From positions 62,001-126,000 of the forward strand of contig JAFDZA010000014.1 in NCBI GenBank assembly GCA_018267135.1: a stretch of 64,000 bases of DNA. Direction: 5' to 3'. The DNA comes from Bacteroidota bacterium. Its GTDB lineage: Bacteria; Bacteroidota; Bacteroidia; Cytophagales; Cyclobacteriaceae. A model generated the notes under the pieces. That model was given only the letters and a program-made list of their open reading frames with translations. It ran no database searches and was not told where the DNA came from. This document shows, piece after piece, positions 1-64,000 of the stretch; within the stretch, counting starts at the first letter, position 1; the number at the start of each line of letters is the position of its first letter. The position numbers and the translations under genes are program-made.

Positions 1-591
1 GTAAAAGGCCAGATATAACACCACAAAACTATCAATAAACTGAGAGACTAGTGTAGAGCCGGTAGCGCGGAGCCAAAGCATTTTGCTGCCTGTAATTTTC
101 CGGAGTTTTTGAAATACAAACACATCAACCAACTGCCCCAGTAAAAAGGCAGACAAGGAGGCTACAATGATGCGTTGGCCTTGCCCGAGTATTTTGTTGA
201 AGGCAAAATCAATATTAAAAAAATTCCCGGCATTATCTTGATGGTTGGCCTCCAGCCACCATTGTGCGGGGGGCAGTTTCATAACCAGGTAAATGACCAA
301 GAAAGAATAGGCGATGAACAAAGCGGCCAGGTAACTGATGCGCTTTACTCCGGGCTTTCCAAAATACTCATTGATCAGATCGGAAGTGATAAACACTACC
401 GGCCAGATAATGGCTCCGGCTGTCAGGTTAAAATCCATAACAAATCCCAGCACCGGGATATTGGCTGGCTGAAACCCCAGCGTATTTTCGCCTGAGAAAA
501 TTTTTACACCAATCAGTTCGGCTACGATGGCATTGGTAAGGAATATTCCGGCCAGCACCACAAATAATTTATTTTTCTTCTGCTCGATCAT
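1..591 (-). CDS. Queuosine precursor transporter, VUT/YhhQ family (3' end cut by window)
   Basis: The minus-strand frame is open from an ATG at 591 to the window edge, so the C-terminus is missing. The visible ~197 residues form a hydrophobic multi-span membrane protein. They carry family hallmarks of the YhhQ/COG1738 transporters: a first span with TNAIVAELIG, the stretch PVVFITSDLINEYFGKPGVKR between spans, and a C-terminal part with LGQLVDVFVFQ and SQFIDSFVV. Known members import queuosine precursors (preQ0/preQ1) across the inner membrane for tRNA modification. The next gene in the same direction, rnz, starts upstream on the other side of a short gap and is also a tRNA-maturation gene. 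Assignment rests on motif recognition; substrate is inferred from the family. Confidence 0.85.
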   Translation of the reverse strand, partial: MIEQKKNKLFVVLAGIFLTNAIVAELIGVKIFSGENTLGFQPANIPVLGFVMDFNLTAGAIIWPVVFITSDLINEYFGKPGVKRISYLAALFIAYSFLVIYLVMKLPPAQWWLEANHQDNAGNFFNIDFAFNKILGQGQRIIVASLSAFLLGQLVDVFVFQKLRKITGSKMLWLRATGSTLVSQFIDSFVVLYLAFY

Positions 592-609
592 AAGTTTAAA
601 ATAACAGGG

Positions 610-1527
610 TTAATCGGTCAACGAAAAATTCTTCCCTTCGATGGCAAGTTCCGTATTGGCAAAATGTTTTTGCGCCTCAGTTAACAGCAAATTCAAATCT
701 TTGTAGCGTGCCGAGAAATGCCCGATCAATAATTTTTTTACTTGTGCCCGGTGTGCTATTTGCCCGGCCTGGGCGGCTGTGCTATGTCTGGTTTCTTGCG
801 CTTTCCCGATATCGCATTCTAAGAAAGTAGCTTCGTGGTAGAGTAGGTCGGCTCCGGCTATTTGCGGAAGCAGGGCTTCGTAGTATGCCGTGTCTGAGCA
901 GTAGGCATACGATAAGGACGGTCTCGGAGGTAAAGTAAAATCTCGGTTTAGGTATAGCAAGTGCCCTTGTTCATCAAAAATATCCTCCCCTTTTTTTAAG
1001 GAAGCAAGATGCTGCAGTTTCATGCCCGGCTGTAGTTTATCCTTATCTATTTTTCGGGGCTTTATTTTTTCCCGGAAAAGAAATCCGGCACAATCTAGTT
1101 TATGTAACAAGGGTAGGGTGTGCACACTTATTGCCTCATCTTCCATAATCAACCGGGCTTGGGTTGGATTGAAAACATGGAAAATGATTTTGTAGTTCAG
1201 TACTGAACGGGAGTATTTAAGGTGAAGCAGAATAATTTCATCCAATCCTGCTGGCGCATATAAATGCAGATCGCTCGCTCGCTTGTGCAGGTGCATGGAG
1301 AAGAGCAAAGGCATAAGTCCCAGATAATGGTCGCCATGCAAATGACTGATGAAGATATGTTCTATTTTATGCAGGGATAGTTGATACCGGGCTAATTGCA
1401 TTTGTGCCCCTTCTCCGCAGTCAATCAGGCAGTGCCGGTTTTGGATAACCAAATGTTGTGAAGTGGGAAACCGCCCGATAGAAGGAAGTGCCCCGCTTGA
1501 ACCGAGGATCGTGAGACTGAGTGCCAA
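610..1527 (-). CDS. rnz: Ribonuclease Z (tRNA 3' endonuclease)
   Basis: This is a 305-residue metallo-beta-lactamase fold enzyme that cleaves the 3' trailer from tRNA precursors in the cytoplasm. The zinc-binding HxHxDH motif is visible at residues 62-67 (HLHGDH). Further family signatures are the N-terminal LTILGSSGALP, a CSDT aspartate segment and a C-terminal IGHFSARY histidine. Length matches bacterial short-form RNase Z. No ATG is available in frame at the conserved N-terminus, so the start is a TTG at 1527; the family's first strand begins immediately after it. It lies 35 nt downstream of the STAS gene and probably shares its transcript. Confidence 0.93.
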   Translation of the reverse strand: MALSLTILGSSGALPSIGRFPTSQHLVIQNRHCLIDCGEGAQMQLARYQLSLHKIEHIFISHLHGDHYLGLMPLLFSMHLHKRASDLHLYAPAGLDEIILLHLKYSRSVLNYKIIFHVFNPTQARLIMEDEAISVHTLPLLHKLDCAGFLFREKIKPRKIDKDKLQPGMKLQHLASLKKGEDIFDEQGHLLYLNRDFTLPPRPSLSYAYCSDTAYYEALLPQIAGADLLYHEATFLECDIGKAQETRHSTAAQAGQIAHRAQVKKLLIGHFSARYKDLNLLLTEAQKHFANTELAIEGKNFSLTD

Positions 1528-1562
1528 AGAAAAGGGAAAGAATATTTGTGAAAAAAGAATGC

Positions 1563-1934
1563 CTATTCTTTTTTCATGTCTTTTTCAATTTCGTGCATAA
1601 ATACAGCATCAATGCCTTCTTCTACAGAAGGCAAAATGGTTAGTACACTATCTAATTGCGAAATCTTGATCAGTTTCATAGTGTGATCCGACAGGGAAGC
1701 CAATACAAAAATTCCTTCTTCTTCCTGTAAGATGCGATTGCCCACCAGAAGGGCACTCAGACCGGACGAGTCGGCATATTTTACTTCACTTAGGTCTAAA
1801 ATAATATTACGCACACCTTCTGCATGCAGGGTTACCATTTCCGATTTCAGCTGCGGAGCCACCGTGGAATCGAGCTTTTCTTCGTGAAGCCGGATTAAAG
1901 TATATTTTTCCTGTTTATCTATGGTGTATTTCAT
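1563..1934 (-). CDS. STAS-domain anti-sigma factor antagonist
   Basis: This 123-residue single-domain protein of the SpoIIAA/RsbV type would, in the known family, bind an anti-sigma kinase and be switched off by serine phosphorylation. The phospho-acceptor signature is seen as YADSSGLSALL, with Ser57 aligned to the phosphorylated serine of SpoIIAA. Two LDLSEV/HEEKLDS segments fit the preceding strands of the STAS fold. No partner kinase or sigma-B-like factor is present nearby, so the partner must be encoded elsewhere. It is sandwiched between purC and rnz in one direction with gaps of about 40 nt. Confidence 0.85.
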   Translation of the reverse strand: MKYTIDKQEKYTLIRLHEEKLDSTVAPQLKSEMVTLHAEGVRNIILDLSEVKYADSSGLSALLVGNRILQEEEGIFVLASLSDHTMKLIKISQLDSVLTILPSVEEGIDAVFMHEIEKDMKKE

Positions 1935-1976
1935 GGGGAAGAGTTACGATTTAGAGGTTGTCAATTTCTTTATCTG

Positions 1977-2912
1977 CTAAGGTAATGATTTAACGATATT
2001 TTGCTCAATTCGTTTTTCTATGGCGGCATAATCTATCGGGGGGAGGGTTTCACCCGTCATCTGCCGGTAGAGCTCGGCATAACGATCAGAAATATTTTTA
2101 ACAATGGCATCGGTCATTTCAGGAATGAGCTGGCCTTCTTTTCCCTGAAATCCATTTTCTATTAACCATTGTCGCACAAACTCTTTCGACAGTTGTTTCT
2201 GGGGTTCTCCTTTTGATTGACGCAACGCGTAGCCGTCTTGATAGAAATACCGCGAAGAGTCGGGCGTATGCACCTCGTCTATCAGGTATATCTTTCCGTT
2301 ATATTTACCAAACTCATATTTAGTATCAACCAAAATCAGCCCGCGTGCGGCTGCCAGCTCCGTTCCTTTTTTATACAGGCTAAGCGCATATTGTTCCAAC
2401 ATTTCATAGTCGGCTCGGGAAACAATCTGTTGGGTAATAATTTCTTCTTTAGAAATATCCTGATCGTGCCCTTCGCTGGCCTTGGTAGTGGGGGTAATAA
2501 TGGCCTGAGGAAGTGGGTCATTCTCGCGAAGCCCCTCGGGCAGAGGTACTCCGCATAGTTTTCTTTTTCCGGCTTTATACTCGCGGGCGGCATGGCCGGC
2601 CAAATATCCGCGCACTACCATTTCCACACGAAACGGATCGCATTTAAAACCGATGGTTACGTTTGGATCGGGGGTGGCAATTACCCAGTTGGGCACAATG
2701 TGCCGGGTGGCATGAAGGTTAAAGGCAGCAATTTGGTTGAGCACTCTTCCTTTGTCGGGGATGGCCCTGGGCAACACCACATCAAAGGCAGAGATTCGGT
2801 CGGTGGCTACCATCGCCATTTTTTCTCCGAAATAATAAACATCTCTCACCTTGCCTCGGTAAAAACCTGTTTGTCCGGCAAAATGAAAATGGGTTTCTTT
2901 TATTCCATGCAT
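1977..2912 (-). CDS. purC: Phosphoribosylaminoimidazole-succinocarboxamide synthase
   Basis: This is SAICAR synthetase, which joins CAIR and aspartate with ATP in purine biosynthesis. The 311-residue length matches the longer class found in Bacteroidota and yeast rather than the ~240-residue E. coli form. Diagnostic segments are [10 protein letters not shown] near the N-terminus (ATP site), [18 protein letters not shown] at about residues 38-55, the [13 protein letters not shown] loop and [10 protein letters not shown] near residue 195. The ATG at 2912 places the conserved KVRDVY segment at the usual distance. It is followed by the STAS gene 42 nt downstream. Confidence 0.96.
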
Positions 2913-2954
2913 AAGAGCGCAAGTAAGAAAACTATCTGCGATTATTAAAATAGG

Positions 2955-4301
2955 TTACTTTTTAGGTTCCACTAAAATGCCTGCCCGAAAGGTTTCTTTC
3001 TTAATCAAAGTTCCATTTTGATCAAACTCTTTCCACTCCTTGTGCTTTTTATTGGCTACATATTCGCCTTGCTCTTTTATTTTCCCGTTAGGCCAATACC
3101 CGGTGTAGAGGCCGTGCAGGCGGCTGCCGATGTAGTTGCTTTCGCTCGACAGTTTTCCGTCTTCATAATAATTTTTTACGGGGCCGGTAATTAAATTGTA
3201 TTTCCAGGTTTCTTCCACTTTGCGCTCTCCGTTCGGATAATACATTGTACGAATGCCGCTAAGCATACCGTTTTCATAGTTTTCTTTGGTGGTAAGTGTT
3301 TTGCCATCGTGGGCATAGAAAGACCAAGTGCCATGGGGCTTGCTGCGTCTGAAGTTTTTCTTAAACAGAAGAACGCCCGTACTGTCGTATGCTCTTAGTT
3401 CACTATCTATTCCGTTAGAAGAAAATTGTTCGCGGGTGCTGATCTGGCCGTTGTGGTAGTAATCTATGTTTGTTCCTATTTTTGCACCTAAGTTAAAATT
3501 GTATTCGTGCCGCAGTTTGCCATCGTCATAATACCCGGTGTTGCTGTTGTGCAGTTTGCCAAATTTAAAATGCCCGGACAGCAAGAGCTGACCGTGCTGA
3601 TTATAGTTAAGAAAATCGCCCACAGTTTCTCCGTCTTTGATGGTATAGATTAATTCCAGTTGGGCATTCGGATAAAATGATTTCATGTAGCCGCTTACAA
3701 AGCCATCTCTGTAATTTGCTTCCGTTTCCAATACCCCCGATTCGTAGTAGGTTTTGGTTATCCCGTTGGGCTTTTGGTCTTTATACATGATTTCTTTTCG
3801 GAGTTTGCCCGTAGAATAATATTCTTTCACCAGCCCATCGGGCTTACCTTTTACAAATAAACCTTCTTGTTTTAAGATACCAGTAGGAAAATAAGATTTT
3901 ACACTATCTACCAGTTTGTTGTTTTGGTAGTAGGCTGTTTGAATGGGCTTTCCGTTTTCGTTGAAGATCTCTACGGCACCTTGCCGCAATCCGTTTTCAT
4001 AATTGATTTTGCGCAGTAAGATTCCCCGCTCGCTGTATTCGTAAAAGGTACCCGACCGCACCCCGTTTACAAAAGTTCCTTCAATGGCAATCTTTCCGTT
4101 TACAAAATACTTGCGGTATTTCCCATTCATCTCGTTATCGGCTGAAACAAAATATTCTTCCTGCACGCGCGATTTGGTAGAAGGATCGAAGTAAACTTTT
4201 ACTTCCTTTTGAGCAAAAACAGGAAACGAGGAGAGCAGAAAGAACGATATAACCAGTTTCTTTTTTAGCACGTTAAAATAACGTTTTCCTTGCCCGATCA
4301 T
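2955..4301 (-). CDS. MORN/YwqK-repeat exported protein
   Basis: This 448-residue protein has a signal peptide (hydrophobic LVISFFLLSSFPVFAQ, cleavage near residue 30). The remainder is built from roughly sixteen degenerate repeats of about 23 residues with a core like YYxNGKLxxExxYxxGxxxGxxxxY. These match the MORN_2 / YwqK pattern. Databases often call such proteins 'YwqK antitoxin', but nothing here suggests a toxin pair; the repeat is better regarded as a structural beta-hairpin module facing the periplasm or outer membrane. The ATG at 4301 lies 2 nt beyond the thiolase stop, so the two genes are probably co-transcribed and perhaps translationally coupled. Function is unknown. Confidence 0.8.
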   Translation of the reverse strand: MIGQGKRYFNVLKKKLVISFFLLSSFPVFAQKEVKVYFDPSTKSRVQEEYFVSADNEMNGKYRKYFVNGKIAIEGTFVNGVRSGTFYEYSERGILLRKINYENGLRQGAVEIFNENGKPIQTAYYQNNKLVDSVKSYFPTGILKQEGLFVKGKPDGLVKEYYSTGKLRKEIMYKDQKPNGITKTYYESGVLETEANYRDGFVSGYMKSFYPNAQLELIYTIKDGETVGDFLNYNQHGQLLLSGHFKFGKLHNSNTGYYDDGKLRHEYNFNLGAKIGTNIDYYHNGQISTREQFSSNGIDSELRAYDSTGVLLFKKNFRRSKPHGTWSFYAHDGKTLTTKENYENGMLSGIRTMYYPNGERKVEETWKYNLITGPVKNYYEDGKLSSESNYIGSRLHGLYTGYWPNGKIKEQGEYVANKKHKEWKEFDQNGTLIKKETFRAGILVEPKK

Positions 4302-4303
4302 TG

Positions 4304-5482
4304 CTATACTTTCTCCAGAACAATGGCCGATGCACCGCCTCCGCCATTGCAGATGCCGGCCACGCCCACCGAAGCGTTGTTTTGTTTCAATACATTAGCC
4401 AGTGTTATAGTAATGCGGGCGCCCGAGGCCCCCAGCGGATGCCCCAATGCCACCGCACCTCCGTTTACATTTACTTTTTCGACATCGAGGCCCAGTTTAA
4501 TGTTGTTAGCAATAGCCACGGCACTAAACGCTTCGTTAATTTCATAATAGTTTACATCCTTTTTCTCTACCCCGGCCATCTTCATGGCTTTGGGTATGGC
4601 TAGCGCAGGAGTGGTAGTAAACCACATGGGGTCTTGGGCGGCATCGGCAAAGCCGCGGATTTTGGCGATTGGGGTGATGCCTAACTCTTTGGCCTTCGCG
4701 GCACTCATCAGGATTACAGCAGCTGCGCCATCATTAAGGGTAGAGGCATTGGCAGCCGTTACAGTACCTTCTTTGGTAAACACCGGCTTTAGCCCGGGTA
4801 TCTTATCAAAGTTTACATTTTTGTATTCTTCGTCTTCGCTGAATAGAGTGATATCTCCTTTCTTGCCTACGATTTCTACCGGAATTACTTCATCTTTAAA
4901 TTTTCCGGCCGCCCAGGCGGCAGCCGATCGTTTATAGGAATTGATGGCGAAGGTATCCTGATCTTGACGGCTGATGTTCATTTCTTTAGCAGTGTTATCG
5001 GCACAGACACCCATAGCGCAGTGGTTGTACACATCGGTAAGCCCATCGTAGGTCAGGCCGTCCAGCAGTTGGCCGTCTCCATATTTATATCCATATCTGG
5101 CTTTTGTAAGGTAGTAGGGGATGTTGCTCATGTTCTCCATGCCACCGGCTACGACTACTTCGTTTTGACCGAGCATGATAGACTGCGCCCCCAGCATGAT
5201 GGATTTCATGCCCGAAGCGCAAACTTTATTTACTAACGTGCAGGGAATATTGTAACCTAACCCCGCGGCCACGGCTACCTGAGTGGCTGGGGCTTGCCCT
5301 AAGCCCGCTGAGATAACATTGCCAAAAAATACTTCTTGAACTTGGTTGGCTTGTAAGTGTATTTTGGCAAGGGCTGCTTTTACTGCGGTGGCACCTAACT
5401 TCACGGCTGCGATACCGGCCAGTGTTCCGCCAAAACTACCGATAGGGGTGCGAGCGGCCGAAACAATAACAACTTCTTTCAT
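4304..5482 (-). CDS. Acetyl-CoA C-acetyltransferase (thiolase)
   Basis: This is a 392-residue thiolase of the condensing/degradative superfamily that interconverts two acetyl-CoA and acetoacetyl-CoA in the cytoplasm. All catalytic elements are visible: nucleophile Cys88 in NKVCASGMKS, the His348 loop GGAVALGHPLGASGAR, and the C-terminal Cys378 in GICNGGGGAS. The N-terminal ARTPIGSFGG is typical. Length is exactly family-standard. It is the first gene of a short minus-strand unit with the MORN-repeat gene. The sequence cannot decide between biosynthetic acetoacetyl-CoA thiolase (atoB/phaA) and beta-oxidation use. Confidence 0.93.
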   Translation of the reverse strand: MKEVVIVSAARTPIGSFGGTLAGIAAVKLGATAVKAALAKIHLQANQVQEVFFGNVISAGLGQAPATQVAVAAGLGYNIPCTLVNKVCASGMKSIMLGAQSIMLGQNEVVVAGGMENMSNIPYYLTKARYGYKYGDGQLLDGLTYDGLTDVYNHCAMGVCADNTAKEMNISRQDQDTFAINSYKRSAAAWAAGKFKDEVIPVEIVGKKGDITLFSEDEEYKNVNFDKIPGLKPVFTKEGTVTAANASTLNDGAAAVILMSAAKAKELGITPIAKIRGFADAAQDPMWFTTTPALAIPKAMKMAGVEKKDVNYYEINEAFSAVAIANNIKLGLDVEKVNVNGGAVALGHPLGASGARITITLANVLKQNNASVGVAGICNGGGGASAIVLEKV

Positions 5483-5530
5483 GCTTTCTGTGATTAATGG
5501 TTTGTTTTATAAATTTTTAGTACGATAAAA

Positions 5531-6406
5531 TTACCAATCCGGTTTGCCTTTGTCTTTGGGCTTGGTGGCCTTCCGTTTATTTTGTTGAAGATACTGCACT
5601 TCCTGGTTTTTCATGGCTTCTAAAATCATCTTGGCCTTATCTTCGCTTATCTTCATGTCTTTCAGTTTGTCTTGTAAAGAAGGATCAGGTTTTTTCTGAT
5701 CTTCTTTAGTTTCTTTTTTCTCCGGTTGCTTTTCTTTTTGTTCTTTCTCTTGCTGCTGTTTTTTTTGCTCGTTTTCTTTCTGTTCTTTTTCCTTTTGTTC
5801 TTTTTCTTTCTGTTCTTTTTCTTTCTGCTCCTTGTTGGGCTGGTCTTTTTTATCTTTTTTATCTTGTTTTTTTTCGGAATCTTTCTTCTGCTGCTCTTTG
5901 TTTTCTTTGTTCGGATCTTTTTTCTGATCTTCTTTTTTATCCTTCTGCTGATCTTGTTTTTGTTGCTGTTTCTTCTGCTCTTCCAGTTTCTTCTTTATCA
6001 TTTCATAATTAAAACGCGCCTGGTCGTTTTGTGGTTCTGCTTTTAAAGCTTGTTTAAAATATTGAAGAGCTTCTTCGTATTTGCCTTGCCGGTTGGTAAG
6101 CACCCCCATTTGCTGGTTGGCCCATGTTCTAATCGTTGAGTTGCTGCTGGCAAGAAGAGGCTGGTAAGCCTGATAAGCCCGGGTCGTATCGTTGGTGGTA
6201 AAGTAGGAGTTGGCCAGGTTCATTTCCAGTTCTTCTTCCTTTACGCCTAATGAATCGCGCAAGGTTATATAATTTTGGATGGCCGTCTTCATATCACCCG
6301 CCAGGTATGCTTTCTTGGCTTCCGACTTAAGTGAGTTGATTTTGCTCACCTTTGTAGGATCTATTTTCCAAAATAAAAAAATTAGCAGCAGACCAGCTCC
6401 TTTCAT
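5531..6406 (-). CDS. BatC-like tetratricopeptide protein with Lys/Glu/Gln-rich tail
   Basis: This 291-residue protein has a short N-terminal hydrophobic segment (LLLIFLFW), about three TPR-like helices pairs (residues ~30-125, including YEEALQYFKQALKAEPQNDQARFNYE), then an extremely charged K/E/Q/D region (~130-245). A C-terminal conserved-looking segment follows (DKLKDMKISEDKAKMILEAMKNQEVQYLQQNKR). This layout matches BatC of the Bacteroidota aerotolerance (Bat) cluster. Its ATG overlaps the end of the upstream VWA gene by 4 nt, implying coupled translation. The low-complexity part is made of a five-residue EQKEK-type repeat. It probably acts at the periplasmic face of the inner membrane with BatB; biochemical role is unknown. 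Confidence 0.8.
   Translation of the reverse strand: MKGAGLLLIFLFWKIDPTKVSKINSLKSEAKKAYLAGDMKTAIQNYITLRDSLGVKEEELEMNLANSYFTTNDTTRAYQAYQPLLASSNSTIRTWANQQMGVLTNRQGKYEEALQYFKQALKAEPQNDQARFNYEMIKKKLEEQKKQQQKQDQQKDKKEDQKKDPNKENKEQQKKDSEKKQDKKDKKDQPNKEQKEKEQKEKEQKEKEQKENEQKKQQQEKEQKEKQPEKKETKEDQKKPDPSLQDKLKDMKISEDKAKMILEAMKNQEVQYLQQNKRKATKPKDKGKPDW
5766..5835 (-). repeat. 15-nt tandem repeat coding EQKEK units
   Basis: Within the BatC-like gene, a purine-rich (on the coding strand) 15-nt unit recurs about four times, encoding successive EQKEK/EQKEN pentapeptides. The wider low-complexity tract spans about 5697-5990. Such a tract is prone to slippage in multiples of 15 nt, so length variation between strains is likely. 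Confidence 0.7.
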
Positions 6407-7374
6407 ATCGTTACGGTCTTTACGTCTAACAACAGATCCAATACAAACAGCGCCAGGGCGGCCAGCAGAAAATAATAGTAACGGTTGGCCGAAACATCGG
6501 CTATACGGGCATCGCGCAGTTCGCCTTCAATTTTGCTAATAGTGTGGATCATCCTCGATACATCGTTTTGTTCTTCGTTAATTTCAAAATACTGACCATT
6601 AGTGCGGCTGGCCAGCGATTTTAGCTCGGAAGGATTAAGTTTACTCACTACCACATTTCCCTGGGCATCTGTTTTGTAGCCTCGCCCTGTATTTATAGCT
6701 CCCCCTTTTTCGGTACCCACGCCAAGGGTAAACAACTTAATGTCTTTGTCTCCAATTTCTTTTACGATGTCGTTGGTTTGTTCTCCAAAATCTTCGCCAT
6801 CGCTAATCAAGATGATGACTTTGGATTTTTGCTGTGTGCTGGGACCTTCTTGGTTGTTGAGCTTACTAAGGGCCATTCGCAACGGGGGGCCAAAGTCTGT
6901 GCCTGAAGAAGGCACCAGATTGGTGTTCATGGTTTCGATAAACAGGTTAAGTGCATTCTGGTCGTAGGTGAGTGGGCACTGCATAAATGCCTCCGATGAA
7001 AAAATAATGATACCCAGGCGGTCGCTGCTGAAGGCCTCTACTACACGCTTCATCTCAAATTTTATTTTCTCCAGCCGGGTGGGTTGAATATCGAATGCAT
7101 CCATGGATTTGGATAAATCTACGCAGATCATAATGTCTTTGCCAATCGATTTAATTTCTTTTCGGGCATCGCCATACGAGGGTCCCAGAAAAGCTACGAG
7201 CAATAAGACGAAGAAAACCGTACGGATAACCAATTTAAAAAAAACAGTATAAAAAAAAGGAGTATTTAGCCTGCGGCTAATTCGAAAAATCCTGAATAGA
7301 AAAAGTCCGTAAAGCACACAAAATAAAAAGGCAATAATTGTTTGGGTTAAACCCCAGTCTCGAAACCAAACCAC
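6403..7374 (-). CDS. BatB-like von Willebrand factor A membrane protein
   Basis: This is a 323-residue protein with two N-terminal membrane spans (residues ~10-32 and ~45-66), a VWA domain (~80-280) and a C-terminal span ending YYFLLAALALFVLDLLLD. The metal-ion-dependent adhesion site is intact: DLSKSMDA (DxSxS) near residue 87, the SSGTDFG threonine region and the ISDGED aspartate. This arrangement is that of BatA/BatB in Bacteroidota Bat operons. The start is a GTG at 7374, just downstream of a TANNTTTG -10-like element. It overlaps the BatC-like gene by 4 nt. No MoxR ATPase, BatD or second VWA gene is visible next to it, although the upstream flank is a 190-nt gap and then an unrelated gene. 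Confidence 0.85.
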   Translation of the reverse strand: MVWFRDWGLTQTIIAFLFCVLYGLFLFRIFRISRRLNTPFFYTVFFKLVIRTVFFVLLLVAFLGPSYGDARKEIKSIGKDIMICVDLSKSMDAFDIQPTRLEKIKFEMKRVVEAFSSDRLGIIIFSSEAFMQCPLTYDQNALNLFIETMNTNLVPSSGTDFGPPLRMALSKLNNQEGPSTQQKSKVIILISDGEDFGEQTNDIVKEIGDKDIKLFTLGVGTEKGGAINTGRGYKTDAQGNVVVSKLNPSELKSLASRTNGQYFEINEEQNDVSRMIHTISKIEGELRDARIADVSANRYYYFLLAALALFVLDLLLDVKTVTI

Positions 7375-7390
7375 GCTATTTTTTTTGTTG

Positions 7391-7398
7391 CAAATTTA
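7391..7398 (-). promoter_or_regulatory. TANNTTTG promoter element for the bat genes
   Basis: On the minus strand the octamer TAAATTTG matches the Bacteroidota -7 element, 16 nt upstream of the GTG start of the VWA gene. No TTTG was found at the expected upstream distance, so only half of the consensus is supported. The rest of the gap 7375-7562 shows nothing else. Confidence 0.4.
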
Positions 7399-7562
7399 AC
7401 ATTAATGATTAGAATAAGTAGCTAAGAGGTGTGTGTATGTTTTGTTTGTGCTGAGGTGTATTTATGGGGGCAATGTTTTTTTGCAGCGATCTTATTGCTA
7501 TATTTTTTTTTAAAACTAAAATATTGATTTGTGCCGGCATGCTTTATAGTGTTCGTTTTAGT

Positions 7563-8333
7563 TTAAGACGGCAATCTATTGTCCGGTATTGTTATTTTGT
7601 TGGTAGCACTAATCAGAAGAATAAACCCGGAAAGCACCATTGCTCCATAGCCTATTTTTTTGAACAAAAAATCACTTATTCGTGGTAGTACAGACTTAAT
7701 AGAAATAGAAGAAATAATAGAAGCCGATGCAATGGTTAGCCCCAGGTACAAAGCTGTTGATGAGTATAACCCTAAAAATATATAGGTTATCAGTTTAATT
7801 AGATGTAAAAATATTTCGTTAGCAGCTCTTGTAGCAATGATTTCTTCTTTGGTAAGACCGTATTTTAGATAAAACCGATTAAACAGTAAGCCTATGGCAC
7901 CGGTTATCCCGGAAATGAATCCGGCAAATAAGCCTATTAATGCCAGCTTAGAATTGGTGTAGGGTTTGGTTGGTTTCGCAGTTTTTTTTTTTGAAGGAAA
8001 AACCTGAGGCAGGTTAGCTATTAAAAATAAGGCAACGGCCAATTGTATATAGTTGGGGTTAATGTATTTGATGAGCTGAGCACCCACAAAAACGGTAGGA
8101 ATTGAACAAGGCACAAACCACAAAAATATTTTCCATTGGATGTGTTTTTTGAAAGCGACAATCCTGGAAGCGGAACTAGTAAAAGTACCGATGGTGAGGG
8201 AAAAGGGAACAACAGTTGAAGGTAATAGTAGATTTAAGATGGGTATTAAGATCAGGCTCGCACCACCGCCCGCAATGGCGCTTACCCAAAAGGAAAGTAT
8301 GGTTCCTAAAAAAAGCAGAATGGTTATTGACAT
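7563..8333 (-). CDS. TauE/SafE-family (DUF81) membrane permease
   Basis: This 256-residue, strongly hydrophobic protein has about eight membrane spans. Two related halves carry the family's glycine-rich signatures: the first has ISFWVSAIAGGGASLILIP-like residues at 13-32, the second GLFAGFISGITGAIGLLFN at ~134-152. Members of the family export or import sulfite, sulfoacetate or similar organosulfur anions across the inner membrane; the substrate cannot be told from sequence. Length and topology are complete. It lies 78 nt downstream of the O-methyltransferase gene, separated from it by a perfect inverted repeat. Confidence 0.85.
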   Translation of the reverse strand: MSITILLFLGTILSFWVSAIAGGGASLILIPILNLLLPSTVVPFSLTIGTFTSSASRIVAFKKHIQWKIFLWFVPCSIPTVFVGAQLIKYINPNYIQLAVALFLIANLPQVFPSKKKTAKPTKPYTNSKLALIGLFAGFISGITGAIGLLFNRFYLKYGLTKEEIIATRAANEIFLHLIKLITYIFLGLYSSTALYLGLTIASASIISSISIKSVLPRISDFLFKKIGYGAMVLSGFILLISATNKITIPDNRLPS

Positions 8334-8362
8334 AAAAAAAGTATTTGCAATAGGGTGTTGAG

Positions 8363-8383
8363 CAAATTGCTTGAGGCAATTTG
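8363..8383. repeat. 8-bp perfect inverted repeat between methyltransferase and TauE genes
   Basis: CAAATTGC (8363-8370) and GCAATTTG (8376-8383) flank a 5-nt spacer. On the transcribed (minus) strand it would form a hairpin 30 nt upstream of the TauE start and 29 nt after the methyltransferase stop. No U-run follows, so it is not a typical intrinsic terminator; an operator or processing/stability hairpin is equally possible. Confidence 0.5.
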
Positions 8384-8411
8384 GTTTTGAATGGAATGAA
8401 ATTTACTGGGC

Positions 8412-9023
8412 TTATTTCTTATAGCTGATCTGTATTCCCGATCGGCTTTTTCGGTCTATGTGGGTGGTAAAATCCAAGTCGGCATTGACGAACTCTACAT
8501 ACGATTCGGGCACGTTGCCATCGGTTACGTTATGTGCGGCAAAGCATCCCTCTTTTTTTAATTTGGGCTTTACATCTATAAAATATTGTTGGTACCAGTC
8601 TTTGTCGGCATCAGAAAAAACAAAATCAAACGGGCCGGGCAGTTGTTTTACTATTTCGTGGGCATCGCCCAGCCGGGCATCTACATAGCTTATCAGGCCG
8701 GCTTCGGTAAGATTTTTAATGGCTTGTTCGTGGCGCTTTTTGTTTCGTTCAACCGTAATTATTTTGCCCCCTGTTTTGCTCATTGCCCACGCTAGCCAAA
8801 TGGTAGAGTGCCCGGTGGAGGTGCCAATTTCTAAAGCCGATGTGTAGTGATTTTTTACGATGATATCGTGCAGGGTTTGCCCGTCTATGAAGGGTACATT
8901 TAAGTCGTGCCACTCGCTGCGGTGTTCTTTTAAGAAATTTTCTACCTTTTTATCCAATTCGGCAGGCTGGGCTATCAGCCGGATGCTTGCCATTAACAGT
9001 AATAATAGGGTTATATTTTTCAT
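8412..9023 (-). CDS. O-methyltransferase-like protein with N-terminal signal peptide
   Basis: This 203-residue class I SAM-dependent methyltransferase fold resembles the catechol/caffeoyl-CoA O-methyltransferase group. Motif I is ALEIGTSTGHSTIWLA (residues ~63-78). Motif II ends IITVERN, and DFVFSDADKDWYQQYF carries the metal-binding aspartates. Unusually, residues 1-19 look like an export signal (MKN, a leucine run, then LIAQ). The ATG at 9023 is well defined because the only other candidates lie inside the conserved fold. It is 11 nt downstream of the PepSY gene, so the two are co-transcribed. A periplasmic methyltransferase would lack an obvious SAM supply, so either the N-terminus is an anchor or the biochemistry differs. 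Confidence 0.8.
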   Translation of the reverse strand: MKNITLLLLLMASIRLIAQPAELDKKVENFLKEHRSEWHDLNVPFIDGQTLHDIIVKNHYTSALEIGTSTGHSTIWLAWAMSKTGGKIITVERNKKRHEQAIKNLTEAGLISYVDARLGDAHEIVKQLPGPFDFVFSDADKDWYQQYFIDVKPKLKKEGCFAAHNVTDGNVPESYVEFVNADLDFTTHIDRKSRSGIQISYKK

Positions 9024-9034
9024 GTATTACAAGG

Positions 9035-9577
9035 TTAAGATAACAGGTATAGAAAAATGAGAGGGAATACAATTCCGATAGCAGCTAATTTCCATCCACG
9101 TTGGCGAAAACTGAATTTTCCTTTTTCTATAAACATACCGGTAATGGCAATTGCGATCATGCCGATTCCAAAAATATCAGAATAATAAATCCACCAGTTG
9201 CTGGTGTCTTGGTGCAACTGTGTCATTTGCCCCAGCAGCGGAGTTACCCGGTAGGCTTCTATTTGCCCTTTACCCGAAGACAGATCAACTTGTACATCGT
9301 GGCTTTCGTACGAAATACGGAGCGTATTTTCTTCAGCCCGGAAACGCCTCAGGTTATCGTTAATGTTTTGATGTTTAGTAAAGTTTGTTATCCAGGTTTC
9401 ATTAACGGAGTCTTTTACAGTTGGGGATATGGTAATTTCTTTTTTGTCGTAGGTATATCTGCGCGGGTGCCAGCTTTGGCGGTGGTTTAAGAAAATCCCC
9501 GAGAGAGAAAAGGAGATGATTAATCCTACATAAAAATAAGCCATGTCGCGGTGGGTATTTCGGGAGGTAAGTTTCAT
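9035..9577 (-). CDS. PepSY-associated transmembrane protein
   Basis: This 180-residue protein has an N-terminal span (AYFYVGLIISFSLSGIFLNH), a periplasmic PepSY-like region (~40-125) and two C-terminal spans (IFGIGMIAIAITGMFIE and GIVFPLIFLYLLS). The NxRxSWHPRRYTYDKKEI stretch after the first helix and the HxDTSNWWIYYSDIFG entry into the second are typical of PepSY_TM proteins, often found with iron-siderophore or metal uptake genes. No receptor is adjacent here. It is first in a two-gene unit with the methyltransferase and divergent from the sigma-factor operon. Confidence 0.8.
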   Translation of the reverse strand: MKLTSRNTHRDMAYFYVGLIISFSLSGIFLNHRQSWHPRRYTYDKKEITISPTVKDSVNETWITNFTKHQNINDNLRRFRAEENTLRISYESHDVQVDLSSGKGQIEAYRVTPLLGQMTQLHQDTSNWWIYYSDIFGIGMIAIAITGMFIEKGKFSFRQRGWKLAAIGIVFPLIFLYLLS

Positions 9578-9715
9578 GTGTTTTAGTTGTTTTGGGGGTT
9601 AGACAATTTTAAATGGGTATTTATTCCCGGATTAAATTAGTATAAAAATCGGTTTGATCGGTAGGAGAGAAGAGTGCATTTTTCCTGATGAAATTGCCTA
9701 ACTTACAAGGGCAAA

Positions 9716-9761
9716 AAACTTTATGCACGCGGGAATAAAACATCCGTTGGGAGTGTCTAAC
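9716..9761 (+). promoter_or_regulatory. Candidate ECF-type autoregulatory promoter
   Basis: Upstream of the sigma-factor gene, an AACTTTATG/GGGAATAAAA region (around 9718-9740) is followed by GTGTCTAAC at 9753-9761. The latter resembles the GTC-containing -10 elements recognised by ECF sigma factors. If real, transcription would begin near the GTG at 9766, favouring the ATG at 9790 as start. The match is by eye only, and the flank back to 9578 shows no other gene. Confidence 0.35.
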
Positions 9762-9789
9762 GCTCGTGACCAGTCAACCCCTTCAAGCT

Positions 9790-10326
9790 ATGGCAGTTGA
9801 ATCAGACGAAGAATTGATTCAAAGTACACTTGCCGGTAATTTGTCGGCTTTTAAAAAGCTGGTGATCAGGCATGAAGGCAAGGTGGCAGGTGTGGTGCGG
9901 TCTATGCTAGGGGCAACCCCTGAAGCAGAAGACGTAGGCCAAGAGGTTTTTATCCGGTTTTATGAGTCGCTTCACAAATTCCGGGGCGATTCGGCCGTAA
10001 GTACTTACCTCACACGCATTGCCATTAACTTGTCGCTGAACGAACTGAAACGCAGGAAACGCAGGTTCTTTCTTTTTGCCGGAGACGATGAGGGGCATCA
10101 GGTAAAAGCTAAAGACGACACGCACGACCTGAACGAAATGCTGACGATGGAGTTTGGTAAGCTCGATACCGATTTCCGCACGGTAGCTACCCTCCGGCTG
10201 GTGGAGGGCTATTCCACCGAAGAAACAGCCGAACTGCTGGGCATCCCTATGGGCACAGTAATGTCGCGGTTGGCTAGAGCACAAAAAAAATTGAAAGAAG
10301 GATTATCGAAATATCTAAATGAATGA
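9790..10326 (+). CDS. ECF (RpoE-like) RNA polymerase sigma factor
   Basis: This is a 178-residue sigma-70 family extracytoplasmic-function factor. Region 2 is visible at ~25-90 (FKKLVIRHEGKV, AEDVGQEVFIRFYESLHKF, STYLTRIAINLSLNELKRRKRR). Region 4 is near the C-terminus (VATLRLVEGYSTEETAELLGIPMGTVMSRLARAQKKLK) with its helix-turn-helix. A GTG at 9766 would add eight residues (MTSQPLQA); the ATG at 9790 is preferred because the conserved part begins directly after it and the putative promoter lies too close to the GTG. It overlaps the next gene by 4 nt, which encodes a likely anti-sigma membrane protein. Confidence 0.92.
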   Translation: MAVESDEELIQSTLAGNLSAFKKLVIRHEGKVAGVVRSMLGATPEAEDVGQEVFIRFYESLHKFRGDSAVSTYLTRIAINLSLNELKRRKRRFFLFAGDDEGHQVKAKDDTHDLNEMLTMEFGKLDTDFRTVATLRLVEGYSTEETAELLGIPMGTVMSRLARAQKKLKEGLSKYLNE

Positions 10327-10736
10327 GTATGGAAACGAAAGTAGAAGATTTGTTTTTGCAATCACTCGATGGATCACTCACCCGCGAACAAAAAGAGTGG
10401 CTGGCTCAACAATTACTGAGCGACCGAAAGCTTAAACTAACGGCCGATCAATATATACTCATCCGCGAAAAACTGAAACGCGAAGAGCCGGATTCATTTG
10501 GGCCTTTTTTTGCCGAACGGATCGTTAATAAAATTAGAAACCTGAAGCAAGAAATTGATTATCAGATATTTTTCTTCTTCCGAAAATACCAAGTGGCTGT
10601 AATCGGAGTTTTGGTGGCACTTCTCGCTTTAAACATCATGTTTTCTGATCAGCTCACCTTCAAATCTATTTTAGGATTTGAAGACCAAAACCAGGACAGT
10701 CTTGTAACGATTGATTTATATCAGAACTTAAAATAA
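10323..10736 (+). CDS. Putative anti-sigma factor, single-span membrane protein
   Basis: This 137-residue protein has a soluble N-terminal half (EDLFLQSLDGSLTREQKEWLAQQLLSDRKL) resembling the zinc-less anti-sigma N-terminal helices found in Bacteroidota, then a membrane span (~residues 92-110, VAVIGVLVALLALNIMF) and a short periplasmic tail. No HxxxCxxC zinc motif is present. The ATGA overlap with the sigma gene, the size and the topology argue for an anti-sigma role; this is inference from context more than from homology. Confidence 0.6.
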   Translation: MSMETKVEDLFLQSLDGSLTREQKEWLAQQLLSDRKLKLTADQYILIREKLKREEPDSFGPFFAERIVNKIRNLKQEIDYQIFFFFRKYQVAVIGVLVALLALNIMFSDQLTFKSILGFEDQNQDSLVTIDLYQNLK

Positions 10737-10744
10737 CTACGAAG

Positions 10745-11194
10745 ATGACAACTGAACGAAGAAAGGCTTTTTTAATGATGGGGATTACTTTTATAACCGG
10801 TATTATTATTGGTGTATTGGCCACGGGCTTTTTTGCCCGCCAACATTACCACTCTGAAAAAGAAGGAAGCAGAGAATCATACAAACATGGCAGGTGGTCG
10901 TTTAGTGAAAAAATATTTTATGTGGTAGATGCCGACTCCATTCAGCAAAAACAAATGAAGCCCATTATAGAAGAAACCACCACTAAGATAGACCGGCTTC
11001 AAAATGAAGGAATGAAATATGTGCGCTCCGTTATGGACTCCATGGTGCAAAAACTCAATCCTATTTTAAAACCGGAACAACAAAAAGATCTTTATGAGTA
11101 TATGACCCGCCACGACCGCCATAGAAGCAGCGATGGAGGGAATAAAAATAAAGAGGATAAAAGCGAGAAAGAAGACCGCCACGAAAAAGAATAA
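10745..11194 (+). CDS. CpxP/Spy-like membrane-anchored periplasmic protein
   Basis: This 149-residue protein has an N-terminal membrane anchor (FLMMGITFITGIIIGVLATGFFA, residues ~10-32), then a helical periplasmic region with KPIIEETTTKIDRLQNEG and LNPILKPEQQKDLYEYM. This is the pattern of the CpxP/Spy or 'periplasmic heavy-metal sensor' group (LTPEQ-like motif). The tail is histidine/aspartate/lysine-rich (RHDRHRSSDGGNKNKEDK). It is the third gene of the sigma/anti-sigma unit, 8 nt downstream, suggesting it senses or buffers envelope stress for that sigma factor. Metal binding is possible but unproven. Confidence 0.65.
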   Translation: MTTERRKAFLMMGITFITGIIIGVLATGFFARQHYHSEKEGSRESYKHGRWSFSEKIFYVVDADSIQQKQMKPIIEETTTKIDRLQNEGMKYVRSVMDSMVQKLNPILKPEQQKDLYEYMTRHDRHRSSDGGNKNKEDKSEKEDRHEKE

Positions 11195-11294
11195 CGGGAT
11201 GGTACTCTATATCCATGCAGAAGTGTTGTAATATTTCTTCCATGTAAACTCTATTTCTGAAATCTTTCCGTTTAATTTCGCACCAGCGAAAAAA

Positions 11295-12572
11295 ATGGAA
11301 ACCTATCAGGAAGCCATCCGGTACTTGTACGAAAGCCTGCCCATGTTTCAGCGTGTGGGAGCGGTAGCTTATAAAAAAGACCTATCCAACACCCGCCTAT
11401 TGTGCGAAGTTGCCGGCTATCCGCAAAACAAATTTAAGAGCATACATGTGGCGGGTACCAATGGCAAAGGGAGCTCTTCACACATGCTCGCAGCCGTGTT
11501 GCAGGCCGCAGGCTACAAAACCGGACTCTATACTTCGCCCCACCTGAAAGAATTTACGGAACGCATAAAAATTAATGGAAAAGAAATTTTACCTGAGTAT
11601 GTAGTTTCGTTTCTAAAAAAAATGAAACCGCACATAGACCGGATCAAACCTTCTTTCTTTGAAACGACCGTGGTGATGGCATTCGATTATTTTGTCCAAG
11701 AAAAAGTAGATGTGGCCGTAATAGAAGTAGGGCTGGGGGGCAGGCTCGATTCGACTAACGTTATTACACCTGAAGTTTCACTTATCACCAACATCAGTTG
11801 GGATCACATGGATTTATTGGGCAATACCTTAGAGAAGATAGCATACGAAAAAGCCGGCATCATCAAACCATTTATCCCGGCCGTCATCAGCGAACGCCAG
11901 CCCGAAGTACAATCCGTTTTTGAAAGTAAAGTCCACGAAACAGAAAGTCCTCTTTTTTTTGCTACGGATGAATGGGCCATCCACCCGGTAAGAGATGGGT
12001 GCTTTGATGTGAGACACAAGGATTTCAAAACCACTTACGAACTGGAATTGAAGGGGAATTATCAGACTAAAAACCTGGCCGGAGTGCTGGCAACCGTAGA
12101 GATAATTCGCTCAAAAGGTTTTTTAATTTCCGATCTGGCTGTGGCCAACGGCCTGAAAAATACGATACGACTTACCGGGCTGAAGGGACGTTGGCAAATA
12201 CTTGGCCAGGAGCCATTAGTAGTATGCGATACGGGTCATAACGAATCGGGTGTTAATGAAGTATGGCGGCAGATAAAGCAACAGAGGGCCAACCAACTGC
12301 ACGTGGTGTGGGGCATGGTGCGCGATAAAGATATTAGCCGCGTGTTGGCATTGTTGCCCCCACAGGCACACTATTACTTTTGTCAGGCTAAAATTCCGCG
12401 TGCCCTTCCGGCAGTTCAATTAAAAGATCAGGCAGTTGCATTAGGTTTAAGAGGGGAAGTAGTAGAAGATGTAAATGAGGCCATTGCACGGGCTAAGCAT
12501 AATGCCCGGGCAGATGATATGATTTTTATTGGCGGAAGTACCTTTGTAGTGGCTGAAATTAATGACCTGTAA
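11295..12572 (+). CDS. folC: Folylpolyglutamate synthase / dihydrofolate synthase
   Basis: This 425-residue Mur-ligase-family enzyme adds glutamate to dihydropteroate or folates using ATP. The P-loop GTNGKGSSS is at residues 54-62. Also visible are TSPHLKEFTERIKING (folate-binding loop), VIEVGLGGRLDSTNVI, ISWDHMDLLGNTLEKIAYEKAGIIK and the C-terminal-domain VVCDTGHNESG. Length and domain order are standard. The start ATG follows an A-rich stretch with a near-consensus TAATTTCG element ~15 nt upstream. trmB follows after 8 nt, forming a two-gene unit. Confidence 0.95.
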   Translation: METYQEAIRYLYESLPMFQRVGAVAYKKDLSNTRLLCEVAGYPQNKFKSIHVAGTNGKGSSSHMLAAVLQAAGYKTGLYTSPHLKEFTERIKINGKEILPEYVVSFLKKMKPHIDRIKPSFFETTVVMAFDYFVQEKVDVAVIEVGLGGRLDSTNVITPEVSLITNISWDHMDLLGNTLEKIAYEKAGIIKPFIPAVISERQPEVQSVFESKVHETESPLFFATDEWAIHPVRDGCFDVRHKDFKTTYELELKGNYQTKNLAGVLATVEIIRSKGFLISDLAVANGLKNTIRLTGLKGRWQILGQEPLVVCDTGHNESGVNEVWRQIKQQRANQLHVVWGMVRDKDISRVLALLPPQAHYYFCQAKIPRALPAVQLKDQAVALGLRGEVVEDVNEAIARAKHNARADDMIFIGGSTFVVAEINDL

Positions 12573-12580
12573 CACACCGA

Positions 12581-13240
12581 ATGAAAAGTAAACTAAAACG
12601 TTTTGAAATTAATGCCTCGCGCGAAAATGTCATTGAACCCGGCAAAGAAATTTATTTTGAGATAAAAGGGAACTGGAAAAAAACATATTTCAAAAATGCT
12701 CATCCGCTCACCATCGAACTGGCTTGCGGCCGGGGCGAGTATTCTGTGGGGCTGGCACGAAAATTTCCTGATCAGAATTTTGTTGGCATTGATGTAAAGG
12801 GCGACCGCCTGTGGAAAGGCAGCACCTGGGCTTTTGAAGAAGGATTAAAAAACGCAGGGTTTCTCCGCACTCAAATTTTAAACATTGAAAGTTTTTTTGA
12901 AGAAAACGAGGCTGATCAAATCTGGCTTACTTTCCCCGACCCGCGTCCGCGCAAACGCGACATCAAGCGCAGGCTCACCAGCCCCCGTTTTTTAGAAATG
13001 TTCAAAAAAATCCTAAAGGCCGATGGCTGGTTCCGTTTTAAAACCGACAACACCGGGTTGTTTAACTATACGCTGGAGGAAATTAACCAGCGCCCGGATA
13101 TCCGCGATAGTGCTTTTACGCATGATTTGTATAACTCCGACCTCCGGGCTGAGTGCTATGATATTAAGACCCGCTACGAAGAAATTTTTACCGCAGCCGG
13201 AGAAAAAATTAAATATCTGCAATTCAGATTTGTAAAATAA
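12581..13240 (+). CDS. trmB: tRNA (guanine-46-N7)-methyltransferase
   Basis: This 219-residue SAM-dependent enzyme makes m7G46 in tRNA variable loops. SAM motif I is IELACGRGEYSVGLARKFP (~45-63) followed by FVGIDVKGDRLWKG. The family's substrate motif appears as TFPDPRPRKRDIKRRLTSPRF (~117-137), with Arg where many members have Trp-Pro-Lys. The C-terminal TRYEEIFTAAGEKIKYLQF matches the typical T-x-Y-E segment. It is 8 nt downstream of folC and convergent with the DUF5686 gene 13 nt away, with no terminator between them. Confidence 0.93.
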   Translation: MKSKLKRFEINASRENVIEPGKEIYFEIKGNWKKTYFKNAHPLTIELACGRGEYSVGLARKFPDQNFVGIDVKGDRLWKGSTWAFEEGLKNAGFLRTQILNIESFFEENEADQIWLTFPDPRPRKRDIKRRLTSPRFLEMFKKILKADGWFRFKTDNTGLFNYTLEEINQRPDIRDSAFTHDLYNSDLRAECYDIKTRYEEIFTAAGEKIKYLQFRFVK

Positions 13241-13253
13241 TTTTTTTGATGCG

Positions 13254-15710
13254 TTACAGAATCAGGCTAAAGGTAATGCGCCAGAAAAGATTGTTGGATG
13301 GATTAACAAATTGATAAGGCCCATAGCGATAAAATAAGGCTCCGCCAAAACCCCAATAGCCGATGCGCGCATAGTTGTAACGAATGAGATTGTTCAGGCC
13401 TAGTCCGGATTCTATAAATCCTTTATCAAAGCTTTTTAGCGGTAACCCCAAGTGTGCCGATTGGTTTTCTAATGTGCCAAGCCCCGCGTTGTGGTAGAAC
13501 ACCAACTCAGGCTTAGAATATTTTTTGTTTAACAAGATGTTGCCGAAATTATGCTGCAAAAAAACGGAAGCATACTGCGACACCGTAAATTCATACAGAT
13601 CCATCGTCTGAAAATAATCATCCACTAAAACATCGGTGCTGCCGGCCCCGCGGCCATTGTATAATTTTCCGTACGGAGCCAGGCCACGGATATAGCCGGC
13701 TGCCAAAAAGAACCGTGTGTGGCTGCCATTACGGTGGGTAAATAATTGCTTAGCCGAAAAATCGAACCGGGTGTAATTAAAATTTTGGGCATCCCATAGC
13801 GAAGCGGCCTGGGCAAAAGAAAAGGTGACTACCGGGAACTGCTGCCCGATAAAAATTTTCTTTCCGTTCAGCCGCAGGTAGCTTTCGTTGCGTACATACC
13901 GAAGCGCAATGCCGGTTTCGGCAATGGTAAATGAATTGATAGACTCGTTATGGAAGAGCAAATGATATGTGTAAGTAGGCTGGATTTGGTTTCTTGACAC
14001 GAACAGGGTAGCGTGCACATCCGGAAAAATAAGATAGCCTACTTCGGCTTTTTGAAATTCGATGCGATCGTATTGGTAGGCAATCCAGTTTCTAAAACTT
14101 TGCGAGCCGAGCAGTTGCCCCTCGCTGGTAAAATGCGAAGAGCCGGTTTCGTAGATGTCTTTGGCATACGAAAGCTTTAGGAAAAAACTTTTGTTTAAGT
14201 TAAAATTAAATTGAGCCTCGCCTCCGTATTTCCAACGCTCATCGCGAAAGCCATACCCTGCATAGCCACCCAGCCTCACCCATTTAGAAAGACGGTTGCT
14301 GGTGTAGAGGCCCGCCCCTAATCGGTACGATTCATAACGATTAATTTTAGAAATACGATTCAGGTCAAGCTCAACTAACCCAAGCGGTATAGTTTGAGTA
14401 ACTAACATCTCCATGCCTTTGTCGAGCCAGCGCCCCTTGCGCAGAGTGCTGTCTAGCAGGGTATAGGTTCGGTGTTCTTTGGTGTCGAGGCTGTCATTGC
14501 GGAAACGAGCCAGCGCTACCTTGTTTTCTTTATCGGGCGGGAGTGTAAGGTCTAATTTTAAATCGCCAAAGTCGGAGTGTTTAAGTGTAGGATTAATTTT
14601 TATTTCTTTTAAAAAGCTGCGTTGGCGCAGCAGCATACGCCTCGAAGCATAGACATATTCCTTTAATGTGAGGTCTGTATTAAGTTGTGTGGGAAACCAA
14701 TGTCCATCGGTCTTTTCATAGTTTTGCTGGATTCGGATATCTATTTTGGCAAGGGAATCGGCCGAGGAAGCAATTACGTTTTTCAGAGCCCAGCCATCAG
14801 TGCTGATCGAAAGCATTCCTTTCAGTCCATTAAAAAATGTTTTTGGTTTAGGCTGATAGCGGATGACGTAAACGGTGTCTTGCCCCGAGTAAGTAGTGTC
14901 AGACAGTTGAAAGTGGTAGCGGCCAAAGGTGCCTTTGCTTAAGGGGTTTACAAAATCGCGATCGATTAAAAAAATATGATCCTGATAAAATGAAATGGGC
15001 TGATAGTTATTCGCCAGGCTGGTAAAGAGCGGGCTTTTAAAACCCGACACTTTCAGACCGAGCAATTTTTCTTTTTCCTGATCGGGGTTGATTACTTGCT
15101 TCTCGGTGGCCGATTCGCTGATAAAAAAGTGAGTAGTTTGCAGCAGGCTGTCGAAACGGAGCAGATTTTTTTGGTGTTTGTTCAATTTCATGGTGTCGGG
15201 CCGGGCCCGCAACGCCTGAACGGTAGAGTCCGTTTTTTTTGAGGACGCGCTCATAGTTACCACAAATTTGTTGTATGAAATGTATTGGTACGATTTCAGG
15301 TTGCGCGGGTCGTTCTTCTTTTTATGCGCAATAGCTTGCCGAATGATACGGAATGCCGGATTCTCTCCTTTTGTTCTGGTTATGATAAGTTCGGCCAGCG
15401 AGGTAGAAGAAGGCACCAGCCACCGGATGGGTTTTTGCTGCAGTAGAAGGAAAGAAACTTTACAGTTCTTGTAACTGATATGCGAAATAGTAATGTAACC
15501 CGAATAGCCGGGCGGAACGAATAAGGTGTAACTTCCTTCAATATCGGTGGTGCTGCCGCTGCGCCCATCGGCCAACGTGAGATTGGCAAACGCCACCGGC
15601 TGGCGGCTTACACTGTCTATGATTTTTCCTTTAATAACCGACTGACCAAACGCACTAATAAAAGCCGGAAAGAACACGGAAAAAATGAATACATTTTTTA
15701 TCCGATCCAT
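13254..15710 (-). CDS. DUF5686 / carboxypeptidase-like regulatory domain outer-membrane protein
   Basis: This 818-residue exported protein has a signal peptide (1-22, ending FGQ). A CarboxypepD_reg-like beta-sandwich follows (~24-110: VIKGKIIDSVSRQPVAFANL, TDIEGSYTLFVPPG). The long DUF5686 region then ends in a beta-strand-rich, aromatic C-terminus typical of outer-membrane barrels (last residue Leu after WRITFSLIL). Such proteins are common in Bacteroidota and resemble TonB-receptor-like barrels without a plug; the role is unknown. The gene starts 27 nt after leuS and is probably co-transcribed with it. Confidence 0.8.
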   Translation of the reverse strand: MDRIKNVFIFSVFFPAFISAFGQSVIKGKIIDSVSRQPVAFANLTLADGRSGSTTDIEGSYTLFVPPGYSGYITISHISYKNCKVSFLLLQQKPIRWLVPSSTSLAELIITRTKGENPAFRIIRQAIAHKKKNDPRNLKSYQYISYNKFVVTMSASSKKTDSTVQALRARPDTMKLNKHQKNLLRFDSLLQTTHFFISESATEKQVINPDQEKEKLLGLKVSGFKSPLFTSLANNYQPISFYQDHIFLIDRDFVNPLSKGTFGRYHFQLSDTTYSGQDTVYVIRYQPKPKTFFNGLKGMLSISTDGWALKNVIASSADSLAKIDIRIQQNYEKTDGHWFPTQLNTDLTLKEYVYASRRMLLRQRSFLKEIKINPTLKHSDFGDLKLDLTLPPDKENKVALARFRNDSLDTKEHRTYTLLDSTLRKGRWLDKGMEMLVTQTIPLGLVELDLNRISKINRYESYRLGAGLYTSNRLSKWVRLGGYAGYGFRDERWKYGGEAQFNFNLNKSFFLKLSYAKDIYETGSSHFTSEGQLLGSQSFRNWIAYQYDRIEFQKAEVGYLIFPDVHATLFVSRNQIQPTYTYHLLFHNESINSFTIAETGIALRYVRNESYLRLNGKKIFIGQQFPVVTFSFAQAASLWDAQNFNYTRFDFSAKQLFTHRNGSHTRFFLAAGYIRGLAPYGKLYNGRGAGSTDVLVDDYFQTMDLYEFTVSQYASVFLQHNFGNILLNKKYSKPELVFYHNAGLGTLENQSAHLGLPLKSFDKGFIESGLGLNNLIRYNYARIGYWGFGGALFYRYGPYQFVNPSNNLFWRITFSLIL

Positions 15711-15736
15711 TCTTTTTTAAAGGTTGGTAAAAAAAA

Positions 15737-18550
15737 CTAAAGCACAATGTTTACGATCTTTCCCGGAACGATAATTACTTTCTTGGGAGTTTTTCCTTCG
15801 CTCCATTTTTGCACCACTTCAGAGGCAAGCACTTGTTTTTCAATATCTTCTTTTGGCACATCGAGGGCGAAGTTTATTTTAGCTCGTACCTTTCCGTTAA
15901 TGGAAATGGGGTATTCAAATGAAGTTTCGGTTAAAAAATGCTCATCAAATTTTGGAAAGGTACTATCCAGTACCGACTTTTCATGTCCTATTTTTTCCCA
16001 CAGTTCGTCTGTTATATGTGGCGCAAACGGAGCCAGCAAAATGGTTAACGGCTCCAGAATTTTTCGTTTGTTGCACTTTAAAGAAGAGAGTTCGTTGGCA
16101 CAGATCATAAACTCACTCACTGAGGTGTTGAATGAATAATGATCAATATCATACCCTACTTTCTTAATTACTTTGTGCAAGGCTTTCAGTTCTTCGTGCG
16201 TGGGCTCGGCATCGCTTATATTTATCTGGCCGTTGGCATCGTGAAATAAATTCCAGAAACGTCTTAAAAATTTATATACTCCATCTATGCCGCTGGTACT
16301 CCAGGGCTTGGAGGCTTCCAGCGGGCCGAGAAACATTTCGTAGAGGCGCAGGGTATCGGCACCATAGGCATCTATTACATCGTCTGGGTTTACCACATTA
16401 AAGTATGACTTGCTCATTTTTTCAATAGCCGTGCCGCATACATACTTTCCGTCTTCTTCCAGGATGAATTCGGCATTCGCAAAATCGGGTTTCCATTTTT
16501 TGAAGGCTTCGGTATCCAGTTCTACTCCGTTCACTATGTTTACATCTACGTGGAGTGCATCGTATTGGCCATCATAACGACTGAGCCATCCGGCCGATAT
16601 ATATTGGTTGGTTCCGCGCAGGCGATACACAAATCTTGAATCGCCCGTAATTTTTCCCTGGTTAATTAATTTTTTAAATGGTTCGTCAAAATTCAGGTAG
16701 CCCAGGTCGTGCAGGATTTTTACCCACAGGCGTGAGTAGAGTAAGTGGGCCACGGCATGTTCCGATCCGCCAATATATACGTCTACCTGGTTCCAGTAGT
16801 CGAGTGCTTTTTTCCCGGCAAATTCGTTTTGGTTATGCGGATCCATGTAGCGCAAAAAATACCAGGCGGCTCCGGCATGCGTGGGCATTGTGTTGCTGTC
16901 GCGCTTGGCATCTTTAGAAAAATGAATCCATTCATCCAGGTTAGCCAGCGGGCCTTCTCCGTTGCCAGACGATTTGAAATTGTCGGTATCGGGCAGCACC
17001 AGTGGCAGGTCTTTTTCGCTCAGGGCATAGGGCATATCATTTTGGTACATTACCGGAAACGGCTCGCCCCAATAGCGCTGGCGGCTCCAGCCTGCATCGC
17101 GCATTTTATAATTCACTTTTCGATGACCTATTTTCTTTTTTTCAATTTCATCAATGGCCACATCTATTGCCTGGTGCATCACTATTCCGTTTAGGAAGCC
17201 GGAGTTTTCAAGGATGGCATCTTTGGTAGGATTGGCTTCGTTGCCATTGTAGTGCAATCCAATAATATTAGTGATCGGAATATTGAAATGCTTTGCAAAC
17301 TTGAAGTCGCGTTCATCGCCACAGGGCACGGCCATAATGGCACCGGTGCCGTAGCCGGCCAGCACATACTCGCTGATCCACACCGGTATTTTCTTTTCGT
17401 TGAAAGGATTGATGGCATAGGCTCCGGTAAAAGCACCTGTAATTTTTTTTACTTCAGCCATACGTTCTACTTCCGAGCGGCTCTCTACATATTTTAAATA
17501 ACGGTCAACTTCTTCTTTCTGATTTTTTGTAGTGATAAATTGAACCAGATCATGCTCCGGTGCCAGCACCATAAAATCAACACCGAAAATAGTATCGGGA
17601 CGTGTGGTGAAGACACGAAGGGTGGCATCCTCCGTGCCGTTCTTCGAAGAAGGAGAGGAGAGGCGGAACTCCAATTCGGCACCTACGCTTTTCCCAATCC
17701 AGTTGCGCTGGATTTCTTTCATGGAATCGCTGAAGTCTATTTGTTCCAGTCCCTTCAGTAGCCGGTCTGCATATTCGGTAATGCGCAGATTCCACTGGCG
17801 CATTTGTTTTTTTATTACCGGAAACCCTCCGCGGTAACTTACGCCATTAATAACCTCGTCATTGGCCAGCACAGTACCCAGCGCTTCGCACCAGTTTACA
17901 TCGGTATAAGCCAGGTAAGCCAGGCGATATTGCATTAAAATTTCCTGCCGTTTTTTTTGTGGAAACGATTTCCATTCGGCTGCAGAGAAGGTTTGAATTT
18001 CAAATTTCAGGTTGGGAATGGGATGCTCAATATTTCCATCCACTTCAAATGTGCGGGTAAGCGTAACGATGCGCTCGGCCCGGTTTGTTTTTCGGTTAAA
18101 CCAACTGTCGAAGATTTGGAGGAAGATCCACTGTGTCCATTTATAATAGGCCGGGTCGCACGTTTGCACTTCGCGGCTCCAGTCGTAGCAGAACCCGATC
18201 TTGCCCAACTGTTTTTTAAAATTCTGAATGTTGTCTTGGGTGGATTTGGCCGGATGCACACCATGCTCAATAGCGTATTGCTCAGCCGGCAGGCCGAAGG
18301 CATCAAACCCCATCGGGTGCAGTACGTTAAATCCCTTCAGGCGTTTATAACGAGCCACTATGTCTGAGGCAATATAGCCCAGCGGGTGCCCCACATGCAG
18401 TCCCGCACCGGAAGGGTAGGGGAACATATCGAGCACATAGTATTTGGGCTTATCCGATTGGTTGGATACTTTATAGACCTGATCTTTTTCCCATTTTTCG
18501 CGCCACTTGGTTTCAATACGCTTAATCTCTTCTTTGCTGTAATCAGCCAT
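15737..18550 (-). CDS. leuS: Leucyl-tRNA synthetase
   Basis: This 937-residue class I aminoacyl-tRNA synthetase charges tRNA-Leu. The HIGH motif is present as HVGH (52-55, in PSGAGLHVGHPLGY) and KMSKS at 711-715. The CP1 editing domain is recognised by VFTTRPDTIFGV and GTGAIMAVPCGDERD. The protein is longer than E. coli LeuRS (~860) because of an insert near residues 148-215 and another before KMSKS, a known feature of Bacteroidota enzymes. The ATG at 18550 (MADYSKEE) is chosen over a TTG two codons upstream. A TANNTTTG element lies about 30 nt before the start. Confidence 0.97.
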   Translation of the reverse strand: MADYSKEEIKRIETKWREKWEKDQVYKVSNQSDKPKYYVLDMFPYPSGAGLHVGHPLGYIASDIVARYKRLKGFNVLHPMGFDAFGLPAEQYAIEHGVHPAKSTQDNIQNFKKQLGKIGFCYDWSREVQTCDPAYYKWTQWIFLQIFDSWFNRKTNRAERIVTLTRTFEVDGNIEHPIPNLKFEIQTFSAAEWKSFPQKKRQEILMQYRLAYLAYTDVNWCEALGTVLANDEVINGVSYRGGFPVIKKQMRQWNLRITEYADRLLKGLEQIDFSDSMKEIQRNWIGKSVGAELEFRLSSPSSKNGTEDATLRVFTTRPDTIFGVDFMVLAPEHDLVQFITTKNQKEEVDRYLKYVESRSEVERMAEVKKITGAFTGAYAINPFNEKKIPVWISEYVLAGYGTGAIMAVPCGDERDFKFAKHFNIPITNIIGLHYNGNEANPTKDAILENSGFLNGIVMHQAIDVAIDEIEKKKIGHRKVNYKMRDAGWSRQRYWGEPFPVMYQNDMPYALSEKDLPLVLPDTDNFKSSGNGEGPLANLDEWIHFSKDAKRDSNTMPTHAGAAWYFLRYMDPHNQNEFAGKKALDYWNQVDVYIGGSEHAVAHLLYSRLWVKILHDLGYLNFDEPFKKLINQGKITGDSRFVYRLRGTNQYISAGWLSRYDGQYDALHVDVNIVNGVELDTEAFKKWKPDFANAEFILEEDGKYVCGTAIEKMSKSYFNVVNPDDVIDAYGADTLRLYEMFLGPLEASKPWSTSGIDGVYKFLRRFWNLFHDANGQINISDAEPTHEELKALHKVIKKVGYDIDHYSFNTSVSEFMICANELSSLKCNKRKILEPLTILLAPFAPHITDELWEKIGHEKSVLDSTFPKFDEHFLTETSFEYPISINGKVRAKINFALDVPKEDIEKQVLASEVVQKWSEGKTPKKVIIVPGKIVNIVL

Positions 18551-18579
18551 AACCAAAAAATATAAACAGTTGTAAACTG

Positions 18580-18587
18580 CAAAAGTA
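18580..18587 (-). promoter_or_regulatory. TANNTTTG promoter element for leuS
   Basis: Minus-strand TACTTTTG sits 30 nt upstream of the leuS ATG, a perfect Bacteroidota -7 octamer. The upstream TTTG element is not clearly present (only TTTC nearby at 17-nt spacing). Given the position it is a reasonable promoter. Confidence 0.45.
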
Positions 18588-18629
18588 GCCTAAAGTGGCG
18601 ATTTGAAAGAAGATAAAATTTTTAAAAAT

Positions 18630-19874
18630 TCAATCTTTCTTTTTGTAAAGATCTTCGTAGGTAAGGCTGGTAGCCGGGGCAGGCTTACTTTTTACCAACT
18701 TCAACTGCATGGCCAGCGCCCAGGCCAGCATCATAAAAATAGTAATGTATCCGCTGCCGAAGATAACCGGGTTGTAAGTGGAGAAACCTTGGTACACAAA
18801 AATATCGTACGAAAATAGAATGAGCCCGAGAATGATGGAAAGTGTAAGTAACCCGGAGCCGGTTCGTTCGTTTACCCATGCGCGGATTACAATGAAGCCC
18901 ACATACAGCAGAAGGAGGCCAGAGGTAATAAGATAAATCGTAAGCCCCTGAGTAAAGATGTAGGGCTCGGCATATAGCGTAAAAACAGCGAAAGCAAGAT
19001 TGGCCAAAATTAATCCATACTTAACGATGAGGTTAGTTTCGTTCTGAAAAATAGTTCCCACAAAAAGAATAGCCCACGACATGGTAAAGAAAAGAGTAAG
19101 GTACTCAATGCGAATGGTGGCAATCCAACTGAACTCCGGATAGAAAGTGCCGAAGAGATAATTATTAGAGAAGGCCGACCGCACCGACCAGCTGATACAC
19201 AACAACGCAAAGTACAAAACCGCTGCTTTTTTACGAGCTACAAAAAAAATGAACAGATAAAACAAACCCGTTAGCATTAACACCGAAGTTTCAATCAAGT
19301 TGCTGACAATGCGTATCCGGGTGCGCCAGTTCATCTGGCTGACCGACCCCAGAAAAACCATTTCTTTTATACCGGCCTTATGATGGTGGAAGTTAGCAAT
19401 CTGCAACACCAGGCGTAGGGTATCGCTGGTAACTTTAAAAGATACGGTATGGGGGAGCCACTGAGGAGTTGTTTCTTTTTTTGATAACCCCACTTTACCG
19501 TTTGTGGAAATTAATTTACCGTTCGCATAAAGCCTATAAGCATTATACATTTCCGGAACAAACAGCGCTAGGCTGTCGGCAACATGAGCCGGGAGCAATA
19601 CACGGATGAGGTATGTGCCCAGATCGGCCGGCATGCCATTTTCTTTTTTATCCCATAACCCCGGAAAATGCACAACACTAAAAGGCTGGCCGGCCATTTC
19701 GTTGGCAGCCAAAATACGCCCTTCATAAAAATGAGCAGATCCGCTCACCTGAAAGGGAGAGTTGTTAATAGTCCAGCCGGAAGCGTCAATCAGAGTAACA
19801 GAAGACTCATTCGTTTGGGCGCAGCAAAAACCAACCACACCAAGAAACAAAGTCAGGAGATGGAATCGTATCAA
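18630..19874 (-). CDS. 7TMR-DISM-type receptor without output domain
   Basis: This 414-residue protein has a signal peptide (1-19, GVVGFCCAQ), an extracellular beta-jelly-roll (~30-175, the DISM_ED2-like sensor) and seven membrane helices (~185-395), ending in a ~20-residue cytoplasmic tail. Family members usually carry a kinase, cyclase or GGDEF after the seventh helix; here there is none, so it must signal through a partner or act otherwise. The only start giving the signal peptide is a TTG at 19874; an in-frame stop lies two codons before it. It runs toward leuS. Confidence 0.75.
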   Translation of the reverse strand: MIRFHLLTLFLGVVGFCCAQTNESSVTLIDASGWTINNSPFQVSGSAHFYEGRILAANEMAGQPFSVVHFPGLWDKKENGMPADLGTYLIRVLLPAHVADSLALFVPEMYNAYRLYANGKLISTNGKVGLSKKETTPQWLPHTVSFKVTSDTLRLVLQIANFHHHKAGIKEMVFLGSVSQMNWRTRIRIVSNLIETSVLMLTGLFYLFIFFVARKKAAVLYFALLCISWSVRSAFSNNYLFGTFYPEFSWIATIRIEYLTLFFTMSWAILFVGTIFQNETNLIVKYGLILANLAFAVFTLYAEPYIFTQGLTIYLITSGLLLLYVGFIVIRAWVNERTGSGLLTLSIILGLILFSYDIFVYQGFSTYNPVIFGSGYITIFMMLAWALAMQLKLVKSKPAPATSLTYEDLYKKKD

Positions 19875-20170
19875 TTTTCAGTTGTTTACTTTCGTTCATC
19901 ATTATTTTGCCAAGCCAACGAATACAAAAATGATAATTTATTTGGAAAGAGGCATGATAACAGCCGTTATGTTTTACGGTAAACAGATTTAAAATTTTAT
20001 AAAAGATATTGATCTAAAGGCGATTAACATACTGCGTGGTTGCTAAGTTATAGATTCTTAAGAAGCAACTGATCAGGCAAAAAACACGAACTGTATGCTT
20101 CAGATGATGGGGGCGAGCCGCCTTGAGGTTGATAAAAAAGAAATAAAATATTGCGTGTGGAAAAAATAAA
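19875..20170. other. Intergenic region between divergent 7TMR-DISM and act operons
   Basis: About 300 nt without a convincing gene. An interrupted inverted repeat lies at 20039-20069 (GTTGC+TAAG pairing with CTTA and GCAAC, with a 4-nt bulge), upstream of the act promoter, of unknown significance. A short frame beginning with ATG at 19903 on the minus strand is one base out of phase with the receptor gene. Confidence 0.5.
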
Positions 20171-20201
20171 TTTGAAAAAATGCCTGTGAGGTGTAGATTT
20201 G
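20171..20201 (+). promoter_or_regulatory. Consensus Bacteroidota promoter of the act-cox operon
   Basis: TTTG (20171-20174), a 19-nt spacer and TAGATTTG (20194-20201) reproduce the TTTG-N19-TANNTTTG pattern used by the primary sigma factor of Bacteroidota. Transcription should start near 20207, so coding must begin downstream; this excludes the TTG at 20199 and leaves ATGs at 20220 or 20238 for actA. Confidence 0.75.
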
Positions 20202-20237
20202 TGCGGTTCTAAAAAGCGGATGCCTAAACATACCAAG

Positions 20238-21497
20238 ATGAAGGAAAATTTAGTCGGTCTTCTCAAGTCATTCACCTTCGCCCTTTTCATTTCTGTTACT
20301 ACGGTTTCTTTTGCACAAGAAATTTCAAAAGATGCAACCGTCATTAAAGCAGGCGAAGAGTTGTTCAACGGGAATTGTAAAGCTTGTCACCGGGTTAAAC
20401 AAAAACTAGTCGGCCCTGCCTTAGCAGGCGTGGATACACGTGTGCCGTCTGTAGCCTGGATTAAAAACTGGGTGCGCAACCCGGCCAAGGTTATTGCCAG
20501 TGGCGATAAGTATGCTAATGATTTGTATAATGAATACAGTAAAAGCCAAATGACGGCTTTTACCAGCTATACAGATGATCAGATTATGAGCATCCTGGCG
20601 TATATAAAATCGGAAGCAGACAAACCCGATGCTACGGCTGCCACACAAACTGCAGCGGGGAATGCAGCCGGCCAAGGAGGCGAACCATCCGGATATCTGG
20701 ATGTCATCCTGGTAGGGATGATTGTTATCTTACTATTAATGTTGGCTATTCTGGGTATCGTAAGTAAAGCTCTTAAAAAATACCTGAACGAAAAGCCGCT
20801 TAGTGAAGAAGACAAAGAAGTAGTAAATAGCCCTTATACATTAGGTGGTTTCCTGCGCAGCCCGGGTTTTATATTTTTAGTAGTGTTTGTAGTGGGGGCA
20901 GTTACCTTTAAGACTGTAATAGACGGACTTTATTCAATTGGTATTCAACAAAACTACCAGCCCAAGCAACCCATAGCCTTTTCGCACAAATTACATGCAG
21001 GTGCTTACGAAATTAACTGCGTGTATTGCCACACCGGTGCTGAGAAAGGCAAACAGGCCAACATTCCTTCGCCTAATATTTGTATGAACTGCCATTCGCA
21101 GATTAAAAAAGAGTCGCCAGAGATACAGAAGATTTATGCGGCCATCGGGTACGATGTAAACTCGGCTTCTTATACCGGGAAACAAAAACCGATTGAGTGG
21201 GTGCGCATTCACAATTTACCCGATCTGGCCTACTTCAACCACTCCCAACACTATAATGTAGCCGGGGTTAAATGCCAAACATGCCACGGCCCTATTGAAG
21301 AAATGGAAGTAGTGAAACAATATTCTTTGCTTACCATGGGCTGGTGTATTGATTGCCACCGCAAAACAGATGTTAATACGGAAGGAAACGCCTATTACGA
21401 CCGATTGGTGCAAGTACACAATGCTGCCAAAGGCAGTAAATCTAAAATGAAAGTGGAAGACATTGGTGGGCTGGAGTGCTCAAAATGTCATTATTAA
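20238..21497 (+). CDS. actA: Alternative complex III subunit A, six-heme cytochrome c
   Basis: This 419-residue multiheme cytochrome belongs to the quinol:cytochrome c oxidoreductase (alternative complex III). A signal peptide (1-27, ...VSFAQ) is followed by a monoheme cytochrome c domain (CKACH at 47-51), two membrane helices (~150-175 and ~212-236) and a C-terminal pentaheme cytochrome c3-like domain with CVYCH, CMNCH, CQTCH, CIDCH and CSKCH. That gives six CxxCH motifs, one more than the classical pentaheme ActA. The ATG at 20238 is chosen for signal-peptide fit; 20220 is an alternative. First gene of the operon; electrons pass from quinol via the ActB iron-sulfur centres to these hemes. 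Confidence 0.93.
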   Translation: MKENLVGLLKSFTFALFISVTTVSFAQEISKDATVIKAGEELFNGNCKACHRVKQKLVGPALAGVDTRVPSVAWIKNWVRNPAKVIASGDKYANDLYNEYSKSQMTAFTSYTDDQIMSILAYIKSEADKPDATAATQTAAGNAAGQGGEPSGYLDVILVGMIVILLLMLAILGIVSKALKKYLNEKPLSEEDKEVVNSPYTLGGFLRSPGFIFLVVFVVGAVTFKTVIDGLYSIGIQQNYQPKQPIAFSHKLHAGAYEINCVYCHTGAEKGKQANIPSPNICMNCHSQIKKESPEIQKIYAAIGYDVNSASYTGKQKPIEWVRIHNLPDLAYFNHSQHYNVAGVKCQTCHGPIEEMEVVKQYSLLTMGWCIDCHRKTDVNTEGNAYYDRLVQVHNAAKGSKSKMKVEDIGGLECSKCHY

Positions 21498-21525
21498 TAT
21501 ATAGTATCAATTCTTCGATCTCAAT

Positions 21526-24500
21526 ATGAGCGAAACTAAAAAGACATACTGGAAAGGGTTAGCCCAGCTGAAAAACGATCCCAACTACGTAAAACACGCC
21601 AACGATGAGTTTGTTGATTTAGGCGTGGAAGAAGATCCCGGTCACTCGCGCAGAGACTTTCTGCGGATGATGGGTTTCAGTGTGGCAGCTGCCTCCTTGG
21701 CTGCTTGCGAAGCGCCCGTACGAAAAGCAATCCCCTATATTATGAAGCCCGTAGACATTGATCCGGGCATTCCTAATTATTATGCTTCCTCCTATGTAAA
21801 TGGAGGTGACTATTGCAGCATTGTAGTGAAAGTGCGTGATGGCCGCCCTATTAAAGTAGAGGGCAATAGCCTTTCCACTGTAACCATGGGGGGTACCAGC
21901 GCACAAGTAGAGGCTTCTGTGCTTTCGTTGTATGATAATTTCAGGCTTCGCGGTCCGCAAAAGGGCGATACCAAGACCGATTGGGAAGCCATTGATAAAG
22001 AGATTATTGCGAAGCTGGAAGAAGCAGCAGCCAAAGGGGCTGCTATTCGCATCGTAAGTAACACCATATTGAGCCCGAGTACATTGGCTACCCTTGCCAA
22101 GTTTAAAGCCAAGTATCCTACCACCGAGCATGTTCAGTACGATCCGGTTTCTGCGTATGGTATAACTCAAGCTAACAAAGAAAACTTTGGAGTGGCGATA
22201 ATCCCATCATACGATTTCAGTAAAGCTAAAACAATTGTCAGCATTGATGCTGACTTTTTAGGTACATGGGTTTCGCCAATTGAATTTACCAAACAGTATG
22301 CCACCACACGTGTGGTAAACGAGGATAAACGTGAGATGTCTCGCCACTATCAGTTTGAGTCGAATCTTACACTAACGGGTGCCAATGCAGATTATCGCAC
22401 TATGATTAAGCCCTCGCAACATGGCTTAGTGGTAGCACAATTATATAATCTGATTGCAGCCAAGGCTGGTAAATCGGCCCTGTCGGCAGGAATTGATAAA
22501 GTAGCGAATCTGGAAAAAGCAGCCGAAGAATTATGGGGCAACAAGGGCAGTGCTTTGGTAGTGAGTGGTTCGAACGATAAAGCTGTGCAGGTAATTGTTA
22601 ATGGTATTAATGATTTATTAGGAAGCTATGGCACTACCATCAATACCAGTTTGCCGGTTAATTTCCGTAAAGGAAATGATGAGACAATGGCTTCATTCAT
22701 TTCGGATGCCAAAGACGGAAAATTAGGTGTGGTTATTTTCTATAACTGTAATCCGGTGTACGACCACCCGATGGGAGAAGAATTAGGGAATGCACTGAAA
22801 AACATTTCGCTGACCGTATCTACCTCCTACACTCCGGACGAAACCTCTTCGGCTTCGGCCTACAAAGCTCCAGATCATCATTACTTAGAATCCTGGAATG
22901 ATTTTGAGCCGAAACCCAATTCATACAGTTTATCGCAACCAGCCATTACACCTATATTCAAATCACGCCAAGCACAGGTAAGCTTGCTGATGTGGGCCGG
23001 AGAAACCGTAGAAGATTATTTTAGTGTACTACAGGAAAACTGGAAAAATTGGTTTGCAGAAAAAGGAACTGATTTTCAAGTTTTTTGGGATAAGTGTTTG
23101 TACGATGGCGTTTATCAAGCAGTTGGTAAAAAGGAAGAAGAACCTAAAGGAAAAGAGAAAGGAAAAGAAAAAACCAAGTCGCCCGAAAAAGTTCTCAGTT
23201 ATACAGGCAAAGAGCAGGAAGCCGCTACAGCTATTGCCGCTACCTATAAAGCTGCCAATGAAGGCGTGGAAATTGCAATTTATGAAAGCTATGCCGTTGG
23301 CAATGGCTCACAGGCCAATAATCCATTGTTGCAAGAACTGCCCGACCCCATTACCAAAGCAGTTTGGGATCATTATGTTACCCTCTCGCAAAAAGATGCT
23401 ACCAAGTGGGGAATTGATAATGATGCGGAAGGGAATACACAGAAAGTAAAAATAACGGCAAACGGAAAAACCGTTATCGTGGCGGCATTGGTTCAGCCCG
23501 GTCAGGCCGAAGGCACCGTTGGCTTATCGCTCGGCTATGGCCGAACGAAAGTAGGCGTAGTGGCCAAAAATATTGGCGCCAATATATATCCTTTAATTAC
23601 CTTACTAAATGGATCACTGAACTACAGTGTTTCAACAGGCGTATCTATTGAAAAAACAGCTGAAGATTTCCAGATTGCCCAGACACAAATCCATCAAACC
23701 TACATGGGCCGGGAGAATGTGATACAGGAAGCTACGCTGGCAGAATTTAAGGAAGATCCGTCTGCCGGAAGAGATATTCCAAAAATTACTAAGTGGGATG
23801 AAAAAGTAGATATTGCCTCAGTAAGTATGTGGAAAGGCCATTCCTATCCTAATCACCATTGGGGGATGACGATTGATTTGAATTCATGTACCGGATGCGG
23901 AGCCTGTGTGGTAGCTTGTAATGTAGAAAATAATATCGCGCTGGTAGGCAAAGATGAAGTGATTCGCAGACGCGAAATGCACTGGCTGCGTATAGACCGC
24001 TACTACAGCAGCGATGCCAAGCACGATGATTACAAAGGATTAGAGATAGCAGCTGAAAACCCGGAAGTTACTTTCCAACCGATGTTATGCCAGCATTGCA
24101 ACAACGCATCGTGTGAAACGGTGTGTCCGGTAGCCGCCACGACTCATAGCACAGAAGGCTTAAACCAGATGGCTTATAACCGTTGTATCGGTACACGCTA
24201 TTGTGCCAATAACTGCCCTTACAAAGTGCGCAGATTCAACTGGTTTAAATATCACGATAACCAACAATTCTATCAGTCTAATCCGGCTATGAATACGGAT
24301 CTCGGACGGATGGTATTGAATCCGGATGTAACGGTGCGCTCCAGAGGGGTAATGGAAAAATGTTCGTTCTGCGTGCAGCGTATTCAGGCCGGTAAGTTAA
24401 ATGCCAAACGCGAGCGCAGAGAGTTGAAAGATGGAGAAGTAGTAACCGCTTGCCAGGCATCGTGCACTTCGGGAGCGATTGTATTTGGTGACATGAACAA

Positions 24501-24723
24501 TCCGGAAAGTGCCATCAGCAAATTGCTGAAGATTGATCATTATATTGAAAAAGAAGTTGAAAAAGACGGGAAGAAAGTAACCGAGAAAGTGTTCAACTAC
24601 AGCTTCGATAAAAAAATAGGCAACCCGCGCGCTTACCGTGTGTTGGAAGATGTGGGCGTGAAACCCAATATTTTCTACCTGACCAAAATCAGGAACAAAG
24701 ACAAAACGGAACATACTTCATAA
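21526..24723 (+). CDS. actB: Alternative complex III subunit B, molybdopterin-oxidoreductase-like and ferredoxin fusion
   Basis: This 1065-residue periplasmic subunit combines a molybdoenzyme-like domain (~60-740) with a four-cluster ferredoxin domain (~780-1000). The latter shows CTGCGACVVAC, CQHCNNASCETVCP, CIGTRYCANNCPY and CSFCVQ/CQASC cysteine groups. A twin-arginine signal (SRRDFLRMMG at 41-50) leads straight into LAAC with Cys61, so it may be a Tat-exported lipoprotein. No Cys/Ser/Sec molybdenum ligand or cofactor-binding motif stands out, as expected for ActB, which has lost the Mo cofactor. It transfers electrons from quinol to the hemes of ActA. It starts 28 nt after actA. Confidence 0.95.
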   Translation: MSETKKTYWKGLAQLKNDPNYVKHANDEFVDLGVEEDPGHSRRDFLRMMGFSVAAASLAACEAPVRKAIPYIMKPVDIDPGIPNYYASSYVNGGDYCSIVVKVRDGRPIKVEGNSLSTVTMGGTSAQVEASVLSLYDNFRLRGPQKGDTKTDWEAIDKEIIAKLEEAAAKGAAIRIVSNTILSPSTLATLAKFKAKYPTTEHVQYDPVSAYGITQANKENFGVAIIPSYDFSKAKTIVSIDADFLGTWVSPIEFTKQYATTRVVNEDKREMSRHYQFESNLTLTGANADYRTMIKPSQHGLVVAQLYNLIAAKAGKSALSAGIDKVANLEKAAEELWGNKGSALVVSGSNDKAVQVIVNGINDLLGSYGTTINTSLPVNFRKGNDETMASFISDAKDGKLGVVIFYNCNPVYDHPMGEELGNALKNISLTVSTSYTPDETSSASAYKAPDHHYLESWNDFEPKPNSYSLSQPAITPIFKSRQAQVSLLMWAGETVEDYFSVLQENWKNWFAEKGTDFQVFWDKCLYDGVYQAVGKKEEEPKGKEKGKEKTKSPEKVLSYTGKEQEAATAIAATYKAANEGVEIAIYESYAVGNGSQANNPLLQELPDPITKAVWDHYVTLSQKDATKWGIDNDAEGNTQKVKITANGKTVIVAALVQPGQAEGTVGLSLGYGRTKVGVVAKNIGANIYPLITLLNGSLNYSVSTGVSIEKTAEDFQIAQTQIHQTYMGRENVIQEATLAEFKEDPSAGRDIPKITKWDEKVDIASVSMWKGHSYPNHHWGMTIDLNSCTGCGACVVACNVENNIALVGKDEVIRRREMHWLRIDRYYSSDAKHDDYKGLEIAAENPEVTFQPMLCQHCNNASCETVCPVAATTHSTEGLNQMAYNRCIGTRYCANNCPYKVRRFNWFKYHDNQQFYQSNPAMNTDLGRMVLNPDVTVRSRGVMEKCSFCVQRIQAGKLNAKRERRELKDGEVVTACQASCTSGAIVFGDMNNPESAISKLLKIDHYIEKEVEKDGKKVTEKVFNYSFDKKIGNPRAYRVLEDVGVKPNIFYLTKIRNKDKTEHTS

Positions 24724-24763
24724 ACTTATAAACTCAGATCAAAACGAATAATTACCAACGAAC

Positions 24764-26134
24764 ATGCAAGTAACCTCAACTTTACGCGAACCCTTAGTAA
24801 CCGGAGGAAAGACCGTTCGTGATGTATCGGAAGACATCAGCAGGCAAGTAGAAGGGAAGCCCACCAGCCTTTGGTGGATCGCTTTCGGCATTTCTTCCGT
24901 ATTGTTTCTTTTTGGTGCCTATTGTTTTTGGATTTTACTTTGGAATGGGGTAGGCGTATGGGGGCTCAATAAAACGATTGGTTGGGCGTGGGATATCACC
25001 AACTTTGTGTGGTGGGTTGGTATCGGTCACGCAGGTACATTGATTTCGGCTATCTTATTACTGTTTCGTCAGCGTTGGAGAATGTCCATCAACCGGGCGG
25101 CAGAAGCTATGACTATTTTTGCGGTGATTTGTGCCGCCAGTTTCCCGTTGGCCCACATGGGCCGGCTATGGATTGGGCCGGTGTGGTCGTTGCCACTCCC
25201 CAACACTTTTGGCTCGTTGTGGGTAAACTTTAACTCTCCACTGCTGTGGGATGTGTTTGCTATCTCTACGTATTTTTCAGTATCGCTTTTGTTTTGGTAC
25301 ATGGGGTTAATCCCTGATTTTGCCGTTATCCGCGACCGGGCCGTCCGCACCGGGCATAATGTACGGGCAGCTATCTATAATGCTTTAAGTTTTGGATGGA
25401 GTGGGGGTGCCAAAACATGGATGCGCTATGAATCAGTTGCTTTGATATTGGCCGGCTTGTCTACCCCGCTGGTATTATCTGTGCATACCATTGTATCAAT
25501 GGACTTTGCCACTTCGGTCATTCCCGGCTGGCACGCTACTATATTTCCCCCCTATTTTGTGGCCGGTGCAATCTTTTCAGGATTTGCCATGGTGCTTACC
25601 CTGCTGCTGGTAACGCGCAAGTTATTCCATTTGGAAGACTACATTACCATCTACCACGTTGAGTTGATGAACATCATTATTATCATTACCGGATCGATAG
25701 TGGGGATCGCTTACATTACCGAATTCTTTATTGCCTGGTATGGACAGGTGCCTGCGGAGCAATATACCTTCATCAACCGGGCCTTTGGTCCTTACTGGTG
25801 GGCCTACGCTTCCATGATGACTTGTAATGTCATTTCACCTCAGCTTTTCTGGTTCAAAAAAATCAGAACCAATCTGGTAGCTACATTTATTATTTCCATC
25901 ATTGTTAATATTGGTATGTGGTTCGAGCGGTTTGTAATCATTGCTACCTCCATTCACCGCGACTACCTGCCGTCAAGCTGGTCTATGTTTTACCCCACGT
26001 TCTACGATGTAGGGCAGTATATATTCACCTTCGGGTTGTTCTTCTGCGCATTCTTGTTGTTTGCCAAGTATTTCCCGGTGATTAACATGGCCGAAGTAAA
26101 AAGCATTTTAAAATCTACCTCTGAAAAGAAATAG
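24764..26134 (+). CDS. actC: Alternative complex III subunit C, NrfD/PsrC-like quinol-binding membrane protein
   Basis: This 456-residue integral membrane protein has about ten helices of the polysulfide-reductase NrfD family. In the known complex it holds the quinol site facing the periplasm and possible proton paths. Visible features are an N-terminal cytoplasmic stretch, [40 protein letters not shown] and [21 protein letters not shown], which are strongly conserved segments. ActC and ActF are homologous. Start ATG at 24764 lies 40 nt after actB. Confidence 0.95.
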
Positions 26135-26138
26135 TGAT

Positions 26139-26663
26139 ATGCAAAGCAATAAAAATTTTGTGGTTGGGATTTTTGATGACGAAGATGTGCTGCTCGATGC
26201 CGTAGAAAAAATACGTGGCAACGGAGTACGCATAGACGAAGTCTATTCTCCATTTCCGGTTCACGGATTAGATGAAGCCTTGGGCTACCGCAGAACGCGC
26301 CTGCCAATTGCCTCATTTATGTTTGGCATAACGGGTACCATCTTGGCGCTATTTACTCAAACATGGATGTTGGGGTACGATTGGCCCATGGATATTGGCG
26401 GAAAGAACCACGCCTCGTTGCCTCCTTTTATTCCGGTTACCTTCGAGTTTACGGTGCTTTGTGCTTCGTTTGGTATTGTCATTACGTTTTTAATTGTAAG
26501 CAATATGAAGCCGTATTCCTGGCCGCGTTCGTATGATATCCGCAGCACAGACGACAAGCATGTAATGGCCATTGACTTGGCTCATAACAAACTGAGTAAA
26601 GATGAAATTGGCCGATTGTTGAAAGACAGCGGGGCTTCGGAAGTAAATGAAAAGAATTTTTAA
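26139..26663 (+). CDS. actD: Alternative complex III subunit D (DUF3341)
   Basis: This 174-residue membrane protein has a cytoplasmic N-terminal domain beginning NKNFVVGIFDDEDVLLDAVEKIR and two spans (~residues 62-84 and ~100-125). The conserved DUF3341 stretch VYSPFPVHGLDEALGYRRTRLPIASFMFG lies between. It anchors next to ActC in the known complex and has no cofactor. It follows actC by 4 nt. Confidence 0.93.
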   Translation: MQSNKNFVVGIFDDEDVLLDAVEKIRGNGVRIDEVYSPFPVHGLDEALGYRRTRLPIASFMFGITGTILALFTQTWMLGYDWPMDIGGKNHASLPPFIPVTFEFTVLCASFGIVITFLIVSNMKPYSWPRSYDIRSTDDKHVMAIDLAHNKLSKDEIGRLLKDSGASEVNEKNF

Positions 26664-26673
26664 TTCGGTAAAT

Positions 26674-27327
26674 ATGCGTTTGATAACGAATTTGGTTTTG
26701 GGTGCATCGGCCGCCATTTTTCTAGCCGGGTGTAAAGCCGGAGGCGATTACCAGGGAACAGAATATGCTCCCAACATGTATCACTCGGTAGCTTATGAAT
26801 CGCTTTCGCAAATTACCGACCAGGATGCGGGGTGGTATTTCAATGCCCTGGATGCTCGTTCGGGCGAATTTTACAATTCCAACCCGTACAATCCCTATAA
26901 GATGAATTTGCGCCAACCCCCTAAACATGTGGTAAAAAGAGAGACGCATGGTTGGTTACCATACCGGGGTGCAAATGATACGACCGGGTTGCGGTTGGCC
27001 AATCGGTTAGTAAACCCGTTTGAGGCGACACCGGCTATTTTAGATCGAGGCAAAGTGCTTTATGAAACATACTGCAAACATTGTCATGGAGCCAAAGGCG
27101 GTGGCGATGGCAAGGTAGCTCAAGGTGTAAAGATTGATGATGTAGAGCACAGTTCCTACCCCGGGGTAGCCAACTTGCGGGGCGATGCCTACAAAAAAAT
27201 TACCGAAGGACACATCTTTCATGTCATCACGTATGGTAAGGGCCTGATGGGGGCACACGGCTCACAAGTAAGCGAGGAAGACCGTTGGAAGATTGCCAAG
27301 TATGTAAAAGAACTTCAGAAAAATTGA
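26674..27327 (+). CDS. actE: Alternative complex III subunit E, monoheme cytochrome c lipoprotein
   Basis: This ~217-residue cytochrome c lipoprotein has the lipobox LAGC (Cys20 from the ATG at 26674). A single heme site YCKHCHG lies mid-protein with a GKGLMGAHGSQVSEEDRW C-terminal region that includes a candidate Met axial ligand. An ATG at 26647 would overlap actD by 17 nt and add nine residues; the shorter start gives a standard lipoprotein signal and is preferred, with moderate certainty. It passes electrons out of the complex toward the oxidase. Confidence 0.9.
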   Translation: MRLITNLVLGASAAIFLAGCKAGGDYQGTEYAPNMYHSVAYESLSQITDQDAGWYFNALDARSGEFYNSNPYNPYKMNLRQPPKHVVKRETHGWLPYRGANDTTGLRLANRLVNPFEATPAILDRGKVLYETYCKHCHGAKGGGDGKVAQGVKIDDVEHSSYPGVANLRGDAYKKITEGHIFHVITYGKGLMGAHGSQVSEEDRWKIAKYVKELQKN

Positions 27328-27341
27328 CCTTTATAAATAGC

Positions 27342-28691
27342 ATGCAAATGATTGCTGACGAAAAATACGAGTTTAAAGCCCAGACTAAAACCAAGTTATT
27401 TATTCTGGCTGCAGTAGGCCTTCTCCTTATGGTAGCAGGTATTTTTATGGTTAATTCGGGAGGACATGAAGAGCATCATGCTTCAACTGAAATATCGAAA
27501 TCGCTCACAGCCAGTTTAGCCCCGCAAGAAGCCGGGCATCAGGAAGTGGCGGCAGCAGAACACCATGGCAGTCCTGTTTGGTTGAAGAAAATTTATGCCT
27601 CGCTCTGGCAGAATAGTATCTTCTACACCGGAATAGGAATAATTGGTTTGTTCTTTGTAGCCATACAATACGCTGCGCAAGCCGGCTGGTCGGCCCCCAT
27701 TAAACGTGTTCCATTAGCCATGGGAAGTTGGATTCCGGTGGCCGGTATTTTTATGGTGGTGCTATGGTTTGTTGCCAAAGGCGATATTTTTCATTGGACA
27801 CACCACGACTTGTTTGATAAAAGCAGCAAATCGTATGATGCCGTGATTGAGGGTAAAGGCGGGTTTTTCTATTGGCCGTTAGCTGCCGGAAGTTTTCCGC
27901 TCTTTTTCTTTATACGAATGGTAGCTTTTTTTGGGCTCTGGTATTTATTCTATGTATGGATAAAAAGAGAAATGTTGGCGGAAGATATTAACGGAGGAAC
28001 GGCTCATTGGCTGACAGCCAGAAAGTATTCGGCTATCTTCTTAGTAATTTTTGCCGTATCTTCTTCCATAGCCGCATGGGATTGGGTGATGAGCATTGAT
28101 ACGCATTGGTTCAGCACGATGTTTGGCTGGTATATATTTGCCAGTTGGTGGTTATCCGGACTCGCGGCCATCACTATTTTTGTAGTGCATTTAAAAAGTG
28201 CCGGATATTTGAAGTTAGTCAATGCCAATCACCTGCACGACCTTGGAAAATTTGTATTCGCGTTCAGCATATTCTGGACCTACATTTGGTTCGGTCAGTT
28301 TTTATTGATTTGGTATGCCAACATACCCGAAGAAACAATCTACTTTATTTCACAAATGAGGAATGCTCCTTACAGTTGGATTTTTTACGTCAGCTTGTTT
28401 ATGAATTTTGTACTTCCTTTCTTATTACTGATGACACGGGATTCCAAGCGACATATTTCTATGTTGAAATTGGTTTGCCCGATTGTATTAATAGGACAAT
28501 GGTTTAATTTCTATAACATGGTAACGCCCGGTGTTATGCAACACAATGGAGGAATCGGCTTTTTAGAAATTGGCGTGAGCCTTGTCTTTCTGGCTGTGTT
28601 CCTGTTTGTAGTATTGAATGCCCTTTCAAAAATTCAATTGGTGGCCAAGCATCATCCATTTATGGAAGAAAGTTTGAACCATCATATTTAA
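27342..28691 (+). CDS. actF: Alternative complex III subunit F, ActC-like membrane protein
   Basis: This 449-residue integral membrane protein with about ten helices is a paralogue of ActC. N-terminal helix TKLFILAAVGLLLMVAGIFMV is followed by a histidine-rich loop (GGHEEHHAST, EHHGSP). Later segments such as WDWVMSIDTHWFSTMFGWY and RNAPYSWIFYVSLFMNFVLPFLLL are typical. The start at ATG 27342 (MQMIADEKYE), 14 nt after actE, is preferred to a TTG inside actE at 27285. Thought to help proton translocation in the complex. Confidence 0.93.
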   Translation: MQMIADEKYEFKAQTKTKLFILAAVGLLLMVAGIFMVNSGGHEEHHASTEISKSLTASLAPQEAGHQEVAAAEHHGSPVWLKKIYASLWQNSIFYTGIGIIGLFFVAIQYAAQAGWSAPIKRVPLAMGSWIPVAGIFMVVLWFVAKGDIFHWTHHDLFDKSSKSYDAVIEGKGGFFYWPLAAGSFPLFFFIRMVAFFGLWYLFYVWIKREMLAEDINGGTAHWLTARKYSAIFLVIFAVSSSIAAWDWVMSIDTHWFSTMFGWYIFASWWLSGLAAITIFVVHLKSAGYLKLVNANHLHDLGKFVFAFSIFWTYIWFGQFLLIWYANIPEETIYFISQMRNAPYSWIFYVSLFMNFVLPFLLLMTRDSKRHISMLKLVCPIVLIGQWFNFYNMVTPGVMQHNGGIGFLEIGVSLVFLAVFLFVVLNALSKIQLVAKHHPFMEESLNHHI

Positions 28692-28712
28692 GAGACTTTA
28701 AAAGACGACATT

Positions 28713-29780
28713 ATGAATATGATTATTGGTTTGGGGGTTGTTTTAGTAGTGGCCATCTTATACATGATCTTCCGTATTGGAAGACTCATGGAAGTAGCCA
28801 AAGAGAAGAAAGAGGATGATAACGCATGGAATAATATTAATGCTATTCTTTTTCTGCTTTTCATGGTTTTTGGCCTGATTGGTTTCTTTTATTATTCATT
28901 CAAACATTATGGAACATACGAGCCACCTGTGGCCTCTGAGCATGGTGTTGTTACCGATAATTTATTTTGGATTACGATGGCTATAACCGTGGTGGCTTTT
29001 GTAGCTATTTTTATTGTGATGTTTTGGTTTACCTACATCTATCGCTATGATAAAAACCGCAGAGCCGCTTTCTTTGCCGATAACCATTACCTTGAAATTA
29101 CCTGGACGGTAATCCCGGCTACTGTTTTAGCTTTACTTATTTTTAAAGGATTACGCGTATGGGGTGATATTACGGGGCCGGCTTCTAAAGAGGCTGTAGT
29201 GATCGAAATGATTGGTCAGCAGTTTGCCTGGACAGCACGTTACCCTGGTGTAAAAGACCGTGAGTTAGGACACCACAATTATAAATTAATAGATGCCTCC
29301 AATGAATTTGGATTGGATTTAACCGATAAAAATTCATTTGACGATTTTAAATCGCTGACCTTGTATTTACCCAAGGGGAAAGAAGTTTTATTAAAAATCA
29401 GGGCGAAAGATGTAATCCATAGTGTATTTCTTCCTCATTTCCGTGTAAAAATGGATGCCGTCCCCGGTATGCAAACTCAGTTTAAATTTACTCCTACCAA
29501 GACCACCGAAGAAATGCGCACGGAAACAGGGAATGCTAAATTTAATTATGAAATGGCGTGTACTGAAGTTTGTGGACGCGGGCATTTTTCAATGCGGTTT
29601 CCGGTGATTGTGGTAGAGCCTGAAGAATATGAGAAATGGATGGCTTCGCAAACCCCTTGGCTTAAACAGAATCCAGATTACATGAAATATGTGCCGGCCA
29701 ATTTAAAAGAAGCAGCTGCGATTAAAGCAGGGTTGTCGTTAGACGGTATTCAAACAGCAAATTCGGTTTCACTGAAATAA
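28713..29780 (+). CDS. coxB: Cytochrome c oxidase subunit II
   Basis: This 355-residue subunit has an extra N-terminal helix (IIGLGVVLVVAILYMIF), two canonical spans (~45-68 and ~85-112) and a periplasmic cupredoxin domain. The binuclear CuA ligands are complete: Cys283, Glu285, Cys287, His291 and Met294 (CTEVCGRGHFSM), with an upstream VIHSVFLPHFRVKMD His segment. There is no CxxCH, so it is not a caa3-type fusion and must receive electrons from a separate cytochrome, presumably ActE or the extra ActA heme. It starts 21 nt after actF. Confidence 0.95.
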   Translation: MNMIIGLGVVLVVAILYMIFRIGRLMEVAKEKKEDDNAWNNINAILFLLFMVFGLIGFFYYSFKHYGTYEPPVASEHGVVTDNLFWITMAITVVAFVAIFIVMFWFTYIYRYDKNRRAAFFADNHYLEITWTVIPATVLALLIFKGLRVWGDITGPASKEAVVIEMIGQQFAWTARYPGVKDRELGHHNYKLIDASNEFGLDLTDKNSFDDFKSLTLYLPKGKEVLLKIRAKDVIHSVFLPHFRVKMDAVPGMQTQFKFTPTKTTEEMRTETGNAKFNYEMACTEVCGRGHFSMRFPVIVVEPEEYEKWMASQTPWLKQNPDYMKYVPANLKEAAAIKAGLSLDGIQTANSVSLK

Positions 29781-29790
29781 TTTTTTTAAA

Positions 29791-31641
29791 ATGGAAAATC
29801 ATTCACACGAGGAACATGGCCATGAACATCATGGCAATTTTTGGACCACCTATATCTTTAGCGAAGATCATAAAGTAATCGCTAAGCAGTTTCTTATTAC
29901 CGGTATGATCTGGGCATTGATTGGGGGTACCCTTTCAGTGATCTTCCGTCTGCAATTGGGTTTTCCGAATGCCAATTTAAGTTGGTTAAAACCATTGCTC
30001 GGTGGTTGGATAACAGCCGAGGGTAAGATTGATCCGGAGTTTTATTTAGCGCTGGTTACCATGCACGGCACCATCATGGTGTTCTTTGTGTTAACGGCCG
30101 GGCTGAGCGGCACTTTCAGCAATTTTCTTATTCCCTTGCAGGTAGGCGCCAGAGATATGGCCTCCGGGTTTATGAATATGCTCTCCTATTGGTTCTTCTT
30201 TGCTTCGAGTTGTGTCATGTTTACTTCGCTGTTTATTTCAACCGGCCCGGCTGCGGGTGGATGGGTCATTTATCCTCCGTTAAGTGCGTTGCCTCAGGCT
30301 ATTTCCGGCTCCGGATTGGGTATGACACTGTGGCTCGTTTCCATGGCTTTATTCATTATCAGTTCGTTGCTCGGAAGTATTAACTACATCACCACAGTAA
30401 TAAACCTTCGCACCGTAGGTATGTCGTTTACAAAATTGCCGCTTACTATTTGGGCATTCTTCTTTACGGCTATTATCGGTATATTATCTTTTCCGGTTCT
30501 TTTTGCAGCCGCGCTATTATTGATTTTTGATCGTAGTTTCGGTACGAGTTTTTACCTTTCTGATATCTACATTGGAGGGGAGGCTCTACCCAACGAAGGA
30601 GGTAGCCCTATATTATTTCAGCATTTGTTTTGGTTCTTAGGGCACCCAGAAGTTTACATTGTGTTATTACCGGCCTTAGGTATTACCTCTGAAATTATTT
30701 CCACTAACTCACGCAAACCTATTTTTGGTTACAAGGCCATGGTGGGCTCTATGTTATTCATTGCTGTACTGTCGTTTGTAGTATGGGCACATCATATGTT
30801 TGTAACCGGCATGAATCCGTTCTTGGGTTCGATCTTTACCCTACTTACTTTGATTATTGCCGTACCTTCTGCGGTAAAAATATTTAATTATGTTACTACT
30901 ATTTGGCGGGGTAATCTGCGGTTTACTCCGGCTATGCTTTTCTCTATCGGGTTGGTTTCGTTCTTCTTAACGGGAGGAATTACCGGTCTTTTTGTAGGGA
31001 ATTCGGCCGTAGATATCCAATTGCATGATACTTATTTTATAGTGGCACACTTTCACTTGGTGATGGGGGCTGCTTCCTTCTTTGGTATGGTGGCCGGGGT
31101 GTATCATTGGTTCCCGAAAATGTTTGGCCGTATGATGAACGATAAATTGGGGTACATCCATTTCTGGATTTCGTTTATAGGCATCTATATGGTGTTTTTT
31201 CCTATGCACTATATTGGTATTGCCGGCTTTCCCAGAAGATACTATACATGGACTAACTTCGAAACATTTGGCGGGTTTACCGATTTGAATATGGTGGTGT
31301 CTGTATCGGCCATTATATCCGTGGGCGCGCAGTTTATTTTCTTATTTAATTTCATCTATAGTATTTTCAGAGGGAAATTAGCACCGGCTAACCCGTGGCA
31401 ATCGAATACGCTAGAATGGACAACCCCTCGCCATCCGCAACATGGCAACTGGCCGGGTGAAATTCCTACGGTTTACCGTTGGCCTTACGATTACAGCAAG
31501 CCAGGAGCGAAAGAAGATTACATTCCGCAGCATATCCCGTTCTCGGAAACACCGGAATCAAATTTGCCACACGAGAGTGAGTTGATAAAATTAGAAGGGA
31601 TGGATAATACCATCCGGGTAGAGGAAAAGAAACACCATTGA
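29791..31641 (+). CDS. ctaD: Cytochrome c oxidase subunit I
   Basis: This 616-residue heme-copper oxygen reductase has at least twelve helices. Ligands seen are TMHGTIMV (low-spin heme His), WFLGHPEVYIVLLP (CuB His with the cross-linked Tyr, marking the A family), WAHHMFVTG (CuB His pair) and HFHLVMGAA (heme ligands). The N-terminus is histidine-rich (MENHSHEEHGHEHHG), a potential copper-handling tail. It is the catalytic subunit reducing O2 to water and pumping protons. It follows coxB by 10 nt. Confidence 0.97.
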   Translation: MENHSHEEHGHEHHGNFWTTYIFSEDHKVIAKQFLITGMIWALIGGTLSVIFRLQLGFPNANLSWLKPLLGGWITAEGKIDPEFYLALVTMHGTIMVFFVLTAGLSGTFSNFLIPLQVGARDMASGFMNMLSYWFFFASSCVMFTSLFISTGPAAGGWVIYPPLSALPQAISGSGLGMTLWLVSMALFIISSLLGSINYITTVINLRTVGMSFTKLPLTIWAFFFTAIIGILSFPVLFAAALLLIFDRSFGTSFYLSDIYIGGEALPNEGGSPILFQHLFWFLGHPEVYIVLLPALGITSEIISTNSRKPIFGYKAMVGSMLFIAVLSFVVWAHHMFVTGMNPFLGSIFTLLTLIIAVPSAVKIFNYVTTIWRGNLRFTPAMLFSIGLVSFFLTGGITGLFVGNSAVDIQLHDTYFIVAHFHLVMGAASFFGMVAGVYHWFPKMFGRMMNDKLGYIHFWISFIGIYMVFFPMHYIGIAGFPRRYYTWTNFETFGGFTDLNMVVSVSAIISVGAQFIFLFNFIYSIFRGKLAPANPWQSNTLEWTTPRHPQHGNWPGEIPTVYRWPYDYSKPGAKEDYIPQHIPFSETPESNLPHESELIKLEGMDNTIRVEEKKHH

Positions 31642-31646
31642 TCTTT

Positions 31647-31667
31647 AGCCTGTATATTTTACAGGCT
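31647..31667 (+). repeat. 8-bp hairpin between ctaD and ctaB
   Basis: AGCCTGTA (31647-31654), a 5-nt loop and TACAGGCT (31660-31667) form a perfect stem right after the ctaD stop. It lacks a following U-run, so it looks more like a processing or 3'-protection hairpin in the long operon than a full terminator. Confidence 0.5.
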
Positions 31668-31712
31668 TGGTTGGGAAGATTTTTGGAAAGTAATAGTTGT
31701 ACAGCTTAAAAT

Positions 31713-31729
31713 ATTTTATCTGATAAAAT
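31713..31729 (+). promoter_or_regulatory. Palindrome overlapping the ctaB start codon
   Basis: ATTTTATC-T-GATAAAAT is a perfect 8+1+8 palindrome whose right arm contains the first two bases of the ctaB ATG (31728-31730). It could be an operator or an RNA hairpin sequestering the start codon. AT-rich palindromes also arise by chance, so support is limited. Confidence 0.3.
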
Positions 31730-32615
31730 GATATCGGCACACTCCGTTTCGGTTAGTCTGCTGTTAAAAGCAAAAGCATACGTAGAGCTTTTGAAAATGC
31801 GGTTGTCTTTGCTGGTAGCTTTTTCATGTGCTTTTGGCTACGGCTTAGCTACACATGGCCATGTAAACTGGCTCACCCTTTTTATGCTCACGCTGGGTGG
31901 GTTTATGTTGTCGGGTGGCTCGGTGTGTATCAATCAGATAATAGAAAAAGATTTTGATAAGGTAATGACGCGTACGATGAACCGGCCGCTTCCTACGGGT
32001 CGTGTTTCAGTTAATGAAGCCATTGTTTTTGCCGCAGTTTGTATTGTGTCGAGTCTTCTCATTCTTTTTATTTTTACCAATCCGCTTACTGTAATTCTCT
32101 CGTTCGTATCCATGGTGCTCTATAGCTTCGTATATACACCACTAAAACGCGTGGGGCCGGTTGCCGTTTTTGTGGGTGCGGTTCCGGGGGCTCTGCCTCC
32201 GTTGCTTGGATGGATTGCCGCTACCGGAGCGATCAGCCACGAAGCGATGATTATTTTTGGAATACAGTTTGTGTGGCAGTTTCCACACTTCTGGGCTATT
32301 GCGTGGGTGGCCGATGATGATTACAAGAAAGCTGGATTTAAATTACTGCCTTCGGGAGGTGGAAAAGATTTGAACACCGCCATTCAGATCATGATTTATA
32401 CCATGTTTCTAATTCCGTTGGGGTTGTTGCCTACTCGCTTTGGATTGACCGGAATAAACTCAGCTATTGTAGCTACAGTATGTGGCGTGGCTTTTTTTGC
32501 CCAAACATTTTCTTTAATGAAAACCGGCACGCGTAAGTCGGCTTTGCGTACCATGTTTGGTTCTTTTTTGTATTTACCGATTGTGCAGATCGCCTATTTG
32601 TTAGATAAAGTTTGA
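31728..32615 (+). CDS. ctaB: Protoheme IX farnesyltransferase (heme o synthase)
   Basis: This 295-residue UbiA-family prenyltransferase converts heme b to heme o for the oxidase. The prenyl-diphosphate/Mg site is visible as CINQIIEKDFDKVMTRTMNRP (family NxxxDxxxD-like) followed by RPLPTGRVS, and a second loop ADDDYKKAGFKLLP. About eight or nine helices. Its presence inside the oxidase operon ties cofactor supply to enzyme synthesis. A 86-nt gap with a hairpin and a palindrome precedes it. Confidence 0.95.
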   Translation: MISAHSVSVSLLLKAKAYVELLKMRLSLLVAFSCAFGYGLATHGHVNWLTLFMLTLGGFMLSGGSVCINQIIEKDFDKVMTRTMNRPLPTGRVSVNEAIVFAAVCIVSSLLILFIFTNPLTVILSFVSMVLYSFVYTPLKRVGPVAVFVGAVPGALPPLLGWIAATGAISHEAMIIFGIQFVWQFPHFWAIAWVADDDYKKAGFKLLPSGGGKDLNTAIQIMIYTMFLIPLGLLPTRFGLTGINSAIVATVCGVAFFAQTFSLMKTGTRKSALRTMFGSFLYLPIVQIAYLLDKV

Positions 32616-32617
32616 TT

Positions 32618-33205
32618 ATGGAAAACGCTGTTGATTTACGCCTTGTAGAGGAGCCCAAAAAAACATTGGCCATGAATCCCAAAAAATTTGGGATGTGGCT
32701 TTTTTTAGCTACGGTAATGATGTTGTTTATGTCTATTACTTCGGCATACATTGTACGCCAGGCTGAAGGGAATTGGGTTTATTTTGAATTACCTCCTTCG
32801 TTTTATATTACTTCATTTATTATTGTGGTGAGCAGCATAACCATGCATTGGGCTTACCGAGCTTCAAAAAGAGATGACTTGGCCAAAGCCAAATTATATA
32901 TTTCTATTACCTCTGTTTTAGGGTTGGCGTTTTTGGTAGGACAGTTTATAGGCTGGGTGGAGTTAGTTCAGGCAAATGTTTATTTGGTGGGAAATCCGTC
33001 CGGATCATTCCTTTACATTATTACCGGCCTGCACGCGCTGCACCTGATTAGCGCAGTCGTCTTTTTGTTAATTATGTTGGTGGCGGTTTTTCAGGGAAAG
33101 GTATCGGCACACAACATGACTAAGATGGAAATGTGCACAACTTATTGGCATTTTTTAGGAGCCCTTTGGCTATATTTGTTTGTCTTCTTAATATTGTACA
33201 GGTAA
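32618..33205 (+). CDS. Cytochrome c oxidase subunit III-like protein
   Basis: This 195-residue protein has five helices of the subunit III fold (KFGMWLFLATVMMLFMSITSAYIV; YITSFIIVVSSITMHWAYRAS; a central helix; GLHALHLISAVVFLLIML; TYWHFLGALWLYLFVFLIL). The GLHALH and TYWHFLGALW motifs are typical of subunit III. A TTG at 32612 overlaps ctaB, but the ATG at 32618 just beyond the ctaB stop is the better start. A second, longer subunit III follows, so the operon encodes two such proteins, as is usual in Bacteroidota. Confidence 0.9.
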   Translation: MENAVDLRLVEEPKKTLAMNPKKFGMWLFLATVMMLFMSITSAYIVRQAEGNWVYFELPPSFYITSFIIVVSSITMHWAYRASKRDDLAKAKLYISITSVLGLAFLVGQFIGWVELVQANVYLVGNPSGSFLYIITGLHALHLISAVVFLLIMLVAVFQGKVSAHNMTKMEMCTTYWHFLGALWLYLFVFLILYR

Positions 33206-33217
33206 AATAAGTTAACA

Positions 33218-33985
33218 ATGTCACAACCAACAGCAGCAACAATTCCAGGTAGAACCGAGTGGGATGGCGGAGTATCGCCTATGGGCGTAAGCTATGGCAA
33301 ACTCATGATGTGGTTCTTCCTTTTGTCTGACGCATTCACGTTTTCCGGACTACTCATTACGTACGGATTGATCCGTTCACAACATCCGGCATTTACAGGC
33401 GACCACGCTCACTTTGTTTTTTCACAGGAGTACTGGCCTGTTCCAGAAAAAGTATTTGAAGCTGTTCCCTTTTTCCACGGAGTAGATTTGCCATTGGTGT
33501 TTGTAGGCTTTATGACTTTTGTATTGATTATGTCGAGTGTTACCATGGTATTGGCCGTGGAGGCAGGGCATAGAATGGATCGCAAGGCCGTTGAAAAGTG
33601 GATGTTGTGGACGATTCTGGGAGGGGTTACTTTCTTAAGTTGTCAGGCTTGGGAGTGGACTCACTTTATTGTTGGAACGGAGGCGGGATCAACTATAAAA
33701 GAATTTGTGAATGGCGGCTGGACTACCCGCGTTATTCACGGAGCTAACTTGCACGAAAACCAATATGGCCCTCATGCTTTCGCTGATTTCTTTTTCTTTA
33801 TCACCGGGTTTCACGGGTTTCACGTGTTCAGCGGGGTGATGTTGAATTTCTTGATTTATTACCGAACAGTTACAGGTATGTATGACCGGAGAGGAAGCTA
33901 CGAAATGGTAGAGAAGGTGGGGTTATACTGGCACTTCGTTGATTTGGTTTGGGTATTTGTATTCACTTTTTATTACCTCGTTTAA
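33218..33985 (+). CDS. ctaE: Cytochrome c oxidase subunit III
   Basis: This 255-residue subunit has about five to seven helices. Helix one KLMMWFFLLSDAFTFSGLLITYGLI, the VMSSVTMVLAVEAGHRMD segment, ITGFHGFHVFSGVMLN and GLYWHFVDLVWVFVFTFYYLV are subunit III signatures. Compared with the preceding paralogue it has a longer loop (residues ~45-85). It supports stability and proton uptake of subunit I. It lies 12 nt downstream of the shorter paralogue. Confidence 0.93.
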   Translation: MSQPTAATIPGRTEWDGGVSPMGVSYGKLMMWFFLLSDAFTFSGLLITYGLIRSQHPAFTGDHAHFVFSQEYWPVPEKVFEAVPFFHGVDLPLVFVGFMTFVLIMSSVTMVLAVEAGHRMDRKAVEKWMLWTILGGVTFLSCQAWEWTHFIVGTEAGSTIKEFVNGGWTTRVIHGANLHENQYGPHAFADFFFFITGFHGFHVFSGVMLNFLIYYRTVTGMYDRRGSYEMVEKVGLYWHFVDLVWVFVFTFYYLV

Positions 33986-33997
33986 AATTAACAGATC

Positions 33998-34336
33998 ATG
34001 GCGCACCACGTATCGCACGAACCGGAGGTTGTAGTAATTCCTCCTAACAAAGAAAAAATTATGCACCTGTGGAAGGTGGCAGGAATTCTCTTGGTAGTTA
34101 CCATTTTTGAATTTATCGTTGCCTTCAGTATGCAACATGGCACTTGGAAGACATTCATATTTGTAGTGATGACCATTGTAAAGGCCACCTACATTGTGGG
34201 TGAGTTTATGCACCTGAAGTATGAAGCAAAAGTATTAATCTGGTCTATTCTGGTACCTATCATCTTTATTGTTTGGATGTTGGTAGCATTTGTGTACGAG
34301 GGTATGAAACTTTCTGATGTTAATTTTCTAAGATAG
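33998..34336 (+). CDS. Cytochrome c oxidase subunit IV-like membrane protein
   Basis: This 112-residue protein has three helices (LWKVAGILLVVTIFEFIVAFS; FIFVVMTIVKATYIVGEFMHL; LIWSILVPIIFIVWMLVAFVYEG) matching the prokaryotic COX4 (CtaF) pattern, including ATYIVGEFMHLKYE. It is the last gene of the respiratory operon, 12 nt after subunit III and followed by a strong terminator. Confidence 0.9.
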   Translation: MAHHVSHEPEVVVIPPNKEKIMHLWKVAGILLVVTIFEFIVAFSMQHGTWKTFIFVVMTIVKATYIVGEFMHLKYEAKVLIWSILVPIIFIVWMLVAFVYEGMKLSDVNFLR

Positions 34337-34357
34337 TTTCTTTGAGTAAAAAAACGG

Positions 34358-34391
34358 AAAGGCTAAAGTCAATTCGGCTTTAGCCTTTTTT
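34358..34391 (+). terminator. Intrinsic terminator of the act-cox operon
   Basis: AAAGGCTAAAG (34358-34368) pairs perfectly with CTTTAGCCTTT (34378-34388) across a 9-nt loop and runs into TTTTTT. This 11-bp stem with U-tract closes the respiratory operon 21 nt after its last stop codon. Confidence 0.9.
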
Positions 34392-34496
34392 ATTTTCAGT
34401 CTGGATGTCTTTCTTTATTTCGAAAATGGAGTAGATGATAGCTGCCAAACTAAACGATACACACAGGGTATTCAATACTATAAGAAATGAAGCTGT

Positions 34497-36137
34497 CTAT
34501 TTCTTTATTATTCGCTGGATTCCCTTTTTATCATTTTGAGTTACTTTCAAAATATAGACGCCTGAAGCCAGGTGTAAAAATGGAATAGAAACGGATTGCA
34601 ACCCGGACTCTTGATGAATTACTTCCAGAACCTTTTCTCCCATTGTATTATAAATTTCTACATGCACCGGAGCCAAACTGTCTGATTCGTATTCAATGTG
34701 CAGGTTTTCATGAAAAGGGTTTGGGAAAGCACGTAAAGTAAATCCGGAAGTATTTTCGATGGAGGTAACTAATGAGGGGAGGTGAGTATCCAGCCAAAAA
34801 AGTCTGTCAGACACCCAATTTTTCAACCAGTTGATCTCACTTTGGTAGGTAGGCCCAACAAAATAATTAGGCCAAACATACGTACCCAAAATTGGCCAAC
34901 ACTGAAAGTTACGTTGTTGTGCTTCTTGATTGAGAACGTTACTGGCCGAATCGATATAAGCCAGAACATGAGCGGTAGCAAAAGACCCTGCCCGTAAAGA
35001 CTGCCACCGTTTAGCCAGGTGTGTTTTGAATGATGAATCCATCAATAATTTTTTCCACCAAAAAGGAACCTGCCAGTTATCATTAGGGCAGATGGTATTG
35101 AAATCGACCGCCAATCCATCTGTGGTGCCTTGTGTGCAATAGTCAACATTGCCAAAGCCTTCGTTGTAGTCCCAGATTGGTCCCATAAAAATTTTGCCAC
35201 CGTCAGAGTCACGCTTTTTATAAAAAAAAGTGCTAAGCCGATAACCGTCAGGATTTTTTGTTATTTCATTCATTATAAAATAATCTATAAATGAATCGCG
35301 ATCGGCATACCGTGCATACCCCAAGGCGGGGTCTTGATATTGTGTCCCGTGAAGAGCGGATTCAAAGGCGTTTACATATTGTTGAATATAAGTTTGCTGT
35401 TCTGGTGCTATGTTTCCGGGCTTCGGATAATCATATAAGAAATTAATATTTTGCCAATTGTTGCCACCGACAGGTTTGTATGGCGAACTCCACCCTGCAC
35501 CACCGCTGCCGGTGGTTTTGTCGATTTTAATAATATATCCACCCGTAAGATTATCGCCACTGGTGCTGGTATTATCTAACTTAGCAATGTTGACACGGTT
35601 TTTGTCGCGCTTAATTTTTTCCAAAAGGATGTAAACTCCCTGGTATTGTCCATTGATAACGACTTCTACAAACCGCGACCGGGAAGCATAGCGCCCCATC
35701 TGTCTTCCCATACGGTAAGCCAGAACATCGCGGAGCAAAGTTTTGTCATCATAAGCAGCATATAATATCCAGTCGTCTTTTTTAGGCATCCCCAGCAGAG
35801 ATGCATCTATTCCATTTCCGTTTATATCTTGTACCTGGATGCTATATTGTTTTTTAGGAAACATTTGCGATGAGGACCCGCGTATTTCAATTCCTATGCT
35901 GCCATTAAAATTATTGAAAGAGTCAGTAATATTGTTTCGGTGGGTCGGGCCATTGTCTATAATACCCATGTGGGCTGGTATCTTCGGGTCGTCTACAATG
36001 GTTTGGCCATTGGTATCAATTATGACGATAGGCAAATTTGAAGAAGAGAAATTGGTATAAACCTGTGAACTACCGATATTAAAACTGAAGACGAATCCTA
36101 AAAATAGATAGAGTATTCGTTTATTTTGAATAAACAT
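34497..36137 (-). CDS. CotH-kinase family protein with T9SS sorting domain
   Basis: This 546-residue exported protein has a signal peptide (1-24, ...NIGSSQ) and a CotH kinase-like domain at ~90-420. Seen are EIRGSSSQMFPKKQYSIQ, DWILYAAYDDKTLLRDVLAYRMG and GQYQGVYILLEKIKRDKNRV, while GPIWDYNEGFGNVDY carries the family's metal-binding Asp. The C-terminal ~75 residues (FPNPFHENLHIEYES..., GVYILKVTQNDKKGIQRIIKK) are a type A T9SS sorting domain, so the protein should be secreted to the cell surface. CotH proteins phosphorylate proteins in Bacillus spores; the role here is unknown. A TANNTTTG-like octamer lies at 36145-36152 but is too close to the ATG to be convincing. Confidence 0.88.
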   Translation of the reverse strand: MFIQNKRILYLFLGFVFSFNIGSSQVYTNFSSSNLPIVIIDTNGQTIVDDPKIPAHMGIIDNGPTHRNNITDSFNNFNGSIGIEIRGSSSQMFPKKQYSIQVQDINGNGIDASLLGMPKKDDWILYAAYDDKTLLRDVLAYRMGRQMGRYASRSRFVEVVINGQYQGVYILLEKIKRDKNRVNIAKLDNTSTSGDNLTGGYIIKIDKTTGSGGAGWSSPYKPVGGNNWQNINFLYDYPKPGNIAPEQQTYIQQYVNAFESALHGTQYQDPALGYARYADRDSFIDYFIMNEITKNPDGYRLSTFFYKKRDSDGGKIFMGPIWDYNEGFGNVDYCTQGTTDGLAVDFNTICPNDNWQVPFWWKKLLMDSSFKTHLAKRWQSLRAGSFATAHVLAYIDSASNVLNQEAQQRNFQCWPILGTYVWPNYFVGPTYQSEINWLKNWVSDRLFWLDTHLPSLVTSIENTSGFTLRAFPNPFHENLHIEYESDSLAPVHVEIYNTMGEKVLEVIHQESGLQSVSIPFLHLASGVYILKVTQNDKKGIQRIIKK

Positions 36138-36181
36138 AGTAGAACAAAGATAATTAAGAATGTCTTAAAAACGGGTGCAGA

Positions 36182-37327
36182 TTAGCCCAATGTAGGGCGT
36201 TTACCTTTTCGCTGCCATCCGAGCAAAGTCATAACTATAAAAAGAAAGGCCACGAACCCCAACGCCACGCGCAGATTTTGCCATTGAGCTACAAATCCGA
36301 TGAGAGGAGGGCCGAACAAAAAGCCAGAATAGCCTACGGTGGTTACCATGGCCAGCCCTACGCCCGGTGGCAAATCTTTTGTGTGGCCTGCCAGGCTATA
36401 GCATATCGGCACAATGGCCGACAGGCCGATGCCCACCACAAACAAACCACCAATAACCGAAAAGGGATGAATAAAAATGATGGTAATAGAAATGCCAAGG
36501 GTAGCAATGATGCCGCACACGACCATCAATGTACGGTCGCCTAAGCGGAGGCGAGCCTGATCACCTAAAACCCTGCCGATTGTCATGGCCAAAGCAAAAG
36601 CAGATAAGCCAATGGGGGCCAGCGATTTTTCGGCATGGGCAATATTTTCCATGTAGTTGGTACTCCAGTCGGCCATGGCTCCTTCGCCCAGCATGGAACA
36701 AAAAGCAATGACACCAATGCTTACCATGGCCTTGTTGGGCAACCGGAAAGCCGGCTCACCGGTATTTTTAGTTTCGGGCTTGTCATAAACAAGAAAGTAG
36801 CTGGCCAGCAAGGTGGCTAACAGGCTGAGCAGGGCAACAGAGGCGAAATGAACAAACAGACTTACCCCCAGTTTGGTAAAGAAAGATCCGGTAAATGCAC
36901 CGACTGCCATACCTATACTGAAAAGCGCATGAAAAGAGGTCATGATCGGTTTCTTCATTTGCTTTTCTACCATTACCGCTTGCGAGTTCATGGCAACATC
37001 CAACATACCCGAAGAAATGCCAAGCGAAAAGAACAAAATAATTAGTGCCCATAATGTGGGCATCCAGGGGATGAAAGGAATCAGTACGCAATAAAACAAC
37101 ATTCCCTGTATGGTAATTTTACGACTCCCGTTGCGGATGATGAGCCAGCCGGTAAAGGGCATAGCAAGCAGGGCACCTATAGAGGAGGCGAGCAAAACCA
37201 AACCTACTACGCCATTATCAATTACAAACTGATCCTGAATACGAGGCAGCCGCGAAAAATAATTGGCGTGTACAAAGCCATTAAGGAAAAAAAATAATTT
37301 AACTGCAATGCGGGCGGGCGGCATCAT
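36182..37327 (-). CDS. MFS transporter (YbjJ/FucP-like group)
   Basis: This 381-residue major facilitator has twelve predicted helices. The N-terminal part LFFFLNGFVHANYFSRLPRIQDQF, the TGWLIIRNGSRKITIQG loop after helix 2 and the second-half GRVLGDQARLRLGDRTLM loop are typical. Substrate is unknown; the upstream Asp-box protein and SGNH hydrolase suggest a sugar or sugar acid. It overlaps the Asp-box gene by 4 nt (ATGA), so they are translationally coupled. Confidence 0.85.
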   Translation of the reverse strand: MMPPARIAVKLFFFLNGFVHANYFSRLPRIQDQFVIDNGVVGLVLLASSIGALLAMPFTGWLIIRNGSRKITIQGMLFYCVLIPFIPWMPTLWALIILFFSLGISSGMLDVAMNSQAVMVEKQMKKPIMTSFHALFSIGMAVGAFTGSFFTKLGVSLFVHFASVALLSLLATLLASYFLVYDKPETKNTGEPAFRLPNKAMVSIGVIAFCSMLGEGAMADWSTNYMENIAHAEKSLAPIGLSAFALAMTIGRVLGDQARLRLGDRTLMVVCGIIATLGISITIIFIHPFSVIGGLFVVGIGLSAIVPICYSLAGHTKDLPPGVGLAMVTTVGYSGFLFGPPLIGFVAQWQNLRVALGFVAFLFIVMTLLGWQRKGKRPTLG

Positions 37328-38586
37328 TTTTTTAATTCATCCACTTTAATGACAGTGCCCCAAACACTAGCATGGCCATTGTCGGTGCGTGTCCAAACAG
37401 GAAAGATGAGGTTGCTGTGGGCATCTATCCCGGTGGCGCAGTACAGCGGGTGAGTTTCATCCGGCTGAAAAGAATTTTCGCTGATTTTTACTTCCTTAAA
37501 ATTATTTCCTCCATCAAAGGAGTAGGCAAGGTACACATCGGTTTGGTTGTCGTTATATTCGCGCTGGTCGTAATAAACGATATATACGTTGCCGTTGGTT
37601 TGATCTACAGCCGCGTGCGGAGCAAACTGGTGGGCATGGGTGGTGTCTTGATTTACTTTTTGAGGCTTGCCCCAATAGTCGCCCCGGTTGCGCGAACGAA
37701 TCGTCCAGATATCGGTATTATCTAAATCTTTTTTCTGATCTTCCCATACCAAAAGCATGGTTCCCTTAAATCTTCCTTCGCTGTTGTCGAAAAGCAAGGC
37801 GGGGGTGTTATTGTGGGTTAGACCCGGCAGAGAGAAATCGCGCTTGCCATTATAGCCGGCAATAACCAGATCGTTATCCAGCCAAGTACTCCCATTATCA
37901 AACGAACGATCGAAATAAATATTTTTGTTGGTAGCCCAGGCTACATATATTTTTCCATCGCTGCCTACGGTGGGGTGGGCTCCTGCAGCCGAGTTTGTTT
38001 TGCCGAGGCAATCGCCTGCGGTTTGACTAATTACTACCGGTTTGGACCAAACTGACCCGTTAGGCGATTTGCTGAACATAATTTGCGATTGGCACTCGGG
38101 TGAGGGGCTGCCTAATTGATCGAATTGCGTCCATGCGAGGTATAAAAAGTTTTTATGAGGATGCACGACCGGCTTAGCCCGGCTATTATTTTTTGAGTGA
38201 TTTCCAAGAAAAGAGCCATCTGTCCATGTCAGTCCTTCGTCATCCGAACGCTGGCACACCACCTGATTGGCTTCAGCCCCACCAGCCGAGCCAGATGAGG
38301 AAAAGAAAAAAAAAGTCCCTTTATGTGTGGATGTCAGCACGGGGTCGCTATTGGTATTAAAGGATGATTTTAATGATATAGGCTGCCAGGAAGTTCCCCC
38401 ATCGGATGATCGGGCCAAGTGTTGCGGTGTACCTACTACTATATTTTTTGGGTTCGATTTATTGATGGCTACGGTGGGGGCAATTGCCTGACTGTTGTCG
38501 TCTACCTCGATCAGTTTACTATTTTTAAACTGTGCCGATGACATGAATGAGAGCAGAAGAAAATAAAATAAGGCTAGGGGCTTCAT
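37324..38586 (-). CDS. Exported Asp-box (sialidase-like) beta-propeller protein
   Basis: This 420-residue protein has a signal peptide (1-18, LLLSFMSSAQ). It has at least five BNR/Asp-box repeats of the S-x-D-x-G-x-x-W type: RSSDGGTSW, RSDDEGLTW, DRSFDNGSTW, SRNRGDYW and YSFDGGNNF. This makes a six-bladed propeller as in sialidases. A clear FRIP arginine motif and the catalytic Tyr/Glu set could not be recognised, so enzyme activity is not established and it may be a non-catalytic propeller. Middle gene of an SGNH/propeller/MFS unit. Confidence 0.8.
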   Translation of the reverse strand: MKPLALFYFLLLSFMSSAQFKNSKLIEVDDNSQAIAPTVAINKSNPKNIVVGTPQHLARSSDGGTSWQPISLKSSFNTNSDPVLTSTHKGTFFFFSSSGSAGGAEANQVVCQRSDDEGLTWTDGSFLGNHSKNNSRAKPVVHPHKNFLYLAWTQFDQLGSPSPECQSQIMFSKSPNGSVWSKPVVISQTAGDCLGKTNSAAGAHPTVGSDGKIYVAWATNKNIYFDRSFDNGSTWLDNDLVIAGYNGKRDFSLPGLTHNNTPALLFDNSEGRFKGTMLLVWEDQKKDLDNTDIWTIRSRNRGDYWGKPQKVNQDTTHAHQFAPHAAVDQTNGNVYIVYYDQREYNDNQTDVYLAYSFDGGNNFKEVKISENSFQPDETHPLYCATGIDAHSNLIFPVWTRTDNGHASVWGTVIKVDELKK

Positions 38587-38590
38587 GTCA

Positions 38591-39262
38591 TTACAAGTAT
38601 TTTTCTTTTTTTAGGAATTCCACCCAGTGTTCATATCCTTTCAGGTTCAGGTGCAACCCATCGTTAGAATAAATAGCATTTAAGCGACCTTCATTGTCTG
38701 AGAAAGCCGTGTGCAAATCAATATACGTGTAGTGAATCTGTGAGGCGTATTTTCTAAGTTGACTATTAATGGTAAGAATAAACTCGCCTTTACCGAAAAA
38801 ATTTTTAATCAGGTTTTTAAAGGTTTCGTTGGTAGGTAAGATGGACTGTACATAAATATGCGTTTGGGGTGATTGCCCATGAATTTTAGTAACGATATTA
38901 AAAATATTTTCAATTACTACTTCTTCCGGTGTGTTGCGCGAGAGGTCGTTAATGCCTATCAGGATAAATACTTTGGCCGGCTTGCGATCGGTTATTTCAC
39001 GCAATCGGTGGAGCACGCCAAAGGTTACATCGCCCGAAATTCCCCGGTTGATGGCAGAGTCACTTTTTAAAAGCTTTTTCCAATCACCCATTTCGGTTAT
39101 GCTGTTGCCCAGCATTATGATGCCCCCTCTAATGATAGACTCCTTTTTAAATAGTTCGTACCGCTGGGTATAATGGTCAGGTAAATTGGGCAGGGTATCA
39201 TAGGTTTTTGTTTGAGCACATACCGCGCCAGCTAAACTAAGGAACAAGACAAGGAATTTCAT
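38591..39262 (-). CDS. Exported SGNH/GDSL-family esterase
   Basis: This 223-residue protein has a signal peptide (1-16, ...GAVCAQ) and the four SGNH blocks: IIMLGNSITEMGDW (nucleophile Ser), NRGISGDVTFG (Gly), LIGINDLSRN (Asn) and the C-terminal DGLHLNLKGYEHW (Asp-His). Members remove acetyl groups from sugars or lipids. Being 4 nt upstream of the Asp-box propeller gene, it could deacetylate the same glycan; sialate O-acetylesterase is one option, unproven. First gene of its unit. Confidence 0.9.
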   Translation of the reverse strand: MKFLVLFLSLAGAVCAQTKTYDTLPNLPDHYTQRYELFKKESIIRGGIIMLGNSITEMGDWKKLLKSDSAINRGISGDVTFGVLHRLREITDRKPAKVFILIGINDLSRNTPEEVVIENIFNIVTKIHGQSPQTHIYVQSILPTNETFKNLIKNFFGKGEFILTINSQLRKYASQIHYTYIDLHTAFSDNEGRLNAIYSNDGLHLNLKGYEHWVEFLKKEKYL

Positions 39263-39350
39263 GGATAAATATCAGTCTTAAAAATAGGAATCAAATAACA
39301 GATAACCCACACGATCGTGCTAAATCTCAATTATAATTTTTAACCAGCCT

Positions 39351-39381
39351 TTTGTGATTTCATAAATCATCCTTATTATTG
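39351..39381 (+). promoter_or_regulatory. Promoter for the THX gene and probably the trp operon
   Basis: TTTG (39351-39354), a 19-nt spacer and TATTATTG (39374-39381) match the Bacteroidota consensus with one mismatch in the -7 box. The predicted start near 39387 gives a ~15-nt leader before the THX ATG. No other promoter was found between THX and trpE, so it may drive the whole thx-trpL-trpEGDCFBA transcript. Confidence 0.55.
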
Positions 39382-39401
39382 CTCCATAATATTTTTAGTA
39401 C

Positions 39402-39578
39402 ATGGGAAAAGGAGATAAAAAATCAGAGCAGGGGAAACGTTGGAGGGGATCGTACGGGAACTCGCGTAACAGAAAAAAAATCAAAACCCGATTGAAAAGA
39501 GAAGCGAATAAAAAGCATTCAGTTACTTCAACTGAAAAACCGAAAGCAAAAAAGCAGACTAAGAAAAAAGAAGATTAA
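39402..39578 (+). CDS. 30S ribosomal protein THX
   Basis: This tiny, very basic 58-residue protein begins MGKGDKKSEQGKRWRGSYGN, the hallmark of the Thx/S31e-like small-subunit protein that sits at the top of the 30S head in Thermus and is common in Bacteroidota. The tail is Lys-rich (EKPKAKKQTKKKED) and longer than the ~27-residue Thermus peptide. It has a promoter-like element 21 nt upstream. Its stop codon is only 2 nt before the trp leader peptide, an arrangement worth noting. Confidence 0.85.
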   Translation: MGKGDKKSEQGKRWRGSYGNSRNRKKIKTRLKREANKKHSVTSTEKPKAKKQTKKKED

Positions 39579-39580
39579 AA

Positions 39581-39655
39581 ATGAATTCTTTCTCAATCAA
39601 TGCATGGTGGTGGCACAGATCAGTAAATGATCGGTGTTTGCCTTTGTATTGTTGA
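39581..39655 (+). CDS. trpL: trp operon leader peptide with three consecutive Trp codons
   Basis: A 24-residue frame reads MNSFSINAWWWHRSVNDRC and continues to a TGA at 39653-39655. Residues 9-11 are TGG TGG TGG (39605-39613). It lies directly upstream of an intrinsic terminator and trpE. In the classical model, ribosome stalling on these codons when charged tRNA-Trp is scarce selects the antiterminator. The peptide itself has no expected function. A purine-rich GAAGATTAAAA (39570-39580), overlapping the end of THX, precedes the ATG. Confidence 0.88.
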   Translation: MNSFSINAWWWHRSVNDRCLPLYC

Positions 39656-39692
39656 AATAGATTTATCATAAATACCAAAGCCCGCCCGGTCA
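39612..39692 (+). promoter_or_regulatory. trp attenuator: pause hairpin (1:2) and antiterminator (2:3)
   Basis: Segment 1 (CACAGATCA, 39614-39622) pairs with segment 2 (TGATCGGTG, 39628-39636) through a 5-nt loop: 5 bp, one mismatch, 3 bp. Segment 2 (TGATCGG, 39628-39634) can alternatively pair with CCGGTCA (39686-39692) over 7 bp including one G-U. That pairing occupies the left arm of the terminator. The Trp codons lie at the base of segment 1, so a stalled ribosome would free segment 2 and allow antitermination. Pairings were found by eye; no folding energy was calculated. Confidence 0.8.
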
Positions 39693-39709
39693 ACCCGAGC
39701 GGGTTTTTT
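39681..39709 (+). terminator. trp attenuator terminator (3:4)
   Basis: CCCGCCCGG (39681-39689) pairs with CCGAGCGGG (39695-39703) with a single C-A mismatch across a 5-nt loop, followed by TTTTTT (39704-39709). This GC-rich stem plus U-run lies 27 nt before the trpE ATG and would stop transcription when tryptophan is plentiful. Confidence 0.9.
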
Positions 39710-39735
39710 GTTTTATCATCCTCAACAATATTGAA

Positions 39736-41130
39736 ATGAAATACCGATTAAATACGAATTATAAAAAATTACTGACCGACACGCTGACACCGGTAAATAT
39801 TTACCTGAAACTGCGCGATGTATTTGCGGCCAGTATTTTATTGGAGAGCTCGGACTACCATGGCACCGAAAATAGTTTGTCGTTGATCTGTTGTGAGCCA
39901 ATTGCCTCTTTCACGCTGCACCATAATGTATTAACTCAACGGTTCCCTGATGGCACTGTTACCAAAACAAAAGCTGATGTAGCATTTCCTATCCCTGCGC
40001 AACTGGTGGTTTTTAAAAATTCATTCGATTTGGGCGATGCCGAAGCTTCTTTCCGCTCGCTCGGGTTGTTTGGTTATACTTCATTTGATGTCGTACGCTA
40101 TTTTGAAGAAGTAGATTATAAAGTAAAACATGCGAACATTCCGGATATGGTATATAAATTGTTCCGCTACGTAATCGTGGTAGATCATTTTCATAACGAT
40201 CTGCATTTGCACGAGTTTATCTATGGCGATCAGCCCAGCCAGCTTCATCGAATTGAACAGATTATTTTCAGTAACCGGTTTTCTACTTTTCGTTTTCGCA
40301 CCGAGGGCGCTGAGCAATCTAACTACACCGACCCGGAGTTTTTAGAACTCATAGAAAAAGGCAAACAACATTGCTACCGGGGCGATGTGTTTCAGATAGT
40401 ATTGTCGCGAAGGTTTACTCATGCTTTTCAGGGCGATGACTTTAATGTGTATCGGGCGTTACGCTCGATTAATCCATCTCCATACCTTTTTTATTTCGAC
40501 TTTGGAAGTTTTAAGTTATTTGGTTCTTCGCCCGAAGCCCAACTGCAGATAAAAAATAATCAGGCTTATATTTATCCGATTGCCGGCACCTTCCGCAGAA
40601 GCGGCAACGACCAGGAAGATGCGGCTTTGGCCGAGAAACTTTCGGTTGATGAAAAAGAAAATGCCGAGCATGTCATGTTGGTCGATTTAGCCCGCAACGA
40701 CATGAGTCGTAATGCCCGCGAGGTACGGGTTGAAATTTTTAAAGAGGTGCAATACTACTCTCATGTTATTCATTTAGTATCGAAGGTTTCGGGGCGGCTC
40801 AACGAAAATACTTCGACTGCACAGCTTTTTGCGGATACCTTTCCGGCCGGTACTTTATCAGGAGCACCTAAAGTAATGGCTATGAAATTGATAGGAGGAT
40901 ATGAAAAGAACAATCGCCTTTTTTACGGAGGCGCCATCGGGCTGATCAGTTTTGATGGTTCACTAAACAAAGCCATTATGATACGCACATTCCTCAGCCA
41001 AAATAATGAATTGATCTACCAGGCCGGGGCCGGCATTGTATCAAAATCGGATCATTCTTCCGAACTGCAGGAAGTAAACAATAAAATAGCCGCGTTGCGC
41101 AAAGCCATTAAAATGGCTGAAAATATTTAG
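39736..41130 (+). CDS. trpE: Anthranilate synthase component I
   Basis: This 464-residue chorismate-utilising enzyme makes anthranilate with TrpG. The C-terminal catalytic half shows GDVFQIVLSRRF, FGSSPEAQLQIKNNQAYIYPIAGTFRR, DEKENAEHVMLVDLARND and FPAGTLSGAPKVMAM, all chorismate/Mg-binding segments. The N-terminal regulatory domain carries LLESSDYHGTENSLSLI, where the LLES stretch is the usual tryptophan feedback site. Length is typical. First structural gene after the attenuator. Confidence 0.96.
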   Translation: MKYRLNTNYKKLLTDTLTPVNIYLKLRDVFAASILLESSDYHGTENSLSLICCEPIASFTLHHNVLTQRFPDGTVTKTKADVAFPIPAQLVVFKNSFDLGDAEASFRSLGLFGYTSFDVVRYFEEVDYKVKHANIPDMVYKLFRYVIVVDHFHNDLHLHEFIYGDQPSQLHRIEQIIFSNRFSTFRFRTEGAEQSNYTDPEFLELIEKGKQHCYRGDVFQIVLSRRFTHAFQGDDFNVYRALRSINPSPYLFYFDFGSFKLFGSSPEAQLQIKNNQAYIYPIAGTFRRSGNDQEDAALAEKLSVDEKENAEHVMLVDLARNDMSRNAREVRVEIFKEVQYYSHVIHLVSKVSGRLNENTSTAQLFADTFPAGTLSGAPKVMAMKLIGGYEKNNRLFYGGAIGLISFDGSLNKAIMIRTFLSQNNELIYQAGAGIVSKSDHSSELQEVNNKIAALRKAIKMAENI

Positions 41131-41143
41131 ACCAAAATCTTAT

Positions 41144-41710
41144 ATGAAAATATTAGTTCTTGATAATTACGATTCATTTACCTTCAATCTGGTACATATC
41201 ATCCGGGCATTAGGGCACCAACCTGATGTTTTTAGAAATGATAAAATTTCTTTGGAGGATGCCGGGAGCTATGATAAAATTCTATTATCGCCCGGACCGG
41301 GTATTCCTGAGGAAGCCGGCATTATGAAAATGGTGGTTGAAAAATACGGACCCACCAAAAGTATTCTGGGTATATGTCTGGGGCATCAGGGTATTGCCGA
41401 AGTGTATGGGGCCCGGCTTTTTAATATTCCCAATGTATTGCATGGCGTTACCTCTATCGGAATAGTAAAAGATGAACAGGAGGTATTATTTAAGAGTGTT
41501 TCAAAAAAATTCCGATGCACCCACTATCATTCGTGGGCAGTATTACCCGAAAGCATTACCGCTGACTTAAAAGTAACGGCTGTAAATGACGAAGGCTTAG
41601 TGTTGGGTATTCGCCATGTAGAGTATGATGTAAGAGGATTACAGTTTCATCCCGAATCGGTCATGACAGAAGAAGGACCGACTATGATTAAAAACTGGTT
41701 GATGAACTAA
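41144..41710 (+). CDS. trpG: Anthranilate synthase component II (glutamine amidotransferase)
   Basis: This 188-residue class I glutamine amidotransferase supplies ammonia to TrpE. The nucleophile is Cys78 in ILGICLGHQGI; the His-Glu pair is in LQFHPESVMTEEG near residue 171. LDNYDSFTFNLVH at the N-terminus and LSPGPGIPEEAG are diagnostic of TrpG/PabA. It is 13 nt downstream of trpE. The same subunit could also serve aminodeoxychorismate synthase if no separate PabA exists. Confidence 0.96.
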   Translation: MKILVLDNYDSFTFNLVHIIRALGHQPDVFRNDKISLEDAGSYDKILLSPGPGIPEEAGIMKMVVEKYGPTKSILGICLGHQGIAEVYGARLFNIPNVLHGVTSIGIVKDEQEVLFKSVSKKFRCTHYHSWAVLPESITADLKVTAVNDEGLVLGIRHVEYDVRGLQFHPESVMTEEGPTMIKNWLMN

Positions 41711-41743
41711 AAATATTTTCAGGAAAGAAATACAAAAAATAAA

Positions 41744-42730
41744 ATGAAGGAGATACTTACCGAATTGATAGACCATCGCTCGCTTACCAAAGAAACCGCC
41801 AAACGGGTGTTGGTAAATTTGGCTTCAGGCAAAATTAATTCCAGCCAGATTTCATCCTTTATGACGGTTTACATGATGCGCGGCATTACCGTAGATGAGT
41901 TGGAGGGGTTTCGCGATGCGATGCTGGAATTGTGCATTCCGATGCAATTTGATGAGCCCGTAATGGATTTGTGTGGTACCGGGGGCGATGCAAAAAATAC
42001 TTTTAATATCTCTACCCTTAGCTCGTTTGTGGTAGCGGCTGCCGGCCAGCCTGTAGCCAAGCATGGCAACTACGGTGTTTCCTCTTTTTCGGGTTCTTCT
42101 AATATTTTGGAATATTTTGGATATCAGTTTACAAATGATCTAGACGAACTGCATCGCAGCCTGAGTCGTGCTAATATTTGTTTTATGCATGCTCCGTTAT
42201 TCCATCCGGCCATGAAAAATGTGGCTCCCATCCGTAAAGAACTGGGAGTAAAAACTTTTTTTAATATGCTGGGCCCGATGGTGAACCCGGCCTTTCCAAA
42301 ACGGCAATTGGTCGGTGTTTTCAGTTTGGAGTTAGCCCGCCAATATGGGTACTTGTATGCCCGAACAGATAAAAATTTTTTGATTCTTCATTCTACCGAT
42401 GGGTTTGATGAGGTTTCGCTGACGAGTGCCGTTAAATATTTTTCTAATCAAGGTGAAAGCCTGATTGAACCTGAAGATATGAAATTGCCTCGCCTTGCTG
42501 TAGCCGATTTATTTGGAGGCTTAACAATGAAAGAAGCAGCACAAATTTTTTTGAACGTATTAGAGGGGCATGGCACGCCTCAACAAAATTCAGTTGTCAT
42601 TGCAAATGCCGGTATGGCACTATTCTGTGCTGACCAGAAAAAAGGTATTGAACGAGCCGTAACTCAGGCTAAAGAGGCATTGGAGTCGGGCAAGGCTTTG
42701 GCTGCATTTAAAAAACTTATAAACCGGTAA
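41744..42730 (+). CDS. trpD: Anthranilate phosphoribosyltransferase
   Basis: This 328-residue enzyme transfers phosphoribose from PRPP to anthranilate. The PRPP loop is MDLCGTGGDAKNTFNIST (~74-91), followed by AKHGNYGVSSFSGSSNILE and MHAPLFHPAMKNVAPIRKELG (anthranilate-binding). C-terminal DGFDEVSLT fits the Mg-binding Asp-Glu. Length and motif order are standard. 33 nt after trpG, 3 nt before trpC. Confidence 0.96.
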   Translation: MKEILTELIDHRSLTKETAKRVLVNLASGKINSSQISSFMTVYMMRGITVDELEGFRDAMLELCIPMQFDEPVMDLCGTGGDAKNTFNISTLSSFVVAAAGQPVAKHGNYGVSSFSGSSNILEYFGYQFTNDLDELHRSLSRANICFMHAPLFHPAMKNVAPIRKELGVKTFFNMLGPMVNPAFPKRQLVGVFSLELARQYGYLYARTDKNFLILHSTDGFDEVSLTSAVKYFSNQGESLIEPEDMKLPRLAVADLFGGLTMKEAAQIFLNVLEGHGTPQQNSVVIANAGMALFCADQKKGIERAVTQAKEALESGKALAAFKKLINR

Positions 42731-42733
42731 CAC

Positions 42734-43528
42734 ATGAACATTCTTGATAAAATTGTAGAGCATAAAAAGCAAGAAGTAGCCGAACAAAAAAAAAGAATTC
42801 CGGTAAAGAATCTGGAGCGAAACGTATATTTTTCTTCCCGGCCATTTTCATTAAAAAAAAGCATCCAAGACAAAGACCGAATGGGCATCATCGCGGAGTT
42901 TAAGCGTAAGTCGCCTTCAAAAGGAATTATTAATGACCGGGCCGATGTAGTACAGGTTACAGCCGGCTATGTGCAAGCTGGAGCCAGTGCACTTTCTGTT
43001 TTGACTGATTTTACTTTTTTCGGTGGAAGTAATGATGATTTATTGTTGGCCAGAGAAGTAAATCGGTGTCCCATTTTAAGGAAAGATTTTATTATAGATG
43101 AATACCAAATTGTAGAGGCTAAATCTATTGGGGCCGATGCGGTGCTGTTGATTGCTGCCATTTTAAAACCTGAAGCTATTAAAGAGCTGGCTTGTTTTGC
43201 TCATCGCTTTGGGTTAGAAGTACTGTTAGAGGTTCATTCGTTCGAGGAGCTGTATCCCGAAGTATTTTCATCTGTTGATTTGATCGGGGTAAATAATCGA
43301 AATCTAAAAACATTTGAAGTTGATATTAATCTCTCTAAAAAACTTTTGCCATCTATTCCGGATGACATCGTAAAAATTTCTGAAAGCGGTATCAGCCAAC
43401 CGGAAACAATTATAGATTTAAGAAGGCAGGGCTACGAAGGTTTTTTGATGGGCGAAAACTTTATGAAACACCGTCAGCCTGAGGTGGCTGCAGCCGATTT
43501 TATTTCAAACCTCAAAGCGTTAGCATGA
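42734..43528 (+). CDS. trpC: Indole-3-glycerol phosphate synthase
   Basis: This 264-residue TIM barrel closes the ring of CdRP to indole-3-glycerol phosphate. Seen are IIAEFKRKSPSKGII (catalytic Lys), ALSVLTDFTFFGGS, PILRKDFIIDEYQI, LLEVHSFEEL, IGVNNRNLKTFEVD and KISESGIS with the conserved SES glutamate region. It is not fused to TrpF as in E. coli. It overlaps trpF by 4 nt. Confidence 0.96.
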   Translation: MNILDKIVEHKKQEVAEQKKRIPVKNLERNVYFSSRPFSLKKSIQDKDRMGIIAEFKRKSPSKGIINDRADVVQVTAGYVQAGASALSVLTDFTFFGGSNDDLLLAREVNRCPILRKDFIIDEYQIVEAKSIGADAVLLIAAILKPEAIKELACFAHRFGLEVLLEVHSFEELYPEVFSSVDLIGVNNRNLKTFEVDINLSKKLLPSIPDDIVKISESGISQPETIIDLRRQGYEGFLMGENFMKHRQPEVAAADFISNLKALA

Positions 43529-44151
43529 ATTTAAAAATTAAAATATGCGGAATGCGCAACCCGCAAAACATACGGGAGGTAGCAGCACTTTGCCCTGATT
43601 TTATGGGATTTATTTTTTATGAAAAATCGAAACGGTTTGTAGGAGATGATTTTTTTATTCCAGACGAACTTCCTCAACCCATAAAAAGAGTAGGCGTTTT
43701 TGTAAATGAATCTATTATTTCAATTACTGAAAAAATAAAAAAACACAACCTTGATTTAGTTCAATTGCATGGCGATGAACTTCCTGTTCAATGTAAAAAG
43801 TTGAAGCTCATAACACAGGTTGTAAAAGTTTTTCAGGTAGATGAATTTTTTGATTTTAACCTGACTAAACCCTTCGTTCCTTTTGTTGATTATTTTCTGT
43901 TCGATACTAAAAGCAACAGCTATGGCGGCTCCGGCAAAACATTTGATTGGATGTTGCTCCGTAATTATAATGAAGTAACCCCCTTTTTTATAAGTGGAGG
44001 AATTACTATTGATCATATAGATAAGATAGCTAAGATGAAATTAAAGCACCTGTTTGCGGTAGATGTAAACAGTGGGGTAGAGACGGAGCCCGGACTAAAA
44101 GACTCTGCTAAAGTAAACTCCATTATGCAAGCAATATCAGCTTATTCCTAA
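43525..44151 (+). CDS. trpF: Phosphoribosylanthranilate isomerase
   Basis: This 208-residue TIM barrel begins [17 protein letters not shown] with the catalytic Cys. Other signatures are [51 protein letters not shown] (general acid Asp) and the phosphate-binding [11 protein letters not shown] plus [16 protein letters not shown]. The ATG lies within the trpC stop (ATGA), implying coupled translation. Confidence 0.95.
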
Positions 44152-44173
44152 ACCAACATTAATTTTTTATAAG

Positions 44174-45355
44174 ATGAAATACACAATTGATGAAAACGGA
44201 TGCTACGGAAAGTTTGGAGGCGCATTTATTCCCGAAATGTTGTATCCGAATGTAGAAGAACTCCGGTTGAATTACCAAACCATTATTCAGTCAGCCGATT
44301 TTATAAATGAATTTCAGTATTTGCTCCGGCATTATGTAGGCAGGCCTACTCCGTTATTTTTTGCAGCTCGCCTTTCTGAAAAGTACCGGGCTAAAATATT
44401 TTTAAAACGCGAAGACCTCTGCCATACGGGTGCGCACAAAATTAATAATACTATTGGGCAGATATTGCTGGCCAGGCGATTAGGCAAACGCAAGATCATT
44501 GCCGAAACCGGTGCCGGGCAACACGGGGTAGCTACGGCTACAGTGTGTGCCCTGATGGGAATGGACTGCATTGTGTACATGGGGCAACTTGATATGGAAA
44601 GGCAGCGTCCCAATGTAGAGCGGATGAGAATCTTAGGCGCTCATGTTATCGCGGCTACTTCGGGCAACATGACACTGAAAGATGCTACAAACGAAGCTAT
44701 GCGCCACTGGATCAATAACCCTACCGATACACATTATATTATAGGATCCGTAGTGGGGCCGCATCCATATCCGGATATGGTGGCGCAGTTTCAGTCGGTA
44801 ATTAGTGAAGAAATTAAAAAACAGTTAATAAACGAAATTGGAAATCCATACCCGGATTATGTAGTGGCTTGTGTTGGCGGTGGCAGCAATGCAGCCGGTG
44901 CATACTATCATTTCCTTAACGATGAGCCGGTGCAACTGATAGGAGTAGAGGCAGCGGGTAAGGGAATAAACACCAATGAATCGGCCGCCACCACGGCCTT
45001 AGGGAAAGTAGGTATTTTGCATGGCAGCAAATCGCTGCTGATGCAAACGGAAGATGGCCAGGTAATTGAACCTTATTCCATTTCGGCAGGACTGGATTAC
45101 CCTGGCATAGGCCCATTACATGCTCACTTGTTTGATGCCGGGCGTGTTCGGTTTATAAGTGCCACCGATGATGAAGCGATGAATGCGGGTATTGAGCTGA
45201 GCCGCCTGGAAGGAATTATACCGGCTATTGAAAGTGCTCATGCGGTAGCGGCCCTTAGTCAGTTAGCGTTGAGCGAGGAGGATGTGGTGGTACTAAACCT
45301 GTCGGGAAGGGGAGATAAAGATTTAGAAACTTACATTAAATGGGGAAAGTATTGA
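44174..45355 (+). CDS. trpB: Tryptophan synthase beta chain
   Basis: This 393-residue PLP enzyme condenses indole with serine. The Schiff-base lysine is Lys89 in [27 protein letters not shown], the phosphate cup [12 protein letters not shown] and [10 protein letters not shown] are complete. N-terminal [15 protein letters not shown] is the TrpB1 signature, the form that partners TrpA. 22 nt after trpF. Confidence 0.97.
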
Positions 45356-45386
45356 AGACAGATAAACTACTAACAAAATTCTTAGC

Positions 45387-46181
45387 ATGAACCGAATTCA
45401 CGAATTGTTTAAACAAAAAAATAAAAACATACTATCTGTTTTTTTTACGGCCGGTTTCCCAAAATTAAATGACACAAAAATCATTGCCCTTGCTCTGGAA
45501 AAAGCCGGAGCAGATATGATAGAAATTGGTATTCCATTTTCTGATCCTGTGGCAGACGGGCCGGTGATTCAACAAAGCAATAAAACAGCTTTGGATAACG
45601 GAATGAATATGAAATTACTTTTGCAACAAGTTGCCGAAATCAGAAAAACAGTTAAGCTGCCAATCATCTTGATGGGATATCTAAACCCTGTGATACAGTA
45701 TGGGATAGAGAAGTTTTGTGTCGAGGCAAAACAAGCCGGGGTAGATGGTTTGATTCTTCCGGATCTTCCCTTACGGGAATACGAAACAGAGTATAAATCA
45801 TTTTTTCAAATAAATGATTTGTTAAACATATTTCTGATTTCACCCACCACATCCGATCAGCGAATAAACGAAATAGACAAGGCATCAAACGCGTTTATTT
45901 ATGCTGTGTCCGCTTCAAGCACGACCGGATCGAAAACAGATTTATCCAATGAACAGGAGAACTATTTACAAAAACTGAAAGAGATGAAATTGAAATCCCC
46001 ATTTTTAGTAGGTTTTGGCATTTCAAATAGCACTACCTTTTCCAAAGTATGCCAATATGGAGCCGGAGCGATCGTAGGAAGCGCATTTATTAATTTATTG
46101 AAAAAAACTTCTTCTATGGAAGAAGATATATACAGGTTTGTTAAAGAGATGGTAAAAAGGGAAACAGGAAATAGTTACTGA
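45387..46181 (+). CDS. trpA: Tryptophan synthase alpha chain
   Basis: This 264-residue TIM barrel cleaves indole-3-glycerol phosphate and channels indole to TrpB. Catalytic Glu46 (DMIEIGIPFSDP) and Asp57 (VADGPVIQ) are present. GLILPDLPLREYE, ISPTTSDQRI, YAVSASSTTGSK and GFGISNSTTF with GAIVGSAFIN match the family. Its stop codon overlaps the end of the convergent regulator gene by 7 nt, and no terminator follows in the shared end. Confidence 0.96.
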   Translation: MNRIHELFKQKNKNILSVFFTAGFPKLNDTKIIALALEKAGADMIEIGIPFSDPVADGPVIQQSNKTALDNGMNMKLLLQQVAEIRKTVKLPIILMGYLNPVIQYGIEKFCVEAKQAGVDGLILPDLPLREYETEYKSFFQINDLLNIFLISPTTSDQRINEIDKASNAFIYAVSASSTTGSKTDLSNEQENYLQKLKEMKLKSPFLVGFGISNSTTFSKVCQYGAGAIVGSAFINLLKKTSSMEEDIYRFVKEMVKRETGNSY

Positions 46182-49100
46182 GAATTAAAATCCTTTGGAT
46201 GACAGTGGTACATTTCATTGAACGATTTATAAAAATATGACCTGCTGTTGAAGCCGGTTTCATAGATTACCTCTGATACACTGAGAGAAGAATTTTTCAA
46301 TAACTCTCCAGCCTTCTTAAGTCGATATTGTTTAATTAGCCCATGCGGGGTTAAACCAGTTATAGTTTTTATTTTTTTATACAATGAAGCCTTGCTCATG
46401 CCTACTTCCTCTTCAATTTCATTAGCATTAAAATCTGGTTTCCCCAAGTTTTTCTGAATGCATGAAATAATTTTTGAAAAGAAAATATCTTCCTTTTCAT
46501 TTATTCCTAATGAACCTTTACTCCACTCAACCGAACCTGAATTTTGAAATTTACTCCGTATCATTTCCATCCGCTCTAATAGTTTTTCTATTCGAATAAA
46601 TAAGTGTTCGGGATGAAAGGGTTTAGGAATATAAGAATCGGCCCCAACCTGAAGCCCCTCAATACGGTTTTCTATTTCTACTTTAGCGGTTAGTAAGATT
46701 ACAGGAATGTGACTTGTTTGAATGTTTTCTTTAATTAATTTACAAAGTGTCAATCCATCCATGCCGGGCATCAGGATATCGCTGATAACCAAATCTATCC
46801 TTTCTTCTTCCAGTATTGCTAACGCCTTTTGCCCATCACTTGCTTGGTAAACATTGTATTTAGGTAGCAGCATATTTTCTAGCAACTCAGTAATTTGGTT
46901 ATTGTCATCCACTACTAAAATTGAATATAACGGCCTGCTGGACGAGTTACTTTTTGTTTTATCTACTTGCGAAGGGTGGATGTTTGAAAGTTCAAACTCC
47001 TGAGATATTCTTTCTTTTATATTAACCAAAGCGGGTGTGAGGCTTTGAATTGTATGCTGCTGTATTTTAATAGGCAAGGTAACAACAAATGTACTTCCCT
47101 TTCCTTCCTTACTGATTACAGAGATATTTCCTCCATGAAGTAAAATCAGGCTTTTAGTTAAGGATAATCCAATTCCTGTACTTTTAATGAATCCGAATTG
47201 GTCATTAAGCGTTTGTGAACTCTGCTGAAAACCTTCAAATATTTTATCTATATTCTTTTCTGGAATTCCCAAGCCTTCATCCTTAATAGTAAACTTAAAA
47301 TTTGTTTCATCTTTTTCTAAAAGGATGACTATTTGCCCTCCTTTATAAGAATATTTGATGGCATTAGAGACGAGATTTAATAATATTTTTTCTATTTTTT
47401 TTAGATCAACCTGTGCTGTTATCTCATCATGATTTGTGTGAAACTCTAAATGAATATCCCGATCGGCCGCATATTGTTGAAAAGATTCTAATATTTGATA
47501 AGTGAAACTTACCATCTCAATTGAGGTTAGCTCTAGTCTGTCTTTTCCGCTTTCAATTTTTCTAAATTGAATTAGTTCTTCAATTAGTTTCTGTAGCCGT
47601 ATTGAATTACTGTAGATTAACTTTAACTGATTTTTAATATCGGGGTCACTACTCTTTTGAAGCAAAGCAGCCGCAGGCCCCAGTATTAGAGTTAGCGGAG
47701 TGCGAAATTCATGCGCAACGTTTGTATAAAACTGTAACTTATAGTCATTTAATTCTTTTAATTGTTGAGTTTTAAATCGCTCTATGGCAGCCGTTTTTTT
47801 AGTTTTTACCCGCCACCGAATAACTAATACAATCGAAATCTGAACACCTATAAATAGGAAGCTGTAAATAATGTAAGCCCATGTGGTTTTCCAAAAGGGC
47901 GGAGATATTACGATAGCTAATGATTTAGAAGATGAAGAAGACCAAATGCCGTTTTCATTGGTGTATTTTATTTTCAAATGGTAGCGCCCCGGAGGAATGT
48001 TAGTTAAAGAGATGGTTTGCTGTTGCCCTAACTCATTCCAGTTATTTTCGAAATTTTCAAGCCTATAAGCAAACTTGCTTTTATCTTTGGTCCAATAGTC
48101 TAATGTTGTAAATGAAAAGCTAATAAAATTTTGATTGTATGTTAAATTAATTCCATCAGTAAAATTTACGTGTTTGTGAAGTATGTTACTTCCATCCATT
48201 GCTTTAATTGATTGGTTGTATAATATGAAATTACTTATGACCAGTTTAGGAAAGTAGGTTGAGAGGTTGAGTTTAGTAGGCTCTATAATATCTAATCCAT
48301 TTATACCTCCAAAGAAAAGCCGTTCCGATATTTTTGATGTGTAACTGGCTCCATCAGTATATTCGCTATTGATTAGACCGTCATGGCTATCAAAATTCTT
48401 AAAAGAATTAGTTGCGCGGTCAAACATAACCAAACCCCTGTTAGTAGAGAACCATATATTCGATTTCTTGTCTTCTAATATGGCATGGATGGTATTATTC
48501 ATTAGCCCCTCTCGGGCCGTAAACTTCGTACTTTGGTAAGGCCTTGTTTTAAGTGACAATAAACTAATTCCTCCGCTAGTACCAACCCATAACTCTTCTT
48601 TATTATTATAAAACAAATTGAGCACATCATCATTACATAAATTTATTTTTTCATTTACATTGGCCTCAATGTGCTCTTCAATTTTTTTAGCAATGGTGTT
48701 ATATCTATATATTCCTCCTCCTCTTGTTCCAAACCAAAGACTATTGGGGCCATCTTCTATGATGGTATATACAATGTTGCTTTTAATAGAATTTATTTTG
48801 TCGCTTACCGAATGTTTTATCTGGTCTTCTTCGATGAGCACATATCTTCCTGATATTAGTTTTTTTATTTTTAGATGAACCACACCATACCCGCTGGTAC
48901 CCAGCCATATATCGTTATAAGAATCTACACAAATGGCATAAACCGAACTGAATGCAATGTTAGTTTTATTTTCGAAATCTCTTGGAAAATGAAAGATGCG
49001 GTTGGTTTTATTTTCAATCATATCAATACCCTCTCCATCAGTACCTACCCATAGATTTTCCAGGTGATCTTTTTTAAGTGAGAGCACGGCATCATTGCTC

Positions 49101-50281
49101 AGACCGTTTTTTGTATTTATTATTTTGGTTTGCTTAGCTTTAGGATCAAGTATATTTAAGCCCCCACCTCTGGTGCCAATGTAGAGAATGCCGTTTTCAT
49201 CTTCATAAACGGAACGGACAATACTGTGAGAGATTTGTTTTTTTAATGGAGATCCGGAAGAAATAGCATAGAACACTTTTTCACGATTCAGGAATTTATA
49301 TACGCCATCGCCATCGGTACCTATCCAGATCAAGTCTTGCGGAGTTTCGGTTATAGAGAGAATCTTAATTCCTTTTGAAACGAGTACCGGAAAGTAATCG
49401 CCCATTTTTCGGAGATAAAGTGTTCCATTTTCAATTCCAATTTGATACACCAACCCCGATTCGGTACCAACCCATACAGATTGTTTATTTTTTGTCTCCG
49501 ATAATGAGCTCACCTGTGATGAACCCAAGGGAATAACTTGAGCCTTTTCTTCAATATTTGATAAATTATAAAAGAATAGTTTTCCATGGTTGGCATAGCT
49601 GATAAAATACTGATTGCCTATCTGGATAAACTTATGATATACGAATGGATTGGGCAGATTTAGTTGTTTAGAAAATATTACACGGTTATTCAAACTGCAT
49701 ACTATTTTACCATCCGAACCAAGCAGATACAGCAAGCCCTTAAAACTCCCAATATTAATTGTGTGCGATAGCCAATCGGCTTTTACTCCCTCGAAGGAAA
49801 CTTTTTCAAAGATATTCTTCAGCTTATTATAACGTTTTATGCCATTTCCGATGTGGCTTACCCATACGGCCGAATCAGGACCAATGCAAGCTCGCAGATT
49901 ATTTTCTAAAAAAGGTATATCATTCAAACTATCAAGATAGCTTGTAAACGATTCTGAATTGCGGTCAAAACGGTTAATCCCTCGGTGTGTTACGACCCAT
50001 AAATTTCCTGCCTTGTCTTCCAGAAAATCCCTGATAACATTGTTGCTTATTGTATTTTTTTGATAGGGATCAGGTTTGTATATACTAATGGCACTGCCAT
50101 CGTACCGGTTAAGGCCATCCCACGTGCCGAGCCACATATATTCATAGCTATCCATATAAATAGACGTAACTGCTGAATTAGAGATATTTACTTCTTTACC
50201 AATGTGTTGGTAGGGGAGTGCTAAACTGGAGTCTGGTTGCTGAAAGTTTAATAAAGTAAAAAATAAGAAAAGAGTATTCAT
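46175..50281 (-). CDS. Hybrid two-component sensor/AraC regulator (HTCS)
   Basis: This 1368-residue single-chain system has a signal peptide (MNTLFLFFTLLNF). Two periplasmic propellers of 'reg_prop' repeats (~30-680; recurring WLGTWDGLNRYD, WIGTDGDGVYKF, WVGTDGEGIDMI, WFGTRGGGIYRY) are followed by a Y_Y_Y domain (~690-775). A membrane span lies at ~797-821. The cytoplasmic part has a HisKA domain with His857 (AHEFRTPLTLI), HATPase (DEGLGIPEKNID, TGIGLSLTKSL), a receiver with Asp1168 (VISDILMPGMDG) and a C-terminal AraC helix-turn-helix. Such proteins sense an imported oligosaccharide and switch on the adjacent PUL. The ATG at 50281 is preferred to a TTG at 50296. Divergent from the GH130 gene, it should regulate the operon at 50495 onward. 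Confidence 0.95.
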   Translation of the reverse strand: MNTLFLFFTLLNFQQPDSSLALPYQHIGKEVNISNSAVTSIYMDSYEYMWLGTWDGLNRYDGSAISIYKPDPYQKNTISNNVIRDFLEDKAGNLWVVTHRGINRFDRNSESFTSYLDSLNDIPFLENNLRACIGPDSAVWVSHIGNGIKRYNKLKNIFEKVSFEGVKADWLSHTINIGSFKGLLYLLGSDGKIVCSLNNRVIFSKQLNLPNPFVYHKFIQIGNQYFISYANHGKLFFYNLSNIEEKAQVIPLGSSQVSSLSETKNKQSVWVGTESGLVYQIGIENGTLYLRKMGDYFPVLVSKGIKILSITETPQDLIWIGTDGDGVYKFLNREKVFYAISSGSPLKKQISHSIVRSVYEDENGILYIGTRGGGLNILDPKAKQTKIINTKNGLSNDAVLSLKKDHLENLWVGTDGEGIDMIENKTNRIFHFPRDFENKTNIAFSSVYAICVDSYNDIWLGTSGYGVVHLKIKKLISGRYVLIEEDQIKHSVSDKINSIKSNIVYTIIEDGPNSLWFGTRGGGIYRYNTIAKKIEEHIEANVNEKINLCNDDVLNLFYNNKEELWVGTSGGISLLSLKTRPYQSTKFTAREGLMNNTIHAILEDKKSNIWFSTNRGLVMFDRATNSFKNFDSHDGLINSEYTDGASYTSKISERLFFGGINGLDIIEPTKLNLSTYFPKLVISNFILYNQSIKAMDGSNILHKHVNFTDGINLTYNQNFISFSFTTLDYWTKDKSKFAYRLENFENNWNELGQQQTISLTNIPPGRYHLKIKYTNENGIWSSSSSKSLAIVISPPFWKTTWAYIIYSFLFIGVQISIVLVIRWRVKTKKTAAIERFKTQQLKELNDYKLQFYTNVAHEFRTPLTLILGPAAALLQKSSDPDIKNQLKLIYSNSIRLQKLIEELIQFRKIESGKDRLELTSIEMVSFTYQILESFQQYAADRDIHLEFHTNHDEITAQVDLKKIEKILLNLVSNAIKYSYKGGQIVILLEKDETNFKFTIKDEGLGIPEKNIDKIFEGFQQSSQTLNDQFGFIKSTGIGLSLTKSLILLHGGNISVISKEGKGSTFVVTLPIKIQQHTIQSLTPALVNIKERISQEFELSNIHPSQVDKTKSNSSSRPLYSILVVDDNNQITELLENMLLPKYNVYQASDGQKALAILEEERIDLVISDILMPGMDGLTLCKLIKENIQTSHIPVILLTAKVEIENRIEGLQVGADSYIPKPFHPEHLFIRIEKLLERMEMIRSKFQNSGSVEWSKGSLGINEKEDIFFSKIISCIQKNLGKPDFNANEIEEEVGMSKASLYKKIKTITGLTPHGLIKQYRLKKAGELLKNSSLSVSEVIYETGFNSRSYFYKSFNEMYHCHPKDFNSQ

Positions 50282-50296
50282 GCCCTGTAAATTCAA

Positions 50297-50494
50297 CGAG
50301 ATTTAGCTTTAAAGTTAGGAAATACCACGCAGGATAACACTTCTTTAGTTGTCCACTGTATTTCATTTTTGTCCTTCTGGTTCTTTTTTATATCATTTTA
50401 GAATTTAAAGAACACAAGAAATTTTATAGAGGACGTTTGTGCAACCGATTTATAAAATATTTGCTACGGATAGATAAATCAGCACGCAATTTCT
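50297..50494. promoter_or_regulatory. Divergent control region between HTCS and PUL operon
   Basis: This ~200-nt AT-rich gap must carry the promoters for both directions. Toward the PUL, TTTG at 50437-50440 followed by ATATTTG near 50457-50463 resembles, imperfectly, the -33/-7 elements. No clear direct repeat for the AraC domain was identified by eye. Confidence 0.35.
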
Positions 50495-51568
50495 ATGAGT
50501 ATTAATACGGCCTTTGTTAAACGGGCTTTAGCTAACCCGATCCTTCGCCCCCGAGATATAAACCCCAGCTCGGAGAATATGATTGTAGAGTGTTTGCTAA
50601 ACCCCGGTGTTTTTGTTTTTGATAACAAAATTTGGTTGTTACTCCGAGTGGCCGAACGAACAAAACAGACGGATGAACAAATTACCGTGCCTATCTATAA
50701 TGAACAAGGCCAAGTAGAATTTATTTCTTTTAAAAAGAAGGATCCCCTCTTACAAGCAACCGATCCACGGGTGCTGAATTATGACGGCAAAGACTACTTA
50801 ACAACGATTTCGCACTTGCGGTTGGTATGTAGTGATGACGGAAAAAATTTTTATGAACCGGAAGGGTACAAGCCTATTTATGGACAAGGTCAATTAGAAG
50901 AATATGGTATAGAGGATTGCAGGGTAACCCAAATAGGCAAAACCTATTTATTAACCTACACCATGGTTTCTTCTCTTGGAGTAGGGGTAGGGTTAATGCA
51001 AACTACAGATTGGAAAGTATTTGAACGTCAGGGAATGATTTTTCCGCCACATAATAAAGACTGTGCCATTTTTCCTGATAAAATTAAGGGTAAGTATTAT
51101 GCATTACACAGACCAAGTAGCCCCCAACTGGGCGGAAATTACATTTGGCTGGCTGAGTCAAACGATCTCATTCATTGGGGGAATAATAAATGTATTGCTA
51201 CTACAAGAAAGGGGGAATGGGATAGCGCCCGTTTAGGGGCGGGCGCTGCTCCCATTAAAACCAGTGAGGGATGGTTAGAAATATATCATGGTGCAGATGA
51301 GAAGCATCGTTATTGTTTAGGTGCTCTGCTTTTAGATTTATATAACCCATCCAAAGTGATCGCCAGAAGCAAAGAACCCATTATGGTTCCTGAAGCTGAA
51401 TATGAACTAACTGGTTTTTTTGGCAATGTTATTTTTACCAATGGACATTATGTAGATGAGGATATCATTCACATATACTATGGCGCCAGTGATGAAGTGA
51501 TTTGCCAAGTGGATTTCTCCATCAAAAATATTTTAAATTCTCTTCTAAAAGCAAAAAGTTGTTTATGA
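50495..51568 (+). CDS. GH130 family glycosidase/phosphorylase
   Basis: This 357-residue five-bladed propeller enzyme has no signal peptide and so is cytoplasmic. GH130 enzymes split beta-mannosides by phosphorolysis or hydrolysis. Seen are NPILRPRDINP, NPGVFVFDNKIWLLLRVAER and QATDPRVLNYDGKDYL. The catalytic segment EYGIEDCRVTQIGKTYLLTYT has Asp141 as the likely proton donor; most members read EDPR, here EDCR. Also present are KDCAIFPDKIKGKYYALHRP and ARLGAGAAPIKTSEGWLEIYHG. Substrate linkage cannot be told. It overlaps the MFS gene by 4 nt (ATGA). Confidence 0.9.
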   Translation: MSINTAFVKRALANPILRPRDINPSSENMIVECLLNPGVFVFDNKIWLLLRVAERTKQTDEQITVPIYNEQGQVEFISFKKKDPLLQATDPRVLNYDGKDYLTTISHLRLVCSDDGKNFYEPEGYKPIYGQGQLEEYGIEDCRVTQIGKTYLLTYTMVSSLGVGVGLMQTTDWKVFERQGMIFPPHNKDCAIFPDKIKGKYYALHRPSSPQLGGNYIWLAESNDLIHWGNNKCIATTRKGEWDSARLGAGAAPIKTSEGWLEIYHGADEKHRYCLGALLLDLYNPSKVIARSKEPIMVPEAEYELTGFFGNVIFTNGHYVDEDIIHIYYGASDEVICQVDFSIKNILNSLLKAKSCL

Positions 51569-52830
51569 CAGTTGCAGCGATTCTTAAAAGACCGGCAAAG
51601 GAGTATTCCTTCTTTTTGTCTTTACCTCAAGCTACACGCGTGCTGCTTATTACTAATATGGTCTATGCCTTTGTATTACCTGTTATTGAAATATTTGTTG
51701 GCGCCTATATTATGCGTAACTCAAATGATCCAAGCAAGGTGGCAGCTTATCAGTTGGCAGTTTATACGGGTATTCCTATTGCCTTTTACATTAATGGATT
51801 CCTTTTAAACTACATCAAAATATCTCGGCTTTACAGTTTTGGTATGATGTTAAGCGGGCTGTCTATGTTAGTAATGATGAGCCTTGTCAGCCTGTCTTCT
51901 TTAGGAATAAGTTTGGCCGGTGTGCTAATGGGGTGCTCGTTTGGTTTTTTTTGGGCTAACCGCGATTATCTGGCACTGAATTCAACAGACGATTCAACAC
52001 GAAATTACTATTATGGTCTTGAAACATTCTTCTATACCATTACCTATATTATTGTACCTCTTTTGGTTGGATACTTTTTGGCGGGTGTTGAAAATAACGG
52101 ATGGTTTTTAGGAAATGTTAATGCGGCATACCGTTTGGTTACCATAGTGGTTTTTTTGCTCACAATTATCTCCAGTCTGATTGTGCATCAAGGAAAATTT
52201 AACAATCCGTCTCAAAAGAGATTTGTTTTTTTTAAGTTCCATTCGTTATGGAATAAAATGATTGCATTAGCGGGGCTTAAGGGGTTAGCTCAAGGATATT
52301 TGGTTACGGCTCCGGCCATTTTAATTATGCGTTTAGTTGGTAATGAAGGTTCGCTTGGCATGGTGCAAGGTATTAGTGGTGTGCTTACTGCCTTTTTGCT
52401 TTATTTATTGGGTCGTGTAACTAAACCCGCACACCGCATATACATTTTTACGGTCGGCCTTACCATTTTCCTTATTGGAACACTGGCGAATGGAGTACTT
52501 TTTTCTGCCGTTGGAGTAATCATTTTTGTTCTTTGTAAAGTGCTATTTACTCCACTGCACGACATTGCCTATTTTCCATTTGAAATGAGAACAATTGATG
52601 TAGTATCTAAAATCGAAAACCGAAATGAGTTTGCTTATATTTTTAATCATGAATTTGGTTTGTATTTAGGCAGGTTTATTGGTTTAGTACTTTTTATTTG
52701 TCTGGCGCAGTATGTTTCAGAAGATTTTGCGTTAAAATATGCATTGATTATTATCGCTATAGTACAACTTGCTTCTATTCCTTTAGCTAAACACATAGTT
52801 ACACTCACTAATAAATTTTCAGGAGCATGA
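51565..52830 (+). CDS. MFS transporter of the PUL
   Basis: This 421-residue, twelve-helix major facilitator starts at an ATG overlapping the GH130 stop, preferred to a longer frame from 51502 inside GH130. The helix 2-3 to 5 region holds GVLMGCSFGFFWANRDYLALN and DSTRNYYYGLETFFYTITYI, and the C-half PAHRIYIFTVGLTIFLIGTLANGVLF. Tight coupling to the cytoplasmic GH130 suggests it brings the enzyme's oligosaccharide across the inner membrane. It overlaps the next gene by 4 nt. Confidence 0.85.
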   Translation: MTVAAILKRPAKEYSFFLSLPQATRVLLITNMVYAFVLPVIEIFVGAYIMRNSNDPSKVAAYQLAVYTGIPIAFYINGFLLNYIKISRLYSFGMMLSGLSMLVMMSLVSLSSLGISLAGVLMGCSFGFFWANRDYLALNSTDDSTRNYYYGLETFFYTITYIIVPLLVGYFLAGVENNGWFLGNVNAAYRLVTIVVFLLTIISSLIVHQGKFNNPSQKRFVFFKFHSLWNKMIALAGLKGLAQGYLVTAPAILIMRLVGNEGSLGMVQGISGVLTAFLLYLLGRVTKPAHRIYIFTVGLTIFLIGTLANGVLFSAVGVIIFVLCKVLFTPLHDIAYFPFEMRTIDVVSKIENRNEFAYIFNHEFGLYLGRFIGLVLFICLAQYVSEDFALKYALIIIAIVQLASIPLAKHIVTLTNKFSGA

Positions 52831-54572
52831 TAATAAAATCATTTTTAAAAATTTTAGGATTTGCTTTTCTTTTTTGGATTGCAACCTCTTGTGGAAAAAA
52901 TGATGAAATGATTGAACAGATCATGATTGATAAAGTATTGAGTATGCCAGATCATCCCAAGCCTTATAAAATGATTGACTGGTATGAAAAAGCACACAAC
53001 TTCGACCAATATGTATTTAATGCTGATTTGAAAGGTGATTTTCTCCCTTTTATTTGGACCGACCAATCCAAGAGAAATTTTAATCAAAACACATTCGGCT
53101 TATATACTGCCATAGGTGATGTGCGGCAAGGCATTGCTGGAAACGTTGAATTTCACGAAGCACTTTGTAGCATGGGAGCTTTACTGGGAGCCGGCCTTGT
53201 AGGTATAGATAAAACCAATCAGAATGGTAAAAATTATGTGCAACTAATACAGAATTATTTTAATACCGAGAATGGATGGAATATAATGATGGATAATACC
53301 AATTCTAAAGTAGCCGCTCTGGGCGGTGGATATGGGAGAGATTGGTGGTACGATGTTTTTCCTAATGTATTGTTTTATGCTCTCTGCGAGGTATTTCCAA
53401 ACGTTCCTCGTGCGGATAGCTTACAACATATCATAGCCGAACAATTTTATAAGGCTGATTCGGTACTAAACGGCAATTACGATTATTCTTATTTTGATTA
53501 CGGAAAATTAAAAGGTATGTCTAACCACATACCGCATCAGCAAGACGCAGCTGCAGGCCATGCGTACGTATTGCTTTCTGCCTATGAAAAATTTCATAAT
53601 GTGCGCTATCTGAATGCGGCCAAATCTGCCATGAATTCTTTTGTAAGCCAAAAAGAAAGCCGTTTCTATGAAGTTCTTATGCCGTTTGGAGCTTTAGTAG
53701 CGGCTCGATTAAATGCTGAATACGGAACAGACTATGATGTTAAGAAAATTTTGGATTGGACTTTCGATGGATGCAAAGCAAAAGATGGAAGAACGGGATG
53801 GGGAGTAATAGCTGAACGATGGGGCAACTATGATGTGCACGGATTACAGGGCAGTATAACGGATGGGGGGGGATACGCCTTTTTAATGAATTCGTTTGAC
53901 TTGTCTTGGCCTTTAGTGCCCATGGTACGCTATGACAGTAGGTTTGCCAATGCCATCGGCAAATGGATGTTAAACATGGCTAATGCAGCAAGATTAATGT
54001 ATCCATATGAAATTGACGATCAGCATCAATGGCTGGCTGATAAAAAACAGATTACTAAAAATGTTATTGCTTATGAAGGATTGCGAAAATCGGATTGGGT
54101 TTACCGTAAAAAATCTATGGAAGGAGTGAGCCCGGTTGCGCTTGGAGATGGACCTCAATGGGCTAAAAACCAACCGGAAGAATCAATGTTTAGTATTTAC
54201 AGCTCTGCCCAAGTCGGAATTCTAGGGGCTATGATCAGGAAGACGAACGTTGATCAAATTTTGCAAATCAATTGCCGAACTACTGATTTTTATTCAAAAA
54301 AATCTTTTCCAACGTACCTGTATTACAATCCTTATGATAGTATTAAGTCGGTTGTTTTTCATAACGATCAATCTCATGCGGTTGATTTATTTGATGTCCT
54401 TTCAAAAAAAATAATTGCCAAAAATGTAACGGAAGAATGTCGATTTGATATCGGTAATAAATCTTCCCGGTTAATAACCGTTTTGCCTAACGGAACGATT
54501 ATAAAATCTGAAAATGGAGTATATCACTCAAAAGGAATCATTGCTGCTTACCATATAAATAACAAAAATTAA
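52827..54572 (+). CDS. Lipoprotein of unrecognised, probably (alpha/alpha)-barrel, carbohydrate-active family
   Basis: This 581-residue lipoprotein has the lipobox IATSC (Cys22). I do not recognise the family. Helix-rich segments alternate with aromatic loops: GRDWWYDVFPNVLFY (171-185), QQDAAAGHAYVLLSAYEKFHNVRYLNAAKSAM, PFGALVAARLNAEYGTDYDVKKILDW, GWGVIAERWGNYDVHGLQGS, GGGYAFLMNSF and MVRYDSRFANAIGKWMLNMANAARL. This periodicity resembles six-hairpin toroid glycosidases. The protein is paralogous to the first half of the 1042-residue protein encoded at 60480. Third of a translationally coupled GH130-MFS-lipoprotein trio. Expected in the periplasm or on the outer membrane. Confidence 0.75.
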   Translation: MIIKSFLKILGFAFLFWIATSCGKNDEMIEQIMIDKVLSMPDHPKPYKMIDWYEKAHNFDQYVFNADLKGDFLPFIWTDQSKRNFNQNTFGLYTAIGDVRQGIAGNVEFHEALCSMGALLGAGLVGIDKTNQNGKNYVQLIQNYFNTENGWNIMMDNTNSKVAALGGGYGRDWWYDVFPNVLFYALCEVFPNVPRADSLQHIIAEQFYKADSVLNGNYDYSYFDYGKLKGMSNHIPHQQDAAAGHAYVLLSAYEKFHNVRYLNAAKSAMNSFVSQKESRFYEVLMPFGALVAARLNAEYGTDYDVKKILDWTFDGCKAKDGRTGWGVIAERWGNYDVHGLQGSITDGGGYAFLMNSFDLSWPLVPMVRYDSRFANAIGKWMLNMANAARLMYPYEIDDQHQWLADKKQITKNVIAYEGLRKSDWVYRKKSMEGVSPVALGDGPQWAKNQPEESMFSIYSSAQVGILGAMIRKTNVDQILQINCRTTDFYSKKSFPTYLYYNPYDSIKSVVFHNDQSHAVDLFDVLSKKIIAKNVTEECRFDIGNKSSRLITVLPNGTIIKSENGVYHSKGIIAAYHINNKN

Positions 54573-54581
54573 TCCGTAGAT

Positions 54582-57500
54582 ATGAAGAATAGATACTTTT
54601 TATTTTTTGGTTTTATTCTGTTAATAATCATTTGCCCTGCACAAAGTGCATGGGCTCAAAAAACAATTACAGGGGCAGTAACAAGTGATACGAATGAACC
54701 TCTTGCCGGGGTTACGGTACTCATAAAAAATTCAGGAACAGGAACCTCAACGGATGCCGAAGGAAAGTTTTTGATTCAACTTCCTTCTGATTATGCTAAC
54801 GGAGGAGTATTGATTTTTTCGTTTGTTGGATATATCACACAAGAAGTTTCATTAAACAATCAACAAACATTTCTAATCACGCTCAAGGAAGATGCTAAAG
54901 CACTGGAAGAAGTAGTAGTAACGGGTTATCAATCTGAAGAGAGAAATAAAGTAATGGGTGCTGTAGTTACCGTAAAACCAGAATTATTAACTAAGATACC
55001 GGTTGCCGGAATAGATCAAGCTATTCAAGGTAGAATACCGGGGGTTGTAGTAACTCAAAATACGGGTGCACCGGGGGAAGGGGTAATTGTGCGCATCCGA
55101 GGAGTTGGTTCATTAAACAGTAACAATCAGCCTCTATATGTAATAGATGGTATGCCCACCTTAGATGCTACCGCTATTGCTCCACAGGATATTCAAACAC
55201 TGACCGTATTAAAAGATGCCAGTGCTTCTGCCTTGTATGGAGCCAGAGCTGCCAACGGAGTAATTCTTATTACTACCAAAATGAGCAGCACTAACAAGCT
55301 CACGATTTCTTACAGCGGACAAATGGGGGTTCAGTCGCCAACACGCCTCGTGCCCATGGCGAGTACATCTCAATATGTATCTATCTACAATGAAGCAGCC
55401 CATACAGATAATGCTGATTTACCAAGCTTTTTGCAGCGTCCCTATATTTCTAATCAGTTGACAGCCACTTTACCCAACGTTAATCAGGTAAAGGCAATTA
55501 TCCAACCTAGCGCCATGATTGAAACGCACAGTTTATCATTTTCTGGTGGAGAGGGCAAAACTAGATTCTTTTTGGCAGGCAGTTATTTTAAACAAAATGG
55601 AATTATAAAGGCAAGTAATTATTCACGCCTTACGGCTCGAGTTAACGTAGAGTCTGAATTAAAAAAATGGTTAAAGACCGGGATTAATCTCAATATATCA
55701 CATGCTATTACCGATTTAATTGGAAGCTCGGGAGATGGGGCTGGAGGGAATGGCGGAAGTGTTTTGCGCTATGCTTATTTCCGCTCACCGGCCGTTCCGG
55801 TTTATGATTCTACAGGAAACTTTGTAGATAAGCCCGACCGATATGATTTGTTTGGAGATGGGTACAACCCGGTGGGGATGCTGGCATACAATCAGAATAG
55901 ATTAAAAGCCGACCGAATCTTTGGAAGATACTTTATTACGCTTACGCCTATTGAGGGGCTGACATTTACGTCAAGTATTGGAGTAGATTTAATTAGCCAA
56001 AACCATCGCAGGTTTGATCGCAACTGGGGAACCGGGTTGCGGATCAACAACCCTAATCGATTAACAGTAGCGGATGACCGAAATGGAACATACACATTCA
56101 GTAATTTTGCAACTTATACGAAAACTTTAGGTAGCCAAAATATAGCGGTATTAGTTGGTACGGAGGCAATCAAAACATCGCTGTATGATATTACGGCTAC
56201 TGATACTCAGTTTGCTACCCAAAGCAGCAATTTGGTTTACCTGGGGAATGGCCTGGGACAAAAAACATTATCAGAGACTCTGCAGGGAAATGCACTTCTT
56301 TCCTTTTTTGGAAAAATCAGTTATGACATAGATAAAAAATACTTGGCTTCTGTTACTGTACGGAGAGATGGTTCTTCGCGTTTCGGGTCATCTAACCGAT
56401 ACGGAAATTTTTATGCCGGTTCTTTAGGATGGAGGATTGATAAAGAAAGTTTTTTACAAAACACACAATGGCTTGATAAACTTTTGCTGAGAGTGGGATA
56501 CGGAGTGGTAGGGAATCAGGAAATTCCTAACTATGCTTTTTCTGATCAATATGGAGTTACCTACAACTATCCCTTCGGAGGTATAAAAAATGTGGGGTAT
56601 GCGGTATCTCAATTGGGCAATGCCAACATCAAGTGGGAGTCAAGTAATCAATTGAATGCGGGTGCTGACTTTGCTATTTGGAATGGACGACTTACCGGTT
56701 CAATTGATTTTTTTAATAAGATAACATCCGGGTTACTCAATAACCAGCCCATTGCGACTTCGGCCGGATTAGCGGCTTCCCCCATAGTAAATAATGGTAA
56801 AATATTAAACCGGGGATTTGAGCTCGCGCTGAATTATTCAGATAATATCGGAGAGTTGAGATATACGATTAGCCCTAATGCGGGAATCCTTCATAATGAA
56901 GTGCTCTCGGTAAATTCTCCTATTCCTGGTGGTTTGTACGGATCCCAATATGTTACACTTACTGAAAAAGGACACCAGGTAGGATCTTTTTATATGTTAC
57001 AAATGGAAGGCATTTTTCAGAATGCAACCGATATTTTTACCCATGCTGTGCAGGGCCCTAGTTCAGGTATTTCCCGTATCCAACCTGGTGATGTGAAGTT
57101 TAAAGACCAAAACGGAGATGGCATTATTGATCAGAATGACCGGAAGCATTTGGGGAGCGCCATACCGGTAGTGAGTGGAGGCATAAACATTAGCGCCAGT
57201 TACAAAGGGTTCGATCTTTCTGTATTTTTTCAGGGAGCCTATGGCCAAAAAATTCTTTCTGTATTGAATCGCGACATTGAAGGTTTTTACAGACCGTTTA
57301 ATGTTACAGAGCGGTATTTTAAAAATCATTGGACTGGCGAAGGGTCATCCAATCAATATCCGCGCGCCTCCTGGAATGCCTCCGGTAATAATACTCAAAT
57401 CTCTTCCCGGTTTTTAGAATCAGGGTCTTATACCCGATTAAAGAATTTGCAAGTTGGTTACACATTACCTAAACAAATGGTGAAGCGTTATGGTCTTTCT

Positions 57501-57680
57501 AGTTTCCGAATTTATTTTTCAGGAACAAACCTCATCACATGGTCACCTTATTCAGGCATGGATCCCGAAATGTCGGTTAGTAATAATTCCGCATCAGACG
57601 GAGATAAAGCAAATGGCATAGACTGGGGAACATACCCGGCAGCAAAGTCATACAATGTAGGAGTAAATATCACTTTTTAA
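54582..57680 (+). CDS. SusC/RagA-family TonB-dependent outer-membrane transporter
   Basis: This 1032-residue receptor has a signal peptide (1-25, ...SAWAQ) and a CarboxypepD_reg-like domain (~27-105: ITGAVTSDTNEPLAGVTVLIK). The plug (~115-235) shows VVVTGYQSEERN, QAIQGRIPGVVVTQNTGAPG, RIRGVGSLNSNNQPLYVIDG and LKDASASALYGARAANGVILITTK. A 22-strand-type barrel ends in VGVNITF. With the SusD partner it would import oligosaccharides released at the surface. 9 nt after the lipoprotein gene. Confidence 0.96.
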   Translation: MKNRYFLFFGFILLIIICPAQSAWAQKTITGAVTSDTNEPLAGVTVLIKNSGTGTSTDAEGKFLIQLPSDYANGGVLIFSFVGYITQEVSLNNQQTFLITLKEDAKALEEVVVTGYQSEERNKVMGAVVTVKPELLTKIPVAGIDQAIQGRIPGVVVTQNTGAPGEGVIVRIRGVGSLNSNNQPLYVIDGMPTLDATAIAPQDIQTLTVLKDASASALYGARAANGVILITTKMSSTNKLTISYSGQMGVQSPTRLVPMASTSQYVSIYNEAAHTDNADLPSFLQRPYISNQLTATLPNVNQVKAIIQPSAMIETHSLSFSGGEGKTRFFLAGSYFKQNGIIKASNYSRLTARVNVESELKKWLKTGINLNISHAITDLIGSSGDGAGGNGGSVLRYAYFRSPAVPVYDSTGNFVDKPDRYDLFGDGYNPVGMLAYNQNRLKADRIFGRYFITLTPIEGLTFTSSIGVDLISQNHRRFDRNWGTGLRINNPNRLTVADDRNGTYTFSNFATYTKTLGSQNIAVLVGTEAIKTSLYDITATDTQFATQSSNLVYLGNGLGQKTLSETLQGNALLSFFGKISYDIDKKYLASVTVRRDGSSRFGSSNRYGNFYAGSLGWRIDKESFLQNTQWLDKLLLRVGYGVVGNQEIPNYAFSDQYGVTYNYPFGGIKNVGYAVSQLGNANIKWESSNQLNAGADFAIWNGRLTGSIDFFNKITSGLLNNQPIATSAGLAASPIVNNGKILNRGFELALNYSDNIGELRYTISPNAGILHNEVLSVNSPIPGGLYGSQYVTLTEKGHQVGSFYMLQMEGIFQNATDIFTHAVQGPSSGISRIQPGDVKFKDQNGDGIIDQNDRKHLGSAIPVVSGGINISASYKGFDLSVFFQGAYGQKILSVLNRDIEGFYRPFNVTERYFKNHWTGEGSSNQYPRASWNASGNNTQISSRFLESGSYTRLKNLQVGYTLPKQMVKRYGLSSFRIYFSGTNLITWSPYSGMDPEMSVSNNSASDGDKANGIDWGTYPAAKSYNVGVNITF

Positions 57681-57691
57681 CGATTGAAACT

Positions 57692-59170
57692 ATGAGATCA
57701 TTCAGGTTTATTTTTTTGGTTTTGATTTTTACCGGGTGCCATAATTTTTTAGATGAAAACCTTCAGGGCACCTTTTCCAGTGCTACATTTTATCAAACGC
57801 AAAGTGATGCACTGGTAGCTCTTACGGGTGTTTATAACATGACAGCGTATGTTAATATAAAAAATCAATTATGGGTATTTGGTGATGTGGCATCCGATGA
57901 TGCGGTGAAGGGTGGGCTGGCCGGAGATCAGGCAGACATACAATACATTGATCAGTTTAGCTATGTACGCACCAATACTGTTTTGTCGAATGTGTGGCAA
58001 TATTATTATGAAGGTGTATCGCGGGCCAACTATGTGCTCTACTATGTACCGCGAATAGCAATGGATCATTCCTTAAAAAACAGAATTTTGGGAGAAGCCA
58101 AATTTCTTCGTGCCTTTTTCTACTTTAATCTGGTTAATATCTATGGTGAGATTCCTCTGAAAACACAGCCTCCGCTTAGCCCTTCATTAATTAATTTACC
58201 GAAGTCGCAAGTTTCCGATGTTTATGCCCAGATAGAAAGAGACCTTACGGATGCTTCCGTTGTTTTGCCTAGGGTATATTCCGGCACCGATGTAGGTAGG
58301 GCAACGAAAGGCGCTGCGTTTGGTTTACTGGCTAAGTCTAAACTATACAATCAAGATTGGGCAGGAGCCTTAACAGCAATTGATTCTTTGGAGGCTTCCG
58401 GAGCGTATTCATTAGTTTCTGTTTACAAAAATAATTTTTATGACTCTACCCAAAATAATGTGGAGTCAGTTTTTGAGATTCAACATCTTAGCGGACAAAC
58501 TCCTTCTTTAGGAAATTTTTTAAATCAATGGTTTTCGCCCGCCATTTATAATGGATATTACTTTGACGCCCCTGTTCAGAATTTTATAGATGAATTTGAG
58601 AAAACTATTGGTGGAGTTGTTGATCCCCGGTTAGATTATACCGTGGGGCGTGCCGGCAACAAATGGCTAAACGGTGAAGCATTTGATCCTACTTGGTCGG
58701 CTACGGGCTTTCTTAGTAAAAAACATTGCCAGTCAAAATTTGATGCGCCTATTATCGGTAACTCCGGGCTAAACTATGTGTATATGCGCTATGCTGATAT
58801 TCTTTTAATGAAAGCCGAGGCTTTAAATGAATTGAATCAGGGGGGGCAGGCAATTATGCCTTTAAATTTAGTGCGAAAGCGCGCCAGAGAAAGCTATCTA
58901 TATGATAGCTCCTTACCGGGGTATGGAGCTATTCCTGCTAACCTACTACCCGATGTGGCTTATACTGACCAAGTATCCTTGCGTAGCGCTATTCAGCATG
59001 AACGAAGAGTTGAATTAGGTTTTGAATTTCATCGTTATTTTGATTTGATGCGATATGGGCAACAAGTAGCTGAAGCTGCGTTGGGAGCTAACGGTTTTTC
59101 TTATGCTAAAAACAGATACTTCCTGATTCCACAATCAGAGCTTGATACTAACCCGGCTATTACTAATTAA
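57692..59170 (+). CDS. SusD/RagB-family glycan-binding lipoprotein
   Basis: This 492-residue lipoprotein has Cys16 (LIFTGC) followed by HNFLDENLQGTFSSATFYQTQSDA, typical of SusD N-termini. The TPR scaffold and C-terminal RagB domain are visible through LGEAKFLRAFFYFNLVNIYGEIPL, YMRYADILLMKAEALNEL and RRVELGFEFHRYFDLMRYG. It caps the SusC barrel at the cell surface and binds glycan. 11 nt after susC. Confidence 0.95.
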   Translation: MRSFRFIFLVLIFTGCHNFLDENLQGTFSSATFYQTQSDALVALTGVYNMTAYVNIKNQLWVFGDVASDDAVKGGLAGDQADIQYIDQFSYVRTNTVLSNVWQYYYEGVSRANYVLYYVPRIAMDHSLKNRILGEAKFLRAFFYFNLVNIYGEIPLKTQPPLSPSLINLPKSQVSDVYAQIERDLTDASVVLPRVYSGTDVGRATKGAAFGLLAKSKLYNQDWAGALTAIDSLEASGAYSLVSVYKNNFYDSTQNNVESVFEIQHLSGQTPSLGNFLNQWFSPAIYNGYYFDAPVQNFIDEFEKTIGGVVDPRLDYTVGRAGNKWLNGEAFDPTWSATGFLSKKHCQSKFDAPIIGNSGLNYVYMRYADILLMKAEALNELNQGGQAIMPLNLVRKRARESYLYDSSLPGYGAIPANLLPDVAYTDQVSLRSAIQHERRVELGFEFHRYFDLMRYGQQVAEAALGANGFSYAKNRYFLIPQSELDTNPAITN

Positions 59171-59222
59171 TGATTTACAATTTTCCACTTATAAATAATA
59201 ACTCTAATCCAAATTAAATTTT

Positions 59223-60383
59223 ATGAAAACAAAAAAAACAATTCAATTACAAAGTTTGCTGATTGCCTTTGTGCTGTCCGCATGGTTTGTTAGTTCGTGC
59301 TCGAAGAGCGATGCTCCCGCACCCACTAACTTTAGTTCCCTGAATACGGCAATTACTTCTGCACAAACTCTTTTATCAAGCACCACAGAAGGGACGGCTG
59401 CCGGTCAATACATACGAGGCTCGCAAGCTATACTTCAGGCTGCTATTACAGCCGCACAGGCGGTAGCCAATAATAAGCAATCCACACAAGCACAGGTTAC
59501 AGCGGCTACGGCCCAGTTAAATGCTGCCATTACTACATATCAAGGAGCTGTGGTTACAGCCATTGACCCTACCAATTTAGTTGGGCAATGGACCTTTGAT
59601 GAATTGACTACAGCGGCAGCAGGTACCTCTGTTAAAGATTATTCAGGCAATAATAACAATGGTACCATTAAGGCTGGTCATCCGTATTTTAGCTCAGGTG
59701 CCGGGCTCCCTTGGTCAGGATATACCGTAACAAGCAATGTGCCTACACAAACGGCCGACCGGTATGGTAATGCGAACAAGGCATTGTATTTTACAGCAGG
59801 TGCTAATGTTGAAGTTCCATATAATACACAATTAAACCCTGGCCAGATTTCTATTTCCGTATGGGTTAAAGCTGACACACTAGTTGGAAACCCCAATAAA
59901 TATTGGGCTAATAACTATATCGTTTCTATGAATCGTTGGAATGGGTATAAATTTCAGATTCAAGATACCCCCAGACCCTTTTTCACAGCGCATGCTTCTG
60001 GTTTTAATACCCCCCCGTTAGGTACTAGCGCGGATACTACATATTATGATCGAGATATGAATGTGGGCAAACTAACGCCTATAAATAAGTGGTATCATTT
60101 GGTAGTTACTTTTGGCGGAGGTCATGAAATATTTTACATCAATGGAATTCAAATTTATGATTGGACCAATGTGCCCGGCACGATTGTTAATATTTCGAGC
60201 AAACCGGTAAACCTAACAATTGGCCAAGACTTACCCACCTCTATGTACTCTACTAACTCAAATTCTCCTTACTATGTAAATTGGGGCGGATACTTTATAG
60301 GAGCTATTGATGATCTCAGAATATACAAAACGGTATTAACTTCTACGGAAGTTACGAGTATTTATAACCTTGAAAAACCGTAG
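59223..60383 (+). CDS. FIVAR- and LamG-domain surface lipoprotein
   Basis: This 386-residue lipoprotein (lipobox VSSC, Cys26) has a helical FIVAR-like segment (~36-115: AITSAQTLLSSTTEGTAAGQY, AQAVANNKQSTQAQVTAAT). A LamG/concanavalin-like beta-sandwich follows (~120-380): LVGQWTFDELTTAA, VKDYSGNNNNGTIK, ALYFTAGANVEVPYN, ISISVWVKADT, WYHLVVTFGGGHEIFYINGIQIYDW and IGAIDDLRIYKTVL. It occupies the SusE/SGBP position after SusD, so a surface glycan-binding role is likely. A terminator follows. Confidence 0.85.
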   Translation: MKTKKTIQLQSLLIAFVLSAWFVSSCSKSDAPAPTNFSSLNTAITSAQTLLSSTTEGTAAGQYIRGSQAILQAAITAAQAVANNKQSTQAQVTAATAQLNAAITTYQGAVVTAIDPTNLVGQWTFDELTTAAAGTSVKDYSGNNNNGTIKAGHPYFSSGAGLPWSGYTVTSNVPTQTADRYGNANKALYFTAGANVEVPYNTQLNPGQISISVWVKADTLVGNPNKYWANNYIVSMNRWNGYKFQIQDTPRPFFTAHASGFNTPPLGTSADTTYYDRDMNVGKLTPINKWYHLVVTFGGGHEIFYINGIQIYDWTNVPGTIVNISSKPVNLTIGQDLPTSMYSTNSNSPYYVNWGGYFIGAIDDLRIYKTVLTSTEVTSIYNLEKP

Positions 60384-60397
60384 GTCTGTAATTAATA

Positions 60398-60428
60398 AAA
60401 AGAGCAGTGACAATGTCACTGCTCTTTT
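60398..60428 (+). terminator. Intrinsic terminator inside the PUL
   Basis: AAAGAGCAGTGAC (60399-60411) pairs with GTCACTGCTCTTT (60415-60427) over a 3-nt loop, flanked by A-run and a TTTTTT tract. It is a strong terminator 15 nt after the LamG lipoprotein gene, so the following large gene needs its own promoter or readthrough. Confidence 0.9.
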
Positions 60429-60479
60429 TTCTTGTATGGCTATATATAGTTTTTTATTTTCATTTTTTAATATGCTTTA

Positions 60480-63400
60480 ATGAAAGGGCTCCTCCCATTA
60501 TTCTTTTTTTTTGTTTGCATAAGTGATGTTCTTCAGGCACAAACCGGACAAATTGATATAAACAAGGTAGGCTTGATGCATAATATGCCATCGCCCTATG
60601 GTATGCGCAACTGGAAAAAAGTGACTTTACAATATGATTCTTTTGTATATAACTTAAATGCTACCGGACAATACCTTCCACTTATGCATCTCCGGGCATC
60701 GGGCGTAAATTACCCTTCGCTTAAACCTATTTTGTTTGACTCGTATGTTGGTTCGGCCAGTAGCGGTTCGCAAGCGGAGGCAATTAATATCATTCCTTCT
60801 TTGGTAGGCGCCTCACTGGTAGGAGTTGATAAATCGAATCAATTCGGAAATAACTGGGTATTAAAAGCCAAAGATTTTTTTAATCAAGCCAACGCACAAA
60901 ACATATACCTTAATGGCTATGCGGCAACCAGTGGAGGTGATTGGTGGTATGATGTAATGCCTAATATTTTCTTTTACCAACTCTATTCATTGTACCCGGC
61001 TACACAAGATTTTCAATCTCAGTTTTCCATTGTAGCAGACCGATGGTTGTCGGCCGTGAATACAATGGGTGGATCAACTACCCCTTGGCGTTTACCCAAT
61101 ATGAATTACCGGGCTTTTAATTTTAGTACGATGACACCTGTTTCTGGAAGTTGGTCTGAACCAGAAGCGGCAGGTGCTATCGGCTGGATCCTGTATCAGG
61201 CATATCAACAAACCGGAAAGAAAAAATATTTAGAAGGGGCTGAAATGGCTATCGGTTATTTAGCATCATTAAATAGTAACCCAGCGTATGAGATACAACT
61301 TCCGTATGGAATATACACCGCGGCAAGAATGAATGCAGAACTGGGTACAAACTATAATATTACAAAGATGATCAACTGGAGCTTTGATCAAAGCAGTGTT
61401 CGTAATTGGGGTACTATTGTAGGAACTTGGGGAAACACAGTTACTGGAATGAACGATGTTTCAGGTTTAATAGGGGAGGTGGATAATCCGTCTACAGGAT
61501 ATGCATTTGCCATGAATGGGTTTCAGCATGCCGCAGCTTTGGTTCCGATGGTAAAATATGATAAGCGGTTTGCCCGAACGATTGCAAAATGGGTTTTAAA
61601 CCTGGCGAATGCGAGCCGCCTATTTTATCGCTCCTATTTGCCAGCTTCACATCAAGACAGCTACTTGTGGAGCTCGGGTAACGACCCCAAAGCTGTACTC
61701 GGTTATGAAGCATTGAAACAGAAAGGATTGAATGACTCATTGTTATTTGCCACAGGCGATGCTAAACGATCTGGCTGGGCACAGACTAATTTAGGATTGT
61801 ATGGTTCGTCTCATGTGGGGTATATGGCTTCGCTCATTGATACAACTGAGGTACAGGGTATTTTATTGCTAAACTTGAATAAGACTGACTTTTTTGCAAG
61901 TAATTCTTATCCTACCTATTTGGTTTATAATCCATTATCAACTTCTCAAGCCATCACACTTCAGTTAGGTACTAATAATTATGATATCTACGATGCCTTA
62001 TCACAACAAGTCATAAAAACATCGGCTACATCTTCTTCATTGATTACTATCCCCTCTGATCAGGCCATGATGTTGGTGTATGTTCCGGCAGGTTCTTCCC
62101 TAACCAACTTAAGTGGAAAGCTTTATGCTAATCAAAAAATAATAGACTATCACTACGGGTACAATTTTAATGGAAAGTTAATAATCCAATCATTAGCGGC
62201 AGCCGATACGGTTGTTCAGTATAACAAACAGATTACTATTTATTCATCGGTACGAAATAAAAAAGCACCTGTTACTTTCAACTGGTATGTGAATGGAGAT
62301 TTATCGGCTACCACTACCGATAGCTCATTCGTTTGGACGGCCCCTTCATTAGCTGGCTCCTACCGGGTAAGATTAAACATCAGCGATGGAGTGTCATTAG
62401 CTATGGATTCAATTCAATTTAATGTAGTGCCTCGCGTGCCGGCACTACCTACTATTCTTTCCGTATCATCTGATTCTATTTGGTGTTATACGGATAGTGC
62501 GATATCGATTACGTGCCGTGCCCGGGCCAATGCACCAGGAAAATTAAAGTATTCTTGGCGAGTGGCGAACGGGTCAATATCTCATCAGTCAGATTCTGTT
62601 ATTACCTGGAGAGCTCCTTCTGCAGAAGGGCTTTATTCTATTTCTGTTACAGTAAAAAATTCTGATTCACTTTTGGTTAATTCTATTTTGTATTTTTTGA
62701 TCAAATCTAAAACCAACCAGATCGGCCAAGCCGTGGCGTACTATCCGTTCGATGGCAACGTCAAAGATTATTCGGGAAACAACCACCATGGCACACTCTC
62801 CGGAGTTCAACCCACCAGCGATGCCCGTGGCCTGCCGGATAGAGCATATCGGTTTTCATCAAATACAGATATTATTGATGTACCCAATGCTAGTAGTTTA
62901 AATTTTCAAAATCGGATTACGTTATCGTGTTGGGTAAAATTAGATATGATTCCGGCTGAATCGTATGTGCTATCACATGGTAGCTATCAGCAACGTTGGA
63001 AGATTTCTATTTTATCGAACAGCAAAGTTCGTTGGACAATTAATACAACGAATGGCATTACTGATTTAGACAGCTCATTTCCTCTTCAATTAAATACATT
63101 TTATCATATTACAGTAGTCTATACCGGATACTCCACGGAATTATATATTAATGGATGGCTTAACGCATACGCTTCTTGTTCCGGATTATTAAATACTTCT
63201 AATGTTGACATTACTTTTGGTAAAATGCTACCCTCAGTTACCAATTATGGCTTCTATGGAACTTTGGATGAAGTTAGAATTTATGATCAATCGCTGGGGC
63301 CTAATGAAATTATTCTTTTAAAAGGAATTTGGAACACAACTACCAACGTAATACCTGCCGATCATTTCATGCCTATAGTTTACCCAAATCCTACCTCTAC

Positions 63401-63608
63401 GGGTGTGTTTTTTGTTTCTTGTGGAAATAACAATGCTATTGACTTTACATTTACCGATATTCTGGGCAGAACAATTAAAGCGAAGTCTATTGAAAATTAT
63501 TCGGAAGGTGTATTTATTATCTCATTTGATAAAACTGACTCTGGCTTGATTTTAATGAAGATGTCGAGTGGTAAGGATATTTTTATAAAGAAGGTGCTGA
63601 TACAATAA
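60480..63608 (+). CDS. Large T9SS-secreted protein: toroid-like domain, Ig-like and LamG modules
   Basis: This 1042-residue protein has a signal peptide (1-20, SDVLQAQ). An N-terminal domain (~30-545) is homologous to the lipoprotein at 52827, sharing GDWWYDVMPNIFFYQLY (153-169), PYGIYTAARMNAELGTNYNITKMINWSFD, GYAFAMNGFQHAAALVPMVKYDKRFARTIAKWVLNLANASRL. Two Ig/PKD-like domains come next (~575-750), each with a TFNWYVNG/KYSWRVANG core. A LamG domain lies at ~755-930 (AVAYYPFDGNVKDYSGNNHHGTLSG). A T9SS type A sorting domain ends the protein (~965-1042, YPNPTSTGVFFVS). It should be a surface enzyme or binding protein initiating glycan attack. Activity is unknown. Confidence 0.8.
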   Translation: MKGLLPLFFFFVCISDVLQAQTGQIDINKVGLMHNMPSPYGMRNWKKVTLQYDSFVYNLNATGQYLPLMHLRASGVNYPSLKPILFDSYVGSASSGSQAEAINIIPSLVGASLVGVDKSNQFGNNWVLKAKDFFNQANAQNIYLNGYAATSGGDWWYDVMPNIFFYQLYSLYPATQDFQSQFSIVADRWLSAVNTMGGSTTPWRLPNMNYRAFNFSTMTPVSGSWSEPEAAGAIGWILYQAYQQTGKKKYLEGAEMAIGYLASLNSNPAYEIQLPYGIYTAARMNAELGTNYNITKMINWSFDQSSVRNWGTIVGTWGNTVTGMNDVSGLIGEVDNPSTGYAFAMNGFQHAAALVPMVKYDKRFARTIAKWVLNLANASRLFYRSYLPASHQDSYLWSSGNDPKAVLGYEALKQKGLNDSLLFATGDAKRSGWAQTNLGLYGSSHVGYMASLIDTTEVQGILLLNLNKTDFFASNSYPTYLVYNPLSTSQAITLQLGTNNYDIYDALSQQVIKTSATSSSLITIPSDQAMMLVYVPAGSSLTNLSGKLYANQKIIDYHYGYNFNGKLIIQSLAAADTVVQYNKQITIYSSVRNKKAPVTFNWYVNGDLSATTTDSSFVWTAPSLAGSYRVRLNISDGVSLAMDSIQFNVVPRVPALPTILSVSSDSIWCYTDSAISITCRARANAPGKLKYSWRVANGSISHQSDSVITWRAPSAEGLYSISVTVKNSDSLLVNSILYFLIKSKTNQIGQAVAYYPFDGNVKDYSGNNHHGTLSGVQPTSDARGLPDRAYRFSSNTDIIDVPNASSLNFQNRITLSCWVKLDMIPAESYVLSHGSYQQRWKISILSNSKVRWTINTTNGITDLDSSFPLQLNTFYHITVVYTGYSTELYINGWLNAYASCSGLLNTSNVDITFGKMLPSVTNYGFYGTLDEVRIYDQSLGPNEIILLKGIWNTTTNVIPADHFMPIVYPNPTSTGVFFVSCGNNNAIDFTFTDILGRTIKAKSIENYSEGVFIISFDKTDSGLILMKMSSGKDIFIKKVLIQ

Positions 63609-63638
63609 ATCATTTTCTTCTTTTATTTACATTTTATT

Positions 63639-63672
63639 CTTGCTTTTCAATCCCAATTTCATAGTACTTTTG
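63639..63672 (+). promoter_or_regulatory. Promoter candidate for the ABC transporter gene
   Basis: CTTG (63639-63642), a 22-nt spacer and the perfect -7 octamer TACTTTTG (63665-63672) precede the ATG at 63696 by 24 nt. Confidence 0.5.
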
Positions 63673-63695
63673 GTCATCGTATTTATTTTATACTC

Positions 63696-64000
63696 ATGGC
63701 CGAAATTGTGCTTCAGGCCGACCGATTAACCAAGACCTATACTTCGGCCGGCAAAAATCTTACGGTATTAGAAAATGTTTCCTTTCAGGCAGAGCAAGGC
63801 ACCAGTCTGGCCGTTATTGGCCCCAGTGGGAGTGGTAAAACCACACTGTTAGGCTTGTGTGCAGGGCTGGATGTACCCACCCAGGGCACTATTTCGCTGA
63901 TGGGCCTTAAACTAAACGCCATGAACGAAGACGACCGGGCGTATGTGCGAAACCGGTATGTTGGGTTTGTATTTCAAAATTTCCAGTTGCTGGCTACCCT
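63696..64000 (+). CDS. ABC transporter ATP-binding protein (LolD/YbbA-like, 3' end cut by window)
   Basis: The first 101 residues are present. Walker A is GPSGSGKTTLLGLCAGLD (~43-60), and the Q-loop region reads YVGFVFQNFQLLATL at the window edge. The N-terminal LQADRLTKTYTSAGKNLTVLENVSF matches the MacB/LolD/YbbA subgroup, which moves lipoproteins or peptides. The downstream part with signature and Walker B motifs is outside the window. A promoter-like element precedes it, so it appears to start a new unit independent of the PUL. Confidence 0.9.
   Translation, partial: MAEIVLQADRLTKTYTSAGKNLTVLENVSFQAEQGTSLAVIGPSGSGKTTLLGLCAGLDVPTQGTISLMGLKLNAMNEDDRAYVRNRYVGFVFQNFQLLAT

Follow-up and report, generated by a model that had tools for sequence, protein, structure and literature searches.

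The window analyzed here is a stretch of 64,000 nucleotides from a Bacteroidota bacterium of the family Cyclobacteriaceae (GenBank assembly GCA_018267135.1, contig JAFDZA010000014.1, positions 62,001 to 126,000). The seven genes of its tryptophan operon, trpEGDCFBA, lie 3' of a short leader frame with a set of competing RNA pairings, and this leader is itself preceded by a ribosomal protein gene. The features, in window coordinates, are as follows.

39351-39381, forward strand: putative sigma-A promoter for the entire unit, a consensus match consisting of TTTG (39351-39354), N19 and TATTATTG (39374-39381)
39402-39578, forward strand: bTHX, the gene for 30S ribosomal protein THX, 58 aa (TIGR04560, PF17070)
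39576-39583, forward strand: junction TAA-AA-ATG in the sequence, i.e., bTHX stop, 2 nt, leader start
39581-39655, forward strand: trpL leader peptide ORF, MNSFSINAWWWHRSVNDRCLPLYC, from its translation, with a conserved AWWWH core
39605-39613, forward strand: three adjacent Trp codons, TGG TGG TGG, read from the sequence; proposed ribosome stall site
39606-39642, forward strand: 1:2 (protector) hairpin, with its core formed by 39612-39622 and 39628-39638, from fold and covariation
39628-39634, forward strand: segment 2, TGATCGG, whose partner is segment 1 or segment 3
39677-39709, forward strand: 3:4 intrinsic terminator with a U-run at 39704-39709, hairpin of -17.6 kcal/mol
39686-39692, forward strand: segment 3 core, CCGGTCA, in the terminator's left arm and loop, from the 2:3 duplex energy
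39736-46181, forward strand: trpE, trpG, trpD, trpC, trpF, trpB and trpA, from NCBIfam matches and ORFs

The trpL frame has 24 codons followed by TGA (39653-39655), the terminator stem is formed by 39677-39685 and 39699-39707 with six U residues at 39704-39709, and trpE starts at 39736. An earlier, sequence-only reading of this DNA had described the 24-residue frame, the triple TGG, the 1:2, 2:3 and 3:4 pairings and the U-run ahead of trpE, and we located every one of these elements as described. It had also claimed that TGATCGG can pair either with the upstream arm or with the left arm of the terminator, and both pairings are found in the sequence and in the fold: upstream with GATCA (39618-39622), with a CAC/GTG continuation added, and downstream with CCGGTCA over 7 bp that include one G-U pair. 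The unusual feature of the locus, absent from that reading, is the bTHX gene, which ends 2 nt before the leader. At the far end of the operon, a putative 1373-aa ORF resembling a hybrid two-component-type regulator (46175-50296, minus strand) reads towards trpA and ends right at it.

The attenuator and its alternative pairings

Folding of positions 39581-39715 gave -45.7 kcal/mol, compared to -28.7 ± 3.6 kcal/mol for dinucleotide shuffles (z = -4.7; 0/200), and the mutually exclusive 1:2, 2:3 and 3:4 pairings were all found in the window. The leader ORF, the alternative pairings and their conservation were computed directly, and the switching described here is a result in computed RNA energies. 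In the unmasked RNA the 1:2 hairpin and the terminator had probabilities of 0.999 and 1.0, respectively. Masking the RNA before 39627, as a ribosome on the Trp codons would, gave the 2:3 pairing a probability of 0.999 with the RNA at 39692 and above 0.9 up to 39704; a masking test of this kind had been suggested by the sequence-only reading, and it gave the expected switch. Once the full terminator had been made, the terminator state of the masked RNA was at -24.9 kcal/mol and the forced 2:3 state at -23.4 kcal/mol, and since these energies are nearly the same, the order of synthesis can decide between them and hold the read-through state. The 2:3 duplex of the window was also stronger (-13.6 kcal/mol) than that formed with a shuffled segment 2 (-7.4 ± 2.0 kcal/mol).

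The footprint of a ribosome stalled at the Trp codons is what frees segment 2 in such leaders. The first Trp codon lies 22-23 nt before the start of segment 2 in the window and 21-29 nt before it in relatives, a conserved spacing that fits this role. The stop codon of trpL sits 3' of segment 2, so a ribosome terminating at this codon leaves segment 2 uncovered, and the tryptophan-replete state needs the 1:2 hairpin to be re-formed behind the ribosome.

In a survey of 118 Cyclobacteriaceae genomes, the leader was detected in 108 of the 110 trpE upstream regions examined, and the same detector scored 4/110 reverse complements and 0/110 shuffles. WWW was present in 89/110 leaders, and relatives retain the AWWWH core and the terminator as well as the spacing between the Trp codons and segment 2. 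Loci linked to bTHX in the manner of the window are mostly of two sequence types: in type A, to which the window belongs, the 2:3 pairing is GATCGG/CCGATC, and in type B, where the leader stop lies inside segment 2, it is GTGAACAGC/GCTGTTCAC. Swapping the segments gave -15.8 and -13.2 kcal/mol within the types and weaker duplexes, -11.0 and -8.7 kcal/mol, across them. Of 30 leaders, 25 had a native 2:3 duplex that was better (P < 0.05) than those made with a shuffled segment 2; among a larger collection of 139 leaders that have a terminator this was so in only 67 (mean z of -1.8), indicating that the 2:3 pairing is not equally clear across lineages.

The sequence-only reading had suggested looking for covariation and conserved Trp codons in relatives. 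These show conserved Trp codons, a conserved 2:3 pairing and a 1:2 hairpin with 94.8% of cells paired in 12 sequences and covariation exceeding that of shuffles, but the column covariation of the 2:3 pairing in type A alone was weak and not clearly above shuffles. The swap between the types is the stronger support for the 2:3 pairing. Several Cyclobacteriaceae genera, in contrast to the window, carry tandem attenuators, with two Trp leader ORFs in a row that each have their own terminator 5' of trpE (L056, L107, L120, L144, L145, L146, L147 and L148), and L087 has a possible tandem Trp leader.

A terminator after a short ribosomal protein gene is ordinary, and the structure could in principle be the intrinsic terminator of bTHX and nothing else, with the Trp-rich ORF being incidental. 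The detector counts in real and control sequences (108/110 versus 4 and 0), the occurrence of the leader without bTHX in most Cyclobacteriaceae and the conservation of the alternative pairing leave this explanation with very little probability. Control by a T-box, TRAP or a repressor, which are other known modes of trp regulation, is just as improbable: an Rfam search of the region, taken to E = 10, gave no T-box, the genome had no Trp repressor match above the cut-off (best, 17.9 bits; cut-off, 27 bits) and the leader frame is conserved. With no repressor above the cut-off, attenuation may be the main control of the operon. No His-run leader was found elsewhere in the genome.

The conserved WWW, terminator and 2:3 pairing, together with the two internally complementary types, support ribosome-mediated attenuation well, and we consider it nearly certain that the element is an attenuator of this kind, operated by a leader with Trp codons.

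Comparison with known trp leaders

The mechanism put forward by the sequence-only reading is backed by anatomy and comparison, but its second point, that the phylum is the remarkable part, is weak. Rfam has contained a Bacteroidete trp leader family (RF01692, Bacteroid-trp) since around 2010 (Weinberg et al. 2010, PMC2864571), a Bacteroid-trp leader has been noted for Flavobacterium psychrophilum (PMC6414381), clues to leader-peptide attenuation upstream of amino-acid operons in that species were reported in a further study (PMC9723704), and nearly all of the Cyclobacteriaceae loci examined here have the leader. Attenuation of trp by a leader peptide is not new in Bacteroidota; the probable fusion to bTHX is the new part. 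No description of this linkage was found in the Bacteroid-trp literature, the main text of the F. psychrophilum attenuation paper contains none (PMC9723704), and a search for THX together with trp, made mostly outside subscription papers, returned nothing.

The window scored 27.3 bits against RF01692 (gathering cut-off, 49 bits) and 27.2 bits against RF00513, Trp_leader (cut-off, 41 bits), and since both scores are below cut-off, it formally belongs to neither family, although its predicted mode of action is that of both. At the gathering threshold Rfam gave no match in the window and did not recover a trp leader from any of 20 leader loci, some of them from Flavobacteriaceae, which made it unusable as a survey tool; the present Rfam trp leader models miss the Cyclobacteriaceae leaders. 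In locus L042 of Tenacibaculum haliotis, a cobalamin riboswitch and a Flavo-1 RNA lie near trpE (384-583 and 3366-3441).

With the E. coli-type trpL (RF00513), the window shares adjacent Trp codons, the 1:2, 2:3 and 3:4 pairings and a U-run, all directly before trpE. In E. coli, however, the terminating ribosome covers segment 2, whereas the window leader stops past it, lacks a Shine-Dalgarno sequence, abuts bTHX and has no promoter of its own. With RF01692 it shares a Trp-codon leader ahead of Bacteroidota trp genes, and it aligns over the full length of that model. The inferred attenuation in F. psychrophilum is alike in phylum and in concerning amino-acid operons (PMC9723704). The Sinorhizobium meliloti trpLE(G) attenuator (PMC7298713) also uses a leader peptide but is alphaproteobacterial and is not fused to an upstream gene.

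The bTHX junction and the proposed supply of polymerase and ribosomes

Attenuation requires a ribosome on the leader directly behind the polymerase, and to our knowledge, the tightness of transcription-translation coupling in Bacteroidota is little documented. The identity of bTHX, its junction with the leader and the promoter pattern across relatives were computed directly. The gene scored above the curated cut-offs of both TIGR04560 (45.1 bits; cut-off, 26) and PF17070 (31.2 bits; cut-off, 29.7). Across 34 linked loci, the window included, the gap between the bTHX stop and the leader start was -4 to +18 nt with a median of 3; because some of these loci are closely related to each other, they are not 34 independent observations. 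In one of the relatives, L016 (G023, a single-contig assembly), small indels interrupt the bTHX frame, which is intact in the close relative L010; the breaks are probably assembly errors.

The position of the leader, 2 nt after the bTHX stop, suggests that the bTHX promoter, and probably also the ribosomes that translate bTHX, feed the switch. The predicted promoter in the window departs from the Bacteroidota consensus TTTG-N19-TAnnTTTG at a single position, and transcription of the unit is predicted to start at about 39386. Within the window the exact pattern TTTG-N18-20-TAnnTTTG occurs at chance frequency, and a single match hence proves nothing without relatives. In 31/34 linked loci such a promoter lies 17-26 nt before the bTHX ATG (0.3 expected); when these promoters are aligned, TTTG and the TA..TTG part of the second box are invariant and most spacer columns vary, in a scan that itself required most of these positions. 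A sigma-70 promoter scan was set aside as unsuited to Bacteroidota.

No consensus promoter came within 22 nt of the leader at any of the 34 linked loci, in contrast to 65 of 88 unlinked loci (1.6 expected), where the second box ends 4-19 nt before the leader ATG. A promoter inside bTHX that drives the leader separately, with bTHX being a mere neighbor, is unlikely for this reason and also since the upstream scans showed no consensus promoter inside bTHX. It is in favor of such a promoter that internal promoters are common, that a consensus scan may miss weak ones and that in 6 of 8 intermediate loci, with bTHX 37-52 nt upstream, a promoter directly precedes the leader, inside the gap or close to it. 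We find it very likely that the leader and the trp operon would be co-transcribed from the bTHX promoter, as the promoter sequences and their positions suggest, and we put the probability that the trp attenuator in the lineage of the window is fused to the ribosomal protein gene at about 0.85.

According to PMC9723704, the second promoter box of F. psychrophilum lies at -12 to -5, which would place the 5' ends of many unlinked leader RNAs just 0-15 nt before the AUG. In unlinked loci such as L061, L066, L069, L072 and L106, 4-9 nt separate the end of the second box from the leader ATG, and nearly leaderless leader-peptide RNAs are predicted here. This would be unusual given that leaderless mRNAs make up 5.5% in F. 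psychrophilum (PMC9723704) and 5' UTRs of <10 nt make up 3.7% in B. thetaiotaomicron. It resembles the S. meliloti trpLE(G) RNA, which begins at the AUG (PMC7298713). The leader is near-universal in Cyclobacteriaceae and lies either near the predicted 5' end of the RNA or right after a ribosomal protein stop codon, and these two placements suggest two solutions to one problem of ribosome loading.

For the linked loci, delivery of the ribosome to the leader by termination-reinitiation at the end of bTHX is the explanation that we favor, at somewhat better than even odds. The main rival is that the attenuator is co-transcribed with bTHX, while ribosomes initiate directly on an unstructured A-rich site at the leader and the short gap merely reflects genome compaction. 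The Lys-rich tail of bTHX does give an A-rich sequence just before the leader, translation initiation in Bacteroidota depends little on Shine-Dalgarno pairing according to PMC9723704, and unlinked leaders evidently start without bTHX. Direct initiation does not, however, account well for a gap of -4 to +6 nt in 30/34 linked loci despite a bTHX length that ranges from 55 to 65 aa, nor for the several junctions that overlap (e.g., TAATG and ATGA), overlapping stop and start codons being the usual sign of translational coupling; we consider it possible, with a probability of around one-third in our judgment.

With termination-reinitiation at bTHX, the switch would work as follows. Transcription would start 5' of bTHX, as the conserved promoter sequence suggests, and a ribosome that has finished bTHX would restart 2 nt later on the leader ORF. 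When charged Trp-tRNA is scarce, it would stall on TGG TGG TGG and cover segment 1, so that segment 2 (TGATCGG) would pair with segment 3 (CCGGTCA) once the latter has emerged; the terminator would then come too late, and the polymerase would enter trpEGDCFBA. When tryptophan is plentiful, the leader would be fully read, the 1:2 hairpin would hold, the 3:4 hairpin would form and the transcript would be a short bTHX mRNA, whose predicted 3' end is this same terminator. The response of the trp genes to tryptophan is what the sequence and the computed folds would lead us to expect. In the strongest form of this proposal, which we place at even odds, bTHX is an obligatory feeder, with the attenuator of one clade having lost its own promoter and taking both its polymerase and its leader ribosome from bTHX by co-transcription and termination-reinitiation. 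If true, one and the same terminator ends the ribosomal protein mRNA and acts as the trp switch, and ribosome and polymerase are kept in step without Shine-Dalgarno initiation.

History of the linkage

In a TrpE tree, linked and unlinked sequences are split by a branch with 100/100 support, and the order-level sequences fall on the unlinked side; the deep forks are poorly supported. One locus, L008 (G018, minus strand, 2850-3280), lies inside the linked side and yet has its bTHX elsewhere, on contig G018:C92; its leader is preceded by a promoter match, TTTG-N19-TATTATTG. This appears to be a natural un-linking within the linked group. A test of the linked group as a single clade gave P = 0.024 against it, which we read as the effect of L008, and we take the tree, many of whose deep forks are uncertain, to indicate a single gain and a single loss of the linkage.

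The intermediate loci with bTHX 37-52 nt away suggest promoter loss and fusion. The simplest history would be that bTHX arrived beside the operon, the leader promoter was lost, the gap closed and one later reversal took place. Leaders with their own promoter, intermediate leaders, fused leaders and one reversion make up a natural series for testing ribosome loading.
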